Positions 1 to 64,000 of a DNA stretch of 64,000 bases are shown one piece after another. Within the stretch, counting starts at the first letter, position 1; each line of letters begins with the position of its first letter. The translations under genes and the position numbers were made by a program. The notes below the pieces were generated by a model. The model had not been told where the DNA came from and made no database searches. It saw only the letters and a program-made list of their open reading frames with translations. This DNA comes from Nitrospira sp. CR1.1 (GTDB lineage: Bacteria; Nitrospirota; Nitrospiria; Nitrospirales; Nitrospiraceae). Location of the stretch: NCBI GenBank assembly GCA_014055465.1, contig WIAF01000007.1, forward strand, positions 124,001 through 188,000, in the 5' to 3' direction.

Positions 1-705
1 CGGCTTCAGGGCCAACACCTCCTTCGCCGGAGTCGAGGCCGGCACCACGGTGACCTCGCAGCCGACATCGACCAGCCGCCGGAGAATATTCTGTTTGACG
101 CCGAAATCGTAGGCGACGACGCGCCAGGTTTTTTTTGTGGCCTGTGCGGCGCCCTGTTCCGGCATCGTGATCTTCGGCGCCCAATCACCCGTTCCTTCCG
201 TCCAGGGATAAGGAAGTTCGCAGGTGACGGTCGCTGCCAGATCACGCCCGATGATGCTCGGCGCCTGCCGGGCTTTTTCCGCCACGCGGCGGGGGTCGAG
301 ATCGATGTGGGAAATGACTCCCGGTTGGGCGCCCCGTTCGCGCAAGTGCCTGGTGAGAGCTCTGGTATCGATGCCCTCTATCGCCACGATATTCGCCGCC
401 TGCAGATACTCTTGCAGCGTCGCCTTGCCGCGCCAGTTACTCGCCAGACGGCTGGACTCCTTGACGACGAACCCTTCGGCCCAGATTTTCCTTGATTCGA
501 CGTCCTCCGGTGTGACGCCATAGTTGCCGATCTGTGGAGAGGTCATGGTGACGATTTGCCCGCGATACGAGGGATCGGTCAGCACTTCCTGATAGCCGGT
601 CATGGCCGTGTTGAACACGACTTCACCGCCGGTCTCCCCTTCCGCGCCCAAAGCTCGTCCTTCGAACCAGGTTCCATCGGCGAGCGCAAGAATCGCTTTC
701 TTCAC
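1..705 (-). CDS. carA: Carbamoyl-phosphate synthase small subunit (partial, 3' end outside window)
   Basis: This chain supplies glutamine-derived ammonia to carbamoyl-phosphate synthase for pyrimidine and arginine synthesis in the cytosol. The first 235 codons are present. They contain the CarA N-terminal domain, recognisable from [20 protein letters not shown] and [18 protein letters not shown], and the start of the class I glutaminase domain ([16 protein letters not shown]). The catalytic Cys and His lie beyond the window edge. I chose GTG at 705 because AAGGAG sits 5 nt upstream and the preceding gene stops 2 nt before it. It is the fifth gene of the pyr operon, which fits a pyrimidine role. 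Confidence 0.95.
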
Positions 706-707
706 GA

Positions 708-1217
708 TCACTCCTTCACTCGGATCCAGGATCGCACGCGCAGGGTCACCAGCGCGATACCGAGCCCCACATTCAGGATATACAGCACCCGTACCGGTTT
801 ATGTAGCTGAAAGAACGCCTCGAAGGCGGCTTTCCTCGCCTCTTCGCCTTTGGAGGCAAAGGCCTGCGCTTGCAAGGCGGCCGCCTGAGGGTGCAGCACA
901 AATGTGATCACACCGGCGGTGAGCAGCATCGCGCCGAGCAGCAACCATTCGGTTCTAGTGATGGCCTCATCCGCCAGTCCTTGTTGATACAGCCAGGCGC
1001 GCCAGAGGATGCCGGCGATCAGGATCGCCGCTGCGCCGAGCACCAGCCGATTGTACCCGTCGAACGCGCGAGTCAAAAAAAACCCGCCCGTATCCTGCCC
1101 GCCGAAAGTGTTGAACACGGCGGGAATCACGGCTGCCACGAGCACCAGAAGCCCGCCGATCCAGACGGCCAGGGCCAACATCTCGCAGGTGACACAGGCG
1201 ATTAATCCTTGCCGCAC
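708..1217 (-). CDS. DUF4149-like integral membrane protein
   Basis: The protein has 169 residues and about four hydrophobic segments: near residues 10-32, 55-75, 90-108 and close to the C terminus. The layout resembles the DUF4149/TMEM205-type family, whose function is not known to me. The GTG start lies 12 nt after pyrC, and the stop is 2 nt before the carA start, so it is translated inside the pyrimidine operon. Nothing in the sequence ties it to pyrimidine chemistry. The family call rests on layout and motifs such as [19 protein letters not shown]. Confidence 0.75.
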
Positions 1218-1229
1218 AATCGTCTGTTC

Positions 1230-2519
1230 CTACGCCGGCCGCCCGGGGCGGTCGAGTTCGTAGACGACCCGCCCGGAGACGATCGTCGTGGTGACGCGCC
1301 CTTTGACCTTCCACCCGGCGAACGGCGTGTTCCGGCTCTTAGAACGGAACCGCGCCGGATCCACTTCCCACTCAAGCGTGGGATCGACGATAGCCACGTC
1401 GGCCGGAGCGCCGGCGGCCAGGGTGCCGGCGTTGAGGCTAAAGGCCTTTGCCGGCGCCGTCGCAAGCTTATCGACCGCCGATTCCAGCGTGAGCACGCCT
1501 TCTTCGACCAACGCCAGGGTCAGCGGCAAGGCCGTTTCCAGGCCCACGATGCCGAACGGGGCTTCGGTGAATTCCTGTTGTTTCTCCTGCGTCGCATGCG
1601 GCGCATGGTCGGTCGCAATCACGTCGATCGTGCCGTCGCGCAATCCCTCCTTGATCGCCTGCACATCCTGACTGGTCCTCAACGGAGGATTCATTTTGGC
1701 GTGCGTATTGTAGCCGCGCGTGGTTTCCTCCGTGAGGGTAAAGTGATGTGGACAGGCTTCCGCCGTGACCTTGAGGCCGCGCGCCTTGGCTTCGCGCACC
1801 ATGCGGACCGAGCCGGCGGTGCTGATGTGCGCCAGATGCAGACGTGCTCCGGTCAGTTCGGCCAGGGAGACGTTGCGCGCCACCATCACATCCTCCGCGG
1901 CCGAAGGAATGCCCGGCAATCCGAGTTCGGTCGAGATCACCCCTTCATTCATGCATCCGCCTTCGGAGAGATGCAAATCCTCGCAGTGATCGACAACCGG
2001 CACGTCGAAGGCTCGCGCGTATTCCATGGCGCGTCGCATCACGAGACTGTTCATCACCGGCTTCCCATCGTCGGAAATCGCGACGCATCCGGCGCGACGC
2101 AGGTCGCCGATCTCGGCCAATTCCTTGCCTTCAGATCGTTTCGTGATGGCGCCGATCGGGTAGAGGTTGGCGTTGCCCGCCGCCTTCGCCCGTTCGAGCA
2201 TGAATTCGGTGACTGCCTGGTTGTCGTTCACGGGATTGGTGTTGGGCATGGCGCAGACGGTGGTGAAGCCCCCCGCGACGGCCGCTTCCGTTCCCGACTG
2301 AATCGTTTCCTTGTACTCAAAGCCCGGTTCGCGGAAGTGCACATGGAGATCCACGAAGCCAGGGAGCACCAACTGTCCGGCGGCCTGAATCACTGTCGCG
2401 CCGGCCGGTGCGGCGAGGGTTTGCCCCACGGCTGAAATCTTCCCGTTTTCAATGAGAACATCCGCGACGCCGTTGACGCGTCCGGGATCGATGACGTGAC
2501 CGCCCTTGATCAAGATCAT
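1230..2519 (-). CDS. pyrC: Dihydroorotase
   Basis: This enzyme cyclises N-carbamoyl-aspartate to dihydroorotate, the third step of UMP synthesis. It is a class I, metal-dependent amidohydrolase of 429 residues. Visible motifs are the metal-binding DLHVHFREPG after an N-terminal beta-sandwich, the PNTNP turn, VDHCEDLHLSEGG, LAHISTAGSV and the late DVIATDHAPH. The start is set at the ATG giving MILIKGGHVIDPGRVNG, the usual family N terminus; an in-frame start 9 codons upstream is possible. It lies 111 bp downstream of pyrB in the same operon. Confidence 0.95.
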   Translation of the reverse strand: MILIKGGHVIDPGRVNGVADVLIENGKISAVGQTLAAPAGATVIQAAGQLVLPGFVDLHVHFREPGFEYKETIQSGTEAAVAGGFTTVCAMPNTNPVNDNQAVTEFMLERAKAAGNANLYPIGAITKRSEGKELAEIGDLRRAGCVAISDDGKPVMNSLVMRRAMEYARAFDVPVVDHCEDLHLSEGGCMNEGVISTELGLPGIPSAAEDVMVARNVSLAELTGARLHLAHISTAGSVRMVREAKARGLKVTAEACPHHFTLTEETTRGYNTHAKMNPPLRTSQDVQAIKEGLRDGTIDVIATDHAPHATQEKQQEFTEAPFGIVGLETALPLTLALVEEGVLTLESAVDKLATAPAKAFSLNAGTLAAGAPADVAIVDPTLEWEVDPARFRSKSRNTPFAGWKVKGRVTTTIVSGRVVYELDRPGRPA

Positions 2520-2630
2520 AATGCGTTGCTCAGCTCCCCCGTTCAACCAGGTGAATCATGACATTCTTGTGCGAGTGACTCCGTGCCCGGCCATCATCCC
2601 AGGAAGACATGGCTCGCTCATTATCGCGTG

Positions 2631-3554
2631 CTAGGCATTGGCTCCCGACATGAGGTACAAAATCCCCATACGCACCGCCACGCCGTTGGCCACTTGATCG
2701 AGAATGACGGACGACAGACTGTCTGCCACGTCGGGCGCGATTTCGACGCCCCGGTTAATGGGACCGGGATGCATGACGATGGCGCCCGGTTCGGCGAGTT
2801 TCACCCGCTCGTTGGTCAGTCCATACTGCCGCGCATATTCGCGAATGGTCGGAAACAAGGCGCGACCCTGCCGCTCGAGTTGCAGTCGCAGCATCATGAT
2901 GACATGCACACCACGCAGCGCTTCATCCAGGTTGTAGTACACCTGCGCGCCGAGTTGGTTGATGTGCAAGGGAATCATCGTCGGCGGCCCCACGACCCGC
3001 ACCTCGGCTCCAAGTTTGGTGAGGGCGAAAATATTGGAGCGGGCGACGCGGCTGTGCGCGACGTCGCCGACAATTGCCACCTTGAGTCCGGCGAACCCCA
3101 TGCCCCGGCTGCGGATGGTATAGAGGTCGAGCAAGGCCTGCGTCGGATGTTCGTGCCACCCGTCGCCGGCATTGATGACCGAAGACTTCACCCCCCGCGC
3201 CAGGGTCTCCGCCGCGCCTGCGGAAGAATGTCGCAACACAATGATATCCGCCTGCATGGCTTCAATATTCCGCGCGGTGTCCAGAAGCGTTTCGCCTTTG
3301 ACCACGCTGCTGGACGAGGGCGAAAAGTTGATGACATCGGCGCTCAGCCGTTTGGCGGCCAACTCAAAGGACGTTCGGGTTCTTGTGCTCGGCTCGAAGA
3401 AGAGATTCACCACGGTCTTGCCCCGCAGGGCCGGCACCTTCTTGATTTCCCGGCCGGAGACTTCTTTGAAGGAATCCGCGGTGTCCAGGATCAAGGCGAT
3501 GTCGGTAGCCGACAGGGTGCTCAGGCTGAGCAGGTCTTTTCGTTTGAGCCCCAC
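2631..3554 (-). CDS. pyrB: Aspartate carbamoyltransferase, catalytic chain
   Basis: It joins carbamoyl phosphate and aspartate into carbamoyl-aspartate, the committed step of pyrimidine synthesis. The 307-residue length is normal for the catalytic chain. The carbamoyl-phosphate loop [13 protein letters not shown] is near residue 53, followed by the [12 protein letters not shown] loop, the [11 protein letters not shown] motif and, late in the chain, [12 protein letters not shown]. No pyrI regulatory chain is present. The GTG start has GGAG about 8 nt upstream and follows pyrR by 14 bp. Confidence 0.97.
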
Positions 3555-3568
3555 GACAATGTCTCCGG

Positions 3569-4234
<666 letters not shown>

Positions 4235-4240
4235 TTACCC

Positions 4241-4252
4241 ACCTCACAGGAT
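4241..4252 (-). promoter_or_regulatory. PyrR-binding loop (predicted)
   Basis: The minus-strand sequence ATCCTGTGAGGT matches the core of the known PyrR-binding loop consensus (UCC, any, G, any, GAGG, Y). It is about 13 nt after the predicted transcription start and just upstream of the Shine-Dalgarno of the leader frame. PyrR-UMP bound here could block leader translation and so favour the terminator. Confidence 0.75.
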
Positions 4253-4271
4253 GAGCGTTAAAGGCGAGCCG

Positions 4272-4300
4272 ATCTTAACGAGTTGGTCCTACCGTGTCAA
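4272..4300 (-). promoter_or_regulatory. Sigma70-type promoter of the pyr operon
   Basis: A perfect -35 TTGACA (4300-4295) is followed after 17 nt by TAAGAT (4277-4272, 4 of 6 to the -10 consensus). It points into the pyr leader, with expected initiation near 4265. Confidence 0.75.
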
Positions 4301-4457
4301 GAATTCTATGCCTGAGACGAGCCTGAGTGGGAGAGGGATGGCTTCATTGACTCCCTGCATGCCATTTGTTAGCTTCGTGCCATCGAGAGGGGTCTCTCTC
4401 TCCCGTTGTCGTTCAGGTCACCCAGATTCATCGGCTCCCATCGTGAAAGGATCGCGC

Positions 4458-6344
4458 ATGACTTCCTCTTCTGGTTCCACCGCAACCCCTGATCTGTTGA
4501 CCGCCCTGGCCAATAAAGCGACCACCCTTCGCATCGACAGCGTGAAGGCGACGAGCGAAGCCGGGAGCGGCCATCCCTCCAGCTGTTGCTCTGCCGCGGA
4601 CATTGTTGCGGTGTTGTTTTTCTCCGTCATGCGGTATGACCCCAAGAATCCGAAGTTGCCGAACAGCGACCGGTTTGTCCTCTCCAAGGGCCATGCGGCG
4701 CCCCTGCTGTATGCGGCCTGGGCGGAAGCGGGTTTGTTTCCCAAGGCGGAATTGCTGAAGTTGCGCACGCTCGGCTCCGATCTCGAAGGTCATCCGACTC
4801 CCCGCCTCTCCTTCGTGGACATGGCGACCGGGTCGTTGGGCCAGGGGCTGCCGGCCGGTGTCGGTCTCGCGTTCAATGCGAAGGCGATCGATAAGACCGA
4901 CTACCGCACCTATGTCTTGATGGGCGACGGCGAATCCGTCGAGGGGTCGGTCTGGGAAGCGGCAGATGTGGCCCGGCAAACGGGGCTGGATAATCTCTGC
5001 GCGATCGTGGACGTGAACCGTTTGGGCCAAAGCGATCCGACGATGCTGCAGCATGATATGGCGGCCTACCGCGCTCGTTGGAGCGGGTTCGGCTGGCATG
5101 CCATCGTGGTGGACGGTCACGATATCGGCGCCCTGGTGGCGGCGTTCGCAGAGGCCGCCAAAACCAAGGGGCGGCCGACGGTGCTGCTGGCGAAGACCTT
5201 CAAGGGGCGCGGCATTTCCTTTGTGGAAGATCATCCGGACTGGCATGGGAAACCCCTGAAGAAGGGCGAAGAAACTCAAAAGGCGCTGGACGAATTGACG
5301 CGTCAGTTGAAACCCAGCTCGATCCAGCCTCAGATTTCGTTGCCGACCGCGGCCAAAACGGCTTCCGCGACCAAGGGAGCGATGGCTCCTGCTCCGTACA
5401 AGCTGGGTGATGCGGTGGCGGCGCGGGAAGCATTCGGCGCCGCGCTTCTGGCGCTGGGGGAGGCAAATTCGCAGGTGGTTGCCCTCGACGCGGACGTGAA
5501 GAACTCCACCTATAGCGACAAATTCGGCAAGCGGTTTCCGGACCGGTTCCTCGAAAATTTTATCGCCGAACAGACGATGTTGGGCGCTGCGGCCGGCATT
5601 GCCGCCTGCGGCAAGATTCCCTTCGTCGCGACCTTCGCCGCATTTTTCACGCGGGCCTATGATTTTATTCGCATGGCGGCGATCAGCCAGTCGAACATTA
5701 AACTGGTGGGGACTCATGTCGGTGTCAGTATCGGCGAGGATGGCCCGTCGCAGATGGGGCTCGAAGATCTGGCCATGATGTCGACCCAGCCCGGCGTGAC
5801 CGTGCTCTACCCGTCCGACGGCCAGTCGATGTACAAATTAATGGAGTCGGCCGCGGCCCATCAGGGCATGGTGTATCTGCGCGCCGGTCGTCCCAAAACT
5901 CCGGTGATCTATGGCGGGGATGAGACGTTCCGAATCGGCGGATCCAAAGTCCTTCGGCAGAGTGCCGCCGATCAGCTCACGATTGTCGCCGCGGGTGTCA
6001 CGCTCTTCGAAGCCCTCAAGGCCCACGACCAGCTGAAGGCGGCCGGCATTGCCACCCGCGTGGTGGATTTGTACAGTATCGTGCCCGTCGATCAGGCCGC
6101 CTTGATCGACTGCGCGCGGGCTACGGGTGGCCGCTTCCTGACCGTCGAGGATCATTATGCGCACGGCGGCATCGGCGACGCTGTGTTGAGCGCATTGGCG
6201 TCCGAGGGCGTGACGGTTCGCAAGTTGGCCATCCGGGAGATTCCGCGCAGCGGAAAACCGGATGAGCTCGTGGATCATTTCGGAATTGGAGTGCGTTCGA
6301 TTGTCGAAGCAGCCAAAGACATCGCCAAAGCCGCCCACCGCTGA
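4458..6344 (+). CDS. tkt: Transketolase
   Basis: This thiamine-diphosphate enzyme moves two-carbon units between sugar phosphates in the non-oxidative pentose phosphate pathway. All three domains are present in 628 residues: the N-terminal pyrophosphate domain with GHPSSCCSAADI, SKGHAAPLLYAA, GSLGQGLPAGVGLA and MGDGESVEGSVWEAA; the pyrimidine domain with ENFIAEQTMLGAAAGIAACG; and the C-terminal domain. The ATG at 4458 has GAAAGGA 6 nt upstream. An in-frame upstream GTG/ATG extension would run back into the divergent pyr control region and is not needed for homology. Confidence 0.95.
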   Translation: MTSSSGSTATPDLLTALANKATTLRIDSVKATSEAGSGHPSSCCSAADIVAVLFFSVMRYDPKNPKLPNSDRFVLSKGHAAPLLYAAWAEAGLFPKAELLKLRTLGSDLEGHPTPRLSFVDMATGSLGQGLPAGVGLAFNAKAIDKTDYRTYVLMGDGESVEGSVWEAADVARQTGLDNLCAIVDVNRLGQSDPTMLQHDMAAYRARWSGFGWHAIVVDGHDIGALVAAFAEAAKTKGRPTVLLAKTFKGRGISFVEDHPDWHGKPLKKGEETQKALDELTRQLKPSSIQPQISLPTAAKTASATKGAMAPAPYKLGDAVAAREAFGAALLALGEANSQVVALDADVKNSTYSDKFGKRFPDRFLENFIAEQTMLGAAAGIAACGKIPFVATFAAFFTRAYDFIRMAAISQSNIKLVGTHVGVSIGEDGPSQMGLEDLAMMSTQPGVTVLYPSDGQSMYKLMESAAAHQGMVYLRAGRPKTPVIYGGDETFRIGGSKVLRQSAADQLTIVAAGVTLFEALKAHDQLKAAGIATRVVDLYSIVPVDQAALIDCARATGGRFLTVEDHYAHGGIGDAVLSALASEGVTVRKLAIREIPRSGKPDELVDHFGIGVRSIVEAAKDIAKAAHR

Positions 6345-7041
6345 ACGGTCCGGCCCCGACGCGCCTGCCGCGTTGACTCAGATTCCTCTGCTCCAGATTC
6401 TCAGCGCCCAGGATCGCCAGAAGGTCCTGGGCGAGATGACCGAAACCCGCTACGGCAAGGGCGAGTATATCTTCCGCGAGGGCGATCCGACGGAATACTT
6501 CCACATCGTCAAGGAAGGATCGGTCAAGTGCGTCAAGTCGTCGCTCGACGGAAAGGAGTGCACGCTCAAAGTCCTGATGCCGGGTGATTTGTTCTGCTGC
6601 GACGCGGCGACGTTCGACGGAGCCTATCATCCGGGGACCGCCCAGCCCATGGGCGATGTCAGTGTGCTCCGCATGAAAAAAGAGGCCTACTTCAAGATGC
6701 TGCGGGCGAATCCCGATGCCGCGATGGAAGTTATCCGGTATCTGGGAAACCGGCTCAACGAAGCCCAAGAAAAGGCCAAGGTGCTCGCCCTTGACCGGGC
6801 CGATCAACGATTAGCCTCCTTGTTGGCGAACCTGGCCGAACGCAGCGGCATCAAGGAGCCGAACGGGATTCGGGTGACCGTTCGGCTGACGCGTCAGGAT
6901 ATGGCGAACATGGTGGGCGTGACCACCGAAACCGCGATCCGGATCATGGCGCGGTTTAAGAAAGACCGGTTGGTGTCCGGAACGGCTGCCCGCCTCGTCA
7001 TCCGGGATCTTCCCAGGCTCAGACTCCTCGCCTCCACGTAA
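6262..7041 (+). CDS. Crp/Fnr-family transcriptional regulator
   Basis: It has a cyclic-nucleotide-binding-type beta roll (about residues 40-155), a long dimer helix and a C-terminal helix-turn-helix (LTRQDMANMVGVTTETAIRI, with ET..R as in Fnr recognition helices). Cysteines occur (KCVKSS, KECTL, LFCCDA) but not in the FNR cluster arrangement, so I assign no iron-sulfur sensor. The start is uncertain: the ATG at 6262 overlaps tkt by 83 nt, and TTG codons at 6301 and 6373 are alternatives, the latter giving a more usual length. Its position before nirK suggests it controls nitrite reductase. Confidence 0.85.
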   Translation: MSSWIISELECVRLSKQPKTSPKPPTAERSGPDAPAALTQIPLLQILSAQDRQKVLGEMTETRYGKGEYIFREGDPTEYFHIVKEGSVKCVKSSLDGKECTLKVLMPGDLFCCDAATFDGAYHPGTAQPMGDVSVLRMKKEAYFKMLRANPDAAMEVIRYLGNRLNEAQEKAKVLALDRADQRLASLLANLAERSGIKEPNGIRVTVRLTRQDMANMVGVTTETAIRIMARFKKDRLVSGTAARLVIRDLPRLRLLAST

Positions 7042-7071
7042 TTGTTTTCACGACAATGGGTCTATTTTTTC

Positions 7072-7095
7072 AAAACATGACAATTGTCATGTTTT
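7072..7095 (+). promoter_or_regulatory. Perfect 24-bp palindrome, candidate operator for nirK
   Basis: The half-site AAAACATGACAA is followed immediately by its exact reverse complement. The centre reads ATGAC-AATT-GTCAT, a five-four-five layout like Fnr/Dnr-type boxes. It lies 31 bp after the Crp/Fnr gene stop and about 120 bp before nirK. Just upstream, ATTGT and ACAAT (7041-7057) form a weaker inverted repeat followed by a T run. Assignment to the adjacent regulator is an inference. Confidence 0.6.
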
Positions 7096-7214
7096 ATTGA
7101 CGATGTTTTCCCGTATGGTGCAGGAAGAGGCGCAGCATTCGAGCGTGACGAATGTGGATCCGGGAGCAGCGCGTTCCCGGGCGCCAAGTCAACCCGAGGG
7201 ATCTGGAGGCACCG

Positions 7215-8186
7215 ATGCAACCACGTAGAGAGAACCATGAACACAAGGGCGGACGGATGAAGGCGGCATTGCGCATGGGCATGGCCCTGGGGTTAGTGGC
7301 AGGGATGGCGCTTTCGGCTCAGGCGAAGACCCACGATATCCAGATGACCGCGGTGGAGACGGATATCGTCATCGACGGCGGCGGCGAAAAATATGCCGCC
7401 TGGACGTTCAACGGGCAGTTCCCCGGCCCAGTCGTGCGGGTGACGGAAGGCGATACCATCAATTTCACATTGACCAATCCGGAGACCAACAAGAATCCGC
7501 ATGCCATGGATTTCCATGCGGCGGAAATCGATTTCCTGAAAAACTATCGAGCGATCAATGCCGGTGAAACCATCAGCTTCACGTTCACGGCGAAGAAGCC
7601 GGGCGTGTTCTTCTATCACTGCGGGGCTCCGCCCATGATCCAACACGTCGCGCGCGGCATGTTCGGGGCGATCATTGTGGATCCGAAAGATGCCACAGTG
7701 TGGCCGAAGGCGGATCGGGAATATGTGTTGGTGCAGTCGGAGTTCTACAAAAATCCGAATGACGTCCAGGCGATGTTCGACCGCAAGTACGACGGCATGC
7801 TGTTCAACGGCGGTATCTTCAAGTATCACCCGTTCGTCACCGGTGGAGGAAAACTGGATGCCAAGCCGGGAGAGCGTGTGCGCATTTATTTCGTCAACGC
7901 CGGCCCGAACGAGTTTTCCTCGTTCCATCCGATCGGTGAGATTTGGGACAACGTGTACGAGAGCGGTAATCCCGCCAATAATCTGAAAGGCGTGCAAACG
8001 TACGTGGTGGGACCGGGTAGCGCGGCCACCTTTGATGTCGTGGTGGAATCCGCCGGGGCCTATCCGCTCGTCACACATTCTTTGACGGGTGCGTTGCGCG
8101 GCGCGATTGCGGTGTTGCTGGCGGGGCCGGATGCGAAACCGGCGCCGTTAATGCCGATGGTGCCGTGGGAATTGCCGGCCAAGTAA
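7215..8186 (+). CDS. nirK: Copper-containing nitrite reductase
   Basis: NirK reduces nitrite to nitric oxide in the periplasm. With the chosen start, type 1 copper ligands are H96, C136, H144 and M149, type 2 ligands are H101, H135 and H288, and D99 and H238 match the catalytic Asp and His. The order NPHAMDFH, FFYHCGAPPMIQHVARGM, FSSFHP and LVTHSLTGALRG is that of two-domain NirK enzymes. The ATG at 7215 has GGAGG 5 nt upstream; an ATG at 7257 would give a shorter signal peptide (MKAALRMGMALGLVAGMALS). A Sec-type signal ends near AQA/KTHD. Confidence 0.93.
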   Translation: MQPRRENHEHKGGRMKAALRMGMALGLVAGMALSAQAKTHDIQMTAVETDIVIDGGGEKYAAWTFNGQFPGPVVRVTEGDTINFTLTNPETNKNPHAMDFHAAEIDFLKNYRAINAGETISFTFTAKKPGVFFYHCGAPPMIQHVARGMFGAIIVDPKDATVWPKADREYVLVQSEFYKNPNDVQAMFDRKYDGMLFNGGIFKYHPFVTGGGKLDAKPGERVRIYFVNAGPNEFSSFHPIGEIWDNVYESGNPANNLKGVQTYVVGPGSAATFDVVVESAGAYPLVTHSLTGALRGAIAVLLAGPDAKPAPLMPMVPWELPAK

Positions 8187-8208
8187 TCCCGGCCTGGGGC
8201 GAAATGAT

Positions 8209-8234
8209 CCGGCCGGCCCGATCGGGCCGGCCGG
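8209..8234. terminator. 26-bp perfect GC palindrome after nirK
   Basis: CCGGCCGGCCCGA is followed by its exact reverse complement, 22 bp past the nirK stop. The hairpin would be very stable but only TT follows, so it may be a terminator without a T tract or a 3' mRNA stabiliser. Confidence 0.5.
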
Positions 8235-8298
8235 TTACTCTGAGAGAACATGATGCCGACACCATTCAGTCACGGATCGTGGTTTTTGGGGGATGCCG

Positions 8299-8646
8299 AT
8301 GCGATGTCCTGGGATGACGCTGAGCTGCTTACTCCTGTCCGTCGGGTGCCTCGCGAGTCCGGTCAATGCCGACACCTCGCGCGAGCGAGTGGCGCTCTTC
8401 TTATCCGGCCAAGGCTGTCTCTCTTCCCGCGGGACTATCGCTGCGGAGCTGGCGCAAGTCCCAGGCGTCACCCGCGTGGATGTGGAGAGCGTTCCTGACC
8501 ATGCCCTGGTTGATGTGGTGAGCGGCGCGGTGACTCCGGAGGAGCTGCTCGCGGCAGCGCGGCGTCCTACGCTCAAGGGTGCGCGCTGTGAGGTGGAGAT
8601 CATGAAGTCATGCATTTCCGCCGGGCCTTCTCCGGCCGATCGTTAA
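8299..8646 (+). CDS. Small exported protein with HMA-like fold, single Cys
   Basis: The protein has an N-terminal signal (CLLLSVGCLASPVNA) and one domain whose pattern, SGQGCLSSRGTIAAELAQVPGVTRVDVE, looks like a heavy-metal-associated fold. Usual HMA domains bind metal with CxxC; here the loop is GCLSS, leaving one Cys. The ATG at 8299 has GGGGG 6 nt upstream, and an ATG 2 codons earlier is less well placed. Lying just after nirK, it might help copper delivery, but the missing second Cys argues for a changed role. Function unknown. Confidence 0.6.
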   Translation: MRCPGMTLSCLLLSVGCLASPVNADTSRERVALFLSGQGCLSSRGTIAAELAQVPGVTRVDVESVPDHALVDVVSGAVTPEELLAAARRPTLKGARCEVEIMKSCISAGPSPADR

Positions 8647-8708
8647 CCCGCGCATGCAACGATGTGACCGATCCCAGAGACTGGACTACCCTCACGCCAA
8701 GATCTGTC

Positions 8709-9338
8709 ATGCGGACGACGGGCGCCACGGGGCAAACATGGAGGGCCTTGATCTGCCGGCTGGCTGCGATGGCCGGGGCCTGGCTGCTGTCCGTGACGCC
8801 GGTGATCGCTCAGGAGGCGGTGCTCGAATTTCCCATCCGGCCCTTTAATGTCGATGTGATGCTGCGCCAGCAGACGTTCGCACCGGATGATCGTGAGATC
8901 GGCGTGCAACTCGGAATCACGGCGTTACGCTATGGCAATGTCGAGGTTCGGGCCATTTATCAGTTCTTCAGTATTCACACGCAGGAATTCAGGACCGACC
9001 AGCATTCCCTGTTTCTTAATCCTCGCTGGAACAATTTCATCGACATCCTGGATTTCCCGAAACACAAACCGATCAGCCGCATCATCCGCCACGTGCTGTT
9101 CGGACCATTGGAGGACCGGGCGGTGCCCTACGTCGGCGTGCTCGCCGGGGGCGTCCTGCCCGGTCCCGGAAACCATGCGCCCGGCCACTTAATCGGCGGC
9201 CAGGTTGGCGTGCGATTTCCGGTCGCGCAGAGTCTTTCGGTCGATATCAGTGTGCAGTACAGTCAATACGGGGTGGATTTTCGAGGGGACGCAGGGCAGG
9301 CGCAGCAATGGGTATTCCTGACAGGTGTGCGATTTTAA
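8709..9338 (+). CDS. Exported protein, possible outer-membrane beta barrel
   Basis: About 209 residues from the ATG at 8709, which directly precedes a signal peptide (RLAAMAGAWLLSVTPVIAQ). The mature part has alternating hydrophobic strands, two Gly-rich turns (GVLAGGVLPGPG, GHLIGGQVGVRF) and a C-terminal Phe after GVRF, all typical of outer-membrane barrels. I do not recognise a named family. A longer frame opens at 8610 but would overlap the HMA-like gene. It ends inside the start of the next lipoprotein gene. Confidence 0.6.
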   Translation: MRTTGATGQTWRALICRLAAMAGAWLLSVTPVIAQEAVLEFPIRPFNVDVMLRQQTFAPDDREIGVQLGITALRYGNVEVRAIYQFFSIHTQEFRTDQHSLFLNPRWNNFIDILDFPKHKPISRIIRHVLFGPLEDRAVPYVGVLAGGVLPGPGNHAPGHLIGGQVGVRFPVAQSLSVDISVQYSQYGVDFRGDAGQAQQWVFLTGVRF

Positions 9339-10369
9339 ACAAGTCGTCCTGGTGCAGGAGGGGCTGGCCGGCCCTGTTTTGCCTGCTGCTGTCCGGCTGC
9401 GGGCTGCTCATCGATGCGGTTGAACGGGTCTGGCCGGTCACGGGCAGCAAAGTCGATATCATCTGCGAGCGCGGGCGTGTCCAGGTCGGCCTGGCGATGG
9501 AGCCGTTCCGGCCCTTCGTCTTTCCAACGATCTGGACGGACGAAGGAGCTCGCGTAACGGGGCTCGATGTCGAACTGACCCGGGCCATGACCGACGAACT
9601 CTCGCGGCGGTGCGGACAACCGGTGATCCCCGTCTTGCATCTCGTGCGCTTCAGGGACCTGTTCCGGCTCTTGAATGAGGGGCATTTGGATTGGTTTGTG
9701 TCGGCCGTGGCGACGAATACTCCCGCCCCTTCCCGCGCCGGAGTCGCCTATTCCCTCCCGTATTTTTACGGCGGCGGCATCAGCGGGATTACCACCAGTG
9801 CGGCGGTGCTGGAGCGGGTGCGGGTGAATGTTCAGGAACAGGCGAGGCATCCCGCGGCCGACCGGCTGGCGGCTACGAGCCATGCGTTGGACGGGCTCAC
9901 GATTGCGGTACAGGATGAAACCAGCGCGTATTACTATGCCGAGGCGAACGGGGGCGCCAACCGGCTGATCGTGTGCGATTCCCTGCCCGCGGCGTTCGAA
10001 TATGCCGATGGGCAGACCGAGCCGCGCATCGACATCATTCTCGGCGCCCAACCGGTGCTGGAGTATATGGTGAAACGTGTTCGCAAGGACTGGTCTCTCC
10101 TGACCCATGAAAGCGGCCGACCCTTGTTTCTGACTAAAGCTGACTATGGGGTCGTTGTAGCGGAAGAAAGTTACCGCCTGCGGTGGCTGGTGAATGATCT
10201 ACTGTTGAAATTGGACGAGTCAGGCCGTCTGGGCGAGATGCGGACACGCTGGCTTGAAGAGGAGTACGCCTTTCCCCGGCGAGCCTCTCTGGAGGGATTG
10301 CCCTTCGATGTGGAAAAAATGGCGGCCCACTATATCCAGGGCGCTTGCCGCAGCAGGTCCGGGTCATGA
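9308..10369 (+). CDS. Solute-binding (SBP_bac_3-like) lipoprotein
   Basis: 353 residues with a lipobox ending LLLSGC31, so it should be lipid-anchored. The body has the two-lobe layout of family 3 amino-acid-binding proteins: RVQVGLAMEPFRPFVFP, GLDVELTRAMTDEL, and a late GVVVAEESYRLRWLVNDLL followed by LGEMRTRWL. No ABC permease or ATPase is nearby, so transport is not implied; such orphan domains can sense ligands or act as lytic enzymes. It overlaps the preceding gene by 31 nt and is followed after 22 bp by a haem protein. Confidence 0.75.
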   Translation: MGIPDRCAILNKSSWCRRGWPALFCLLLSGCGLLIDAVERVWPVTGSKVDIICERGRVQVGLAMEPFRPFVFPTIWTDEGARVTGLDVELTRAMTDELSRRCGQPVIPVLHLVRFRDLFRLLNEGHLDWFVSAVATNTPAPSRAGVAYSLPYFYGGGISGITTSAAVLERVRVNVQEQARHPAADRLAATSHALDGLTIAVQDETSAYYYAEANGGANRLIVCDSLPAAFEYADGQTEPRIDIILGAQPVLEYMVKRVRKDWSLLTHESGRPLFLTKADYGVVVAEESYRLRWLVNDLLLKLDESGRLGEMRTRWLEEEYAFPRRASLEGLPFDVEKMAAHYIQGACRSRSGS

Positions 10370-10391
10370 CAGCAGGGAGAGGAGAACGATC

Positions 10392-11150
10392 ATGAGACGT
10401 CGCGCAGCATGGTTTCTGGCTGCAGTTGTGCTGTTGATGACCGTGCATCCTCCGGTGAGCATGGCGGTCGAACGAGCCGAGGCGGAGGAAACGGCGCGCC
10501 TCCTGGCGAAACTCCTGGAATCCGGGCGCGCCGTCATCGAGCGCAACCAGTCGTTGATCGACGATCCTCACAAGGGGGAAAAAGGATTCACGCCGGAATT
10601 ATTCGAGCAGCAATTGGTGCGGGAGTTTCACGTAAAGACAGGGATCGACCTGGCGGCGCTGCCCACGGCGCCGGTGTCCATTCTCGTTCCGCCGCTGGCC
10701 AAGGAGCTCCTGCCGGCGTTGGTCCAGGCCAGCCGGGAGGTCGTACGCGACGCGCAGGTGGTCATCAATCAGCGCGGCATCGGCTATAAGAATTTTATTC
10801 CGGCCACCTACGGCAGCCAGGCGTCAGCGCGATTTTCGAAGGCCGCGCACGTGCGGCTCAAGCAGACAGCCATTCATGCCCGGAATCCGAAAAACGAGCC
10901 CGACGAGTACGAAGCATCGGTGCTGACATGGCTATCCGCGAGGCCCAGGGCTGAGGCCTATGTGAGCGAGTTGACCGATGAGGGACGCACCTTACGGGTG
11001 GTGATGCCGATTTATTACGCCAAGGACTGCCTGTCCTGCCATGGTGAACCGAAAGGTGATCTCGACATCTCCGGTTATCCCAAGGAGGGGCATAAGGAAG
11101 GCGATCTTGCCGGAGCCATCACGGTCACCGCACCGCTGGGAACTCGATAA
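10392..11150 (+). CDS. Tll0287-like (DUF3365) haem protein
   Basis: 252 residues with a Sec signal peptide (WFLAAVVLLMTVHPPVSMA). The Tll0287/DUF3365 domain is shown by the LLESGRAVIERNQ helix, the GYKNFIPATYGSQASARF stretch and a single c-type haem site, CLSCH, at about residues 213-217. Such domains sit in the periplasm and may sense redox state or gas. The ATG has GGAGAGGAG upstream. It ends 2 bp before the convergent cupin gene, with no terminator between them. Confidence 0.85.
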   Translation: MRRRAAWFLAAVVLLMTVHPPVSMAVERAEAEETARLLAKLLESGRAVIERNQSLIDDPHKGEKGFTPELFEQQLVREFHVKTGIDLAALPTAPVSILVPPLAKELLPALVQASREVVRDAQVVINQRGIGYKNFIPATYGSQASARFSKAAHVRLKQTAIHARNPKNEPDEYEASVLTWLSARPRAEAYVSELTDEGRTLRVVMPIYYAKDCLSCHGEPKGDLDISGYPKEGHKEGDLAGAITVTAPLGTR

Positions 11151-11152
11151 TC

Positions 11153-11470
11153 TCAGGGATTCGGCGCGACAAACACGAGCACTTTTAGACGCTGCGCGCT
11201 GTGATTCCTGACCCCATGTTCCTCACCAGCGGCCGCCATCGTTCCCTGCCCGGCTCCCAGCACGCGTTTTTCCGGGCCGACCTGAAACGTGCCTTCGCCC
11301 TCCAGCACGATGTAGACCTTGTCCTGTTCGCCGTGAATATGACCCTTCTGTTCCTGCCCTGGTTCGAAACAATAGATGTCGCAAAAAAACCGCGGCGTTT
11401 CGAACAGGTTATTCTTTTTCATTTTGTCCTGGCTGAACTGCTGACAATCCGAGAGGGCGATGACCTTCAT
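11153..11470 (-). CDS. Cupin-domain protein
   Basis: 105 residues forming one small cupin barrel. Cupin motif 1 is visible as GHIHGEQDKVYIVLEGEGTF and motif 2 as AAGEEHGVRNH, giving plausible metal ligands (two His, one Glu, one His). The substrate is unknown. Its ATG overlaps the stop of the upstream CCG-domain gene in an ATGA junction, so the two are translationally coupled. Confidence 0.85.
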   Translation of the reverse strand: MKVIALSDCQQFSQDKMKKNNLFETPRFFCDIYCFEPGQEQKGHIHGEQDKVYIVLEGEGTFQVGPEKRVLGAGQGTMAAAGEEHGVRNHSAQRLKVLVFVAPNP

Positions 11471-12390
11471 GTCGTGGGCTCCACGGGTAAGGATGAATGT
11501 GTTGTGTCCGGTGTCTGCAAACGAGTCACGATCCGTTCGACGGAAATCAGATGGCGCGACAGCCCAAGGTCCTGCGCGGGAATCCCCATGGCGAGACCGA
11601 GCAATTGCGGGAGATGGAGAATGGGAAGGTTCAGTTCAGTCTTCACCGCCCGCCCCGCGCGCTCCTGGTAGATATCCAGGCTCATATGACAGAGCGGACA
11701 GGGCGTCACCATAAAGTCTGCACCATGGTCCTTCGCGTCCTTCATATTCGTGCCGGCCATGGCCACCGCGATGGCTTCCTTCTCCAGGATAATCGGGAAG
11801 CCGCAACATTTGGTCCGGCCCGCGTAGGCGACCGGCTCTCCGCCGACGGCACGAATGATTTTTTCCAACGAACTGGGATTTTCGGGATCATCGAAACCCA
11901 GTTCCCAGGATGGGCGCAGCATGTAGCAGCCGTAAAAAGGGGCGATACGGAAATCGCGAAAGGGCGACCGGACCGTTTCAGTGACACGGCCGAGTCCGAG
12001 ATCACGCACGGCGATCCACAGGAGATGTTTCACCTGCACGCCGCCGCCGTAAGAAATGCCGTCCTGCGCGAGCATCTTGTTCACCCGCTCAAGGGTTGCC
12101 GGCTCGTGTTTCAGGCGCCGATTGGCTGCGCTCATGACTCCCTGGCAGGTGCCGCAAATCGTCATCACGTCCAGTCCCATCCGTTCGGCCTGGGCGAAGG
12201 TGCGGGCATTGAGCGCGAGAGCCAGGTCCGGGTCCGCTTCCCCGATGACCCCGGCACCGCAGCAGGACGAGGCCGCGAGTTCAACGACCTCGATGCCCAG
12301 GCGGCCGATGATGGCCATGGTGGATTGGTAGAGTTCAGGCGTTGCGCCTTTGGCAGCGCAACCGGGATAGAGGGCAAATGTGAGCGGCAT
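11467..12390 (-). CDS. CCG-domain heterodisulfide reductase B / SdhE-like subunit
   Basis: 307 residues with two cysteine-rich CCG domains: PGCAAKG ... SSCCGAG ... CGTCQG and YGCYMLRPS ... TKCCGFP ... TPCPLCH. These bind the non-cubane [4Fe-4S] cluster in HdrB and serve as the membrane-interacting subunit of unusual succinate dehydrogenases (SdhE type). A matching unusual SdhB lies at 22.7 kb. Which partner it serves cannot be decided here. It is paired with a cupin gene downstream. Confidence 0.85.
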   Translation of the reverse strand: MPLTFALYPGCAAKGATPELYQSTMAIIGRLGIEVVELAASSCCGAGVIGEADPDLALALNARTFAQAERMGLDVMTICGTCQGVMSAANRRLKHEPATLERVNKMLAQDGISYGGGVQVKHLLWIAVRDLGLGRVTETVRSPFRDFRIAPFYGCYMLRPSWELGFDDPENPSSLEKIIRAVGGEPVAYAGRTKCCGFPIILEKEAIAVAMAGTNMKDAKDHGADFMVTPCPLCHMSLDIYQERAGRAVKTELNLPILHLPQLLGLAMGIPAQDLGLSRHLISVERIVTRLQTPDTTHSSLPVEPTT

Positions 12391-12519
12391 AGGTCTCGTC
12401 GTGTGGTGGTCCTGCTTGTCTCCGCACCTTAACGTATTGTCCCCCTCCTTGACCAGGTCGGACCGGGATTCGTTGTCGGGGGAAAGGAGGCGTTCACAAG
12501 GAAGGCGTTGTCTTCCCGG

Positions 12520-12966
12520 TCAGGGCAATTTGGAAACCGTTTCCTTATAACTTTTCTTGAGATCCGCCACGGTTGCGTCCAGGTTGTCTTTCAACCTGTT
12601 CCAGGCCGAACTGGTCGAACGGCTGACCTCGTCCAGCTGCTTCCGGGCCTCTTCTTTCTTGCGTTCCAGATCCTGCAGGGCTGCTTGCAACTCTTTCCTG
12701 GCTTCTGCGGAGGCGGCCCTGGTTTTCGTTTGAAGCTCCGCGATCTTTGTTTGCATCTCAGCCAGTTCAGCCTGGACAGTTTTTTGAAAGTTGTCCTTTT
12801 GTTGCATCGTGTATTGTTTCGTGGATTCGACGGCCTCCTTCGTGTCCCGTATCATTTTCTCGGTGGTCGACGGTGACGCCTGGTCTCCGGCGGCGATGGC
12901 CCGTGGAGCCAGACCGGGCATGGCGCCCGTGAGACAGAGGAACAATAACACTCTCCCTGCGATCAT
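12520..12966 (-). CDS. Exported coiled-coil protein
   Basis: 148 residues: a signal peptide (LLFLCLTGAMPGLAPRAIAA) and then almost entirely charged heptad-like helix from about residue 35 to 140, rich in Lys, Glu, Gln and Ala with TK/EAV repeats. It resembles apolipoprotein- or YtxH-like helical stress proteins, but I do not recognise a specific family. It stands alone, 129 bp upstream of the CCG gene on the same strand. Confidence 0.7.
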   Translation of the reverse strand: MIAGRVLLFLCLTGAMPGLAPRAIAAGDQASPSTTEKMIRDTKEAVESTKQYTMQQKDNFQKTVQAELAEMQTKIAELQTKTRAASAEARKELQAALQDLERKKEEARKQLDEVSRSTSSAWNRLKDNLDATVADLKKSYKETVSKLP

Positions 12967-13083
12967 GGCTGGTGCTCCTTCTTTAGGGAAACGGCCTGTA
13001 GGAGAAGGAGGGGGCGCCGCTGCGAATACCTCAACTGATCTGGCATGTTCTGTGCCGGTCCCCTTTACTCTCGAAGGTTAAGG

Positions 13084-13106
13084 TTTTCGGCCGAACGAGC
13101 CGAAAA
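13084..13106 (+). promoter_or_regulatory. 8-bp hairpin upstream of the HDOD gene
   Basis: TTTTCGGC (13084-13091) pairs exactly with GCCGAAAA (13099-13106) across a 7-nt loop, about 54 bp upstream of the HDOD start. It may be a 5' regulatory hairpin or the terminator-like end of an unseen transcript. Confidence 0.35.
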
Positions 13107-13159
13107 GGATGTACAACGAACACAATCCCGCAACCCTAGACCTGTGGTGTGAGCCCTAT

Positions 13160-14029
13160 ATGAGTGCTGAACTTGCCCCGATCTCAGACCCTGCCTCAAC
13201 CAGCCCGTTAGAGCAGCTCTTGATCGAACGGATCCGGAAAGGAGCCATCGAACTCCCGCTGTTGCCGCAGGTGGCTTCCCGAATTCTGGCCATGGTGTAT
13301 GATCCCGATGCCGAAGCGGCCAAACTGGCCTCGCTCATTCATCAGGATCAGGCGCTGGCCGCCCATGTCATCCGCATTGCCAATTCTCCGGCTTACATGA
13401 CCCGCAATCCCGTCGTCTCGCTGCAGCATGCCGTGTCCATGCTGGGTATGAACCTGATGTCCGAACTGGCCTTCTCCGCATCCATCAAAGGCAGCGCATT
13501 CAAAGTGCCGGGATGGGATAACGAAGTCAAGAGCCTCTGGCATTATTCTCTCGCCAGCGGAGCCTATGCCAAAGAAATTGCGCGTATGCGCCGGTTCAAC
13601 GTTGAAAGCGCCTACCTGTGCGGTCTCCTGCACGGAATCGGCCGCCCGGTCGTGTTGCAAACCCTGGTCGCCCTGGCTAAGGAACGAGGCAGCGCATTGA
13701 CGCAGGGTCTCCTCCATCAACTGCTCGACGGGTATTACATCCAGGTGGGTCTGCTGGTCGCCGACGAATGGGGCCTGCCTCCGCCCGTGGTGGAATCGAT
13801 CGGGTTCCATGCCGATTATCACTACGCCAAAACGGCGAAGCAGGAATGTATGACGACCTGCCTGGCGGGTCGCCTGGCGAAACATTTTCTTGATCCCGAC
13901 GGCTTCGATGAAGCCACGGTGCGGGAGCATTCGGTCTTTGCCGATCTGAACCTGTATCCGAAAGATATCGATGCGCTCTTGGCCCATAAGGACAAGGTAC
14001 AAGCCGTCGTGGAGGCGATGCCATTGTGA
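13160..14029 (+). CDS. HDOD-domain signalling protein
   Basis: 289 residues from the ATG at 13160; an ATG at 13109 lacks a ribosome site. The HDOD domain begins with ELPLLPQVASRILAM and continues with LASLIHQDQALAAHVIRIANS and SLQHAVSMLGMNLMSELAFS. HDOD is a non-catalytic HD relative that scaffolds signalling or c-di-GMP/stress pathways. The HD-like motif reads YLCGLLHGIGRPV, with H and G in place of the catalytic HD. Its stop overlaps the start of sthA (GTGATG), so the two are coupled. Confidence 0.88.
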   Translation: MSAELAPISDPASTSPLEQLLIERIRKGAIELPLLPQVASRILAMVYDPDAEAAKLASLIHQDQALAAHVIRIANSPAYMTRNPVVSLQHAVSMLGMNLMSELAFSASIKGSAFKVPGWDNEVKSLWHYSLASGAYAKEIARMRRFNVESAYLCGLLHGIGRPVVLQTLVALAKERGSALTQGLLHQLLDGYYIQVGLLVADEWGLPPPVVESIGFHADYHYAKTAKQECMTTCLAGRLAKHFLDPDGFDEATVREHSVFADLNLYPKDIDALLAHKDKVQAVVEAMPL

Positions 14030-15447
14030 TGCCCGCGAGCGCCTACGACATCGTCGTGATCGGCAGCGGACCGGCCGGGCAAAAGGCTGCGATCCAGGGC
14101 GCCAAAGCCGGCAAGAAGGTCGTGCTGATCGAGCAGGAGCCCGGCATCGGCGGAAATTGCGTGTACCGCGGCACGATCCCCAGCAAGACCTTGCGCGAAA
14201 CAGCGGTGCAATACGAGCGCCTGAAACGGTCGAGTGAGGTGTTCGAGGGCAAGATGCGTTTCGACGTGCCCATGACCGTCCTGTTGCATCGCCTCGACGA
14301 GGTCGTGAAAGCGCATGAGTGTTATATGGCCGGTCAAATCACGCGCAACGGCGTGACCTACCGGCACGGGCGCGCGCGACTCCTCTCGCCCCACGAAGTC
14401 CAGCTGGAAACCGTCGACGGCGCCTGCCAAACCCTGACGGCCGAAACGATCGTGCTGGCAACAGGATCTCGCCCTTCGTCGATTCCGCAGATCCCCGTCG
14501 ATCACGAACATGTGCTGGATAGTGATTCGATCTTGTCGATGATCTACCTTCCCCGGTCGTTGACGATTTTGGGCGGCGGGGTCATCGCCTGCGAATATGC
14601 TTCGACCTTTGCGCTACTGGGGGTCGAAGTGACGCTCATCGACAGGGCCCCGCGCCCCCTGTCGTTCATGGACGCGGAAATCGTCGAGGTGTTTCAGCGC
14701 AGCATCGAACGCCAGGGCGGACGGTTTTACTCCGGCCACACAGTCACCGAAGTGGCCTGGGACGGCGTGTCCTCCGTCGTCTCCCGACTGGCGAACGGGA
14801 TGGCGGTCAAGAGCGAAAAAATGCTGGTGGCACTGGGGCGTCGGCCGAACATTGAAGAATTGAATCTCGAGGCGGCCGGACTCACGATGGACGAGAAGGG
14901 CCGCATCCCCGTCAACGAATACGGGCAAACCTCCGTCCCGCATATTTTTGCCGCCGGCGATATGCTGGGTCGTCCCCCGGCCCTGGCCTCACAAGCGATG
15001 GAGGATGGTCGTCGGGCCGTCAGTTACGCCTTAGGCCTCCCGGTCGGTGAATCGCTCAATCAGGTGCCAATCGGGATCTATACCATTCCGGAGATCGCCT
15101 CTATCGGCCTGGATGAGGAACAGGCTGCGGCCCGATATCGGGGGCCGATCATCGGCCGCGCTCCGTTTACGGAAATTGCCAAGGGGCAGATCACCGGCGC
15201 GTGCAACGGGCTACTGAAACTGGTCGCCGATCCGTCCGGGGAGCGCCTCCTGGGCGTCCAGATTGTGGGCGAGAATGCGGCGGAACTGATTCATCTCGGC
15301 CAGATGGCGTTGCAGGACGGGGCGGCCATCGATCGGTTCATCGATACCATTTTCAGCTTTCCCACGTTTGCCGAAGCCTACCGCGTCGCCGCCCTCGACA
15401 TTTTGGGCCAACGCCGTAAACGGCAGGACGATGCCCAAGCGGCCTGA
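14029..15447 (+). CDS. sthA: Soluble pyridine nucleotide transhydrogenase
   Basis: A flavoprotein that moves hydride between NADPH and NAD+. 472 residues in the flavin disulfide reductase fold: the FAD site GSGPAGQKAAIQGAKAG, the NAD site GGGVIACEYASTFALLG, the AAGDMLGRP flavin motif and a C-terminal dimer domain. The active-site segment reads NCVYRGTIPSKTLRE, with only one Cys. That is the SthA pattern and differs from lipoamide dehydrogenase, which has CxxxxC. A GTG one codon earlier is the other start. Confidence 0.93.
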   Translation: MPASAYDIVVIGSGPAGQKAAIQGAKAGKKVVLIEQEPGIGGNCVYRGTIPSKTLRETAVQYERLKRSSEVFEGKMRFDVPMTVLLHRLDEVVKAHECYMAGQITRNGVTYRHGRARLLSPHEVQLETVDGACQTLTAETIVLATGSRPSSIPQIPVDHEHVLDSDSILSMIYLPRSLTILGGGVIACEYASTFALLGVEVTLIDRAPRPLSFMDAEIVEVFQRSIERQGGRFYSGHTVTEVAWDGVSSVVSRLANGMAVKSEKMLVALGRRPNIEELNLEAAGLTMDEKGRIPVNEYGQTSVPHIFAAGDMLGRPPALASQAMEDGRRAVSYALGLPVGESLNQVPIGIYTIPEIASIGLDEEQAAARYRGPIIGRAPFTEIAKGQITGACNGLLKLVADPSGERLLGVQIVGENAAELIHLGQMALQDGAAIDRFIDTIFSFPTFAEAYRVAALDILGQRRKRQDDAQAA

Positions 15448-15504
15448 TCGTCCGGATTCCCCTCCCCGGTTCCTTTGACCCCCATCCCCGATCTGCGTTA
15501 CTCT

Positions 15505-15534
15505 CTCCATCGGCCGGTCTTCCGATCGATGGAG
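15505..15534 (+). promoter_or_regulatory. Hairpin covering the Shine-Dalgarno of the TPR gene
   Basis: CTCCATCG (15505-15512) pairs exactly with CGATGGAG (15527-15534) over a 14-nt loop. The second arm contains most of the GGAGG (15531-15535) that lies 6 nt before the ATG at 15542, so folding would hide the ribosome site. Confidence 0.4.
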
Positions 15535-15541
15535 GTGGTTC

Positions 15542-17239
15542 ATGAATCGTGAGGAGCGTCGCCGGGAAGAAAAGTTACAGGGGAAAAGCGCGGGAGGCGC
15601 AGCGGCTGCCGCGGCCGGTTTGCGCGAGGCCCAGATGCATCATCAGGCCGGACGCCTGGATGACGCGGAACGGGGCTATCAGCAGCTACTCGCACGAATC
15701 CCTGCCCAGCCGGATGCCCTGCACGGGTTGGGTCTGCTGTTGTACCGGCGCGGGAACTTCCGGGACGCGTTGACCCGTCTTGCCCAGGCTCGGGCTGCCG
15801 ATGCGGGTAACCCCGTCTATTGCTTTAACCATGGCGTCGTGCTCCAACGGGCGGGACTCCTCCCCGACGCGGTTGAAGCCTACACTCGAGCCATTCAGCT
15901 CAACCCGCGTTACATCGACCCCCGCACGAACCTCGGGAATGTCTATAAAGAGTTAGGACGTTTGGCTGAGGCACACGCATCCTACGAACAGGTGTTGGCG
16001 CTCAATCCGGAGCATGCCGAAGCTCACAACAATCTCGGCGTGGTGTTGAAAGAACAAGGCCGGCTCGATGCGGCGGCAGATGCGTATCGGAAGGCCATTG
16101 CCCTGAAGCCGGCGCATGCCGAAGCCCACAACAATCTAGGATTGGTCTTGCTGGAGCAGGGCCTGGTGGATGACGCCATCCGCTGCTTCGAACGGGCGCT
16201 GCAGGCCCATCCCGGGTACGGGACGGCGTTGTATAACCTGGGCATCGCGTGGATCTGGCGGGAGGATATTCCTCGCGCTCTGCGCTGTTTTGCGGAAACG
16301 GCCAAGGCCAAGTGTGCGCACGGCCGCCCCGTCACCGACTCCGCGGTCTTTCGTTCCCGCGTGAAGCATGATGCCGAGCAAATCGGCTACTTGTTTGAGC
16401 GCGGGTTACTGGGCGAAGAATGGCGGGGATATCACGAGGCGCTGCGTCATTTGCGCGGGCGCCTGGAGCCGGCCCCTGGCACTGTCCCGTCCAATCGCGT
16501 TGCCCTGTCCCCTGCCGACCTTCAGCCTATTGCTCCCTCGTTCAACCGGCTGTTGTACATTGCGCCTTGTGAGACGATGGGAGAGGGAGCGCTCTCGTCT
16601 GATCTGGATCACGCCGCGATTGAAGCACGGTATCTGGCGACGCAGCCGGAGGTGACCTCTGTTGATGGACTGCTGTCAGAGGAAGCGCTGCGGCGCCTGA
16701 GAGAGTTCTGCTGGACGTCGACGATCTGGAAGAAAGACTATGAGAACGGGTACATCGGGGCGTTTCTCGGCGACGGCTTTGCGTCACCCCTGCTGCTGCA
16801 GATTGCCGAGGAACTTCGCCGGCGGCTGCCGCGCATTTTCGGCACACACCGCCTCACGCAGGCCTGGGCCTTCAAGCACGATAGCGCCCGGCGCGGCTTG
16901 AATATCCATGCCGATGCCGCCGCGGTGAACGTCAATTTCTGGATCACGCCGGACGACGCGAATCTCAATCCTGAGAGCGGGGGGCTGGTGGTATGGGACA
17001 AGGAAGCGCCGAGGGAGTGGGACTTCAAAACCTACAATAGCGACAAGGCCCGGGGCAGCATCTACGAATGGCTCACATCGCAAGGGGCGAAGGAAATCAA
17101 GATTCCCTATCGGGCCAATCGAGCGGTCCTGTTTAACTCAGATCTGTTTCACGAAACCGACGACATTGCGTTCAAGGAAGGACTCACCAACCGGCGGATC
17201 AACATTACGCTGCTGTACGGGCATCGGCATCGCCCTTGA
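15542..17239 (+). CDS. TPR protein fused to a 2-oxoglutarate/Fe(II) dioxygenase-like domain
   Basis: 565 residues. Roughly residues 25-240 are six to seven tetratricopeptide repeats, including two near-identical AEAHNNLGVVLKEQG / AEAHNNLGLVLLEQG units. Residues about 370-560 resemble a prolyl-hydroxylase-type dioxygenase: IHADAAAVNVNFW supplies HxD, LFHETDD supplies the distal His, and NRRINITLLYG supplies an Arg that could hold 2-oxoglutarate. This suggests hydroxylation of a protein or peptide bound by the repeats. It converges on and overlaps the next gene by 35 nt. Confidence 0.8.
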   Translation: MNREERRREEKLQGKSAGGAAAAAAGLREAQMHHQAGRLDDAERGYQQLLARIPAQPDALHGLGLLLYRRGNFRDALTRLAQARAADAGNPVYCFNHGVVLQRAGLLPDAVEAYTRAIQLNPRYIDPRTNLGNVYKELGRLAEAHASYEQVLALNPEHAEAHNNLGVVLKEQGRLDAAADAYRKAIALKPAHAEAHNNLGLVLLEQGLVDDAIRCFERALQAHPGYGTALYNLGIAWIWREDIPRALRCFAETAKAKCAHGRPVTDSAVFRSRVKHDAEQIGYLFERGLLGEEWRGYHEALRHLRGRLEPAPGTVPSNRVALSPADLQPIAPSFNRLLYIAPCETMGEGALSSDLDHAAIEARYLATQPEVTSVDGLLSEEALRRLREFCWTSTIWKKDYENGYIGAFLGDGFASPLLLQIAEELRRRLPRIFGTHRLTQAWAFKHDSARRGLNIHADAAAVNVNFWITPDDANLNPESGGLVVWDKEAPREWDFKTYNSDKARGSIYEWLTSQGAKEIKIPYRANRAVLFNSDLFHETDDIAFKEGLTNRRINITLLYGHRHRP

Positions 17240-19331
17240 GCAGCGTTTCAAACTCCTCCGCGCAGACAGGGCGGCTGAACAGATAGCCCTGCACTTCATC
17301 GCAGCCTTCTTCCCGTAACCGCGCCAACTGCCCTTCCGTTTCCACGCCTTCGGCCAACACTGAGAGGTTCAAGCTGTGGGCCATGGCGATGATGGCGCGC
17401 GTGATCTTTACGTTATTCTCATTCGTCAGCAGGTCCCGAACGAAGGATTGATCGATTTTCAACCGGCTCAGCGGAAATCGTTGGAGATAACTCAACGACG
17501 AATAGCCGGTTCCAAAGTCATCGATCGACAGCCGCACCCCCATGGTCCGCAGCCCCTCCAACATGGTGACAGAAGCCTCGACATCCCGCATCGCGATGGA
17601 CTCGGTCAGTTCCAGTTCCAGTTGCGCAGGGTTCAAGCCGGAATCCCGCAGGGCGTCGGCGACCGTGGCGGGCAGCGTGCGTCCGTGGAAGAGCGAGTTG
17701 GAGACGTTGGCGGAGATGGTGATCGCGGGAAGGCCCGCCTTCTCCCAGGCCTTGACCTGACGGCAGGCTTCCCGAAGCACCCATTCGTCCATGGAGCGGA
17801 TCAGGCCGGTGTCGATGGCGGCGTTCAAAAAAACCCCCGGCGGCACCAGGCCGCGCTTGGGATGCTTCCATCGCACCAGCGCCTCGGCGCCCAGAATACG
17901 GCGCGAATGGATATTCAGCTTCGGCTGGTAAAAGACGACAAACTCTTCCCGTTCAAGCGCACGCCGGAGTTCGTTTTCGAGATCGAGGCGTTCGGCCGCC
18001 GCGGCATTCAGGCCGGACGAATAATACTGACAATTATTCCGGCCCTGTTCCTTCGCGTGATACATCGCGGTATCGGCGTTCTTCAGCAGCGCCTCCACGG
18101 TGGAGCCGTCCGACGGGAAGATTGAAATGCCGATGCTGGCGGAAATAAAAATTTCATGTCCGTCGATGCTGAAGGGATGGGCCAGCGATTCCAGAATGCG
18201 CCGGGCGACTCTGCCCGCATCTTCCGGCTGTGGCAGTGCCGTCAGGAGAATGGTGAATTCATCCCCGCCAAGCCGGGCAAGGGCATGCACCGGTTCATGG
18301 TCGGCATGCCGGCTGACCGAGTCGCTCTGACGAACCGAGTCGCTGAGACGTTCCGCGACATGCGTCAGCAGGAGATCGCCCACGGTATGTCCTAGCGTGT
18401 CATTGATGATTTTAAAACGATCCAGGTCGATAAACAGCGTGGCAAGGTGCTGGTGATGGCGCGCGGCATAGGACAGGGCATTCGAGAGGCGGTCCTTGAA
18501 CAACACGCGATTGGCCAGGCCGGTCAGACTGTCGTAATAGGCCAATTGATGGATGGCCCGTTCCGCCTGTTTGCGCTCGGTGATGTCCTGGGCCGTCCCG
18601 ATGACCGTGATGTCGTCCGTCTCTTCTTCGCGCACCGCCTCGGCTTGCAAATGGATGATGAAGTCGGTGCCGTTCGGCAGTACGATGCGATGGTCGATAT
18701 CGCAGGGAGTCTGTTGCCCGATAAGTTTTTGCAGGGCGCCCGTCACGATCGGGCGGTCATCCGCATGCACGAGGGCGAGGAACGCTTCAAAGGTGCCGGC
18801 GAAATCCTGCGGCCGCACACCGACCAGGCGGCACAATTCGTTCGACATGGTGAAGCGATTGGTCTTGGGATTCCAATCCCAGTTCCCGATGCGGGCAATG
18901 CGTTGCGCCAGTTCCAGCCGGGATTCGCTGCGGATCAACGCGTGCAGCACGTTATTGGTGCGGAGCATGTACCGGACGTGATGGCAGAGAATGGTGGCAT
19001 TGACGGGTTTGGTGATGAAGTCCGTGGCGCCGTGCTGATAGGCCTGCCCGATGGATTGCGCGTCATCCAGGCCGGTGAGCACAAGGATGGGCACCCGTTT
19101 GCCGCGCGGGAGCGAGCGGATCCGGGAGCAGGTCAGATACCCGTCCAGATCCGGCATCATGATGTCGAGAATCACGAGATCCGGGCCGATTGCCTCAAAC
19201 TTCGCCAGCGCGTCCTTCCCGCCGGTGGCCTCTAAGACGGCCATGCCGGCCGGTTCCAAGGCGTTCTTGACGAACAGCCGCGCGAGCGGGTCGTCGTCGG
19301 CGATGAGGATCTTGGGATTCGCTTGACTCAT
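17205..19331 (-). CDS. Response regulator with PAS, GGDEF and EAL domains
   Basis: 708 residues from the ATG giving MSQANPKILIADDDPLARLF. Domain order: receiver (about 1-125; phosphoacceptor Asp in DLVILDIMMPDLDG), PAS (about 145-260), GGDEF (about 275-440; LARLGGDEFTILL intact) and EAL (about 450-700; GAEALVRWKH intact). Both c-di-GMP synthesis and breakdown look possible. The membrane sensor-like gene and the PilZ gene just upstream on the same strand make a local c-di-GMP input-output set. Confidence 0.92.
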   Translation of the reverse strand: MSQANPKILIADDDPLARLFVKNALEPAGMAVLEATGGKDALAKFEAIGPDLVILDIMMPDLDGYLTCSRIRSLPRGKRVPILVLTGLDDAQSIGQAYQHGATDFITKPVNATILCHHVRYMLRTNNVLHALIRSESRLELAQRIARIGNWDWNPKTNRFTMSNELCRLVGVRPQDFAGTFEAFLALVHADDRPIVTGALQKLIGQQTPCDIDHRIVLPNGTDFIIHLQAEAVREEETDDITVIGTAQDITERKQAERAIHQLAYYDSLTGLANRVLFKDRLSNALSYAARHHQHLATLFIDLDRFKIINDTLGHTVGDLLLTHVAERLSDSVRQSDSVSRHADHEPVHALARLGGDEFTILLTALPQPEDAGRVARRILESLAHPFSIDGHEIFISASIGISIFPSDGSTVEALLKNADTAMYHAKEQGRNNCQYYSSGLNAAAAERLDLENELRRALEREEFVVFYQPKLNIHSRRILGAEALVRWKHPKRGLVPPGVFLNAAIDTGLIRSMDEWVLREACRQVKAWEKAGLPAITISANVSNSLFHGRTLPATVADALRDSGLNPAQLELELTESIAMRDVEASVTMLEGLRTMGVRLSIDDFGTGYSSLSYLQRFPLSRLKIDQSFVRDLLTNENNVKITRAIIAMAHSLNLSVLAEGVETEGQLARLREEGCDEVQGYLFSRPVCAEEFETLLKGDADARTAA

Positions 19332-19554
19332 AATGTCGGTATCACCTGTGTGGCGATCGGTCGGTTGAATCGCGTCGCCGGATCCAGGCAGGCGCCTCGC
19401 GCGCATTGGCCGGCCTACTGCCTGTGCGTTCGTCTCAGCCTATCAAACTTTGGAAGAACTGCCAGAGAAATAGCACTTGTCGAGCGCCCTAAGGGCAGGT
19501 TGCCTTTCTGGGTGAAGGTGATAGGGACCAGGCCACGTCCCGGATGGTGGGATT

Positions 19555-20283
19555 TCAGGCCATCCCGCCTCCGTCCTGGGTTTCGACGCCTCCGCGCATC
19601 GTGTGAGGAGCCTGCTCCCTGGCTTCGAGCAGAATGCCGGCGAGGAGCGAGCGGACCCGGCTCATGAGGCCGCGCATGGTCAGCATCAAGAGGGTCGCCA
19701 TCAAGAGCAGCAGCGGCGTGATGACGAGGGCGACATCCCGGCCTAAATCATCCTCGGATCGCGGCGCCGCTGCTTCGGGCGGCGTGGCGACGGCCAGTCT
19801 GATCCATCCGGCCACGCGGTTGTCTCGGCGGAACGGTTCCACGACGATGAAGGCTGGTCTGCCCTGCTCGATACCGGGCGTGATGACACCGGTCTGTGTC
19901 CGGCGCGCGGCCAGCCAGGCCGCATCTTGAAGCGTGGTCCCGATGGCGGCGGGATTGCTGGCTGCCACTACCAGATTGTCTTCCAGGATGACAGCGGCCG
20001 AGAGGAGATTGGCCTGTTGGGTATGTTGTTCAAGGGTCTGCTGGATGGAGGCGAAATTCTCGCTGCCCATTGATTCGCTGAACCAGGCCAGGGTTCGCGC
20101 CGTGGCGCGCGCACTGTACTCCGCCGCCATGACGGCCGAGGCATTTCGTTGCGCCACGAGCGAGCGGTCATGCTGAGCCAGGAGCACGTAAAGAGCCGCA
20201 GCGCAGACGGCTGACACGATGATGCTGATCAGCAGCGCCGGGATCCAGGTTCGAGGCAATCGCGATGCGGAAGCGTCAGCCAT
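19555..20283 (-). CDS. Membrane sensor-like protein with periplasmic domain
   Basis: 242 residues. A first membrane segment (WIPALLISIIVSAVCAAALYVLL) and a second (VALVITPLLLLMATLLMLTM, about residues 180-200) flank a periplasmic region of about 145 residues that resembles a single Cache/PAS-like sensor (VILEDNLVVAASNP, AFIVVEPFRRD, GWIRLAVATP). There is no output domain after the second segment, only about 40 residues. It may pass a signal to the c-di-GMP protein downstream. The ligand is unknown. Confidence 0.7.
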   Translation of the reverse strand: MADASASRLPRTWIPALLISIIVSAVCAAALYVLLAQHDRSLVAQRNASAVMAAEYSARATARTLAWFSESMGSENFASIQQTLEQHTQQANLLSAAVILEDNLVVAASNPAAIGTTLQDAAWLAARRTQTGVITPGIEQGRPAFIVVEPFRRDNRVAGWIRLAVATPPEAAAPRSEDDLGRDVALVITPLLLLMATLLMLTMRGLMSRVRSLLAGILLEAREQAPHTMRGGVETQDGGGMA

Positions 20284-20311
20284 GCTGTATCCTCCTCGAC
20301 AGGAAGCGGCG

Positions 20312-20698
20312 CTAGGCGCCGGAATCGTCCTGCCGGTCGTGGGTCCGTTCGTAGGGATGGCGAGAGAGTTCTTTGACGATGCGTTGGAGGCGAGCCCATT
20401 CGTCAGGCGGCAGGGAGAGAAACTCGAGACCGAGGCGCCCGTCCCGGCGCCAGCGGACGACGGCTTGCTGGACCGTCAGCGTCGTCTCCGGATCCGGCAC
20501 ATGAATGCGGAGCGTCAGCATGGTGCCAGGATGAATAGCCGTCTGACTGACGATTCCGCAGCCTCGCAAGGAGAGATCGACCACGGTGCCATCTCCCTCG
20601 ACGCGATTCACTGAGCTGAAGGCGCTTCGGAAGTGAGCGGGAAACCGTTCGTGCTGGCGTTGTTCCATCGTGGGGCGGCGCTGATTGGGTGACGACAC
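20312..20698 (-). CDS. PilZ-domain protein (c-di-GMP binding)
   Basis: 128 residues with one PilZ domain. The N-terminal QHERFPAHFRSAF has the RxxxR-like pattern, with one Arg replaced by His/Phe spacing, and the DLSLRGCGIVSQ stretch matches the D/NxSxxG motif. A GTG at 20698 has GGGGGT 7 nt upstream; an ATG at 20668 is the other start. It is 28 bp upstream of the sensor-like gene and likely acts as receiver of the c-di-GMP made or broken by the downstream GGDEF-EAL protein. Confidence 0.8.
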   Translation of the reverse strand: MSSPNQRRPTMEQRQHERFPAHFRSAFSSVNRVEGDGTVVDLSLRGCGIVSQTAIHPGTMLTLRIHVPDPETTLTVQQAVVRWRRDGRLGLEFLSLPPDEWARLQRIVKELSRHPYERTHDRQDDSGA

Positions 20699-20753
20699 GC
20701 TTTCGACCCCCGGTGACCCCGGAGCCGCGCATGTGTGTCGCGTGCATGCCGTG

Positions 20754-22205
20754 CTAGCCCTTTATATTGCCGATTGGTTTGAGTTCCGCCACTTTTTTTG
20801 TGATTCCCGCCTGGTCCACCGTGTTCACCACATCGGAGATGTTCTTATACGCCGACCCGGCTTCCTCGGCGAGGCCTGACATGGACACCGCTTTTACCAG
20901 AATGCCGTGTTGTTTCATGTCGCGCAGCAGCTGTTCGCCCCGCACCGTGCGTTTGGCTTGGGCGCGCGACATCGTCCGGCCGGATCCGTGCATCGTGGAG
21001 CCGAAGGTGTCGTGCATGGCGCGATTGGTTCCGACTAAGAGATAGGATCCGGTTTCCATCGAGCCGCCGCAGATGACCGGCTGGCCGATATGGCGATAAC
21101 AGTCCGGCAGCTCGGGACTGCCTGGGCCGAACGCCCTGGTGGCCCCCTTGCGATGCACCAGCCACTCCCCGTCTCCGTAGCGTTCCACCTTCGCGATGTT
21201 ATGCGCCACATCGTAGATCAGATGCATGCCGAGCGCATGCGGCGTTGAATCGAACACGGCGGCGAAGGCTTCGCGGATTTGATGCGTGATGACCTGGCGA
21301 TTGGCGAACGCGGTGTTGGCTGCGCAGTTCATCGCGCCGAAATAGTCCCGCCCTTCTGGTGAGCGAAACGGCGCGCAGGCGAGTTGCTGATCCTTGACGG
21401 AGATTCCGTAGCGGCGCATCGCCTTCTCGAATATTTTCAGATAGTCGCTCGCGACCTGGTGCCCAAAGCCGCGCGAGCCGCAATGGACCATCACCACGAC
21501 CTGGTCGCGACCGGTTAGGCCCATCGCGGCGGCCGCCTCCCGATCGAAGATGCCCTTATCCGAGAGAACCTGCACCTCCAGATAATGATTGCCCGATCCC
21601 AAGGTCCCGAGTTGGTTGATGCCACGTTCGATGGCGTAATCCGTGACGTGCGTCGGGTCAGCGCCTTCGAGGCAGCCCCGCTCTTCGATTCGATCCAAAT
21701 CTTCTTCCCATCCGTAACCCTTGGCGATGCACCAGGCCGCGCCTTTGCGCATCACCTCGCGAAACTCCCGCCGGTTTACAGTGACGAAGCCGCGTGATCC
21801 CACGCCGGCCGGTACGCGGCGAAATAATTCGGTCATCAATAGTTCAAGTTTCGGCCGTACCTCGGAGAGCGACAGGTCCGTCCGGATCAACCGCATGCCG
21901 CAGTTGATGTCATAACCGACTCCGCCGGGCGAGATGATGCCGTCATCCGGATCGAAGGCCGCGACTCCGCCGATGGGAAACCCATACCCCCAGTGGCCGT
22001 CGGGCATGCAGAGCGCATACCGATGGATGCCGGGCAGACAGGCAACATTCGTGACCTGATCGAAGACCCCGCGATCCATTGCGCTGAGAATGGCCGGACT
22101 CGCATAGATTCTCGCCGGGACCAGCATGCCCGCCTTTTCGGAGGGCGGAATTTCCCAGAGGTAATCATCAAGACGATTGACCTGCATGTCGGTGTTGAGT
22201 GTCAT
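20754..22205 (-). CDS. rtcB: RtcB-type tRNA-splicing/RNA-repair ligase
   Basis: It joins 2',3'-cyclic phosphate and 5'-OH RNA ends using GTP and Mn2+. 483 residues. Motifs include PDGHWGYGFPIGGVAAFD, GGVGYDINCGMRLIRTDL (Mn ligands), MVHCGSRGFGHQVASDYL and STMHGSGRTMSR, whose His is the guanylylation site. An archease gene lies 47 bp upstream in the same orientation, as in many RtcB operons. Its cellular RNA target in bacteria is mostly unknown. Confidence 0.95.
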   Translation of the reverse strand: MTLNTDMQVNRLDDYLWEIPPSEKAGMLVPARIYASPAILSAMDRGVFDQVTNVACLPGIHRYALCMPDGHWGYGFPIGGVAAFDPDDGIISPGGVGYDINCGMRLIRTDLSLSEVRPKLELLMTELFRRVPAGVGSRGFVTVNRREFREVMRKGAAWCIAKGYGWEEDLDRIEERGCLEGADPTHVTDYAIERGINQLGTLGSGNHYLEVQVLSDKGIFDREAAAAMGLTGRDQVVVMVHCGSRGFGHQVASDYLKIFEKAMRRYGISVKDQQLACAPFRSPEGRDYFGAMNCAANTAFANRQVITHQIREAFAAVFDSTPHALGMHLIYDVAHNIAKVERYGDGEWLVHRKGATRAFGPGSPELPDCYRHIGQPVICGGSMETGSYLLVGTNRAMHDTFGSTMHGSGRTMSRAQAKRTVRGEQLLRDMKQHGILVKAVSMSGLAEEAGSAYKNISDVVNTVDQAGITKKVAELKPIGNIKG

Positions 22206-22252
22206 CGCTTCACCCAGGTGTCAAACAAACGTTGTGGGGACTTTGTCATGCG

Positions 22253-22693
22253 TCAGACATCCAAGACCACCCTGGCCTTCCAGCTGTTCCCGGTCTGTGT
22301 CACGGCGTAGAGATGTTTGGTCACGCCTTTCACGTCGGATCGCAGATCCTGCGTCGCCTGATCCACCGGCGCTCCGACCAATTCGGCATGGAGGCGCCAG
22401 GCGGATTGATCAGGCGTTGCGTGTAGGGCCAGGATGGCATGGTGAAAGACCACGGCCTGCGCGTCTTTCAAATAGACGAGCCGGTTCAGCCACTCGAACA
22501 GCAGCGTGCCGATATCCGATTCCTCCAACTCGATCGTCTGTTGCCAGGTTTGGGCAACAGACGCAGGATCGGCCAGGATCTGGATGAGGGCCTCAGTCGC
22601 GGCCTCGAACAGCTCCGAAAGGGAATCGCCCTCCGCTTCGAAGGCCATATCGGCCAGCGCGATGTCGTCGAGGTATCGGAACGTGCCCGGCAT
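22253..22693 (-). CDS. Archease
   Basis: 146 residues. Archease helps RtcB turn over by promoting its guanylylation. The family pattern is clear: an N-terminal FRYLDDIALADMAFEAEG with acidic metal ligands, SLSELFEAATEALIQIL, EESDIGTLLFEWLNRLVYL and a late DVKGVTKHLYAV motif. The ATG at 22693 lies 5 bp after the sdhB stop, and a longer upstream frame in the same phase is only a shadow of sdhB. It precedes rtcB. Confidence 0.9.
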   Translation of the reverse strand: MPGTFRYLDDIALADMAFEAEGDSLSELFEAATEALIQILADPASVAQTWQQTIELEESDIGTLLFEWLNRLVYLKDAQAVVFHHAILALHATPDQSAWRLHAELVGAPVDQATQDLRSDVKGVTKHLYAVTQTGNSWKARVVLDV

Positions 22694-22698
22694 GGGCG

Positions 22699-23673
22699 TC
22701 AGAGACGCGTGGTCCGCCGTCGCGCCGCAGTGAAGATCGCCCGGACCTGCTCGATACCGGGGATAGTGTGGCCGAACGGCAACGGGACTTTGCCCTTGAA
22801 AAACATGCGGAAGCCCAGCGGCATGACGTCGAGGACCCGTCGCACACTGAAGCCGAGGACTTTGAGCGGCATCAGGGCTTCGTTCAAGCGCCCGTCCTGA
22901 CGGATCAGATCGACAAAGCCGGTGATATGGCGGGCACCCTCGGCGGTGGTCAGGCCGTGTCGCAGCGAAGACCGGCGCAAGCGAATGATCGCCTCCATCG
23001 GCTGAACATCTTTCGGGCAGACCTGCACGCACATGTTGCACCGCGTGCAATCCCAGATGCCGTCTGCTTCTTGCAGTGCGGAGAGCCGCACCTGTTTGGC
23101 GTCCGCCGGTTCGCGCGGGTCCGCCACGAAGCGCGCCGCTTTGGCCAGCGCCGCCGGCCCGAGAAACCCGCGCGAGACTTCGTGGGAAGTGCAGGCAGCC
23201 ACGCAGGCCGCGCACATGATACACGCGTCCACGTTGTGAAATTGATAACTGTCGGGCAGTAAGCGCAATTGCCCTGACGAGCCGTAACGCTTGGTCGGGT
23301 GCGTGATCGGGGTCAGCCACGGCGTGACCGCCCGGATCTTTTCCCAGAAGGGCGCCATATCGACGACCAGATCCTTGATCACCGGAAGATTCGGCAAGGG
23401 CGCGATGGTGATTCCGCCATGCCGCTCCAGCTCTTTCCGGATGGACGTCCGGCAGGCCAACTTTTGCGTGCCGTTGATATGCATGGCGCACGAGCCGCAA
23501 ATGGCGGAGCGGCAGGAATAGCGAAGCGCCAGGCGGCCATCGAGTTCGTTCTTGATGCGGATCAAGGCTTCGAGCACCGTCATGCCTCGTCCGATGTCGA
23601 GGCGGTACTCTTCTTGGTGCGGATGCTGATCGGTTTCGGGATTGAAGCGCTGGATCGTAAAGGTGAGGCGCAT
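22699..23673 (-). CDS. sdhB: Succinate dehydrogenase/fumarate reductase iron-sulfur subunit
   Basis: 324 residues. The N-terminal ferredoxin domain carries a [2Fe-2S] site (YSCRSAICGSCAMHING ... LAC). The C-terminal domain has two cysteine sets, CIMCAACVAACTSHEV and CTRCNMCVQVCPKDV, for [3Fe-4S]/[4Fe-4S] clusters. After the clusters come about 90 further residues ending in GKVPLPFGHTIPGIEQV, which recalls HdrC-type or non-classical (type E) subunits. No SdhA or membrane anchor is adjacent; the CCG protein at 11.5 kb is a plausible partner. Confidence 0.9.
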   Translation of the reverse strand: MRLTFTIQRFNPETDQHPHQEEYRLDIGRGMTVLEALIRIKNELDGRLALRYSCRSAICGSCAMHINGTQKLACRTSIRKELERHGGITIAPLPNLPVIKDLVVDMAPFWEKIRAVTPWLTPITHPTKRYGSSGQLRLLPDSYQFHNVDACIMCAACVAACTSHEVSRGFLGPAALAKAARFVADPREPADAKQVRLSALQEADGIWDCTRCNMCVQVCPKDVQPMEAIIRLRRSSLRHGLTTAEGARHITGFVDLIRQDGRLNEALMPLKVLGFSVRRVLDVMPLGFRMFFKGKVPLPFGHTIPGIEQVRAIFTAARRRTTRL

Positions 23674-23752
23674 ATTAGCGTGAGGCGTGAGACGTAAAAC
23701 GTGAAACGAGCGAAAGGCTTCCTCTCCCCGTTGATGGAGCGTTCACAAAAGG

Positions 23753-24910
23753 TCAGTCGAGTTCAAACACTTTCGGATAGTTCGTGAGGTTTCGGCAACC
23801 GTCCCTGGTCACGAGCACCATGTCTTCGATGCGCACGGCGCCGAGACCGGGATAATACAGTCCTGGTTCCACGGTGACGACATGCCCTTCCTGGAGCAAT
23901 GACCCGGTGCGGCTGATGCGAGGCGCTTCGTGAATGTCCAAGCCGACGCCGTGTCCGGTGCCGTGGAAATACCCTTGCATGCGGCCGTTGACCAGGCCGG
24001 TCTTGTAGCCCGCCTTCTCGAAGCGATCGCAAATCCCTTGATGGATGACGGCGCCGTCTGCGCCGTCGCGAATTTTGCTTATGGCTTCCTCCTGCGCGTC
24101 CTTGACGGTCCCGTACAGTTTCATCAATTCTGGCGAAGGCTGTCCGCGAACTACGGTGCGAGACATGTCGGCAAAGTACCGGGAATCGGCTGAACGCGGA
24201 AACACGTCGAAGATAATGCTGCGATGCGCCGGCAACGGGCCGCTGCCTTCGTCGTGGGGATCGCAAGCCTGCTCCCCGCCTGCCACGATGGTATGTTGCG
24301 CGACGCAATCACATTCCATCAGAGCAACGTTGATCAGTTTCTTCACGCGCTCCGAGGTCAGGACCTCTCCGTCGAGCCACAGCACATTCTCGCGAATCTC
24401 AGCGCGGCGAAGGCTCTGGTGCGCGGCGGCGACGGCGGTTTCCGTCGCGCGCTGGGCGGCCTCGATGTGTCGAATCTCTTCGTCCGACTTCACGACCCGG
24501 CGTTCATAAAACGGCTCGCGTTTCGTGCGCAGCCGGTATCCCAGCTCCTGCAGTCGTTGCGCATGGAGAAACGGAAATGTCGGCGGCACCAGAACGTCGT
24601 GCACGCCGGCGTCCTGCAGGACGAGATGAATGACGTCGATGGTTCCGGGATCTTTCTCGCCCAGGGATTTCGCCCGCCGTTCCAATTCGGAATAGGACAC
24701 CACGCGATCGACCGTGGCCTGGTGACGCGCGCGATCCACCTCCAGGTCGCTCATGATCATTAACCGCTCACCCTTGACCTCAAGGTAGATAAAGGGATCG
24801 GGCGCGATGAATTTGGTCGCGTAGTAGAGATTGGAATCGGTTTCACTGGCGGCGATGAAGAGCGTCGCGCCGGGCCCGGGAGTCGTATGGCGGTCGATGG
24901 ACTGGCTCAT
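23753..24910 (-). CDS. M24-family aminopeptidase (Xaa-Pro peptidase-like)
   Basis: 385 residues, with an N-terminal creatinase-like domain and a C-terminal pita-bread metallopeptidase. The dinuclear metal ligands are visible in order: the two Asp in IIFDVFPRS ... YFADMSRTVV, the His in GTGHGVGLDIHEAP, the Glu in VVTVEPGLYYPG and the Glu in VRIEDMVLVT. It should remove N-terminal residues next to Pro, or act on another peptide or amide. It lies 52 bp after the AsmA-like gene in the same orientation. Confidence 0.9.
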   Translation of the reverse strand: MSQSIDRHTTPGPGATLFIAASETDSNLYYATKFIAPDPFIYLEVKGERLMIMSDLEVDRARHQATVDRVVSYSELERRAKSLGEKDPGTIDVIHLVLQDAGVHDVLVPPTFPFLHAQRLQELGYRLRTKREPFYERRVVKSDEEIRHIEAAQRATETAVAAAHQSLRRAEIRENVLWLDGEVLTSERVKKLINVALMECDCVAQHTIVAGGEQACDPHDEGSGPLPAHRSIIFDVFPRSADSRYFADMSRTVVRGQPSPELMKLYGTVKDAQEEAISKIRDGADGAVIHQGICDRFEKAGYKTGLVNGRMQGYFHGTGHGVGLDIHEAPRISRTGSLLQEGHVVTVEPGLYYPGLGAVRIEDMVLVTRDGCRNLTNYPKVFELD

Positions 24911-24962
24911 GAGGTTGAGGCGATCAGATGATCGCGGATGCTATCACGCGCTCCGGAGGCGG

Positions 24963-27900
24963 TCAAGGCGCGGCCGGCGCCGGCGCAGTCGGAACCTCCA
25001 CGGGCGGCGGCGCGGACGGCGGCGTCTGAATCTCCAATGACGGATCGAACAGCGGCTCCTTTTCCTCGTGCGGCGTGAGAATGTCAATCGGCAGCATGAC
25101 GGTATTCTTCAACAGATCGAAGGCAAGTTGCGCCACGCCGGTCAGGCCGGTGGTAAACGATTTCATTGGCAGGTAGGTCACCTGCGGATCGTCGATCGAC
25201 CCCTTCACCTGAAACAGGGCCGTGGCCAGCCCCTTGCGATCCCCCGCGACCAACCGCCCGAAGAGTGGAATGGATTTCAAGAACTGCGAATAGGACCCGA
25301 ACGGGCTCACGGCCCAGATCATGTCCAGTTGATCGGTGGGCATGTCGTAGGTGCCGACGGCCGAAATCTTCAGCACCGCGCTGTCCAGAATGATGTTCTG
25401 TGTTTTGACCAGCCCGTTTTGCACCGTGAGGGTGGCGCTCGCACGGTTGTACTGTAGGCCATCCTTTTCCAGGTCGACTTTGCCTTGCAACACGGCCGGC
25501 AGGTTCAGGATGGAGAGGATTTTCCAGATGGCGCGCTTCTCTGCTTTGAGAATGCGTCCGTCCTGCAGCACCAGTTCCACCTTGCCGTTGAGCGTCGGCA
25601 GCAGGCCATGAGGATTTCGTCCATGACCGCGCAGCGCGCCGGTGAGTTTCATGTCGCCGGTCACGGGCTGCTCGCGCGCGCCCAGCAACTGCAGCACGGT
25701 CTCGGCGGGGATGCCCGTCATACGGACCGACGTTTCTGTTTCGGCCGGTTCTCCTTTGGGAAGCCGCACGACCATCCGTCCCGCCGCATGCCCGGTTCCC
25801 GATTGCGCGACGACCCGGTCGAGATCCAGCATGCCGTCCTGTATGGTGAGCCGCCCCGAGAGCCCGCCGAACCGCAATTGTTTGTAGAGGCCCTTTTCAA
25901 TGGTGGCCGTGGCGCTGACCTGACTGGTCGAAGCCAGGGTTTCGAGAAATTCACGGATCGGCGAGCGGTGTCCTTTCGGGATCAGCAGATCCAGGTCCAT
26001 TTGCGCCGACTCGATTTTGACTGCGATCACCGGCTTGGTGGTCCAATTCTTCAGGGCGCCCGACAGGCTGACGTCGCTGTCTTTAATGCGGAACGACAGC
26101 TGCTTGATGTCGGCGATGTTTTTAGAAAACTTCAAGCGAAGATAGATGTCTTCCACCGCGCCATCCACGCCTTTGAGCGTCATCAGGCCGTTGGTCAGCG
26201 CCAGCCAGCCGCCGGTGCGCCAATTTTTCCACTCGGCATCCGAGCCCTTCACGTCCATGGAGACTTCGAGATTGCCGGCTTCAAACCCGCTGCGGTACAC
26301 CCAGTCCGGAAGGCTGGAGACCGACACGGTGCCAGTGGCCAGCGACGCGTCGATGGTGAACTGGTCGCCGAGGGTGATGCGGCCCTTCAACGGCAGGCGC
26401 AAGGGCGGCACGACGAGTTCGAGGCGCGAAATGACGAGGCCGATGCCTTTGGTCACGTCGGCGTCCAGTTCCAAGGAGGCCGGTGATCCCAGCGGTTTTT
26501 CGCCCAGCGTCGGGAGCACGAGTTTGGCTTCGTTCAGGCCGATCTCTCCGCGCAAGTGCGGCGCCCCGGACGGCCCCGAGAGCTGCACCCGGGCGTTGAC
26601 CATGCCGTAGAGCAGATCGTCCGGAAAGGTGCCCGCCGAGATCATCTGCCGCAGTTGCGAGGCGCTGCCCTTCGCGCGGATGACGAAATCTTGAAAGACG
26701 CTGGGCGTGCCTCCGCTGATCATGCCGTTGAATTGCAGCTGCGCCTCCCCCAGATTGGCCGTGACCTGGTCGAACTGCGCGCCGCCGGTTTGCGAGAAGA
26801 CGATACGGCCGTGCATGGCGGTGAGGCGTTGCGGCAGCGAAGGATTCATGAGACTGACCTGTTCGGCCAGCACCTCCCCGCCCGCAAAGGTAATGCCCTC
26901 GGGCTTGTCCAGCGGACCGACGAGGCGAAAGGTCGGATGGGTTTGTCCTTCGATGTCGCGCGACTGCGCGAGCAACGACGTCAGTTTGTCCGCGCGAATG
27001 GTCTTGGTCAAAAACTTGACCAGGTCGGCGGCGGTCATGTCGCCGCTCACATCCAATTCCATCCAGGGGCCCTCGTCCAGGAACGAGACGAGGGCTTTGC
27101 CGTCGGTGATCTGCAATGTGCCGTAGGCGCCCGTCACCTTGCCGACCCGGATTCGTCCCGGCTCCACCGAAACGGTGGCAGCCAGGTTCTGCGTCGGCAC
27201 ACGATCGTTGCCGATCAGGGCCATGCCCTTGTCGATCCGGAAATCACCCGTCAACGACAACTGCGGGCTGGGCGCCGTGGCGCCGGTCAAGGTGGCGGAG
27301 AGAATTTCAACGGTGCCTCCCAACTGGCGTTGCTCGACGATGGCCGGCAGTTGAGGGTGAATCCACTGCGCGGGAATCCTTGTAAAGAGCGACCGAAGAT
27401 CGATCGAGGGTGCGGCGAAGGTGATGGAAAAGGTGGGTTGCGACGTCAACAGCCCGGCCAGGTTGGCCTTGCCTGTCACCGCCAGTTCATCCACGTTCGC
27501 CGCAATCTCGGTCAGGACGACATCGTAACCGGCGACACCCGGCGCCACGCGAATGCGACTGTGCAGACTGGCGCCTCCTTGCAGTTGCGGAGGAACCGGC
27601 CGGGGCCCGAAGAAGTCGGCGGCTTCGCGCAGGCGAAGATTGGTCGTGTCAATCTCACCGTCGAATTGGAAGGCCGGGCGGACGGAGTAGGGTTCCTCGG
27701 CCGCCAGCGTGGATGACGATTCGCTCAGGCTGATCGTGCCGGTCAGCGAAAAGGAGGAGGGCGCGCCATTGGTCGGCAGCGCGGCGGAAATATGCAAGTC
27801 GCCTTGGCCTTTCCCCGGGTAGACTTTCAACGCCATCTCGACCGTTTCGAGCTGCGTGGTCCGGACGCCGTCCGGCCGCGCCTCGTCCGTCACCGTGATG

Positions 27901-28376
27901 TGGCCCTTCTGGATGGTGGCCTCACGGATCAGCAGGAGGCGGCTGAACATCTGGTAGGCCGACTCGTCCTTCGCCGCCGAGGGCAGGCCCGCCAACACAT
28001 TCCAATGTCCGGAGCGGTTTCGAACCAGCGTCACGGTGGGTTCGTTGAGAAAGATGCGTTTCGCGACAACCTGCTTCTTCAGCAGCGGCAGCAACCGCAG
28101 GACGATATCGATTTCCTTGGCGGAAAACACGACGTGCGTCGGATCATCATGGCCGTAAATGTCGACGTTGGTGAGTTCCAGGCGAAGGCTGGGCAGCACC
28201 ACGAGTTTGATGCGATCGACTTCGATTTTACGGCGAAGGCTGGTTTCGAGTTGCTGCAGGAAGAAGTTTTTGAGAATGTCGACGCCGAACAACTCGCGCG
28301 AATAGAAGAGGAGCAGAACCCCCGCGACCACCAGGCCGAGCAGCGACAGCACCACCGTGCGGGGACGAACCCTCAC
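24963..28376 (-). CDS. Large AsmA-like envelope protein
   Basis: 1137 residues. One N-terminal membrane anchor (VVLSLLGLVVAGVLLLFYSREL) is followed by an AsmA N-terminal domain (KIEVDRIKLVVLPSLRLELTNVDI), a long beta-rich middle and an AsmA-like C-terminal region (TGALRGHGRNPHGLLPTLNG, then the ISAVGTYDMPTDQLDM type). Such proteins bridge the envelope and are linked to lipid transport and outer-membrane homeostasis. The tail is Pro/Ala-rich. The start is GTG, with AGGAGG about 5 nt upstream; a repeat element ends right beside this ribosome site. Confidence 0.88.
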   Translation of the reverse strand: MRVRPRTVVLSLLGLVVAGVLLLFYSRELFGVDILKNFFLQQLETSLRRKIEVDRIKLVVLPSLRLELTNVDIYGHDDPTHVVFSAKEIDIVLRLLPLLKKQVVAKRIFLNEPTVTLVRNRSGHWNVLAGLPSAAKDESAYQMFSRLLLIREATIQKGHITVTDEARPDGVRTTQLETVEMALKVYPGKGQGDLHISAALPTNGAPSSFSLTGTISLSESSSTLAAEEPYSVRPAFQFDGEIDTTNLRLREAADFFGPRPVPPQLQGGASLHSRIRVAPGVAGYDVVLTEIAANVDELAVTGKANLAGLLTSQPTFSITFAAPSIDLRSLFTRIPAQWIHPQLPAIVEQRQLGGTVEILSATLTGATAPSPQLSLTGDFRIDKGMALIGNDRVPTQNLAATVSVEPGRIRVGKVTGAYGTLQITDGKALVSFLDEGPWMELDVSGDMTAADLVKFLTKTIRADKLTSLLAQSRDIEGQTHPTFRLVGPLDKPEGITFAGGEVLAEQVSLMNPSLPQRLTAMHGRIVFSQTGGAQFDQVTANLGEAQLQFNGMISGGTPSVFQDFVIRAKGSASQLRQMISAGTFPDDLLYGMVNARVQLSGPSGAPHLRGEIGLNEAKLVLPTLGEKPLGSPASLELDADVTKGIGLVISRLELVVPPLRLPLKGRITLGDQFTIDASLATGTVSVSSLPDWVYRSGFEAGNLEVSMDVKGSDAEWKNWRTGGWLALTNGLMTLKGVDGAVEDIYLRLKFSKNIADIKQLSFRIKDSDVSLSGALKNWTTKPVIAVKIESAQMDLDLLIPKGHRSPIREFLETLASTSQVSATATIEKGLYKQLRFGGLSGRLTIQDGMLDLDRVVAQSGTGHAAGRMVVRLPKGEPAETETSVRMTGIPAETVLQLLGAREQPVTGDMKLTGALRGHGRNPHGLLPTLNGKVELVLQDGRILKAEKRAIWKILSILNLPAVLQGKVDLEKDGLQYNRASATLTVQNGLVKTQNIILDSAVLKISAVGTYDMPTDQLDMIWAVSPFGSYSQFLKSIPLFGRLVAGDRKGLATALFQVKGSIDDPQVTYLPMKSFTTGLTGVAQLAFDLLKNTVMLPIDILTPHEEKEPLFDPSLEIQTPPSAPPPVEVPTAPAPAAP

Positions 28377-28386
28377 TGACCCTCCT

Positions 28387-28594
28387 CTAGCAGGCTGCGG
28401 AAAAACTCATTTTTTGCACGCGACGCCGCGATCAGGTCACGTGGCGTGTTGGTATCAGGATAGTACGCAGGATGCGCAAAAAGGCCATCCAGCAAGGCCG
28501 CAGTGCGTGAAGCGGCGAATCGTGCTCTTGTCGTACGTTGAGCCGCTGAACGATGCGAGAACGCCGCTGGTGGACTTTTTCTGCATCCTGCTAG
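28387..28594. repeat. Inverted-repeat-bounded dispersed element, copy 1
   Basis: 208 bp bounded by CTAGCAGGCTGCGGAAAAAC and, inverted, CTAGCAGGATGCAGAAAAAG (17 of 20 agree). Inside is the family core AGCAAGGCCGCAG, followed later by TACGTTGAG and GCGAGAACG. It starts 11 bp upstream of the AsmA-like GTG, next to its Shine-Dalgarno. The remainder to 28852 holds no gene I can support, only the promoter-like TATAAT below. Confidence 0.7.
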
Positions 28595-28806
28595 GTAGAA
28601 CAAGAATGCAGTGTACTGGATGCATGCGCGGGAAATCCATACACGGGCGTGCTTCGGAGTCGTACACCGTGCAAGGTCACACGGTAGAGGACCGTATCTC
28701 GTCTCTCGTGAAGCGGCTCTCGTTTGGGATCGGACATGATGGCCACTGAACAAACGACGATTAGGAGGCCTCGCAAATAACTTTCGTCGGTGAATGCTCG
28801 CCAGTC

Positions 28807-28812
28807 TATAAT
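28807..28812 (+). promoter_or_regulatory. Candidate -10 box for the MFS gene
   Basis: A perfect TATAAT lies 40 bp upstream of the chosen GTG start; the -35 region (TTCGTC with 18-nt spacing) is poor. It argues that translation starts downstream of 28812. Confidence 0.4.
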
Positions 28813-28852
28813 GCGCCGGCTGACGGATGGCGGGACACTGGGAGAATCACGA

Positions 28853-30097
28853 GTGGGGGCTGACACATCGACGACACGGCCGCGCTGGGGCATTCTCGCC
28901 CTGTTGTTCGCGATCAGCGCGGTGACCTACATGGACCGGGTCAACATTTCCGTCACCGCCCGGCAGATGATGCCCGCCTACGGGCTCACCGGTCAGGACA
29001 TGGGCTACGTGTTCTCCGCGTTTGTCTTCGGCTACGCGCTGTGCCAGATCCCAGGCGGCCGCCTGGGCGATCGTTGGGGGGCGCGGGTGGTGTTGGCCTG
29101 CGCGTTGGTCTGGTGGTCGCTCTGCACGGTCTTGACCGCCGTGGTCGCCACCCTGCCGCTAGCCACCGTGGTTGGTACTGTCGGAGCGCTGGTCATCGTG
29201 CGGTTCCTCCTGGGCGTGGGCGAGTCGGTGGCCCTGCCGAATTTCAATCGCGCCGTGGCCGACTGGATGCCGCCAGGCCAACGTGGGCTCGGCATCGGCA
29301 TTGCCATCGGCGGCATCGGCATCGGCGCGGCGGTTACGCCTCCCCTCGCCTCCTGGGTCATGGTGAACTATCACTGGCAATCGGTGTTCTATCTTTCGGC
29401 TTTGATCGGCCTGGTGGTGGCGATCCTGTGGGTGTTGTGCTCGCGGGATGGGCGGAGCGGAGGCTCAGCACCGGCTGCGACCATCTCCACCCCGGTGCCC
29501 TGGCGGCACGTTCTGCGCTCTCGGTCTCTCTGGTGGCTCGTCGCGAGTTATTCGTGTCTCGGCTATGTCGCCTATATCTACATGAGCTGGTTTTATCTCT
29601 ATCTGGTGAACGTGCGCGGGATTGATCTTTTGCGCGGCGGCTGGCTGGCGGCGGGTCCCTTTCTCGCCATCTTGCTATTTTGCCCGCTTGGCGGATTGAT
29701 TACGGACAGGCTGGTGCCCCGCCTCGGGTTGCGCAAGGCCCGCCTCTCAATCGGCATGCTCGGCATGGCATTGGCCGGTGGATTGATTGCGGTCGGGGCT
29801 TGGGTGGAATCGCAGACCATGGCAATCGTGTGTCTCTCGCTCGGCGCAGGTTGGCTCTATTTCACCGTCGGCGCCTATTGGAGCGTGACGACTGATTTGT
29901 CCAAAACCCATGCGGGAACTTTGTCGGGGGTGATGAATACGGGGGCCAATGTGGGCGGCGTGATTTCGCCCAGCCTCACCCCCTGGCTCGCCGACCATTG
30001 GGGATGGACGGCATCATTGTTGGTAGCCGCAGTGATTGCACTCTGCGGAGGGCTCATGTGGATGAAGGTAGATCCGGAGGAAGGGCTGAGGGAGTGA
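28853..30097 (+). CDS. MFS transporter, anion:cation symporter type
   Basis: About 414 residues with 12 hydrophobic segments. The segment after helix 2 reads GGRLGDRWGARVV, the MFS inter-helix motif, and the N terminus has YMDRVNISVTARQM, typical of the ACS/phthalate-hexuronate-permease group that carries organic anions. Substrate unknown. The GTG at 28853 has GGGAG 8 nt upstream and starts just before helix 1. An in-frame GTG at 28790 lies upstream of a TATAAT and would add an atypical polar tail. Confidence 0.88.
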   Translation: MGADTSTTRPRWGILALLFAISAVTYMDRVNISVTARQMMPAYGLTGQDMGYVFSAFVFGYALCQIPGGRLGDRWGARVVLACALVWWSLCTVLTAVVATLPLATVVGTVGALVIVRFLLGVGESVALPNFNRAVADWMPPGQRGLGIGIAIGGIGIGAAVTPPLASWVMVNYHWQSVFYLSALIGLVVAILWVLCSRDGRSGGSAPAATISTPVPWRHVLRSRSLWWLVASYSCLGYVAYIYMSWFYLYLVNVRGIDLLRGGWLAAGPFLAILLFCPLGGLITDRLVPRLGLRKARLSIGMLGMALAGGLIAVGAWVESQTMAIVCLSLGAGWLYFTVGAYWSVTTDLSKTHAGTLSGVMNTGANVGGVISPSLTPWLADHWGWTASLLVAAVIALCGGLMWMKVDPEEGLRE

Positions 30098-30173
30098 GGC
30101 GCTGAAGCCGAGTAACGCAGGAGAAAGAAGCTCAATTGTTTCTTTGTCCGCGAATGCAAAGCGTGAGCTGCTA

Positions 30174-31148
30174 TCAGACCGGCAAATCCAATCGCTCCCA
30201 ACGGATGGTCAGTGATGGTCGATCTATTGAGAAGTATATGGATTCGGCCTTACCGAGAACCTTGTCTTTGGCGACATAGCCCCAGAATCTGCTATCCAGG
30301 CTGCTCTCACGATTGTCACCCAGCACAAAGTATGCGTTGGGCGGAACAGTCGCGGCATGCAAATTATCTCGAGGGTTGTCCGCCAGAATGTTGTTATCGG
30401 TATGCTGAATGTACCTCTCGGCAAAAGGGACACCATTCAAATACATCGATTGATTGCGCAGCTCCACGATGTCACCAGGAAGTCCGACGATTCGTTTGAC
30501 GAAGAGTTTTGATTCGTCCTCAGGATATCTAAACACGATGACGTCACCACGCTGTGGCGTGGTATCCGAATAGGCTCGTTTGTTGACAAGGACATGGTCC
30601 CCCGGCATCAAAGTGGGGAGCATGGCTCCGCTTGGAATGTGAAAGCTTTGCGACCAGGATCGGGCCTCAGTCGTCAGGTCTTGACCAGCCTTCTCCCAGA
30701 ATATTAAACGAGCGGTGTGCAATCTCGCCTTTTCTGGTCGATCCCTTACGTCATGATAGCGGTCGATGATCTTCTGCGCGTCATTTCTGCTGAAGGACGA
30801 TTCATAGTGTGTGGCTAATCGAGTCTCCAAGAAGCCTGACGGCGCCAGATCGACCAACATGTATTTGATCGCCTTCAGCAAGGATTGCTTGATGCGTTTG
30901 AGTTCGAGAGTGGTCAACGTGTTCGCGAGGCCCGCTTTTATTTGCAGCATCGTGCTGAGGTCCGCGACGTCGATTGAGTTGTCGAGAGCCTCCGTCAGCG
31001 CTCCACTCGCAAGGTCGCGTCGAGCCAATTCGTGAAACACCTCCGATACACGATCCGGTATAGCAGTGACTGTATCTGTGCGGCCGTACGCCTCAGGCAC
31101 AAGGACGGTATCGGCATGAATCGAAAACGTGAATGCCAAGGTCATCAT
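30174..31148 (-). CDS. Signal peptidase I-like protein lacking the nucleophile Ser
   Basis: 324 residues. The C-terminal half is an S26 signal peptidase: the box B-like HIPSGAMLPTLMPGDHVLVNK, RGDVIVFRYP, LFVKRIVGLPGD with the catalytic-base Lys, and GDNRESSLDSRFWG. In LepB the nucleophile is the Ser before Met (SGSM); here that codon (30626-30624) is GCC, Ala. The first 165 residues are a helical region not seen in normal LepB, preceded by a signal-like segment. An AAGGAGG sits 5 nt before an in-frame CTG at 31172, a possible start 8 codons upstream. Confidence 0.8.
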   Translation of the reverse strand: MMTLAFTFSIHADTVLVPEAYGRTDTVTAIPDRVSEVFHELARRDLASGALTEALDNSIDVADLSTMLQIKAGLANTLTTLELKRIKQSLLKAIKYMLVDLAPSGFLETRLATHYESSFSRNDAQKIIDRYHDVRDRPEKARLHTARLIFWEKAGQDLTTEARSWSQSFHIPSGAMLPTLMPGDHVLVNKRAYSDTTPQRGDVIVFRYPEDESKLFVKRIVGLPGDIVELRNQSMYLNGVPFAERYIQHTDNNILADNPRDNLHAATVPPNAYFVLGDNRESSLDSRFWGYVAKDKVLGKAESIYFSIDRPSLTIRWERLDLPV

Positions 31149-31252
31149 GGCGGAAAGTTGTAACGATCCCAGAGTGCCCTCCTTGTCTGTTCACCTAGGG
31201 TCAGCGTAGCCGCTGATCGTGACATGTGTGATCACGAAAGGAAAAATAGTCG

Positions 31253-31270
31253 TTTCTCGTGGGCGAGAAA
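31253..31270 (-). terminator. Weak terminator-like hairpin after the metallo-beta-lactamase gene
   Basis: TTTCTCG and CGAGAAA pair exactly across a 4-nt loop, about 42 bp past the stop. A run of five T follows 7 nt later on the minus strand, further away than in a good intrinsic terminator. Confidence 0.3.
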
Positions 31271-31311
31271 GGAAAGTGGTTCGTCCGTTGGGCCTGCGCA
31301 ACTCCAGCCGA

Positions 31312-32841
31312 TCACGCCCGATTCACTTCGGCCGGTTGCGGCACGCCGGACGAATCCAATTGGTAAGCGTAGGCTTCTTTCATTTGCACGTTGCCGCTGT
31401 CGGTGTAGACGAACAGGCGGTGGCCGTCGGTGCGGGTTTTGACGAGGCCATAGGCCGTGCGGCTGAAGCCATAGAAGGGCCCGCGTTTCTTGGCGGCATT
31501 GTCATCCTTGAGGCGGCAAGGGCCTTCGGTTTGGAAAAAGGCCACCAGTTCGGTGACGAAGATGAGCGGCTCCGGCACGCGCGACCATTTGCCCAGGGCA
31601 CCCATGAGGGTGGCGCGGGGATGGATGTATTCTTTGCGCGCGTTTTCGTCGCCGCTGGAGACCACGCTCACGATGGGCGACACGGCCTGAATGAATGCGC
31701 CGGAAAAATCGGCCGAGCCATGGTGCGGCACCTTGAAGACTTCGGATCGCAGATTGAGCGTACCCTTGTTGTGTTCGCGGGCGAGGAAGCGGCTGGCCTC
31801 GTCGTTCAGATCGCCCGAAAAGAGAAAACTGAACCCGCCGTAACTCAACCGGAGCACAATCGAATGACCGTTGATGGTATGGGAGGCGGAATGGCCGGTG
31901 AAGCCTTCATCGCTGTCGTTGAACGAGTCATGGCCGATGCGCGGTCCCTTTGGTGGCTCACCGAGAAAACGCAGTGCCGGTTGTCCTTCCACCTGTGTGG
32001 TGATCGGGCCCAACACCTCGATATGCATGTCGGTTCGATTGAAAAACTCAAAGGCCTGGTTGTCGCCGAGTTGCAGGCGGCGGAAACTGACCGGGCTGCG
32101 GCTGTTGTAGGTGGCGAGGGTCTGTTTCCATTCCCTGAACGGCTCGTTCATCTGGTTGTCGTCCACGTCGAGCAGATTCTCTTCAAGGCCGGTGAGGTAC
32201 AGTTGCCCGTCCACCGTCTTGGCCGGCCCGAGGAGTTTGGTATCCGGCACGTTTTTATTGTTCATTCTGGACGGACGTTTGACGAGGCCGTTGTGATAGA
32301 CGCGCTGCGGTTGCATGAAGAGCTGTTTGCGTTTGACCTTGTTGGTCTCAGATTTGAGGATCTCCGTGAGGCCAGCGAAGTGGTCCGCGTCGCCGTGGGT
32401 GACGACAATGCAGTCGATCTGCTTCGGGTGGTCGGCGCTGGTATTGCGGAAGCGCCCGGCGAGATAACGCGCGAACATCTGGTTGTCGCCCCCGTCGATG
32501 AGGAGGACTTTGCCGTCCGGCGATTCGATGACCATGCCGTCGCCCTGTTGGACATCGACGAAGTTGACCTTCAGCACCTTGTTGTCGGCGACAGGACGGA
32601 CCAGATCGGCCACCTTGATGCCGGAGGATTTGGTCGGTTCAATGTAGCCGGTGACGGATTCGGGAAGGATGCTGCCGTCGGGTTTTTCGCGAAAGACGGT
32701 GATGCTGACCTCGAGGTACGTCGCTGTCTGCTTCACCACGGTGATGTCGTCGCCCCAGGCGATCGTGCGAATGTACTGTTTGCGGCCCCGCTCTTCCCAC
32801 ACATCGGCAAGATCGACATTGAGCACGGCTTGATCTGGCAT
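31312..32841 (-). CDS. ComEC-like metallo-beta-lactamase-fold hydrolase, no membrane domain
   Basis: 509 residues from the ATG giving MPDQAVLNVDLADVW, with GGAAGG upstream. After an N-terminal domain of about 85 residues comes the metallo-beta-lactamase fold: VNFVDVQQGDGMVI and VLLIDGGDN, the metal motif THGDADHFAGL, FLFSGDLNDEAS and VFKVPHHGSADFSGAF. This order matches the C-terminal domain of ComEC, but no transmembrane competence domain is present and there is no signal peptide. Substrate unknown, perhaps nucleic acid or a phosphodiester. The C-terminal third (FYGFSRTAYGLVKTRTDGHR) is unassigned. Confidence 0.8.
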   Translation of the reverse strand: MPDQAVLNVDLADVWEERGRKQYIRTIAWGDDITVVKQTATYLEVSITVFREKPDGSILPESVTGYIEPTKSSGIKVADLVRPVADNKVLKVNFVDVQQGDGMVIESPDGKVLLIDGGDNQMFARYLAGRFRNTSADHPKQIDCIVVTHGDADHFAGLTEILKSETNKVKRKQLFMQPQRVYHNGLVKRPSRMNNKNVPDTKLLGPAKTVDGQLYLTGLEENLLDVDDNQMNEPFREWKQTLATYNSRSPVSFRRLQLGDNQAFEFFNRTDMHIEVLGPITTQVEGQPALRFLGEPPKGPRIGHDSFNDSDEGFTGHSASHTINGHSIVLRLSYGGFSFLFSGDLNDEASRFLAREHNKGTLNLRSEVFKVPHHGSADFSGAFIQAVSPIVSVVSSGDENARKEYIHPRATLMGALGKWSRVPEPLIFVTELVAFFQTEGPCRLKDDNAAKKRGPFYGFSRTAYGLVKTRTDGHRLFVYTDSGNVQMKEAYAYQLDSSGVPQPAEVNRA

Positions 32842-32860
32842 CGCATCTTCCTTCCCCGTC

Positions 32861-32982
32861 AGGCTGTTGGAATGACCTCCGGCGGCGTGCTCGGTCGCTC
32901 CTCTCCCAGCGACGTACCGCAAGGGTGCGTCGCAGTCGCCGATCTTCTTGCGGCCTTGCCGGACCGTCACTCTGAGCAGTCT
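32861..32982. repeat. Dispersed element, degenerate copy 2
   Basis: About 122 bp between the metallo-beta-lactamase gene and the cyclophilin gene. It has the family order AGGCTG ... CTCGGTCGCTC ... CGACGTACC ... CTTGCGGCCTTGCCGGAC ... AGCAGTCT, with imperfect ends. The rest of the gap (32983-33126) shows nothing I can name. Confidence 0.5.
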
Positions 32983-33126
32983 GCACACATTGTGGCGGCC
33001 GGTTTCACGCCATTGCCCTCTTAACGGTGACCCGACGATTTCGGCGACAGAATACGCCGTTCATCGGGAGAAATCACGCGATCCGCCCCCTTGCCGATGG
33101 AATCTCCCGCCTGGTACATTTGCGCC

Positions 33127-33648
33127 ATGACCATGCAATTCCAGAAAAAAGATCCCCGTGCCACGATCAGCACCCCGTTCGGCGACATCCGGATTCGGTT
33201 TTACCCGGACGACGCCCCCCGTCACGTGGAGAACTTCATCAACCTGGCCAAGATGGGCTTTTACGACGACACCACCTTTCATCGTGTGGTGCCGGGCTTC
33301 ATCATTCAAGGCGGCGACCCGTTGAGCAAGACGCCGGATCGCCTGCTGCACGGCACGGGTGGCCCCGGCTATTTCCTCAATCCCGAGACGAACGACCGGC
33401 CCCATAAGCGCGGCGCGATCTCGATGGCGAAGATGCCCCGCGACGGCAATAGCACGCGCGACTTCAACGACAACGGTTCTCAGTTTTTCATTTCCCTTGA
33501 GGACAACGGCGGGCTCGACCGGCGCTATTCGATTTTCGGCGAAATCATCCGGGGCATCGAAGTCATCGACATGATCGCCAAGATGCCGCGCGACGAGCGC
33601 GACAATCCGCTGGAGCCGATTCGCATGAAGGTGACGGTCAAGGAATAG
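33127..33648 (+). CDS. Cyclophilin-type peptidyl-prolyl isomerase
   Basis: 173 residues with a single cyclophilin domain and no signal peptide, so cytosolic. Active-site segments are FHRVVPGFIIQGGDP (catalytic Arg), GAISMAKM, NDNGSQFFISL and YSIFGEIIRG. It speeds proline isomerisation during folding. The start at 33127 (MTMQFQKKDPRATIST) fits the family; frames opening at 33091 add an unlikely leader. No strong Shine-Dalgarno is seen. Confidence 0.92.
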   Translation: MTMQFQKKDPRATISTPFGDIRIRFYPDDAPRHVENFINLAKMGFYDDTTFHRVVPGFIIQGGDPLSKTPDRLLHGTGGPGYFLNPETNDRPHKRGAISMAKMPRDGNSTRDFNDNGSQFFISLEDNGGLDRRYSIFGEIIRGIEVIDMIAKMPRDERDNPLEPIRMKVTVKE

Positions 33649-33735
33649 TCGTGTCATGTTCCGTTTTCGGTGTTTGCGACCTTCCGGCATCCTCGCAAGT
33701 TCTCTGGAAAACGCGATTGTGCTAGACTTCGCCGC

Positions 33736-34071
33736 ATGAACACCCCCGATCACCCCTTCTCCTGTTCCCTGAAGCTCCTTCCTGCCTATCTGAATACAGA
33801 TTCCATCGCTGAAGCTCTGAAGACTCCGCGCGGGCGTCGCATTCTGTGGCTTGAGATTGTGGTGAACGACCAACCGGATTGGTCGGCCTGGCGGATAGAT
33901 CCTGAATTTGAAGCGGTCTATCGAAATGCTTGTCGCTGGTATACCCAGTATCGTCGTTTGATCACGTTTTTGTTTAACCGGGCTCCCCTCCCTGATGATT
34001 CAGGCCCGATCGATTTTCGAGATTATCGAACTTTTGCAGAGGCCCTTCAATTTGCCTACCATCACCGCTGA
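33736..34071 (+). CDS. Small protein of unknown function, first of an NTase-linked pair
   Basis: 111 residues rich in Trp, Tyr, Arg and Pro (ILWLEIVVNDQPDWSAWRID, NACRWYTQYRRLITFLF). No signal peptide and no family that I recognise. Its 3' end overlaps or abuts the following nucleotidyltransferase-like gene, the arrangement of toxin-antitoxin or other two-gene modules. Its role as partner is an inference. Confidence 0.6.
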   Translation: MNTPDHPFSCSLKLLPAYLNTDSIAEALKTPRGRRILWLEIVVNDQPDWSAWRIDPEFEAVYRNACRWYTQYRRLITFLFNRAPLPDDSGPIDFRDYRTFAEALQFAYHHR

Positions 34072-34582
34072 CCGCCTCCTTGCCTTATTGGAGCAATTTG
34101 TCAAAACGACCGGAAAGCCGGTCGACTTGCTGCTTGTCGGCGCGCTCGCGATGCAATGTTATGGTCTGCGCGAACGCTACACGAATGACGTGGACGGCGA
34201 ACTGACCGGTCCGCTCGAGCCGCTTGTCACATTTTTGACTGGTGAAGGTGTGCCGGCAGATCTCACGCAGGATATTTCAGGCTGGTCCATTGTGGCGATG
34301 CCGCCAGGATATCGAGATCGTGCCACAGAGCTTGTCTCACATCCGGGTCTGCGCATCCGTTTGCTGGAGCCGGTGGATTTTGTCATCGCAAAACTTCGAC
34401 GAGGCATTGAGCTTGATTTGGACGATGCGCTGTATGTGGTGCGCCGGTTTCAGATTTCACGAGGTGCCGTAGAACAAGCTGCGGCCGCGGCTATCGCTGC
34501 CTCTCCCCAGGACACTGCACTCTTTTTATTCAGGAAAACAGTGGAATTGTTCTGTCGGCAACTCCCAGAGCCGACTGCATAA
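34052..34582 (+). CDS. DUF6036/AbiEii-like nucleotidyltransferase-fold protein
   Basis: About 176 residues. The motif LLLVGALAMQCYGLRERYTNDVDGEL has the G-A-L-A helix followed by DxD, as in the minimal nucleotidyltransferase superfamily that includes AbiEii toxins and DUF6036 proteins. EPVDFVIAKLRRG and LDDALYVVRRF match the later part of such domains. The start is uncertain: TTG at 34052 has AGAGG 7 nt upstream; an ATG at 33995 would overlap the preceding gene by 77 nt. It may be the enzyme half of a two-gene stress or defence module. Confidence 0.7.
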   Translation: MPTITADRLLALLEQFVKTTGKPVDLLLVGALAMQCYGLRERYTNDVDGELTGPLEPLVTFLTGEGVPADLTQDISGWSIVAMPPGYRDRATELVSHPGLRIRLLEPVDFVIAKLRRGIELDLDDALYVVRRFQISRGAVEQAAAAAIAASPQDTALFLFRKTVELFCRQLPEPTA

Positions 34583-34628
34583 TTCCTGTGCGTTGACCAT
34601 CTGTGCTCGGCCTTAGGCAGGGGGCTCC

Positions 34629-35015
34629 ATGACAAGGTTACGACTGGTTGCCCTCAATGGCATGCTCCTGCTTACTATCTTTCTGTCGGCCTGCGATGGC
34701 CATCGACAGCGCCTGATGACGGAGCAATATCCTTCCTATCCGGAAAGTGTGCGCTGGGCGATCGATAAGGGAAACGTGCTGCGCGGGATGACCCAGGATC
34801 AGGTCTACCTGGCTCTCGGCTCCCCGGTGTGCAAGAAGGACGTGGAGGACGAGGGGCGGACCGTGACGGTCTGGCTCTACCCGCCGATCGGACGCAACGC
34901 CTGTATCACCAGCGCCTTCCGTGTCTACTTCGAACAAGGCGCCGTCACCACCTGGGATCGCTACACTACACCGACCAGATATACCGATCCGGCCGACGGC
35001 GTACCCGCCTATTAG
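34629..35015 (+). CDS. Small lipoprotein, BamE/SmpA-like pattern
   Basis: 128 residues with a signal peptide and lipobox (LLLTIFLSAC). The mature part has NVLRGMTQDQVYLALGSPV, the GMT...V...LG.P pattern typical of SmpA/OmlA (BamE) domains, then a beta strand pair and a Tyr-rich tail. BamE family members attach to the outer-membrane assembly machine, but many unrelated lipoproteins share this fold. It stands alone in an otherwise accessory region. Bases 35016-35208 downstream hold no supportable gene. Confidence 0.7.
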   Translation: MTRLRLVALNGMLLLTIFLSACDGHRQRLMTEQYPSYPESVRWAIDKGNVLRGMTQDQVYLALGSPVCKKDVEDEGRTVTVWLYPPIGRNACITSAFRVYFEQGAVTTWDRYTTPTRYTDPADGVPAY

Positions 35016-35208
35016 CCTGCATTCTTCATGAACGCCTCTGCTGCACCGCAGATTCGCAGCTGCGACAAGCCTGTCGGCGGGCGGGCTCGCCGTTCGGTCG
35101 GGCGACATCCCGTTCAAGGATGCCTTCCTCCCTCACGACTCCGCGCGCCCGTCTCGCTTTGGGACTCCGCGATTTCGCGACGCCCCGTCATGAATAACGC
35201 GGGCTATC

Positions 35209-35411
35209 AGGCTGCTCACAAAGGCCAGCCAGTGGCGTTCTCGGTCGCTCGTCTCCCTGCGACGTCCAAGTGCTAATACGGGTATCCTGGTGGGGTGTAT
35301 CCGTTCGCCGGGAGCATCTAATTCGGCGAACGGGTCAAACGAAGTTTGGTTTGCACCGCCTCAGCCGCCGTGCTTCCCGCGGTCTTGCTGGCCGGCCTTT
35401 TTGAACAGCCT
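35209..35411. repeat. Dispersed element, copy 3
   Basis: 203 bp bounded by AGGCTGCTCACAAAGGCCAG and, inverted, AGGCTGTTCAAAAAGGCCGG (16 of 20 agree). The left part has GGCGTTCTCGGTCGCTC and the right part GCGGTCTTGCTGGCCGG, the two ends of the family consensus; about 120 bp between them is unrelated, as if inserted. Confidence 0.65.
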
Positions 35412-35498
35412 GTAGCCGGGGATCGCCCGCGTCAAACGTAAATCCTTCCTGCCTTCCCTGAAGCCTCCTCCGACATTCATTGGGCATAGCCTGACAGT

Positions 35499-35536
35499 TT
35501 GACGACTAAGGCGTATGACGATACGATGATCGATCA
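35499..35536 (+). promoter_or_regulatory. vapBC promoter with adjacent palindrome
   Basis: TTGACG (35499-35504), a 17-nt spacer and TACGAT (35522-35527) form a fair sigma70 promoter. The 10-bp palindrome TGATCGATCA (35527-35536) starts on the last base of the -10 box, where an antitoxin operator would be expected. AAGGAGG follows at 35546-35552. Confidence 0.6.
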
Positions 35537-35559
35537 CGTAGTGGTAAGGAGGTCTCCAC

Positions 35560-35769
35560 ATGTCCATGACCACCATTTCGTCAAGGTTTCAAATCGTGAT
35601 TCCTAAAGACGTGAGGGAAAAACTGCACTTGGTTCCGCAGCAACGGTTGCAGGTTCTGGAAAAAGGTGGAGTCATTGCGCTTGTGCCGGAAGCACCGCTG
35701 AAGTCTCTGAAGGGTGCGCTCAAGGGTATGTCTAAGACAGGGATTCGAGAAAAGAAGAATCGGCTGTGA
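35560..35769 (+). CDS. vapB: AbrB/MazE-family antitoxin (VapB-like)
   Basis: 69 residues. The N-terminal swapped-hairpin domain is clear: TTISSRFQIVIPKDVREKLHLVPQQRLQVLE. The C-terminal LKGALKGMSKTGIREKKNRL is the basic tail that usually wraps the toxin. It should bind and neutralise the PIN toxin encoded next and repress its own promoter. The stop overlaps the toxin GTG start by 3 nt. Confidence 0.88.
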   Translation: MSMTTISSRFQIVIPKDVREKLHLVPQQRLQVLEKGGVIALVPEAPLKSLKGALKGMSKTGIREKKNRL

Positions 35770-36137
35770 AGATTGTGTTGGATTCCAGCGGATGGATCGA
35801 ATTCTTTACCGGCGGACCATTAGCTGATCGCTATGCCGCATATCTTGCTTCCCGATACGACCTCATCATGCCGTCGATCGTGTTGTATGAAGTCTATAAG
35901 GAGATTAAACGCGAGCGTGGCAAGGAACTAGCCATACTGTTCTCCGGACGGCTTCATGCGACCCGGGTGGCGCCACTCACGGAATCCATCGCCTATTTGG
36001 CTGCGGATCTCAGCCTTCGGCACGGTTTGGCGATGGCAGATGCGATTGTCTGCGCGACGGCCCAAGACCAGAATGCAGAGGTGATTACAGGCGATGCCGA
36101 TTTAAAAGATTTACCTGAAGTGCTCTACCTAAAGTAG
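35766..36137 (+). CDS. vapC: PIN-domain RNase toxin (VapC-like)
   Basis: 123 residues. Acidic catalytic residues of the PIN fold are present: D6 in VLDSSGWIEFF, the Glu in SIVLYEVYKEI, the Asp in GLAMADAIVCATA and the Asp in VITGDADLKDLP. It should cut RNA when freed from its antitoxin. The GTG start overlaps the antitoxin stop (CTGTGA). Repetitive DNA follows directly after the stop. Confidence 0.9.
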   Translation: MKIVLDSSGWIEFFTGGPLADRYAAYLASRYDLIMPSIVLYEVYKEIKRERGKELAILFSGRLHATRVAPLTESIAYLAADLSLRHGLAMADAIVCATAQDQNAEVITGDADLKDLPEVLYLK

Positions 36138-36218
36138 ACGGATACAAGCGCATAACGGGAAACGCCTCGATGCTGAAGAAAGAATGAAAGCGCAAGAATG
36201 TGTGCCTGCAGCTCTCTC

Positions 36219-36390
36219 GCAGAACGGTCAAAACGACTGTCCACCTAGGCCACAGCGAGCGAAGGAGCGAGGCGCAGCCTTGCGCTACGTTGCGCGAGCT
36301 GAGTGACACAAGAATGACGGCTCGCTGTCACAGGCAGGCCGCTCAAAAAGCTCGTCCACCAAGGCCGCAGGCGAGAGAAAACCGGAGGCG
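36219..36390. repeat. Tandem repeat unit 1 of the dispersed family
   Basis: This 172-bp block recurs at 36507-36678 without an insertion or deletion, with about a dozen substitutions. It contains the family core GAGGCG ... GCGCTACGTTG and ends in GAAAACCGGAGGCG. Between the blocks lies 116 bp of unrelated sequence. The whole 36138-36748 gap holds only such repeats and no gene. Confidence 0.75.
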
Positions 36391-36506
36391 GGACATTCTT
36401 ACCGCCCACCCTTCGCCTGCCGGGACAGGCTCTTTTCCCACAGGGCTACGTTGAGGATGGTTTCGAGGGGAGAACGAAGCTGGAGGCCTGTTTCAGGAGG
36501 TTTGCG

Positions 36507-36678
36507 GCAGAACGGTCAAAACGACTGTCCATCGAGGCCGCAGCGAGCGAAGGAGCGAGGCGTAGCCTTGCGCTACGTTGAGCGAGCTGAGCGACGCGAG
36601 AACGACGGCTCGCTTTCACAGGCAGGCTGCTCAAAAAGCCCGTCCAACAAGGCCGCAGGCGAGAGAAAACCGGAGGCG
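36507..36678. repeat. Tandem repeat unit 2 of the dispersed family
   Basis: Second copy of the 172-bp block, displaced by exactly 288 bp from unit 1. It has the best match to the family consensus: GAGGCCGCAGCGAGCGAAGG, then GAGGCGTAGCC, TACGTTGAGCGAGCTGAGCG and GCGAGAACG. Confidence 0.75.
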
Positions 36679-36748
36679 TAGCCTCTGGCTACGTTGAGGA
36701 TTTTGTCGAGCTGAGAACGCAGGTGGCGGGATTTTTCAGCGGCCTGCC
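36621..36748. repeat. Dispersed element, copy 4
   Basis: 128 bp bounded by GGCAGGCTGCTCAAAAAGCC and, inverted, GGCAGGCCGCTGAAAAATCC (17 of 20 agree). It overlaps the end of tandem unit 2 and abuts the stop of the Memo-family gene at 36749. Confidence 0.65.
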
Positions 36749-37999
36749 TTAGAAGAAGGCCATGCTGGCATAAGTTACGGTGGAATTATACTGATCCGTG
36801 ATCCCGCGATCGTACCGCAGCACCTGCCCCGTTTCCGCCTGAATCAGACGCAGCATGGAGTAAATCGGCGAGAAGCCCGAGATACGGCGCTGATCGTTTT
36901 CTTTCTGAATGAACTTGGCGAACTCTTCCGGGTCGCGATTCTCGACATGTTTGAGCATTTCGAGATCGGTCTGCATGCAGCGATGGAAGGAGAAGTCTGT
37001 CGGCGGGGCCGAGTCGCCATAGCGCATGCCGATGTGGGCCAGTTCCGCGCCGACCACGACGCAATAGGACTTGCCGGTGGCGGCGAGCGCCTCTTTTAAG
37101 GTCTGAAGAAACGTCTCGACCTGCTCCCTAATCTGCGGATCGCGCAAGCTGTTCGCTGAAAACGCCGTGAGGATCGGAACAATCGTATACGCCCGGTCCT
37201 GGCCGAGACTCTCTTGCAGGAACGGCAGCTGAAATTCCAATGCATGTTCATTGTGATGTGCCAATTCGTCGGTGAAAGCGGCGGGGATCTGTTCGCGCAG
37301 GCGGTCGGTGACCGCGCGTTCGACCTTTACGAGCCCCAATGGTGTGTGGAAATCCTTGTCCGTGACGGCGATCGGTTGTTCAAGGCCTGAGTAGGCAGTC
37401 CCGATGACGACATAGAGATCCGGCTTCTGGGCGTCCTGCAATTCTTTGTAGGCCCAGGCATAAATCGGTCCGGCATGTTTCAGTTCGTAGGTGGGCGCGA
37501 CGAGCGCCTTGATGAGTTTGCCCTTGTGTTCGGAGGCCTTCACTTCCGGGCCTTCTTTCGACACGAAGAAGCTGTTGATCTGCGCGCGCAACTTGGCGGG
37601 ATCGGCTTCATAGCTGCGACCGGCAAATTGCGCCGAGCGGGCGGGGGCCTGGCGGTACGCGTTGAGCGCCTGCTGCTTGGCCTGCTCGGTCCGCTCCCCT
37701 TCCAGAAACAGTTTGGTATCCAGATCGGCCAGCAACTGCTCGACCTTATTCGGCATGAGGAATTCGCCGAAGCGCTTCAGATAAATCGCCCCGATATCCT
37801 GAACGCTATGCTCCCCGTCGAGGTGCTGCACGATGAAGAAATAATTCAACGGCAGGACCAAGCGTTCCTTGCTCAATCCGGTGGGGTCCCAGAGCACGAT
37901 GAACTGCTCCTCCCCTTCCTTGATCGGTGAAAATTGCAGATTGCGCAGCAGCGGATACTGCTTGGGATCTTTGGCGGTCATGGTCGGTGTGGATTCCAT
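36749..37999 (-). CDS. Memo-family protein (AmmeMemoRadiSam system protein B-like)
   Basis: 416 residues from the ATG giving MESTPTMTAKDPKQ; MTAKDPK six codons later is also possible. Residues about 10-120 form a PqqD-like winged domain (VLWDPTGLSKERLVLP ... HSVQDIGAIYLKRF). The rest is the Memo domain, related to extradiol dioxygenases: AQFAGRSYEADPAKLR, VVIGTAYSGLEQPIAV, HHNEHALEFQLPFLQ and GAELAHIGMRYGDS. In known systems it works with a radical SAM protein and an AMMECR1 protein; neither is present here. Confidence 0.85.
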   Translation of the reverse strand: MESTPTMTAKDPKQYPLLRNLQFSPIKEGEEQFIVLWDPTGLSKERLVLPLNYFFIVQHLDGEHSVQDIGAIYLKRFGEFLMPNKVEQLLADLDTKLFLEGERTEQAKQQALNAYRQAPARSAQFAGRSYEADPAKLRAQINSFFVSKEGPEVKASEHKGKLIKALVAPTYELKHAGPIYAWAYKELQDAQKPDLYVVIGTAYSGLEQPIAVTDKDFHTPLGLVKVERAVTDRLREQIPAAFTDELAHHNEHALEFQLPFLQESLGQDRAYTIVPILTAFSANSLRDPQIREQVETFLQTLKEALAATGKSYCVVVGAELAHIGMRYGDSAPPTDFSFHRCMQTDLEMLKHVENRDPEEFAKFIQKENDQRRISGFSPIYSMLRLIQAETGQVLRYDRGITDQYNSTVTYASMAFF

Positions 38000-38046
38000 A
38001 GTGAGGCGCATTGTAACGGAGCAAACTTCTCAGGCGCAACAGGAGA

Positions 38047-38171
38047 GCGGGATGTTGAACAAGCCGCCCAGCTGCGTTCTCGGATCGCTTACCGACTCGA
38101 CGTACGACTCACAGTACGCCTCGCCGCTGCGCTCCCTGCGGCCTTGCTGGACGACTTGTTGAACATCCCGC
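38047..38171. repeat. Dispersed element, copy 5
   Basis: 125 bp bounded by GCGGGATGTTGAACAAGCCG and, inverted, GCGGGATGTTCAACAAGTCG (18 of 20 agree). The core reads GCTGCGTTCTCGG ... ACGCCTCGCCGCTGCGCTCC ... GCGGCCTTGCTGGACG. It lies between the Memo-family gene and the membrane cluster. Confidence 0.75.
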
Positions 38172-38241
38172 GGCGTGGCAGGTCTTCGCAATGTACAACC
38201 TGGTCGCTATTCCAGAACAACCTCGTGGCTCCATCAGCCGG

Positions 38242-38997
38242 TTACTGATCCGGCGGATGGGCGTTGCCGCGCCGGCTGAGGACAATCAGGGTGGCGACGG
38301 TGAGGAGGAAGAGCCAAAGCGTGGGGCGTCCATAGGAGGCGTCGGAAAATTCGATCAAATCGGTCAGGCGGCCGATCAGGAGCGACATGCGGGCCATCAC
38401 GGTATAACCGAAGGCCGCACCGAACGAGATCATCAGAAACAGAATTCCCGCGCGTGCCACAGTCTTGCCCGGGCCGGAATGTTCCACCGAGAAGAAGAAG
38501 TAAAAGAGCACCGATACCACGCCGACCAGGATGATGATGCCGTTCAGATGGCTCGCCGGATTGAGCAGCGAATAGTCGAAGGTGACGCCTCCCCCAGGCG
38601 CGACCCCCAGGAGCGGTCGAACCGTGTCTTCGATCTGTTTGAGAATAAACGATGAGATCGTGCGTGGGATCGCCAACCCCGCCCCGACGCCGACGATAAA
38701 CGCGAAGGCGTAGCGCGACAGCCAGGCCGCCTTCGGCACGTAGCGCGTGAGCATGAGCATGCCGATGCCGACCGGAATCAGCAGCGACCATTCCCCCTTG
38801 TCGATGATTGGGCGGACGATCAGGGTCATGACGACCGTGTCGTAGGTCTTGACGATGGTATAGCCGAGCGACACGCCGACATATAGATGTTCGGCGAGCT
38901 TGAACAGCGGATTATCCTCATACAAGAACGAGAGGATGAAAAGAGTCAACCCTGTGGCGACCCAGGCGCCGAGTATGACACCGAACGACAGTTCCAT
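38242..38997 (-). CDS. Polytopic membrane protein, last gene of the MutL-linked cluster
   Basis: 251 residues with about seven hydrophobic segments, the first at GVILGAWVATGLTLFILSFL. One loop is conserved-looking and polar: FKLAEHLYVGVSLGYTIVKTYDTVV. No transporter or enzyme motif is recognised. It starts 5 bp after the 281-residue gene, so it belongs to the same transcript as the ASKHA-ATPase cluster. Function unknown. Confidence 0.75.
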   Translation of the reverse strand: MELSFGVILGAWVATGLTLFILSFLYEDNPLFKLAEHLYVGVSLGYTIVKTYDTVVMTLIVRPIIDKGEWSLLIPVGIGMLMLTRYVPKAAWLSRYAFAFIVGVGAGLAIPRTISSFILKQIEDTVRPLLGVAPGGGVTFDYSLLNPASHLNGIIILVGVVSVLFYFFFSVEHSGPGKTVARAGILFLMISFGAAFGYTVMARMSLLIGRLTDLIEFSDASYGRPTLWLFLLTVATLIVLSRRGNAHPPDQ

Positions 38998-39002
38998 AGC
39001 GG

Positions 39003-39848
39003 CTAGGATCCCATCTCGTCCTGCCGGCGCTGGTGCCGCCGTAACGAGAAGTAAAAGATGTTACAGATGGCGACTAGCACAATGATGGCCAGATGCGTGG
39101 CCGATTGAGCGTCCATCCCGGCGACCGCTTTGCCCTTCTGGCCGATCAATGTTTCATATTCCGCCGCCCCGCGCAGGCCGCCGATCAACCCGTTGATCTG
39201 CCCGCTGCGTAACAATGGATAGAGGCCCGGCGCGATGACACCGGTGCAGCCGCCGCCGAGTTCAAATTTATATTTATCTTTGCCGAAGACGTACCAGGCT
39301 TCGACACCGGGATTCCCGGCACCTAGACTCACGGCATAGGTGACGTCGCGCAGGTTCTGCACCCCGGCCAGCACCGGCAGGCCTTTGGTCGCTTTGCCTC
39401 CGTAGTCGGCGGGGAAGGTGTTATACAGATCCTGTCCCATGTTCAAAATGACGGCGCTGCCGCCGGGACTCCAGCCCAGGAAGACGTAATCCTTACCGTT
39501 CTCCTTGCCCGCCTCCTTGGCCGTTTGCGTCAGGATCTGATCGGCGAGACCGGTACCGGAGACCCAGAGCGTCATGGCCACGACCCGGAGATTCTTCTTG
39601 AACGCGTGGCGCAGAATGGCGATGGCCTGCGGATAGAGTTCAGGTTTGGAGGCCGGATCGAAATCCAACGAGAGGAGAAAGACCGATCCTTCGGGCAGCC
39701 CTTCGATATAGTCGTAGACGCCTCGCACTTCGGAAGAAATCTTAATGGGCAGTCCGACCGGGAAGAGCAGCGGCACGAGTGTGCAGAGGCCGATCACCAA
39801 AAAGATGATCCGCCGGTCGATCCGCAACATGCGCTCAGCGAAGGTCAC
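39003..39848 (-). CDS. Membrane-anchored protein of the MutL-linked cluster
   Basis: 281 residues. A hydrophobic segment near residues 14-32 (IIFLVIGLCTLVPLLFPVGL) and another near the C terminus (LAIIVLVAICNIFYFSL) flank a soluble domain of about 210 residues with alternating strands and helices: VFLLSLDFDPASKPELYPQA, LRVVAMTLWVSGTGLADQIL and DYVFLGWSPGGSAVILNMGQ. The domain would be extracytoplasmic. GTG start. I do not recognise the family. Confidence 0.75.
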   Translation of the reverse strand: MTFAERMLRIDRRIIFLVIGLCTLVPLLFPVGLPIKISSEVRGVYDYIEGLPEGSVFLLSLDFDPASKPELYPQAIAILRHAFKKNLRVVAMTLWVSGTGLADQILTQTAKEAGKENGKDYVFLGWSPGGSAVILNMGQDLYNTFPADYGGKATKGLPVLAGVQNLRDVTYAVSLGAGNPGVEAWYVFGKDKYKFELGGGCTGVIAPGLYPLLRSGQINGLIGGLRGAAEYETLIGQKGKAVAGMDAQSATHLAIIVLVAICNIFYFSLRRHQRRQDEMGS

Positions 39849-39981
39849 TTCGGTTCCTCGTGAAACGTAAAACGAACGTGAAAGGTGAAACGTGAAACGG
39901 CGGAAGTACTGTCATGTCTCTTAATTCCAATCTCAACACGTGGTCCCTTTTACGTCTAACCTTTCACGTTTCACGTGTCAT
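39849..39981. repeat. CGTGAAA-type short repeats flanking an intergenic segment
   Basis: Clusters of the pattern CGTGAAA/CGTAAAA occur at 39853-39899 and, inverted (CCTTTCACGTTTCACG), near the far end. A similar cluster (ACGTAAAACGTGAAACGAGC) lies upstream of sdhB near 23690-23710. Confidence 0.45.
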
Positions 39982-40628
39982 TCTTTGCCTCCGCCGAGGT
40001 AGGAGCGTTCCACGCCGAAAATGATTTTGAACGAGAGGGCGACGGCGCCCAGGCTCACGCCGATCAGAATCGCTCGGCGCACGGAGGCGTTGAGGACATT
40101 CAGAATCCAGCTCGATAGGTCGCCGCTGAGGGGCAGGATATATTCGCCGAGCGGCACCCGTCCCATCATGACGATGACGGCCGCAACCAACAGCACGGCG
40201 GCCTCGCGGCTTCGTGCGCGGAACGATCGGTAAGCAGCAGAGGCGATGAAGAAGGCCAGGATGGCGAACATGGTGCCCTGCAGCGGCACCAACGTATAGG
40301 AATAGACCCAGCCGAACGAGGTCAACGCGCCGTCAATGCTTTCCTTGCCGTTATTCCAGAGTCCCACGATGATGGTGCCGAGCATGCCGACATAGAGCAC
40401 CAGGCTATAGGCCCATCCCGCTTCTTTCCGGCGGATCTTGGCGGCATGGAGATGGAACAGGCTGGTGATGCCGAGCACGAGCGCGAAGCCGCCGATGATC
40501 TGCAGCCATTTGGTCACGGTGGTGAGCAGTTGCTCGGAGGCCGGATGCGGCACGTAGTATTGCGCCGCCATGACCAGTCCCGTGATCATGGTGATGAGCA
40601 GCGGCAGTTGTCGGCGGAGGAAAATCAT
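39978..40628 (-). CDS. Polytopic membrane protein of the MutL-linked cluster
   Basis: 216 residues with about six hydrophobic segments (for example LLITMITGLVMAAQYYV, LQIIGGFALVLGITSLFHL, ILAFFIASAAYRSF and VLLVAAVIVMMGRVPLG). The ATG overlaps the stop of the upstream DUF6754-like gene in an ATGA junction, so the products are probably made together. No motif identifies an activity. Confidence 0.75.
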   Translation of the reverse strand: MIFLRRQLPLLITMITGLVMAAQYYVPHPASEQLLTTVTKWLQIIGGFALVLGITSLFHLHAAKIRRKEAGWAYSLVLYVGMLGTIIVGLWNNGKESIDGALTSFGWVYSYTLVPLQGTMFAILAFFIASAAYRSFRARSREAAVLLVAAVIVMMGRVPLGEYILPLSGDLSSWILNVLNASVRRAILIGVSLGAVALSFKIIFGVERSYLGGGKE

Positions 40629-41863
40629 TTGAGATCCTTAAACAGGTCCAGCAGCGGTTGCGCCCAACCATTGCCCGTGAGCACGGCGACCGTGGCGAGC
40701 AGCGTCCCGATCCCGATCACACCCAGAATGAACGCCTTGCCGAGGTCCTGTCCGCGCAACGTCCCGATCTGGACCGGCTCCTTCGAGAGGTAGGCACTGG
40801 CGGCATAGAGTTCTTCGCCGATCAGGGTGTAGTCGCAGGTCGTCACGAAAAATGGCAACTGGTGATCCGAGTCGGTGCCGGCGATTTGAATAGCCCCCGT
40901 GCTCGCGCCGGTCTCCGTCAGGAGGAGCGACTCGGCGAAGTACGACCCCATAAAAAAGTTCGCCGCCGGTTTTCGCCGCAGCATGATGCCGTCGACCGCT
41001 GCGGTGTAGCTGAACTGGTCGCTGGTGATGAAAAAGTTCGCGTCGTCCTTGAACAGGTCCGGTTTCCCCGCTTCCATGTATGCCTGTTTGGTGATTTCCT
41101 GACAGACCGCCATGGTGATCGGCTCGCGATGGGGCACCAGCAGTTCCGTTTCGTAGGAGGCGGCTTTCTTGGCGACCCGCCCGAGGATGACGGCGGCGGC
41201 GATCGTCGAGGGGTCGTGCAAGTCGTGCGCGCCGGTCATGTACAGCACCGGCTTGCCCAATTCCGTGGCCCGCCCGATGGCTTCATCGACGGCATCCAGA
41301 CCGGGAATGCGGCGGAGGAAGATGTCTTTCCGCTTGGCCAGGTTGATGGCGTAAAAGACGATTGCGCCGAACATCAGGGCTAACACGAGATTGTTCACCT
41401 GGTTCCAGTTCATCCAGTTCGCTTCCGCCGAAGCGACGACCGGGGGCGCGATCAATCGTTCCTGCCCGTTGACGGAGGCGACGGTCACGGCATAGGGTTG
41501 GCCGGATTTGATCTCCAGGCCTTTGCCGTTCTTGATCAAAAACAGATGGTCATTGGGATCACCCTCTCTCGTCCACCAAGCGGACTTGCTCTCGCGGACA
41601 TAACGCGTATTGGCGGGAAATTCCGCCACCACCTTCCAGGCCGTCGGGTCGCTGGGAAGGCCGCCCTCATGGACCAGGATTTGATATTTCGCGGTGGCCG
41701 TGTCATTCGCGGAAGGGGCCCAGAGTACGGTCAGGCTTCCGCCTCCGTCGCTGGGGGTGTCGATCACGCGGAGCTGTCGCGGCATGGTCTGCGCCAGGGC
41801 GAGAGGCGGCATCAGCGCCGGCAGGCAGATTATGAGGGCTAGGATGAGAACGCGATGCAGCAC
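40625..41863 (-). CDS. DUF6754-like membrane protein of the MutL-linked cluster
   Basis: 412 residues. Order: signal peptide (VLILALIICLPALMPPLALA), a fibronectin III-like domain (about 30-140; LRVIDTPSDGGGSLTVLWAP), a membrane helix near 155-170 (NNLVLALMFGAIVFYAINLA), a large domain likely in the cytoplasm (about 175-370; GRATELGKPVLYMTGAHDLH, GRVAKKAASYETELLVPHRE, FFMGSYFAESLLLTETG) and a C-terminal helix. The large domain resembles DUF6754. It is coupled to the next gene by an ATGA overlap and starts 5 bp after the preceding one. Confidence 0.75.
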   Translation of the reverse strand: MLHRVLILALIICLPALMPPLALAQTMPRQLRVIDTPSDGGGSLTVLWAPSANDTATAKYQILVHEGGLPSDPTAWKVVAEFPANTRYVRESKSAWWTREGDPNDHLFLIKNGKGLEIKSGQPYAVTVASVNGQERLIAPPVVASAEANWMNWNQVNNLVLALMFGAIVFYAINLAKRKDIFLRRIPGLDAVDEAIGRATELGKPVLYMTGAHDLHDPSTIAAAVILGRVAKKAASYETELLVPHREPITMAVCQEITKQAYMEAGKPDLFKDDANFFITSDQFSYTAAVDGIMLRRKPAANFFMGSYFAESLLLTETGASTGAIQIAGTDSDHQLPFFVTTCDYTLIGEELYAASAYLSKEPVQIGTLRGQDLGKAFILGVIGIGTLLATVAVLTGNGWAQPLLDLFKDLK

Positions 41864-41868
41864 GCGGG

Positions 41869-42996
41869 TCAGGCTCCTTCGATGACTTCGATATTGGCGC
41901 GTGGCACCACCGTCCTCGTGCCGTCCGGAAAACGGACTTCGAGCACGCGGACTTCGCTTTCAGTCGGAATGGCGCGCAACTCCGACGGTAGTCCTGAAAC
42001 CGCGCCGATCTTCCCGAATAGCGGGTCGCGGATGATGCGGACCGGATCGCCGAGCTGAATCCCTTCGCGCTCGGCTTGCGCCACCTTTGTGGCGGCTGCC
42101 GGTCCGCTGTGCGGAATGATGATCTCCGGGCGGATCACCCCGGCGCGGATCTGCGTGGCTCCCGAGATCGACGCTTTTTGTCCCGCATGGGCGGAGAGCA
42201 AGGCGAACGTCTTGGGCGCCATCGGAATCGTGCCGAACCCTTCCGTCAGAATCAACGTGAAGCCAACCTGCTCGGTGCCGGTGATCGCCACGCCGAGATC
42301 ATACCCGAGCAGTGCGCGCAGATCCTTGTCATGGATGCCGCCGACCACCAGGCCGACGATGCCCAGTTCTTTTGCTCGCGCCATGGTGGCTGCGGGTAAA
42401 AAGGCGCCTCCGACGATGACCTTGCCCTTCATGGATTGGTTGAGGTGTTCCGGCAAGAGCGGCTGATCCGGCGCCTTCACGCCCATCACCAGTTCGCCGC
42501 TCGTTTCTCCTCCGATGCCAAAGATGCCTTGCACGAGGCTGCAGGTGCTTTCCACGGTCACACCCTGCTCGGGATGCACCTCGGCCACGGAGCCGTCGAT
42601 ATAACCGCGCAATTCCAACATCCGGGGCGGTTCGCGCAACAGGATTTGCCCGGTGATTGTTGAGACGGATTCCACCTTGCCGGTGATCGGCGAACGGATT
42701 TCGGTCTTAAACCATTTGATGAAGGGTTTGTTTTCGGCGAGCACGTCGTCTTTCTGGACGGAGTCTTTTTCTTTTTTGACCAGATAGTCGTTGATCTCAT
42801 CGGGCGCGATGCCGAGCTGATTGGCCAGATTCAGCGGGACGACTTTTCCCGGCAATTCGGCGCGCGCCACCGCGGTGTCGGCCCGTACGGCGTCGCCGAC
42901 TTTCACCAGGACGGCGCCTGGCAACGGAAGAATGCGCCGACGGCGGACGGTGGTCCGCTCGGTGACGGTCAAGCCTGGTGTATACGAATGCGCCAT
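41869..42996 (-). CDS. Barrel-sandwich-like soluble protein of the MutL-linked cluster
   Basis: 375 residues with no signal peptide or membrane segment. Residues about 15-130 have a barrel-sandwich (lipoyl/RnfC-like) look: LPLPGAVLVKVGDAVRADTA, AELPGKVVPLNLA and IRSPITGKVESVSTITGQIL. The middle has a Gly-rich alpha/beta part (GKVIVGGAFLPAATMARAKE, GIVGLVVGGIHDKDLRALLG), and the last 70 residues look like a KOW/SH3 barrel (LGDPVRIIRDPLFGKIG). No lipoyl Lys is evident. A repeat element lies only 4 bp before the ATG. Confidence 0.75.
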   Translation of the reverse strand: MAHSYTPGLTVTERTTVRRRRILPLPGAVLVKVGDAVRADTAVARAELPGKVVPLNLANQLGIAPDEINDYLVKKEKDSVQKDDVLAENKPFIKWFKTEIRSPITGKVESVSTITGQILLREPPRMLELRGYIDGSVAEVHPEQGVTVESTCSLVQGIFGIGGETSGELVMGVKAPDQPLLPEHLNQSMKGKVIVGGAFLPAATMARAKELGIVGLVVGGIHDKDLRALLGYDLGVAITGTEQVGFTLILTEGFGTIPMAPKTFALLSAHAGQKASISGATQIRAGVIRPEIIIPHSGPAAATKVAQAEREGIQLGDPVRIIRDPLFGKIGAVSGLPSELRAIPTESEVRVLEVRFPDGTRTVVPRANIEVIEGA

Positions 42997-43000
42997 AATC

Positions 43001-43120
43001 GGTTGCTCAAAACGCCCTGCAGCGTCGTTCTCAGTTGCTCGCGCCCCTCACCGTACAACACCCGGTACGGCTCGGGGCTTTCGCGCCTAGCGGCCTTGCT
43101 GCAGGGCGTTTTGAGCAACC
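43001..43120. repeat. Dispersed element, copy 6, with perfect terminal inverted repeats
   Basis: 120 bp whose first 23 bases (GGTTGCTCAAAACGCCCTGC...) are the exact reverse complement of its last 23. Internally it keeps CGTCGTTCTCAG ... TAGCGGCCTTGCTGCAGG. It sits between the MutL-like gene and the next gene, ending 4 bp from that gene's ATG. Confidence 0.85.
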
Positions 43121-43151
43121 TTTCTTGCCGCCAGCTATTCGCTATCAGCCA

Positions 43152-45002
43152 TCAACTCCCTTTTGGATACAGCCCGACGGCTTGATACCACCGCGTCAGC
43201 ATGGCGACTCGCGCGGCCTGCTCCGTGGGCAACTGTAACGGACGGCCACGCCCGTCCAGCATGAGACCCACGACACCGCCCTTCACCGTTCGTGTAAACG
43301 ATTGCCCGGGACCCTCGCCGAGATCCACGTGTTTGGCCGGTTGTATAGTGACCATCGCCTGCTGTTCTCGGGTGAGGCTGAACAACTTCAGATCCCCGAA
43401 TGCCAGCAGGCCTTTTTCGATGCGGCCATCCGGCAGCGCGACCTCGTAATCGGCGCAACGCTCTCCGTCCTTGCCTTGGCCGATCGGCGCAATGCAGGTG
43501 CCAAGATAGACCATGCAATCACGCACGAACACATCGGTTGCGGCTTGCTCGTTCACTGTGGACAGCACCCCGAGATGCGGCATCATGAAAATGCTGTCGA
43601 CCGAGAGCGTGGTGACGCCGAGCGGTTCATAGGCATCGACCATCATCAACATGGACTGGATGCGGCGCGGCGCATGCGACAGGATGCCGCCGCTGCCGAC
43701 GATCAAGTCCAACTTCAAGAGATCGATGAGGGTTTTGCCGGAGGTGCGTTGCTCGAACACATCGGAGATGGTGCGTTCCTGCTGCACGCCCTTGAGTCCC
43801 GTCGCCAGCGACTTATGATGGATCAACGCCAGCCGCAATGCTTCGCGCGCGATGGCATGTTCGATTTGCAGCTCATCGAGTGACTGCGGGATGGTCGTGG
43901 GGCGCACCATTTTGTTCTTAATGCGATTCCTGAGGGTCTGTTCGTCGAGGGTGAACGGCACCCACCGCATGATGTTGTCCAGCCCCGCTTCAGCGAGCAC
44001 GTTCGAAATGCTGTAGGACATGCCGAGATTGGCGCTGACCGTGCGGTTGAAGAGACCGCCGAATACCGAGAACACGTCGGTGGTGGCGCCGCCGATGTCC
44101 ACGCCGATCAAGTTGATCCCCTCGCGCTTGGCGATGGTTTCCATGATCACGCCGACCGCCGCCGGAGTCGGCATGATGGGCGCGCCGGCCATCTCGATGA
44201 GTTTCTTGTAGCCCGGGGCCTGCTGCATGACGTGTTCGAGAAACAGGTCATGGATTTTGTTGCGCGCCGGGGCGAGATTTTCCCGTTCCAGGACGGGCCG
44301 GATGTTGTCGGCGAATTCGAGCGCCGTCTTCTCACCGAGGATCATCTTGATTTGTGATTGCGCATCCTTGTTGCCGGCATACACGAGCGGCAACCGATAG
44401 GTGCTCCCGAAGCGCGGGCGTGGTTCGGCTGCGGCAATGTATTCGGCCATTTCTACTACATGGGTCACGGCGCCGCCGTCGGTACCGCCGGACATCAGGA
44501 TCATGTCGGGCCGCATGGTGCGAATCCGTTCGATCTTTTCGTAAGGCAAGCGTCCGTCGTTCGACGCCAGGACGTCAATGACGATGGCGCCGGCGCCGAG
44601 TGCGGCGCGTTGGGCGCTTTCCCCCGTCATGTTCTGCACCACACCCGTGACCATCATCTGCAGGCCGCCGCCGGCGCTGCTGGTGGATACGTAAATATCC
44701 ACGCCTCGCTTTGGTTCGCCTTGTGCTGCGTGATTCGGCGTGATGATACGGTCGCCGTCCAGGATCGTCCGGCCGGAGAGTTCTTCGATTTCCGCAATGG
44801 CATTGAGTACACCGCGAGTCACGTCCTCGAACGGAGCTTCCACGGTGGTGGGGGCTTCGCCGCGGTAGGTCTGGCGATATTCGTTGCCGACCTTCTCGAT
44901 CAGGATGGCTTTGGTGGTCGTGCTGCCGCAGTCGGTCGCGACGATGACGTTCAACGATTGCGCGGGGTTCGATATGGCGGGAGACTGATGCGCTGCCGTC
45001 AT
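43152..45002 (-). CDS. MutL/GlmL-like ASKHA-fold ATPase
   Basis: 616 residues. ATP-binding motifs of the actin/Hsp70/hexokinase superfamily are clear: phosphate 1 VIVATDCGSTTTKAILIE near residue 20, phosphate 2 INLIGVDIGGATTDVFSV and the adenosine loop VGSGGILSHAP. Overall it matches MutL, the protein that accompanies glutamate mutase and aminomutases, but no cobalamin mutase subunit lies in this window. The ATG at 45002 overlaps the upstream stop (ATGA); a longer frame to 45125 is only a shadow of that gene. It heads a membrane-protein cluster. Confidence 0.88.
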   Translation of the reverse strand: MTAAHQSPAISNPAQSLNVIVATDCGSTTTKAILIEKVGNEYRQTYRGEAPTTVEAPFEDVTRGVLNAIAEIEELSGRTILDGDRIITPNHAAQGEPKRGVDIYVSTSSAGGGLQMMVTGVVQNMTGESAQRAALGAGAIVIDVLASNDGRLPYEKIERIRTMRPDMILMSGGTDGGAVTHVVEMAEYIAAAEPRPRFGSTYRLPLVYAGNKDAQSQIKMILGEKTALEFADNIRPVLERENLAPARNKIHDLFLEHVMQQAPGYKKLIEMAGAPIMPTPAAVGVIMETIAKREGINLIGVDIGGATTDVFSVFGGLFNRTVSANLGMSYSISNVLAEAGLDNIMRWVPFTLDEQTLRNRIKNKMVRPTTIPQSLDELQIEHAIAREALRLALIHHKSLATGLKGVQQERTISDVFEQRTSGKTLIDLLKLDLIVGSGGILSHAPRRIQSMLMMVDAYEPLGVTTLSVDSIFMMPHLGVLSTVNEQAATDVFVRDCMVYLGTCIAPIGQGKDGERCADYEVALPDGRIEKGLLAFGDLKLFSLTREQQAMVTIQPAKHVDLGEGPGQSFTRTVKGGVVGLMLDGRGRPLQLPTEQAARVAMLTRWYQAVGLYPKGS

Positions 45003-45373
45003 CGAGCCGGCGCTCCTCTGGACGCGGCGGCCTTGGTTTCGATGAGCGCGGCGAGGCGTTGCAAAGAGTCCCGTCGCTCCAGCAGACGAGCGATCTGAAC
45101 GAGTTCGGTGCTGCTGAAGACACATTCGACGAGCGGAGTCAGAAAGTGTAACGCCTGGCTGCCGAGAAAATTCATGGGGCCCATCGATTCGAGAAACAGT
45201 GTGGTGGGCGCCGCCATGCGGCGGGCCACGATGGCCTCGGCGATCCGTTCGAGCAGCGCGAGCTCCTCCGTCGTGAAGGCCGGTTGCTCGGAACGCACGG
45301 CAAAGGCATGCCGGAAACTGTGACGAAGATTCTCTGCGCGACGGGAGAACAATTCAGATGAGAAGACAGCCAT
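44999..45373 (-). CDS. Small helical protein, first gene of the MutL-linked cluster
   Basis: 124 residues, mostly helical, without a signal peptide. The central segment MAAPTTLFLESMGPMNFLGS followed by QALHFLTPLVECVF looks like a conserved amphipathic or membrane-touching motif. The stop overlaps the ATG of the ASKHA ATPase gene, so the two proteins are probably made in equal amounts and may bind each other. Family not recognised. Confidence 0.7.
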   Translation of the reverse strand: MAVFSSELFSRRAENLRHSFRHAFAVRSEQPAFTTEELALLERIAEAIVARRMAAPTTLFLESMGPMNFLGSQALHFLTPLVECVFSSTELVQIARLLERRDSLQRLAALIETKAAASRGAPAR

Positions 45374-45474
45374 AAGTGCTTGTCAGATCAGCTTAAACGA
45401 TTGGTTCGGCATTATATGAAGGGGCCAAGGGAGAGTCAATCAATCGGCACTGCCGCAGCCTATAGAGAGCCGGG

Positions 45475-45930
45475 CTAGGGTTTCTTCGGCTCCTCTGCCG
45501 TATTGCCGGAGGCCGGCGGGCAATTCATGCCGGCGAAGGGATTCAGTGGATTGACGCGCGGCGAACAGTGTTGGGCTTCCGCTGCGGCCTTCTCCCCTCC
45601 TGCCGGTGAGCCGGTCGGTGGTTGGGGCTGATCGTTCGGGCCGAGCTGACGCGGGCTCTGTTGATGGATCGGCGAAAGCGGCTGGGATGGGGGAAACGCG
45701 TTGGGTGGAAGGTCAGGTGAGGGTATCGGCGTTTCTTCAACCGGTGGAGTGAATCCGCCCGGCGGTGACGGAGACGGAGTCTTGACGACCGTACATCCGC
45801 GTTTTCCCGTGGGCTGATCCGTCAGCATGGTCCCGCCGTTCGGGCCTTCGCAGCTGTACACCTTGGCCTCAACCGGGATCGAGTGGAGCAGAGCCAGGAA
45901 GCTGAAGGGCAGGACGTAAACCCGGATCAT
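45475..45930 (-). CDS. Exported Pro-rich protein with DUF4124-like N terminus
   Basis: 151 residues. A signal peptide (MIRVYVLPFSFLALLHSIPV ending near EAK) is followed by VYSCEGPNGGTMLTDQPTGKRGC, the short beta pattern of DUF4124 domains, and then about 80 residues rich in Pro, Ser and Gln and four late Cys-containing turns. It is probably periplasmic or surface linked. Function unknown. The ATG at 45930 was chosen because it begins the signal peptide. Confidence 0.7.
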   Translation of the reverse strand: MIRVYVLPFSFLALLHSIPVEAKVYSCEGPNGGTMLTDQPTGKRGCTVVKTPSPSPPGGFTPPVEETPIPSPDLPPNAFPPSQPLSPIHQQSPRQLGPNDQPQPPTGSPAGGEKAAAEAQHCSPRVNPLNPFAGMNCPPASGNTAEEPKKP

Positions 45931-46057
45931 CGTCAATTTCCCTGAGCGAGACCATGGCAGAGGCCGGATGGCGCTTGAGGCAGGACGCCTGTGACTCTGA
46001 TCGACTATAGGCGCAGAACAGGAGCCTGTCAATCTGCAAGGATGTGCGTGGCGGCCT

Positions 46058-46411
46058 TCAGCCGGATGAACGCCCCAGCCATTTCTTCATCAGGCCCAGA
46101 AGCCCAACCTCCGGCTCCGGCTGGCGGTCGGGGTATTCCACCCAGAGTTCCTGCGATCCGAGATACAGGCCGTCGCGGTAGCTTTGCTGGCTGCGCAATT
46201 GCGTGTAGCCCTGTTCCAGCAGCAGCTGGATCATATGCTGCAGTGCTTCGGCTGCGCTGGGCGCATCGGGAGTGACGACGTGGGTGGATTCGTACCGCAA
46301 CCTTGCCTGATAACCGGCGGCTGTCCGTACCAACTCCACGGGGCGATTAAACCCTCGCTCCCTGGCATCAAACCCGGCGAGTTGGTGTTTCTCTCCAGCC
46401 GGCTCCGGCAT
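46058..46411 (-). CDS. Hypothetical protein, 117 residues
   Basis: Soluble, no signal peptide. An N-terminal strand-rich part (FNRPVELVRTAAGYQARLRY) leads to a helix (AAEALQHMIQLLLEQGYTQL), then SYRDGLYLGSQELWVEYPDR and a C-terminal Gly/Leu/Lys helix. No family is recognised. It is 19 bp downstream of the 122-residue gene and may share its transcript with the Rieske and Mrp genes further upstream. Confidence 0.6.
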   Translation of the reverse strand: MPEPAGEKHQLAGFDARERGFNRPVELVRTAAGYQARLRYESTHVVTPDAPSAAEALQHMIQLLLEQGYTQLRSQQSYRDGLYLGSQELWVEYPDRQPEPEVGLLGLMKKWLGRSSG

Positions 46412-46430
46412 TGGACGTTACCATTGCACG

Positions 46431-46799
46431 TTACAAGGCGCGATACACGGCCAGCAGATCGCTGAGCGCGATGGTCTTGTTCTTGAGGATGACGCGTTCC
46501 GCGCCCAGCACATCCAGCGCGGCGACCTTTTCCGTTCCGCCCATGAGGCACTTCGTGCCCAGTGCGAGGACGCGTTCACATTCCTTTTCCACCTTGCCCT
46601 TCACCACGGGATTCACCTTCAGGATCTCCAGCATCTTGGCGCGGGTTTCGCCCAGATGTTTCTGGAGTTCCGCTTCCGGATATTCCTTCCGCGCGGATTC
46701 ATCCTCGCACCGGTCGATGTACTGGGTCAGAAAGACATAGAGCCGCACGAAGGTTTCGGCGATCTCGATGTGTTTCGGGGTCAGCTGATTGTCCGCCAT
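46431..46799 (-). CDS. Hypothetical helical protein, 122 residues
   Basis: All-helical and charged: HIEIAETFVRLYVFLTQYID, RCEDESARKEYPEAELQKHL, VKGKVEKECERVLALGTKCL. No signal peptide, metal motif or family that I recognise. Start ATG giving MADNQLTPKHIE. Position between a Rieske ferredoxin and a 117-residue protein gives no clear clue. Confidence 0.6.
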   Translation of the reverse strand: MADNQLTPKHIEIAETFVRLYVFLTQYIDRCEDESARKEYPEAELQKHLGETRAKMLEILKVNPVVKGKVEKECERVLALGTKCLMGGTEKVAALDVLGAERVILKNKTIALSDLLAVYRAL

Positions 46800-46880
46800 T
46801 GGAGCCTCCATTCACTATTCACGATGGTGTCGGAATGATTGTTTCGTTGTGGCGACGTCGCGAGCAAGGTGGTCCCTGCA

Positions 46881-47186
46881 TCACAGCCGGACTTTAATAT
46901 CGGTGCCCTCGACCGTGACTTCGTACGTGGTCACTTTGGCCGAAGGGTTGTTGATGCAGGCGCCCGTCTTCACATTGAACTCCCAGTTATGCCACGGGCA
47001 GGCGACCACATCCCCCACAACATCGCCTTCGCCCAGCGGGCCGCCGCGATGCACACAGGTATTGTCGATGGCATAAAACGTCCCGTCCACATTGAAGACC
47101 GCAATGGCTTTCCCGTTCACTTCCGCGACCATGCCGGCTCCCGGCTTCACGTCGGCGGTTCCTGCGATTCTGATCAACTCGCCCAT
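46881..47186 (-). CDS. Rieske-type [2Fe-2S] ferredoxin
   Basis: 101 residues forming one Rieske domain. The cluster ligands are visible as CVHRGGPLGEGDVVGDVVAC followed by PWH, that is CxH and CxxH boxes with normal spacing. There is no signal peptide, so it should carry electrons in the cytosol, as in NirD-like or dioxygenase-type ferredoxins. Its redox partner is not adjacent. It starts 28 bp after the Mrp-type gene. Confidence 0.92.
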   Translation of the reverse strand: MGELIRIAGTADVKPGAGMVAEVNGKAIAVFNVDGTFYAIDNTCVHRGGPLGEGDVVGDVVACPWHNWEFNVKTGACINNPSAKVTTYEVTVEGTDIKVRL

Positions 47187-47214
47187 ACATCCTCCCTGAG
47201 TGCGTCACTCTTTC

Positions 47215-48111
47215 CTAGTCCGGCTTCCGATCGGCGGCCGGCCGTTTGATTTTATCTAATAGACTCTCGATCCGGCTCTTGGCCGCCGATGCCCCGCCTG
47301 TTTGCAAGGCCGCCGCCAATTTTGCCGCGATCTCCCGAAAGGCATGGGCCTGCGGAGAATCGGGTTTGGCGACCACGATCGGATTGCCGGTATCACCACC
47401 GGCGCGAATGACGGGATCGATGGGAACCCGGCCGAGGAAGGGAATCCCGAGTTTCTCCGCCGCCCGCTCGCCGCCGCCATGAGAGAAAATCTCCGTCCGT
47501 TCTCCGCAATGGCCGCAGACGAAAAAGCTCATATTTTCCACGATGCCGAGAAGCGGCACGTTCACCTTCTGAAACATCATCATGCCCTTGCGCACATCGT
47601 GCAACGCCACTTCCTGCGGCGTGGTGACGGTGACGGCGCCGGACAGATGCACGAGCTGGGTCAGGGTGAGCTGCGCGTCTCCGGTTCCCGGAGGCAGGTC
47701 GATCAGCAAATAATCCAACTCCCCCCATAACACATCCCGGAAGAGTTGTTGAATCGCGGTGTGCACCATCGGGCCGCGCCACACAACGGCCGTGTCTTCC
47801 GGCACAAAAAATCCCATGGAGATCAGCTTCACGCCGTGGCTTTCCGCCGGCGCGATTTTGCCGTCTTTCTGTTCGGGAGTTTTCTCGACCCCCATCATCA
47901 TCGGGATGTTGGGGCCATAGATATCCGCATCCAGCAATCCGACCCTGGCGCCGGTGAGCGCGAGGGCGACCGCCAGATTGACGGAGACCGTGGATTTACC
48001 GACGCCGCCCTTGCCGCTGCTGACGGCGACGACGTGTTTGACTCCGGGAATGATATTGGGTCTGGCGGCTGCTTCTTCCTGGTGCGGCGCGCCGCCTGCT
48101 TCTTCTGCCAT
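47215..48111 (-). CDS. Mrp/NBP35-family iron-sulfur carrier ATPase
   Basis: 298 residues. The deviant Walker [21 protein letters not shown], the switch [14 protein letters not shown], the [16 protein letters not shown] Walker B and the late CGHC motif are those of Mrp/ApbC proteins, which carry [4Fe-4S] clusters to target proteins. The ATG at 48111 follows the usual short N terminus; the frame is open 18 codons further. It is followed by a Rieske ferredoxin, a possible client. Confidence 0.93.
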
Positions 48112-48259
48112 AGTGATGCCTCCTCCACCCCGCTGGTCCGATTGGATTGCGCGGGCTTCACGCATCTTAAGCTATCGCCGCGGCGAAAAGAAATGGGTCA
48201 ACCGGCGCAGCAGGTGGTTGGGTAAAAGAGATCAGCGATGCGAAAGGTATAAGCTGAAA

Positions 48260-48380
48260 GGATGGTCAAAAAGTCTGTCCAGCACGGCCGCAGCGAGCGA
48301 AGAGCCGAGGTGCATCTGCAGAAATACGTCGAGGGGCGGAGCGATGCGGGAACAACAGCGGCGGGCGTTGTTCACCAGCC
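48260..48380. repeat. Dispersed element, copy 7
   Basis: About 121 bp beginning GGATGGTCAAAAAGTC and ending, inverted, GGCTGGTGAACAAC. Inside are GTCCAGCACGGCCGCAGCGA, AATACGTCGAG and GATGCGGGAACAACAGCGG. It ends 2 bp from the stop of the desaturase gene. Confidence 0.65.
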
Positions 48381-48382
48381 GT

Positions 48383-49216
48383 TTACGTGCGTTCCCGATG
48401 GAGGTTATAGGTCAGCCCAACCACCGAAAGCGTATAGATCAACCATTTGGACGGGTCGAAGTTGTACCATTTCGACCCGTTTCGATAGTCGCGCGAATAG
48501 GTATGATGGTAATTGTGGTACCCCTCGCCGAAGCTGATGAATGAAATCAGCCAGCTGTCCCGGCTGCTGTCTTGCGCGCCGTGCGGCTGGGTGCCGACCA
48601 TGTGGCAGAGAGAGTTGATGGTAAACGTGGAATTCAACACCAGGACCGTACGCAACACGCCGGCGAGCAAAAAACACCCGAGGCCGCTCATCAATCCGCC
48701 GTTCAAATAGCCGGCCGCGAAGGGCAATAACAGGCCTGAGGCCACGATCACCCAGTAATACCGGTGTTGCCACCTGATCATCGGGTCGGTCCGTAATTTT
48801 GTGGCGAACCGGTCTTCACGATACGGCGTATTGATGAATAACCATCCCACGTGACTGTGCCAAAACCCCTTGCTCGCGTTGTACGGATCGGGCTCCTTGT
48901 CCGTATGCGCGTGGTGGCGAATATGATCGGCGCACCAGAGCAAGGCGGAATTTTGTACAGCCCATCCCCCCATCACCAGCAGGCAGATCTTGATCCAGGG
49001 ACGGCTCTCGAAGCTGCGATGGGTAATCATGCGGTGGTACCCCACCGTGATCCCCATGCCGGTGATGACATAGAGAATGGCCAGCAGCGTCCAATCCAGG
49101 ACGGTATAGTCATAGTAATAGGCGAAGAGCGGAACCCCGACGAAGGTCAGGATCGTCAGCGTGGTGAAGAGGGCCACAGTGCCCCAACAGACGGATTGTG
49201 CTGATGAGTCGGCCAT
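48383..49216 (-). CDS. Membrane fatty-acid desaturase, acyl-CoA delta-9 type
   Basis: 277 residues with four membrane helices in two pairs. The three histidine boxes for the di-iron site are HRMITH, HIRHHAHTD and HNYHHTY, in normal order and spacing for stearoyl-CoA desaturase relatives. It places a double bond in saturated acyl chains and so adjusts membrane fluidity. AAGGAG precedes the ATG at 49216. It stands alone between unrelated genes. Confidence 0.92.
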   Translation of the reverse strand: MADSSAQSVCWGTVALFTTLTILTFVGVPLFAYYYDYTVLDWTLLAILYVITGMGITVGYHRMITHRSFESRPWIKICLLVMGGWAVQNSALLWCADHIRHHAHTDKEPDPYNASKGFWHSHVGWLFINTPYREDRFATKLRTDPMIRWQHRYYWVIVASGLLLPFAAGYLNGGLMSGLGCFLLAGVLRTVLVLNSTFTINSLCHMVGTQPHGAQDSSRDSWLISFISFGEGYHNYHHTYSRDYRNGSKWYNFDPSKWLIYTLSVVGLTYNLHRERT

Positions 49217-49393
49217 CGTACTCCTTCGGAACCTGTGCGCCACTCATCGCCACAGTGCACCGCCATAGATAGGGTAATGGTCAAGGCAAACGGCGCACTG
49301 TACCGGAGCGGCTGTCGGATATTCAAGGGAGAAACGTGGTTGGCTGCCGCCAGCCAGGTGGGCGTGAAGGTCACCTGACCTACTCAGTCTGTG

Positions 49394-49942
49394 CTACCAC
49401 CGTATAAAGGGTGCTGGATTGAAAGGATGCCTCGGCAACCAGGCTCCACCTGTTTTGAGGAGGAATCTGTGAAAGCCGTGATTGGGAAAGTGGTTCTTCA
49501 CGTCTGTGATGTGCGATCGCGGAATCCCGCAACTCAACAGGCCCAACGAAACGTCAACCAGGTCGCCTTTTCGGAACACTTCGACAAGAGGGTAACGGCG
49601 ATCAGGATAGGCGCGCACCTTATGGTGCATGCCGATCATCAAGGCCATTTCTTCAGACCACTCCTCCCGCCCTGAATCGGACAGGTATTGGGCGGCGTGG
49701 GAAATTGATGCCGGGAGGTAGTCGAGCGTGAGATCAGACCAAAGACCAATATCGTGAAAGCAGCCCGCGATGGCTAACTTTGTGTTCTCCTCCTCGGTGC
49801 ATGGATGCAACGCCAGGCAGAAGTTGAACATGCGGTACACATGTCCCCTGTATCCGAGATAGTCTTCCCCGATCGCCCCTGCCCATTTCGCAAGAATTGT
49901 TTCGATCAGCTCGTGCGTGGTCTCGATCGGCATAAGGTTCAT
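49394..49942 (-). CDS. HD-domain phosphohydrolase-like protein
   Basis: About 182 residues. A histidine in YRGHVYRMFNFCL, the HD pair in GCFHDIGLW and a later His pair in MIGMHHKVRAY and an Asp in DLVDVSLG match the metal-binding order of the HD superfamily. Substrate unknown. Starts at TTG 49948, ATG 49942 and ATG 49933 are all possible, none with a good Shine-Dalgarno. Confidence 0.75.
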   Translation of the reverse strand: MNLMPIETTHELIETILAKWAGAIGEDYLGYRGHVYRMFNFCLALHPCTEEENTKLAIAGCFHDIGLWSDLTLDYLPASISHAAQYLSDSGREEWSEEMALMIGMHHKVRAYPDRRYPLVEVFRKGDLVDVSLGLLSCGIPRSHITDVKNHFPNHGFHRFLLKTGGAWLPRHPFNPAPFIRW

Positions 49943-50129
49943 GGGCAAGAAAAAGTGAGAAAGAATGTCGTGTGCCGTTCCGTGACGATGTCTTCAGGAG
50001 GCCGTGAAACAAGGGGCCGATTCTAACAAGTCAGAAGAAGTTTACAAGGGATAGGATTTGCTCGTGCAGCCCGGCCAGGTGTGCGAGACAGGCGTTCGCG
50101 ATCAAATGTTCACGCCCTGCGGCGCGGTG

Positions 50130-50149
50130 TATACTGCGGTAAGTACCGC
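50130..50149 (+). promoter_or_regulatory. putA promoter -10 with overlapping inverted repeat
   Basis: TATACT (50130-50135) is followed at once by GCGGTA-AG-TACCGC (50136-50149), a perfect 6+6 inverted repeat where transcription would start. The -35 region is poor. AGGAGG follows just before the ATG at 50172. Confidence 0.5.
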
Positions 50150-50171
50150 TCACGCTGCTCAGGAGGAACCG

Positions 50172-53153
50172 ATGCCTCTCGACCCTGCCCTGCTTGAACC
50201 CCGTATTCGCGCGATTGGCGAGGACTTGGCCCGCCGTTCCAGCGGATTGTCGCCCGGTCTGTTCGATTCCCGCTGGTGGTCGCAGGCGGCGATCAACCTG
50301 GCCATGAAAGATCCTGCCTTCAAGGCGCAGCTGTTTCGCTTCATTGATGTGTTGCCGTCGCTGAAGGGTGATGCGCAGGTTGTGCGGTTGGCTGAAGAAT
50401 ATTTCGGCGACATGAGCGGGCATCTCTTCGGTGCACAGTGGGGACTTAAGGCACTCGCGTCCACGAAGCTCGGCGCATCGCTCAGCGGGAAGGCCATCCG
50501 GCATCAGGTGGAGCAGATGGCGACCAGCTTCATTGCCGGGGCGTCCATCGAGCAGGCGGTGCCGGCGCTGCGCCGATTGTGGGGCGAGGGGCGGGCCTTT
50601 TCGGTGGATTTGCTCGGCGAAGCGAGTGTGAACGAACGGGAGGCGGATGCCTATCGGGATCGCTGCCTGGCAGCCCTGCGGATCCTCGGTGACGTCTGCC
50701 CGGCCTGGTCCCCCTCGCCGTTGCTTGAGCGCGATCATCTCGGCCCGCTTCCCCGTGTCCAGTTGTCGATTAAAATTTCGGCCCTCTATTCGCAACTCGA
50801 TCCCATCGATCCCGAGCGCAGCTATCGTGCCGTTGCGGCTCGCCTGCGGCCGCTCTTGAATGTCGCGGGCACACTCCCCGCCTCCATCATCTTCGATATG
50901 GAACAGGCGGAGACGAAGGATCTGATTCTTTCCATCTTCATGCGCCTCTTTGAGGAGGAACCGTATCGCACGTTCCCCCATGCAGGGATCGCGCTGCAGG
51001 CCTACCGCACCGACACCGGGGATGATGTGCAGCGCTTGCTGGCCTGGACGAAAACTCGGCAGGCGCCGATGACGATTCGCCTGGTGAAGGGCGCCTACTG
51101 GGATTCCGACGCGATCCGGTATCGCCAGCGCGGATGGTCGATGCCGCTCTTCGAACAGAAGTCCCGGACCGACGTGAATTATGAATCGCTGGTTCGTCTG
51201 TTGCTGGAGCAATCGCATCTCATCAGGCCGGCGTTTGGCACGCACAATCTGCGGAGCCTGGCCGTGATCGAGGCGGTGGCGGAAGCGCTCAGCCTGCCCC
51301 AGGCGGCCTGGGAATATCAGATGATCTACGGCATGGCAGAACCGTTTCAGCATGCGATGAGTGATCGGGGTCGCCGTCTCCGGCTCTATTCGCCGGTCGG
51401 TGAACTCTTGCCCGGCATGGCCTATCTCGTCCGTCGGCTGTTGGAGAACACGTCCAATGAATCGTTCTTGCGGAAAGAATACGTGGAGTCGCAGCCGCTG
51501 TCGTTGTTGTTGTCCCCGCCTGATGGCACCCTGTACCAGTCCGCAGGCTCCCCGCCTGTTGATCAACATTCCTCCCCCTCCGCCTCATCTACCGAATTTG
51601 TGAACGAACCGGTCGCGGATTTTTCGCGTGCACCCGTCCGTACCGCCATGGCCGATGCGATCGAGCGGCGCCGCAGGCAATTGGGACAACGACTCGACAT
51701 ATCGAAGCTGGCCGTCCATCTTCCGACAGGGTCCGATCTGTCGACGCATAATCCGGGTCAGCCGGATCAACTCATAGCGGTGGTGCAGAGTTATCAGCCC
51801 GCCGATGTCGCGGCGTTGACGAAGATTGCCGAGGCTGCTGAAGAGGCCTGGAGTAGACGGCCGGTTGCTGACCGTGTCGCGGTGATGCGGAAGGCTGCCG
51901 CCCTGATGCGGGAGGAACGGTGGGATCTGGCCGCGTGGGAAGTGTTCGAGGAAGGCAAACCCTGGCGGGAGGCCGACGGTGATGTCGCGGAGTCGATCGA
52001 TTTTCTGGAATATTATGCCGGGGAAATGGCGCGGCTCGATCCCCCGCCCCGCTTGGGCCGGTATCCGGGTGAATCAAACGAGGTGTGCTGGAGCTCGCGT
52101 GGGGTGACGGTAGTGATTGCGCCATGGAACTTCCCCCTGGCGATTCCGACCGGCATGGTGGCTGCGGCCTTGGTTGCGGGCAATCCGGTGTTATTCAAGC
52201 CCTCTGAGCGGGCTTCTGCCGTGGGGTATCAACTGGCGCGTATCATGTTGGACGCCGGGGTGCCGAAAGGGTTGTTGCAATATGTTCCGGGCGGGCCTGA
52301 AGTCGGGCGCGAGTTGGTGGCCTCTGCTGCGGTGAGAACCATTGCCTTTACCGGATCGAAAGACGTGGGCTTGGGCATCATGCAGGCCGCTGCGGTTCAG
52401 CAGCCGGGACAACGTTTCGTGAAGCGGGTTATCGCCGAGATGGGCGGGAAAAATGCCATCGTCGTTGATGAGACGGCGGATCTGGATGAAGCCGTGACAG
52501 GCGTGGTGCAATCGTTCACCGGCTATGCGGGACAGAAATGTTCCGCCTGCTCGCGCGTGATTGTGACGGACTCGATTCACGATGCGTTTCTCGAACGGCT
52601 GACCGATGCCGTGATGAGTCTCCGCATCGGCACGGCTGACGATCCCGCGACTCAAGTCGGCCCGGTCATTGATGCGCGCGCGAAACAACGTATTCTGGAG
52701 TATCTCGAGTTCGGGCGGCGGGAAGGGCGGGTGCTGGTGGACCGGTCGGCGGAAGGGCCTGGATACTCGGTCGGCCCCGTGGTGATCGCGGACATTGATC
52801 CTGCGCACCGGATGGCACAGGAGGAAATTTTTGGTCCGATTCTAGCCGTGCTGCGTGTCGCCTCGTTTGAGCAGGCGCTGGAATGCGCCAACGGCACCGC
52901 TTACGCGCTGACCGGCGGACTCTATTCGCGCAGTCCCCGGCACATCGCGCGCGCGCGCGAGGCGTTTGATGTCGGGAATCTGTACATCAACCGTCCGATT
53001 ACCGGAGCCCTGGTCGGGCGCCAGCCATTCGGCGGACACCGGTTATCGGGCGTAGGCGCGAAGGCCGGGGGCGAAGAGTACCTGAAACAATTTCTGGTTG
53101 CCCGCGTCGTCAGCGAGCAAACCCTCCGGCGCGGGTTCGTGCCGACCCTGTAG
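50172..53153 (+). CDS. putA: Bifunctional proline dehydrogenase / delta-1-pyrroline-5-carboxylate dehydrogenase
   Basis: It oxidises proline to glutamate in two steps with FAD and NAD+. 993 residues. The N-terminal proline dehydrogenase barrel (to about 480) shows SIKISALYSQLDP, RLVKGAYWDSD and TNESF-type late motifs. The aldehyde dehydrogenase (about 500-990) shows PWNFPLAIP, the catalytic Glu in EMGGKNAIVV and the catalytic Cys in GYAGQKCSACSR. No N-terminal DNA-binding domain is present, so it is not the repressor form. Its end overlaps the convergent gene by 111 nt. Confidence 0.95.
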   Translation: MPLDPALLEPRIRAIGEDLARRSSGLSPGLFDSRWWSQAAINLAMKDPAFKAQLFRFIDVLPSLKGDAQVVRLAEEYFGDMSGHLFGAQWGLKALASTKLGASLSGKAIRHQVEQMATSFIAGASIEQAVPALRRLWGEGRAFSVDLLGEASVNEREADAYRDRCLAALRILGDVCPAWSPSPLLERDHLGPLPRVQLSIKISALYSQLDPIDPERSYRAVAARLRPLLNVAGTLPASIIFDMEQAETKDLILSIFMRLFEEEPYRTFPHAGIALQAYRTDTGDDVQRLLAWTKTRQAPMTIRLVKGAYWDSDAIRYRQRGWSMPLFEQKSRTDVNYESLVRLLLEQSHLIRPAFGTHNLRSLAVIEAVAEALSLPQAAWEYQMIYGMAEPFQHAMSDRGRRLRLYSPVGELLPGMAYLVRRLLENTSNESFLRKEYVESQPLSLLLSPPDGTLYQSAGSPPVDQHSSPSASSTEFVNEPVADFSRAPVRTAMADAIERRRRQLGQRLDISKLAVHLPTGSDLSTHNPGQPDQLIAVVQSYQPADVAALTKIAEAAEEAWSRRPVADRVAVMRKAAALMREERWDLAAWEVFEEGKPWREADGDVAESIDFLEYYAGEMARLDPPPRLGRYPGESNEVCWSSRGVTVVIAPWNFPLAIPTGMVAAALVAGNPVLFKPSERASAVGYQLARIMLDAGVPKGLLQYVPGGPEVGRELVASAAVRTIAFTGSKDVGLGIMQAAAVQQPGQRFVKRVIAEMGGKNAIVVDETADLDEAVTGVVQSFTGYAGQKCSACSRVIVTDSIHDAFLERLTDAVMSLRIGTADDPATQVGPVIDARAKQRILEYLEFGRREGRVLVDRSAEGPGYSVGPVVIADIDPAHRMAQEEIFGPILAVLRVASFEQALECANGTAYALTGGLYSRSPRHIARAREAFDVGNLYINRPITGALVGRQPFGGHRLSGVGAKAGGEEYLKQFLVARVVSEQTLRRGFVPTL

Positions 53154-53948
53154 GCCCGGCGCCGACTTCACGCTGACTTCTTCGAGTTCTTCCGTGATGT
53201 CGGTGATGTTTCCGCGGTCGTCCTTGAGCGCGGCCAGTTCCTGTCGTTCGATATACTTCACCAGCCCCACGCCTTTGGCAAACCAGGCCGTCATCACATC
53301 CGTGCCCACCGCGGTTCGCTCAACAGAGGAGAGCCGGATCTTCAGCGTCATCCTCGCCTCCACGCGCACCGCATCGGGATAAGTTCCTGCCGGAACGGTG
53401 ATCGATTCCCGGCCCACCACCGTTGAAAGCCCTTCGACGTCCACATGTTCGTTGGTTCCGTCCCCGTCGATATCGCTGCCGAAGTCGATATCGGTGCGGT
53501 TGAACTGTTGAAACGATTGTGCCACCTTCATCGGGAACCGAATGATCTGGTACGGCGTCAATTGCTTCTCCAGCGGCGTGCCCGGTTCGGACCCGTAGTA
53601 GACCACGCCGGCGGCGTCGCGCCGGTAAAAACTATCGGAAGGACCGTGGTTGCCGGGATTGGTATCGTGAAAGACGGTGACGACCAGGCCGCCCTTCAAG
53701 GTGCGGGTGCCGGTGACCGAAGACACGTTGCTGAAATACTTATTCTCGATCGTCTGCAGCGGCCCTTCAGAAATCTGCCCGCGATATTGCCAACGTGTGC
53801 CGACGGTGTCCGGAAAGTAATCTGCGGATTGGGCGATGGCCTGCCCTGCGTCGGCGGCCGAGGCCCGGTCCTGTTCAAGAAGAATGGCCGCGGATCCGAA
53901 AATGCCTACTGCGATCAGGGTCGAGCGAACCAGGTTCTGAACAATCAC
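53043..53948 (-). CDS. Exported protein of unknown function
   Basis: 301 residues from a GTG with GGAGG 6 nt upstream. A signal peptide (LIAVGIFGSAAILL) is followed by a beta-rich mature protein with YFPDTVGTRWQYRGQISEGP near the start, the acidic DFGSDIDGDGTNEHVDVEG segment (calcium-site-like) and a late TAWFAKGVGLVKYIE. The pattern resembles periplasmic or lipoprotein families with a TapB/DUF3108-like core. The last 37 codons overlap the end of putA on the other strand. Confidence 0.7.
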   Translation of the reverse strand: MIVQNLVRSTLIAVGIFGSAAILLEQDRASAADAGQAIAQSADYFPDTVGTRWQYRGQISEGPLQTIENKYFSNVSSVTGTRTLKGGLVVTVFHDTNPGNHGPSDSFYRRDAAGVVYYGSEPGTPLEKQLTPYQIIRFPMKVAQSFQQFNRTDIDFGSDIDGDGTNEHVDVEGLSTVVGRESITVPAGTYPDAVRVEARMTLKIRLSSVERTAVGTDVMTAWFAKGVGLVKYIERQELAALKDDRGNITDITEELEEVSVKSAPGLQGRHEPAPEGLLADDAGNQKLFQVLFAPGLRAYAR

Positions 53949-54053
53949 AGCGATCCTCCAGTCAAAAAAATACGGTACCATACCGGAACTGCCGCGGCAA
54001 GCCGGCTCCTGCCGCCTTGCCTTCTCTCTGTGCTGCTCGCATAATCGCTCGCC

Positions 54054-54812
54054 GTGAAACTTGAACCACAGTTCCCCCGTTCTTCTACTCGCGAACCCCG
54101 GACGGTGTTAGTCACCGGCGGGTCCGGCGGGATCGGCCGCGGCCTGTGCCTTGCCTTCGCCCGCGCTGGATTTTGGGTCGGCGTGCACTATTGCCGTCAC
54201 AAGGAGGCAGCCGAGGAGACATTACGCCAGCTCTCCGTCGATGGGGCAGAAGGCGCCGTGTATCAGGCGGACATACGGTCACGTCAGGACATTCAGGCGA
54301 TGATCGATGCTGTGTTGGATCGGCAGGGCCGCCTCGACGTGCTGTTGTGCAATGCCGGCGTCGCGTCTAGCCATCTCGTGGTGCGTTGTCCGGAAGACGA
54401 ATGGCAGCGCATGATCGACACGAACCTCACGGGAACCTATCGGTGCCTGACGGCTGCGGCCCCGGTAATGATGAAGCAGGGCGGCGGATCCATGATCGTG
54501 ATCGGGTCCTATGCCGGATGGCATGGGACGAGCGGCCAGGCTGCCTATGCGGCCTCCAAGGCCGGCCTTGTGGGGCTCGTGCAGACCGCTGCCCGCGAAT
54601 GGGGGCCGTACCATATCCGGGTGAATCTGGTCTGCCCGGGTTGGCAACCGACCGCATTGGCCGGTGATGCATTTCCTTCCTCCGGCCAGTTGAGCGACCA
54701 TGTGCTGGGACAGATCTCGAATCTGGAGGATGTGAGCCGAACAATCTGCCACCTTGCTCAAATGCCCGGCTTGTCGGGACAGATCATGAACCTGGACAGC
54801 CGGATCCTCTAA
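54054..54812 (+). CDS. Short-chain dehydrogenase/reductase, FabG-like
   Basis: 252 residues with a Rossmann fold: TGGSGGIGRGLCLAFARAG for the cofactor (the loop suits NADPH or NADH), LCNAGVAS, and the catalytic Ser (VIGSYAGWHG) and YAASK. It resembles 3-oxoacyl-ACP reductases. It ends 31 bp upstream of bioD on the same strand, so it might supply or modify the pimeloyl chain for biotin, but this is only context. GTG start. Confidence 0.88.
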   Translation: MKLEPQFPRSSTREPRTVLVTGGSGGIGRGLCLAFARAGFWVGVHYCRHKEAAEETLRQLSVDGAEGAVYQADIRSRQDIQAMIDAVLDRQGRLDVLLCNAGVASSHLVVRCPEDEWQRMIDTNLTGTYRCLTAAAPVMMKQGGGSMIVIGSYAGWHGTSGQAAYAASKAGLVGLVQTAAREWGPYHIRVNLVCPGWQPTALAGDAFPSSGQLSDHVLGQISNLEDVSRTICHLAQMPGLSGQIMNLDSRIL

Positions 54813-54843
54813 TCGATACCTGGGCGCTGGAGACGAAACAGGA

Positions 54844-55590
54844 ATGACGAACAGGGCGGGCGTGTTCATGACGGGTACCGACACGGCGGTCGGTAAGACG
54901 CTCGTGTCCGCGGCGCTGGTCCGTAGGCTCGTGCAGTTGGGCCGCCAGGTCGGCGTGATGAAGCCGGTCGAAACCGGCGTGGATTTTGTCCAGCCGGATC
55001 ACAGCGACGCCGCTCGACTGATGGCGGCTGCGCGGGTACGGGACTCTCTCGACCTTGTGTCGCCCTATCGTTTTCCCGCGCCATTGGCCCCCTGGTCTGC
55101 GGCTTCAGCGGAACGGCGGGTACTTGATGTCAGTGAAATTGCTCGACGGTACGATCAGCTGGCCCTGCGGTATCCTTGCGTCGTCGTGGAAGGAGCCGGC
55201 GGCCTCCTTGTGCCGATGGGCAGCGAATGGGATATGAGTGATCTGATCGGCCGTCTCGGGCTTCCCGTCGTGTTGGTTGGACGGGTTGGTCTTGGTGGAA
55301 TCAATCACGCGCTGCTCACGCTGGAAGCGCTGGAGCGACGCCGAATCCGGGTTCTGGCTCTGCTCTTGAATGAGACGGCGCCTGCGACCACTCCTATTGA
55401 AGAAGCGCAAAGTGCATCAACCGTGGCGCTATTGAAAACGCGAGTTGCGGTTCCATTGCTGGGACCGTTGCCCTATCAACCGCAATTGGATGGTCTGTGG
55501 AACAAAACCGTCGAGCACTTGGCCGGGAGCCGTCCGATCAGTGAGCTGGCCGAGCTGGTGTGGAAGGCGGTTGCTGAAAGCTCCGGATAG
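54844..55590 (+). CDS. bioD: Dethiobiotin synthetase
   Basis: It closes the ureido ring of biotin using ATP and CO2. 248 residues with P-loop GTDTAVGKTLVSAALVRRL, the substrate motif MKPVETGVD, VVEGAGGLLVPMGSEWDM and NHALLTLEALERRRI. Other biotin genes are outside the window, although the biotin-dependent accB and accC follow on the opposite strand. The last 53 nt overlap the convergent thiE gene. Confidence 0.92.
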   Translation: MTNRAGVFMTGTDTAVGKTLVSAALVRRLVQLGRQVGVMKPVETGVDFVQPDHSDAARLMAAARVRDSLDLVSPYRFPAPLAPWSAASAERRVLDVSEIARRYDQLALRYPCVVVEGAGGLLVPMGSEWDMSDLIGRLGLPVVLVGRVGLGGINHALLTLEALERRRIRVLALLLNETAPATTPIEEAQSASTVALLKTRVAVPLLGPLPYQPQLDGLWNKTVEHLAGSRPISELAELVWKAVAESSG

Positions 55591-56161
55591 CTGCCTCAAG
55601 GTCCGCGGCTGTGAGAATTGCGGAGATCACCGCCACCCCGTCTGCCCCTGCCGTCATGATGTCCGTGACATGCTGAGAAGTAATACCGCCGATGGCGAAC
55701 ATCGGCAAGGTGGTGAGTGCGCGGGCTGCGCGTAATCCCTTAAGCCCTACAACCGGGTCGTGATCGGTTTTGGTGGCCGTGCTGAAGATCGGTCCAAAGC
55801 CGATATAGTCCGGTTGCAGCCCCACCGCTTCACTCGCTTGCTCCGGAGTATGGGTCGAGAGCCCGATGATTTTCTCTGGTCCCAAGAGTCGCCGCGCATC
55901 GGCCAGCGGGAGATCCTCCTGTCCCAGGTGCACCCCGTCTGCTTGAACCGCCAATGCCAGGTCGCAACGATCGTTGATGATCAGCGTCGCCCCGACCTCC
56001 GTCGCCGCCTGACGTAGTGCGAGCGCCAGCGCGTAGGCTTCTTTCATTGTCGCCTGTTTGTCGCGGTATTGAAACAGGTGCACTCCCGCTGCCGCGGCGA
56101 CCCGCAGCACATCAGTGAGCGGGCGCTCAGGACGCACGGTCGGATCAAGGATGAGATACAG
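55538..56161 (-). CDS. thiE: Thiamine-phosphate synthase, unusual start
   Basis: It couples the pyrimidine and thiazole halves of thiamine. The TIM-barrel motifs are clear: LFQYRDKQAT, INDRCDLALAVQADGVHLGQ, IGLSTHTPEQA and the phosphate-binding IGGITSQHV. The first GTG (56137) would begin at MRPERPLTD and lose the first beta strand, whose sequence NGLYLILDPTV is encoded just upstream in the same frame. No ATG, GTG or TTG exists between the accC stop and 56137, so translation may begin at CTG 56161, given here, or another non-standard codon. Confidence 0.85.
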   Translation of the reverse strand: MYLILDPTVRPERPLTDVLRVAAAAGVHLFQYRDKQATMKEAYALALALRQAATEVGATLIINDRCDLALAVQADGVHLGQEDLPLADARRLLGPEKIIGLSTHTPEQASEAVGLQPDYIGFGPIFSTATKTDHDPVVGLKGLRAARALTTLPMFAIGGITSQHVTDIMTAGADGVAVISAILTAADLEAAIRSFQQPPSTPARPAH

Positions 56162-56224
56162 CCCGTTGAGAGAAGATTGTCGAGCGGACTGAGACGTGGC
56201 GCGCTCCCTGGTATCGTCGATTGG

Positions 56225-57574
56225 TTACGCAGACTGGCCGGCGAGAAAGCGGTCGAGGAATGTTGTGGAGACATGCCCCTTCTGAAAATCAGGATCGTTG
56301 AAAATCTTTCGGTGGAGCGGGATCGTGGTTTTAATGCCCTCGATGACGAACTCGTCCAGCGCCCGGCGCATACGGGCCATCGCTTCCTGCCGGTCGCGTC
56401 CGTGGGTAATCAATTTGGCGATCAAGGAGTCGTAGTACGGCACCACGACAGCGTTTGGCTCCATCGCTGAGTCGACGCGGATGCCCATACCGCCGGGGGC
56501 GGAATATTTAGTGATTTGGCCCGGGCAGGGAGTGAATTTTTCCGGGTCTTCGGCGTTGATCCGGCATTCGAAACTGTGCCCGGTCAGCTTAATGTCCGGT
56601 TGCTTGAACGAAAGCGGCAGTCCCGCCGCGATACGGATTTGTTCTTTCACGAGATCGATGCCGGTCACCATTTCCGTGATCGGGTGTTCGACCTGGATGC
56701 GCGTGTTCACTTCCATGAAGAAGAAGTTCCGGTCCTTGTCGAGCAGAAACTCCACTGTGCCAACATTGCAGTAGCGAATGGCTTTGACGGCCTCGACCGC
56801 CGTCCGGCCGATCTCGCGCCGCAGCCGTTCGTCGATGGCCGGGGACGGGGTTTCTTCGACGAGTTTCTGGTGGCGCCGCTGGATCGAGCAGTCACGCTCG
56901 CCGAGATGGACGACATGGCCGCGGTTGTCCGCGACGATCTGCACTTCGATATGCCGGGGTTCGAGAAAATACCGTTCGAGGTAGACGCCGTCATGGCCGA
57001 AGGTGGACTTGGCTTCCGCCTGCGCCGCCTGAAAGGCCCTGGTCAATTCTTCCGGCTTATTCACCACGCGCATGCCGCGTCCGCCGCCCCCAGCGGAGGC
57101 TTTGATGATCACGGGGAAGCCGATGATTTTGGCGGCCTCCTGTGCATCCTGTTCGCTCCGGAGTTCGCCTGGACTGCCGGGCGTGACCGGGAGGCCTTTC
57201 CTCGCCACGACTTCACGCGCTTTGGACTTGTCGCCCATCAGGGCGATGTGTTCGGACGTGGGGCCGATGAACTTGACGCCGATCGATTCGCAGACTTCGG
57301 CAAAGTGCGCGTTTTCGGAAAGAAATCCATAGCCGGGATGAATGGCGTCGGCGCCGGTCACTTCGGCGGCGCTGAGGACATTGGGAATGTTGCGATAGCT
57401 GAGGGCGGCTTCGGGCGGGCCGACGCAGACATGTTCGTCCGCCGCCCGTACGTGCAGACTGGCGGCATCGGCCTCGGAATGAATCGCCACGGTCTTGATG
57501 CCGAGCTCTTTACAGGCCCGGATGACCCGAAGGGCGATCTCTCCGCGATTGGCAACCAATACTTTTTTAAACAC
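56225..57574 (-). CDS. accC: Biotin carboxylase subunit of acetyl-CoA carboxylase
   Basis: It carboxylates the biotin on AccB using ATP and bicarbonate, the first step of fatty acid synthesis. 449 residues. N-terminal [20 protein letters not shown], the ATP-grasp [25 protein letters not shown], the catalytic [13 protein letters not shown] and the C-terminal [16 protein letters not shown] are all present. It is separated from accB by 179 bp, which hold nothing I can name, and its stop is in frame with thiE. Confidence 0.96.
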
Positions 57575-57753
57575 GAGATACTCCGATGCGCATCTTGCTG
57601 TGCGTCTACCTTATGCTGCCGCTGTCCGTCGCGCTCGTTCAGCTTTCGAGAAGGCCGTTGCCAGTGGGCATTCGCCGGTCGCAGATGGAATGGGCTTCAT
57701 GAGGCTGGTGAGTCCAGGACGGGTCTCGTCACGAATCCCCATGACCTCTGCGG

Positions 57754-58332
57754 CTAGGGCGTGGCGCTGGGATCTATCAAGAAGAGTGGTTGTCCATACT
57801 CGACGGGCTTGGTGCTCTCCGCCAGAATTTTGGTGATGCGTCCGTCGGCCTCGGACTCAATTTCATTCATGAGCTTCATGGCTTCGACGATGCACAAGAC
57901 CTGGCCCTTCTTCACATAGTCGCCTTCCTCCACATATGGGTCGGCGTCGGGCGAGGGCGACCGGTAGAAGGTGCCGACGATCGGTGATGTAATCGTCACC
58001 TGGCCGTCTGTTTCTGCCGAGGGGCGAGTTTGCGGCGCCGGCGCCGCGCCGGGCGCCGCCGATTGGTTGTGGACGGTTTCCACGGTGTGCGTCGTTGTGG
58101 CGCGCGCGGCCGGCTCATGCCGGATCCGGATGCGCATGCCGCTGCGCTCGATTTCCAATTCGGTCAGATGATTTCGCTTCAGAAGATCGGCCAGTTGCTG
58201 AATCTGCGCGGCCTGGTCAGGATTCAAGATCGTCTCGTCGGCTGCAGACGTTCGTGGCGCAAAGGCGCTCGGCAGCACAATGGTTTTCCCGGCAGTGCCG
58301 CCTTTTCCGGTCTTCTTACGTGATGAGCTCAA
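57754..58332 (-). CDS. accB: Biotin carboxyl carrier protein
   Basis: 192 residues. A Lys/Ser-rich start, then a helical domain ([20 protein letters not shown]), a Pro/Ala linker and the C-terminal biotinyl domain. The biotin-accepting Lys is in VEAMKLMNE, and the thumb region is shown by [20 protein letters not shown]. The start codon is TTG, overlapping the efp stop (TTGA). It precedes accC in the same operon. Confidence 0.93.
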
Positions 58333-58889
58333 CGCACGCGCTCCACAAATTCACGGGTTCTGGTATCGATACGAATGACTTCCCCGATTTCCAGGTAGAG
58401 GGGCACCTTGATCGTGGCGCCTGTTTCCACGGTGACCGGTTTGCTGCCGCCGGAGGCCGTATCGCCTCGCACACCCGGTTCGCCGTCCACGACCTTCAGT
58501 TCTATGAAATTCGGCAAGACGACGGTAATCGGCTTGTGCTCATAGATAAGGATCTTCGCGATCATGTTCTCTTTGAGCAGATCGGCATTGCTGCCCAACT
58601 GACTCTTCTCATACGTCGACTGCTCGTACGTGTCCGTATCCATGAAGGTATAGGAATCGTTCGTGGCATAGAGGAACTGCATGTCGCATTCTTCGATCTC
58701 GGGCGTGTCGAATTTTTCCCCGGAGCGGAAGGTTCGGTCGAGCACGTTGCCTGAAAGATAGCTTTTCAGCTTCGTCCGCACGAATGCTCCGCCCTTGCCG
58801 GGTTTGACGTGTTGAAATTCTACGATATAAAAGGGTTGTCCCTCTACCATTAACGGGCTGCCGTTCCGAAACTCTGCGGTCGAAATCAC
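58329..58889 (-). CDS. efp: Translation elongation factor P
   Basis: EF-P relieves ribosomes stalled at proline runs. 186 residues in three beta-barrel domains. The tip loop [13 protein letters not shown] holds K32 at the position modified in other bacteria. The C-terminal signature [20 protein letters not shown] is intact. No modification enzyme (EpmA, EarP or YmfI type) is seen nearby. It lies between aroQ and accB and overlaps accB by 4 nt. Confidence 0.96.
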
Positions 58890-58914
58890 AACAACTCTCC
58901 TTGGTGCAACAAGT

Positions 58915-59412
58915 TCAACGGCGCAAGGCCGCGGGTTTTTTTCTCACGTCTGCTCGTCTGCGCGAGGGGGTGCGTCTGGCTCCCAGATGTGCGGCCAATG
59001 CTTCCAGCGCCAGCAGGTATCCGGTCGGGCCGAAACCGGCAATCTGTCCCAGGGCGACACCGGCGATGAAGGAGTGATGGCGAAACTCCTCCCGCTGATG
59101 AATGTTCGACAGATGGACTTCGACCGTCGGCAAGGCGACGGCGGCAATCGCATCACGTATCGCAATGCTGGTATGCGTATAGGCGGCCGGATTGATGATG
59201 ATCCCGTCGAAATGTCCTCTGGCGTTTTGAATCCAGGTGACCAGTTCCCCTTCCATATTGGACTGCTTGGTCTGCACCGCAATCCCGAGTTCACCGCTCC
59301 GGCGGGTAATAGACTGATCGATGTCGGGTAACGACATCTGCCCATAAAGGGAGGGTTCCCTCGTCCCCAGGAGATTGAGATTGGGACCATGAAGCACCAG
59401 TAGCCGCACCAT
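58915..59412 (-). CDS. aroQ: 3-dehydroquinate dehydratase, type II
   Basis: Third step of the shikimate pathway. 165 residues, slightly longer than usual because of a basic C-terminal tail. Motifs: [20 protein letters not shown] (with the catalytic loop Arg and Tyr), [16 protein letters not shown] (catalytic His), [18 protein letters not shown] and [15 protein letters not shown]. It is 25 bp upstream of efp. Confidence 0.95.
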
Positions 59413-59517
59413 GTGTCTGTCGCGCGCCTCGGTTAGCAGTAGGCTGCAAATGGATAGGGATGCCAGCAGCGCGGCATTCTAACAGGCTGTCAGGGGTGGG
59501 TCAAACGCTGAAACGGA

Positions 59518-60210
59518 CTAGCGTCGGCTCGCGTCGGCATGCCGTTTGGCCTGAATGGTGCCGAGCCAGGTTTCAAGGCGCGCGATAGCGGCGGCATGTT
59601 GAACGGCGGGAGGTGCAGGGACCGGGTCATGAAGGGGTTCACCAGTCGGCATGGTGGGCAACGCCACCTCCGACAGCGCGGACTGGGCAGCCGACACGGC
59701 GGGATTAGCCGCAGGAGGCTTGTCGGCGGTTGGTTCTGTGGCGTTGCGTTTCTTGTCGCGTTTCGCTGGCGGCGGATCGTTCGGCGCGCCAGTGACGTGT
59801 CGCTTGAATGCCAGCGCTTCTTCGTCGAAGGGGTTGGCGTTGAGGATGGCTGCGCAGGAACGGAGCGCCAGTTCAGCCTGTCCCTCCGTGTCGTAGAGCT
59901 TGGCGAGGATGCGGTGCGCGCGAAGATTGTCGGGGCGTTGCTTGACGACGTCTTCGAGAATGGCCTTCGCTTTTGCTGAGTGGCCCAGTTGATCGTAGAC
60001 CCTGCCCAGCGCAGCCATGGCTGTTACGAACCCCGGATAGACCTTCAGGCCATCCTCGAGCACGGCTGCGGCTTCCTGCCACATGTCGGCTTTGATGTAT
60101 TCGTCTGCGAGAGGAAGGAAGTCTTTGGAGCGGGGATCCTTGGCCACTGCCGTTGCCAAACGGTCGATCTCGGCGGCGATACTGGGGGCGATACGGTGCG
60201 GTGACGACAC
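59518..60210 (-). CDS. Tetratricopeptide-repeat protein
   Basis: 230 residues. Three to four TPR units occupy about residues 10-130 (AAVLEDGLKVYPGFVTAMAA, LGRVYDQLGHSAKAKAILED, RAHRILAKLYDTEGQAELAL). The C-terminal half is Pro/Ala/Lys-rich and ends in an Ala/Thr-rich helix. No signal peptide. It begins 3 bp after coaBC and may mediate protein contacts; the partner is unknown. Confidence 0.85.
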   Translation of the reverse strand: MSSPHRIAPSIAAEIDRLATAVAKDPRSKDFLPLADEYIKADMWQEAAAVLEDGLKVYPGFVTAMAALGRVYDQLGHSAKAKAILEDVVKQRPDNLRAHRILAKLYDTEGQAELALRSCAAILNANPFDEEALAFKRHVTGAPNDPPPAKRDKKRNATEPTADKPPAANPAVSAAQSALSEVALPTMPTGEPLHDPVPAPPAVQHAAAIARLETWLGTIQAKRHADASRR

Positions 60211-60213
60211 GTG

Positions 60214-61467
60214 TTACTCCTTCCGACGCGGTCGCGATGGTTGTGTCGACCGTCGCTGGCCGCTCTGCACTGTCAGCATGCGGTCCAGGATCCGGTCTGC
60301 GACATCGCGCTTGGACAGCAGCGGAAGCGCTTCGGGATCACCCTCGCGGGTTAGGAGCCAGACCCGGTTCGTGTCGGATCCGAAGCCCGACCCTGCCGCT
60401 GTCACGTCATTGGCGACCAAGAGATCAACGCCCTTAGCATGCAGTTTTTCCTTGGCGTGGGCAAGGAGATCCTCAGTTTCTGCGGCAAATCCGACGAGTA
60501 ATTGGCTCGTGCGGCGTTCACTCAGTTCGCGAAGAATATCGTCGGTCGTTTCGAGTTCGAGATGAGTGACGGGCCCGCGCTGCTTCTTAATCTTGCTGGC
60601 CGAGGGGCGCGCGGGACGAAAGTCTGCGACGGCGGCGGCCATAATAACGGTATCGCTCCAGGCCAACCGGTGTGTGATCGCCTTTCGCATCTCCTCGGCC
60701 GTGACGACCGGACAATATTCAATTCCGGCGGGTGACGGCAGCGATGTCGGACCCGAGACCAGCACGACTTCCGCCCCACGGGTTCGGGCAGCCTCGGCCA
60801 AGGCGTATCCCATTTTCCCCGACGATCGGTTGGAGATAAACCGGACGGGATCGATGGCTTCCTGGGTTGGTCCGGCTGAAATGAGCACTTTACGGCCAGA
60901 CCAATCTCGGCGCGGGTGAACGGTGGTGAGAACGGCTGCCAGGATTCGTTCCTCATCGGCCAACCGTCCCTGTCCCTGGCGGCCGGATGCCAGCGGACCA
61001 TCCTCCGGTTCCACGATGATCGCTCCGCGTGCTCGCAAGGCGGCGACATGTTCCACGACGGTGGGATGTCGCCACATGTCGCCGTCCATGGCCGGCGCGA
61101 AGATTACCGGGCATTGAGTCGTGAGGAGCATGGTGGAGAGGAGATCGTTTGCGAGTCCGAGGGCGGCCTTGGCGAGGCAATTGGCCGTGGCCGGTGCAAT
61201 CACGATGGCGTGCGCCTGCTCCGGCAGAGACAGGTGAAGCATCTCCTGGTGAGCTTCGAAGAGGTCCGTCGCCACATGGGCGCCGGACAACACCTCAAAT
61301 GTCAGCGGGGTGACGAACCGGCAGGCGCCGGCCGTCATCACGACATTGACCGTGGCGGCTTCGCGCCGTAAAAGGCGCAGCAGACTCACCGCTTTATAGG
61401 CGGCAATACTCCCGGTGACGGCGAGCACAAGGCGGACACCGGGAAGTGAGGGGCCGGTGGTCTGCAC
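60214..61467 (-). CDS. coaBC: Bifunctional phosphopantothenoylcysteine decarboxylase/synthetase
   Basis: Second and third steps from phosphopantothenate to phosphopantetheine in coenzyme A synthesis. 417 residues. CoaC part (1-185): VLAVTGSIAAYKAVSLLRLL, the FMN flavodoxin-like core and the catalytic-Cys segment ANCLAKAALGLANDLLSTML. CoaB part: LISAGPTQEAIDPVRFISNR, SSGKMGYALA and the late GFAAETEDLL with LLVANDVTAAGSGFGSDTN. It starts 9 bp after rpoZ, a common pairing. Confidence 0.95.
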   Translation of the reverse strand: MQTTGPSLPGVRLVLAVTGSIAAYKAVSLLRLLRREAATVNVVMTAGACRFVTPLTFEVLSGAHVATDLFEAHQEMLHLSLPEQAHAIVIAPATANCLAKAALGLANDLLSTMLLTTQCPVIFAPAMDGDMWRHPTVVEHVAALRARGAIIVEPEDGPLASGRQGQGRLADEERILAAVLTTVHPRRDWSGRKVLISAGPTQEAIDPVRFISNRSSGKMGYALAEAARTRGAEVVLVSGPTSLPSPAGIEYCPVVTAEEMRKAITHRLAWSDTVIMAAAVADFRPARPSASKIKKQRGPVTHLELETTDDILRELSERRTSQLLVGFAAETEDLLAHAKEKLHAKGVDLLVANDVTAAGSGFGSDTNRVWLLTREGDPEALPLLSKRDVADRILDRMLTVQSGQRRSTQPSRPRRKE

Positions 61468-61476
61468 GAAGGGGAA

Positions 61477-61839
61477 CTACTCCTCGGCCTCCGGGGCGGC
61501 GACGGGCTTGGCGGTATCGTCGACGTAGACGCTGAGTTCTTTTTTGATCTCCTTGGCGTCTTCTCCGGTCATCATCGCCAGGCGTTCGGTCTCGCCTTCC
61601 TTCACGCGCTTGGATTCCTTGATCGCATCGCGGGCTTCCTTGCCGACCAGGAACTTCACCTTATGTCGCAACACCTCATCGAGCGCGATGCTGGTTTCTT
61701 TGGTGAACTTGGAGGACGCGGTCATGCGCGCGCCCTGGACCAATTGTTTGGCGCGCTGCGCCGCGACGATGACCAGGCGGTGGCGGGAATCGAATTCGCC
61801 GGCGGCATATTCCGGTAACAACGATAACATTTCACCCAT
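61477..61839 (-). CDS. rpoZ: RNA polymerase omega subunit
   Basis: Omega helps assemble the beta' subunit. 120 residues. The family motif SRHRLVIVAAQRAKQLVQGA is present with the conserved Arg and Gln. The following SSKFTKETSIALDEVL and ERLAMMTGEDA continue the usual pattern. The last 25 residues are acidic. It overlaps gmk by 8 nt, the classic gmk-rpoZ arrangement. Confidence 0.92.
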   Translation of the reverse strand: MGEMLSLLPEYAAGEFDSRHRLVIVAAQRAKQLVQGARMTASSKFTKETSIALDEVLRHKVKFLVGKEARDAIKESKRVKEGETERLAMMTGEDAKEIKKELSVYVDDTAKPVAAPEAEE

Positions 61840-62548
61840 GATGCAAGTGCTCCTTTGATGCGGGGGCGGAGGAGGAATTCCCCTGCTTGCCCTCTTTGTC
61901 GAGAATAAACTTTTCTTCCAGCCAGGTCATGTTCAGGCGTTTCGTTTTGATGCGTTCCGCCAGGAACACGCTTTCGAGTTCTTTCAGCGATTGTTTCAGA
62001 TCATCATTCCGGACGATGTAGTAATACTCGCGATAGCTCCAGACCTCTTCCTTGGCCTTCTGCAGGCGCCGCTGAATTTCTTCCGGCGAGTCCCCGGCTC
62101 TGTTTTGGAGCCTGGTTCGCAAGGTATCAAATGACGGCGGGAGAATGAAAATATAGACGCCGTCCTCGAATTTCTTCTTCACTGACCGGGCGCCCTGCAC
62201 GTCGATTTCGAGCAGGACATCGATGCCCTGTTCCATTTTTTCCGTCAATTCCTTGCGGGGCGTTCCGTATAGATTGCCGTAGACGTGGGCCCATTCCACG
62301 AATTCGTTTCGATCAATCATCTGCCGGAATGAGGCTTCATCCAGGAAATGATAGTCCTGCCCATCCACCTCTCCGGGGCGCGGCTTGCGGGTGGTGTAAG
62401 AAATGGAATGCCACAAGCCTGGAACATTGGCCGTGATCTGTTTGCACAGCGTCGTTTTCCCGCTCCCTGACGGGGCGGAAATGATGAACAGGATGCCCCG
62501 CCGTACTTGAGCCGGTTTCTCGTGAGATGGAACGGGCGCAGTGTTCAT
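61832..62548 (-). CDS. gmk: Guanylate kinase
   Basis: It phosphorylates GMP to GDP. 238 residues. P-loop FIISAPSGSGKTTLCKQI, the GMP-binding SYTTRKPRPGEVDGQDYHFL, FVEWAHVYGNLYGTPRK and VLLEIDVQGARSVK are intact. The C-terminal extension of about 25 residues (after LDKEGKQGN) is Ser/Ala/His-rich and not seen in short family members. It is 30 bp downstream of the yicC gene. Confidence 0.95.
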   Translation of the reverse strand: MNTAPVPSHEKPAQVRRGILFIISAPSGSGKTTLCKQITANVPGLWHSISYTTRKPRPGEVDGQDYHFLDEASFRQMIDRNEFVEWAHVYGNLYGTPRKELTEKMEQGIDVLLEIDVQGARSVKKKFEDGVYIFILPPSFDTLRTRLQNRAGDSPEEIQRRLQKAKEEVWSYREYYYIVRNDDLKQSLKELESVFLAERIKTKRLNMTWLEEKFILDKEGKQGNSSSAPASKEHLHHG

Positions 62549-62578
62549 AGATGATTCTGTGCCGGCTCGGCGCCGACG

Positions 62579-63457
62579 TTACTCCACATTTTGAACTTGT
62601 TCGCGCAATTTTTCCAGTTCGGCTTTCATGCGGACGACCAGCGCGGCGATCTCCGCATCATTGGCTTTCGAGCCGATGGTGTTCACTTCACGCCCCATTT
62701 CCTGAAGGAGAAACTCCAGCGTTTTCCCCACGGACTCCTCGCTGCGGAGTGTCTGGTCGAACTGTATCATATGTGACTCAAGTCTGACCAATTCTTCCGA
62801 GATGTCAGAACGGTCCGCATACACAGCCAGTTCCTGGTTGAGACGGGCCGGATCCGGCAGCTCGCTTTGCAGGAGGGCCTCGATCCGTGCTTTCATGCGT
62901 TCAAAGGAGATTCTGGAGAGTTCCGGAGCCTTTTCCGCCACGGTTGATTTGGCTGACCGGATCGCGTCCAAGTGAACAGCCAAGTCCTTCGCCAGCGCGT
63001 CCCCTTCGCGCTTGCGCATCTTCTCCAGGTCGGTCAGGGCTCCGCCAAGCACGCGCAACACGGTTTTCCCAAGATGGTCGGTATCGACCGGTTCATCTGT
63101 AATGGAGACGATGTCGCGAAACCCGGCGACTATGGACATCTCTACCGCGCCCCGCAATCCGAGGGTCTTCTGCAGCTTTTTGAGGGCCGCATGGTATTGT
63201 TTGGCGAGCGCGTGATCGATCTGAACGGTTTTCAGGCTGCCGCCGGCGGCCTGTACCGACACCGACACATCGACTCTCCCGCGAAGGCAGCGCTGTTGAA
63301 CGGCCTTGCGAATGTGGTCCTCCAACTGCGCCAGGGATCGAGGGACCCTGACCGCCACCTCCAGAAACCGGTGGTTGACGGAGCGAATTTCTACGGTGAC
63401 GCCGGCCTTCTGCGAGGTGCCGTCTTTTTTCCCATACCCGGTCATACTTCGGATCAT
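62579..63457 (-). CDS. YicC-family endoribonuclease-like protein
   Basis: 292 residues. The N-terminal MIRSMTGYGKKDGTSQKAGV and VTVEIRSVNHRFLEVAVRVP are the YicC family hallmark, and the C-terminal domain ends QEMGREVNTIGSKANDAEI, also conserved. The family is reported to cut RNA (YicC/YloC). The ATG at 63457 overlaps the nth stop (ATGA). A longer frame to 63577 is only a shadow of nth. It precedes gmk, as in many bacteria. Confidence 0.92.
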   Translation of the reverse strand: MIRSMTGYGKKDGTSQKAGVTVEIRSVNHRFLEVAVRVPRSLAQLEDHIRKAVQQRCLRGRVDVSVSVQAAGGSLKTVQIDHALAKQYHAALKKLQKTLGLRGAVEMSIVAGFRDIVSITDEPVDTDHLGKTVLRVLGGALTDLEKMRKREGDALAKDLAVHLDAIRSAKSTVAEKAPELSRISFERMKARIEALLQSELPDPARLNQELAVYADRSDISEELVRLESHMIQFDQTLRSEESVGKTLEFLLQEMGREVNTIGSKANDAEIAALVVRMKAELEKLREQVQNVE

Positions 63458-64000
63458 CGTGCGAGTTTCCCTTCCCAATGGCAATCGGTGTAGAGCGCGC
63501 AGAGCCCGCATTTCGGCGCGCGCGCCAGGCAGACATACCGCCCGTGCAAGAGGAGTCGCTGCGAGCCTTCCGTCCATTCCTCTGCGGGCAGCAACCGCTG
63601 CAGGTCCATCTCGATTTTTTCCGGATCCGTATGGCGGGTGAGGTGCAGTCGCCCCGCCACTCGTTTCACGTGGGTATCGACCACCACGGCCGGCTTATCA
63701 AACGCATTGCCGAGCAGGACGTTGGCGGTTTTACGCCCGACCCCCGGCAGTCCCGTGAGCGCCTCCATTGTATCCGGCACCTTGCCTTGAAACGTTTCGA
63801 CCACGGCTTTCGCACAGTGCATGAGATGTTTGGCCTTGGTCTTAAAAAAACCGGTCGGACGGATGAACGCCTCCAACTCCGCAGGGTCAGCCGCCGCATA
63901 GTCGCGCGGCTGCCGATACCGCCGAAAGAGAGCCGGAGTGACCTGGTTCACGCGCTGGTCCGTGCATTGCGCCGAGAGAATCGTGGCGACCAACAGCTCC
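63454..64000 (-). CDS. nth: Endonuclease III (partial, 5' end outside window)
   Basis: A DNA glycosylase/AP lyase for oxidised pyrimidines. The present 181 codons include VATILSAQCTDQRVN, the helix-hairpin-helix LTGLPGVGRKTANVLLG with catalytic Lys, VVDTHVKRVAGRLHL with catalytic Asp, and the [4Fe-4S] pattern CLARAPKCGLCALYTDC (C-x6-C-x2-C-x5-C). The start lies beyond base 64000. It is the first visible gene of the long housekeeping operon. Confidence 0.95.
   Translation of the reverse strand, partial: ELLVATILSAQCTDQRVNQVTPALFRRYRQPRDYAAADPAELEAFIRPTGFFKTKAKHLMHCAKAVVETFQGKVPDTMEALTGLPGVGRKTANVLLGNAFDKPAVVVDTHVKRVAGRLHLTRHTDPEKIEMDLQRLLPAEEWTEGSQRLLLHGRYVCLARAPKCGLCALYTDCHWEGKLAR

What the first reader, a model, noticed from the sequence alone, without database searches (positions are those of the whole stretch)
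30174..31172. Signal-peptidase-like protein with Ala at the nucleophile and a long new N-terminal domain
The Ser that attacks the peptide in LepB, in SGSM, is Ala here (SGAM; codon 30626-30624), while the base Lys and the other boxes remain. The first 165 residues are not LepB-like and follow a secretion signal rather than a membrane anchor. It may be an inactive relative that binds signal peptides, or the Ser two positions earlier may serve.
Basis: partly seen in the sequence, partly recalled or inferred. Interest (0 to 1): 0.55.

Follow-up and report, generated by a model that had tools for sequence, protein, structure and literature searches.

The report
Dead signal peptidase with new domain
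A bacterium carries, beside its normal signal peptidase, an exported look-alike whose cutting residue has been lost; relatives keep the fold but not the cutting pair, so it probably holds proteins or peptides instead of cutting them.

Summary
The ORF 31172-30174 (-) is a peptidase-S26 (LepB) homologue whose nucleophile codon 30626-30624 is Ala (IPSGAM), with Lys226 and the GDNR box kept, behind a ~130-aa helical domain that no Pfam family matches. It is not a recent point mutation. The same two-domain protein occurs in 48 of 175 genomes of the taxonomic family (4 in this genus, 43 in a second, 1 in a third) and in no other genus among 395 sampled genomes of the phylum. Across 49 gene copies (48 readable), the nucleophile is Ala 36, Ser 7, Thr 3, Gly 2 and the base His 39, Lys 5, Gln 3, Leu 1; none has Ser+Lys, whereas 105 of 105 ordinary LepBs do. 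The Ser copies are nested late in the tree, with His or Leu for Lys. The upstream Ser is not conserved. A normal lepB (SGSM) lies 44 kb away. dN/dS is about 0.2. Second-genus members are predicted lipoproteins. Best reading: a lineage-specific exported pseudo-signal-peptidase that works by binding, like streptococcal SipA. Its partner is unknown; a MHYT-PAS-SpoIIE-STAS regulator gene is next door in 33 of 33 second-genus loci examined, but not in this genome.

The parts
30174..31172 (-). whole pseudo-signal-peptidase gene; CTG start 31172-31170 (alternative ATG 31148-31146), stop ends at 30174
31178..31183 (-). AGGAGG, candidate ribosome-binding site 5 nt before the CTG
   Evidence: sequence; inference
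31056..31172 (-). N-terminal hydrophobic export signal (residues 1-39), poorly defined; a lipobox in second-genus homologues, none here
30654..31046 (-). N-terminal helical domain (residues 43-173), no Pfam match, found only with this S26-like domain
   Evidence: helices predicted at low confidence
30186..30653 (-). peptidase S26 (LepB-like) domain (residues 174-329)
30630..30632 (-). Ser181, the upstream Ser proposed as alternative nucleophile; Ile in orthologue G008, His/Asn in most second-genus members
30624..30626 (-). Ala183 (GCC) at the nucleophile position
30495..30497 (-). Lys226 (AAA) at the general-base position; His in most homologues
30279..30320 (-). GDNRESSLDSRFWG box (residues 285-298); G, D, N, R, S, D, S, R, G identical in 47 of 47 family rows

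Best explanation
The gene encodes a non-catalytic paralogue of signal peptidase I (a pseudopeptidase). It is exported (released or loosely anchored here; lipid-anchored in a second genus) and carries a private helical domain in front of a retained S26 fold. An ancestor lost the nucleophile Ser, at the latest at the base of this family, and the base Lys later drifted to His, Gln or Leu in part of it. The domain now most likely works by binding a peptide segment or partner protein in or near the old cleft, as an assembly or holding factor in the cell envelope, in the manner proposed for streptococcal SipA. The ordinary lepB of the same genome does the cutting. Shown: domain make-up, loss of the dyad, conservation of the other boxes, purifying selection, normal lepB present. 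Inferred: export, absence of activity, the binding function. Unknown: the partner.
For: Canonical lepB with SGSM and Lys in the same genome (G000:C7:109568-110140). Of 12 family-bearing genomes scanned with PF10502, 11 also hold an intact SGSM/Lys LepB; the miss, G013, is 90% complete. Dyad: 0 of 48 readable copies have Ser+Lys, against 105 of 105 distinct LepBs with both. Tree without the two catalytic columns: the 47 family rows form one side of a branch (SH-aLRT 87); basal rows are Gly/Lys, Gly/Gln and Ala/Lys; the 7 Ser rows form a late nested group with His or Leu. Other boxes kept in 47 of 47 rows: GD (191-192), P217, R227, N246, RD, GDNR, S291, D293, SR. Median dN/dS 0.20 over 293 non-independent pairs. 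Model of the S26 part (pLDDT block means 81-93 over residues 191-250) matches LepB and SipA; target-normalised TM 0.71-0.76 with SipA 4n31.
Against: No activity or binding was measured. Six Ser/His copies could be active with a Ser-His dyad as in ER-type signal peptidases (recalled). His is kept in 39 of 48 copies and Ser291 in 47 of 47 rows, more constraint than free decay of an active site would suggest, so altered chemistry is not excluded. Residues of the substrate-binding strand are changed in the second genus (P to S, S to N/H, G to E), which argues against the same ligand as LepB. No partner linked across the whole family was found.
Confidence: 0.68

Rival explanations
1. It is still a protease using other residues: the upstream Ser181, the conserved Ser291 (E. 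coli Ser278), or His at the Lys position.
For: Lys kept in this genus (4 of 4) and His in 39 of 48 copies; Ser291 in 47 of 47 rows. Seven copies regained Ser beside His or Leu.
Against: Ser181 is Ile in G008 and His/Asn in most second-genus rows. Ser291 is also invariant in ordinary LepBs, where Ser278 stabilises the Lys (PMC4049620, passages). No Cys is invariant or nearly so in the 17-row alignment.
Confidence: 0.12
2. Periplasmic regulatory lipoprotein for the neighbouring MHYT-PAS-SpoIIE-HATPase-STAS phosphatase (partner-switching signalling) in the second genus, with a changed role here.
For: SpoIIE-type gene downstream on the same strand in 33 of 33 second-genus loci examined, open frames within 250 bp in 29; all 43 second-genus genomes with the family have that gene.
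Against: 12 second-genus genomes have the SpoIIE gene without the family gene, with no remnant found beside it in the 9 fetched. No such gene passed 1e-100 in this genus. Synteny within a genus can be mere common descent.
Confidence: 0.12
3. Decaying gene or a one-off point mutation of an active enzyme.
For: Two of 49 copies are incomplete (one split by a frameshift, one cut at a contig end); start codon unusual here.
Against: Ala in all four copies of the genus, no Ser+Lys copy, dN/dS about 0.2, intact S26 and N-terminal frames in 47 of 49 copies.
Confidence: 0.03

Closest known systems
Signal peptidase I, LepB (Pfam PF10502, TIGR02227)
   Same: Same fold and boxes; profile matches 1.8e-44 and 9e-46; best structural matches are E. 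coli LepB structures.
   Different: Nucleophile Ser lost; Lys lost in most of the family; no transmembrane helix directly before the domain; extra helical domain.
Streptococcus pyogenes SipA (pilus assembly factor, PDB 4n31, 4k8w)
   Same: SPase fold without Ser-Lys dyad (Asp and Gly there), peptide-binding cleft kept, no activity, essential for pilus polymerisation (PMC4049620, passages); found by sequence and fold searches here.
   Different: Different substitutions, no N-terminal helical domain, Gram-positive pilus cluster; no pilin or sortase among the 9 neighbour proteins scanned with Pfam.
Staphylococcus aureus SpsA
   Same: Inactive SPase-I homologue lacking two catalytic residues beside an active SpsB (PMC12445088, passages).
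   Different: No extra domain, not lipidated (recalled); not compared by sequence here.
ER-type (Ser-His) signal peptidases such as SipW, SEC11
   Same: His at the base position in 39 of 48 copies (ER-type motif recalled).
   Different: Nucleophile Ser absent in most; boxes otherwise LepB-type; only weak structural match to the human complex (E 1.3e-3).

Membership tests
Peptidase S26 domain family (homology) | Significant match to the family profile | tested here: met
   PF10502 1.8e-44, TIGR02227 9e-46
Active signal peptidase I | Ser nucleophile in SxSM | tested here: not met
   Ala183 here; Ala 36, Ser 7, Thr 3, Gly 2 of 48
Active signal peptidase I | Lys general base | tested here: met
   Lys226 here and Lys in 5 of 48 copies in all; His/Gln/Leu in the other 43
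Active signal peptidase I | Ser and Lys together | tested here: not met
   0 of 48
Active signal peptidase I | GDNR...S.DSR box | tested here: met
   47 of 47 rows
Active signal peptidase I | Transmembrane helix directly before the catalytic domain | tested here: not met
   130-residue domain intervenes; lipobox in second-genus rows
Active signal peptidase I | Cleaves preproteins | not testable with these tools
   needs biochemistry
SipA-like pilus assembly factor | SPase fold without dyad | tested here: met
SipA-like pilus assembly factor | Lies in a sortase/pilin cluster | tested here: not met
   Neighbours scanned: MBL-fold, MFS, AsmA/YhdP here; second genus HflX, SpoIIE-type, STAS, Zn_peptidase_2, OMP
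ER-type Ser-His signal peptidase | Ser plus His dyad | tested here: not met
   Ala/Lys here; Ser/His in 6 of 48 copies

The most novel reading that the evidence does not exclude
A signal-peptidase fold was turned into a periplasmic binding or sensing lipoprotein of diderm bacteria, with its own new domain, that reports an envelope peptide or misprocessed precursor to a membrane MHYT-SpoIIE partner-switching phosphatase encoded next door; catalysis was lost first at Ser and then at Lys.
Probability: 0.12. Interest if true: 0.75.

Novelty: new variant of a known kind. Interest (0 to 1): 0.5.

Why it matters
The inactive signal-peptidase homologues described in the papers seen here are Gram-positive (SipA, SpsA). 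This family looks like a conserved, partly lipid-anchored case in what appear to be diderm bacteria, with an added domain and a readable order of loss (Ser first, Lys later, Ser regained without Lys in one group), so it is a natural series for asking what the S26 fold does without catalysis. It also warns that profile-based annotation names these proteins 'signal peptidase I'.

Tried and rejected
Point mutation or sequencing error: rejected, Ala in all four copies of the genus. Upstream Ser as nucleophile: rejected, not conserved. N-terminal domain as DUF2059: my recollection of a helical pattern only; Pfam gave no hit, and PF09832 found nothing in 41 genomes, although its control rang in only 1 of 14 genomes, so the test is weak. 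Wider SGAM occurrence: 5 of 295 phylum genomes carry the exact DNA pattern; two are the family (own, G009), the other three (G012, G052, G304) sit in short unrelated frames. The search for related loci in genome contigs returned 80 ordinary LepB-type loci and no family member; a regex read SGSM in 62 of 80, the other 18 escaped the regex, and the later profile-based set of 105 distinct proteins from 107 loci showed Ser and Lys throughout. Plasmid collection: no match to the N-terminal domain. Structure of the N-terminal domain alone: mean pLDDT 50, not used for a fold search. Literature: searches in the held open-access library listed no paper that I could recognise from title and abstract start as being on this family; most subscription papers are not held.

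Full report
Observation. The ORF is real and as described. Translation of 31172-30174 (-) gives 332 residues with Ala183 at codon 30626-30624, Lys226 and the GDNR box. The S26 domain is matched at 1.8e-44 by Pfam and 9e-46 by TIGR02227, and the first ~170 residues by nothing. The region before the domain aligns poorly with that of the closest orthologue.

A normal lepB exists. PF10502 finds three S26 genes in the genome: a canonical LepB at C7:109568-110140 with IPSGSM and a Lys, about 44 kb from this gene and outside the window, this gene, and a more distant one on C15. Of 12 family-bearing genomes scanned, 11 hold an intact SGSM/Lys copy; G013 (90% complete) shows only the family gene.

Orthologues at the codon. 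In 61 genomes (own and relatives) the whole protein is found in 4, all in the genus (4 of 29). They read SGAM, SGAM, SGAM and IGAM, so the upstream Ser is also gone in one. A profile of the N-terminal domain then found a much larger set: 48 of 175 genomes of the taxonomic family, namely 4 in this genus, 43 in a second genus (code g6) and 1 in a third (g21). With the widened profile, 35 of 395 phylum genomes have it, all in the first two genera. In the fetched loci the domain was always joined to an S26-like domain, except in the cut or split copies.

Active site across the family. The 49 copies give 50 aligned rows, one gene being split. Readable at the nucleophile are 48: Ala 36, Ser 7, Thr 3, Gly 2. 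Readable at the base are 48: His 39, Lys 5, Gln 3, Leu 1. No copy pairs Ser with Lys. In 105 distinct ordinary LepBs both are universal. Among positions at 95% or more in those LepBs, the family keeps the GD, RD, GDNR, Ser278-type and DSR positions in 47 of 47 rows, but loses the dyad, the Asp three residues before the Lys, and in the second genus most of the substrate-strand motif IPSG. Ala codons vary (GCG 30, GCC 5, GCT 1).

History. A quick tree of 47 family and 53 of the 105 LepB rows, built without the two catalytic columns, sets the family on one side of a branch (SH-aLRT 87, not starred). Gly/Lys and Gly/Gln copies are basal, then Ala/Lys (this genus) and Ala/His (second genus). The seven Ser copies lie deep inside the Ala/His group. 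The tree is a short search with long basal branches and an inferred root, so the order Ser first, Lys later is likely, not proven. Median dN/dS is 0.20 over 293 overlapping pairs, at most 0.47.

Export. A lipobox (pattern recalled from PROSITE) precedes the domain in 42 of 50 rows; those without it are the four of this genus, L170, L171 and two truncated rows. The copies in this genus have a hydrophobic start without a lipobox.

Structure. A model of the window protein aligned with 34 LepB segments is confident over most of the S26 part (block means 81-93 over residues 191-250, 63-93 after that) and poor for the N-terminal domain. Foldseek lists E. coli LepB first; S. pyogenes SipA has the higher target-normalised TM, 0.71-0.76. 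The N-terminal domain alone gives pLDDT 50, all helical.

Neighbours. Here the gene lies between a metallo-beta-lactamase-fold protein and a convergent MFS transporter, an order shared with G013. In G009 and G008 an HflX GTPase follows. In the second genus, a MHYT-PAS-SpoIIE-HATPase-STAS gene follows on the same strand in 33 of 33 loci examined, out of 43 genomes; the other 10 were held only as short or contig-ended stretches and were left out of the count. All 43 genomes have that gene, but 12 others have it without the family gene, and the 9 of those 12 that I fetched show no remnant beside it.

Interpretation. A protein without the nucleophile, under purifying selection, beside a working-type LepB, and set far from the membrane, is best read as a binding pseudoenzyme. 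SipA is the tested precedent (PMC4049620, passages read; discussed also in PMC12984324, passages), and SpsA is an inactive staphylococcal paralogue (PMC12445088, passages). What is new is the added domain, the lipid anchor, the likely diderm setting and the graded loss of the dyad.

Noticed in passing
window 31312-32988 (-): Metallo-beta-lactamase-fold protein upstream of the gene, order shared with genome G013.
   Followed up: partly
L235 (genome G228:C40:279797-280252): A second intact LepB paralogue (AGSM, Lys) with hydrophobic segments in front; its relation to this family was not tested.
   Followed up: no
L170 (genome G126:C20): Divergent second family copy in a genome that also has a standard one; Gly/Gln at the dyad, no lipobox.
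   Followed up: partly
genomes G302, G368, G354, G266, G348 and others: The SpoIIE-type gene is matched only to about residue 820 of 965, or has in-frame stops, in several genomes; perhaps the STAS part is a separate gene there.
   Followed up: no
window 24963-28376 (-): AsmA/YhdP-family envelope protein.
   Followed up: no
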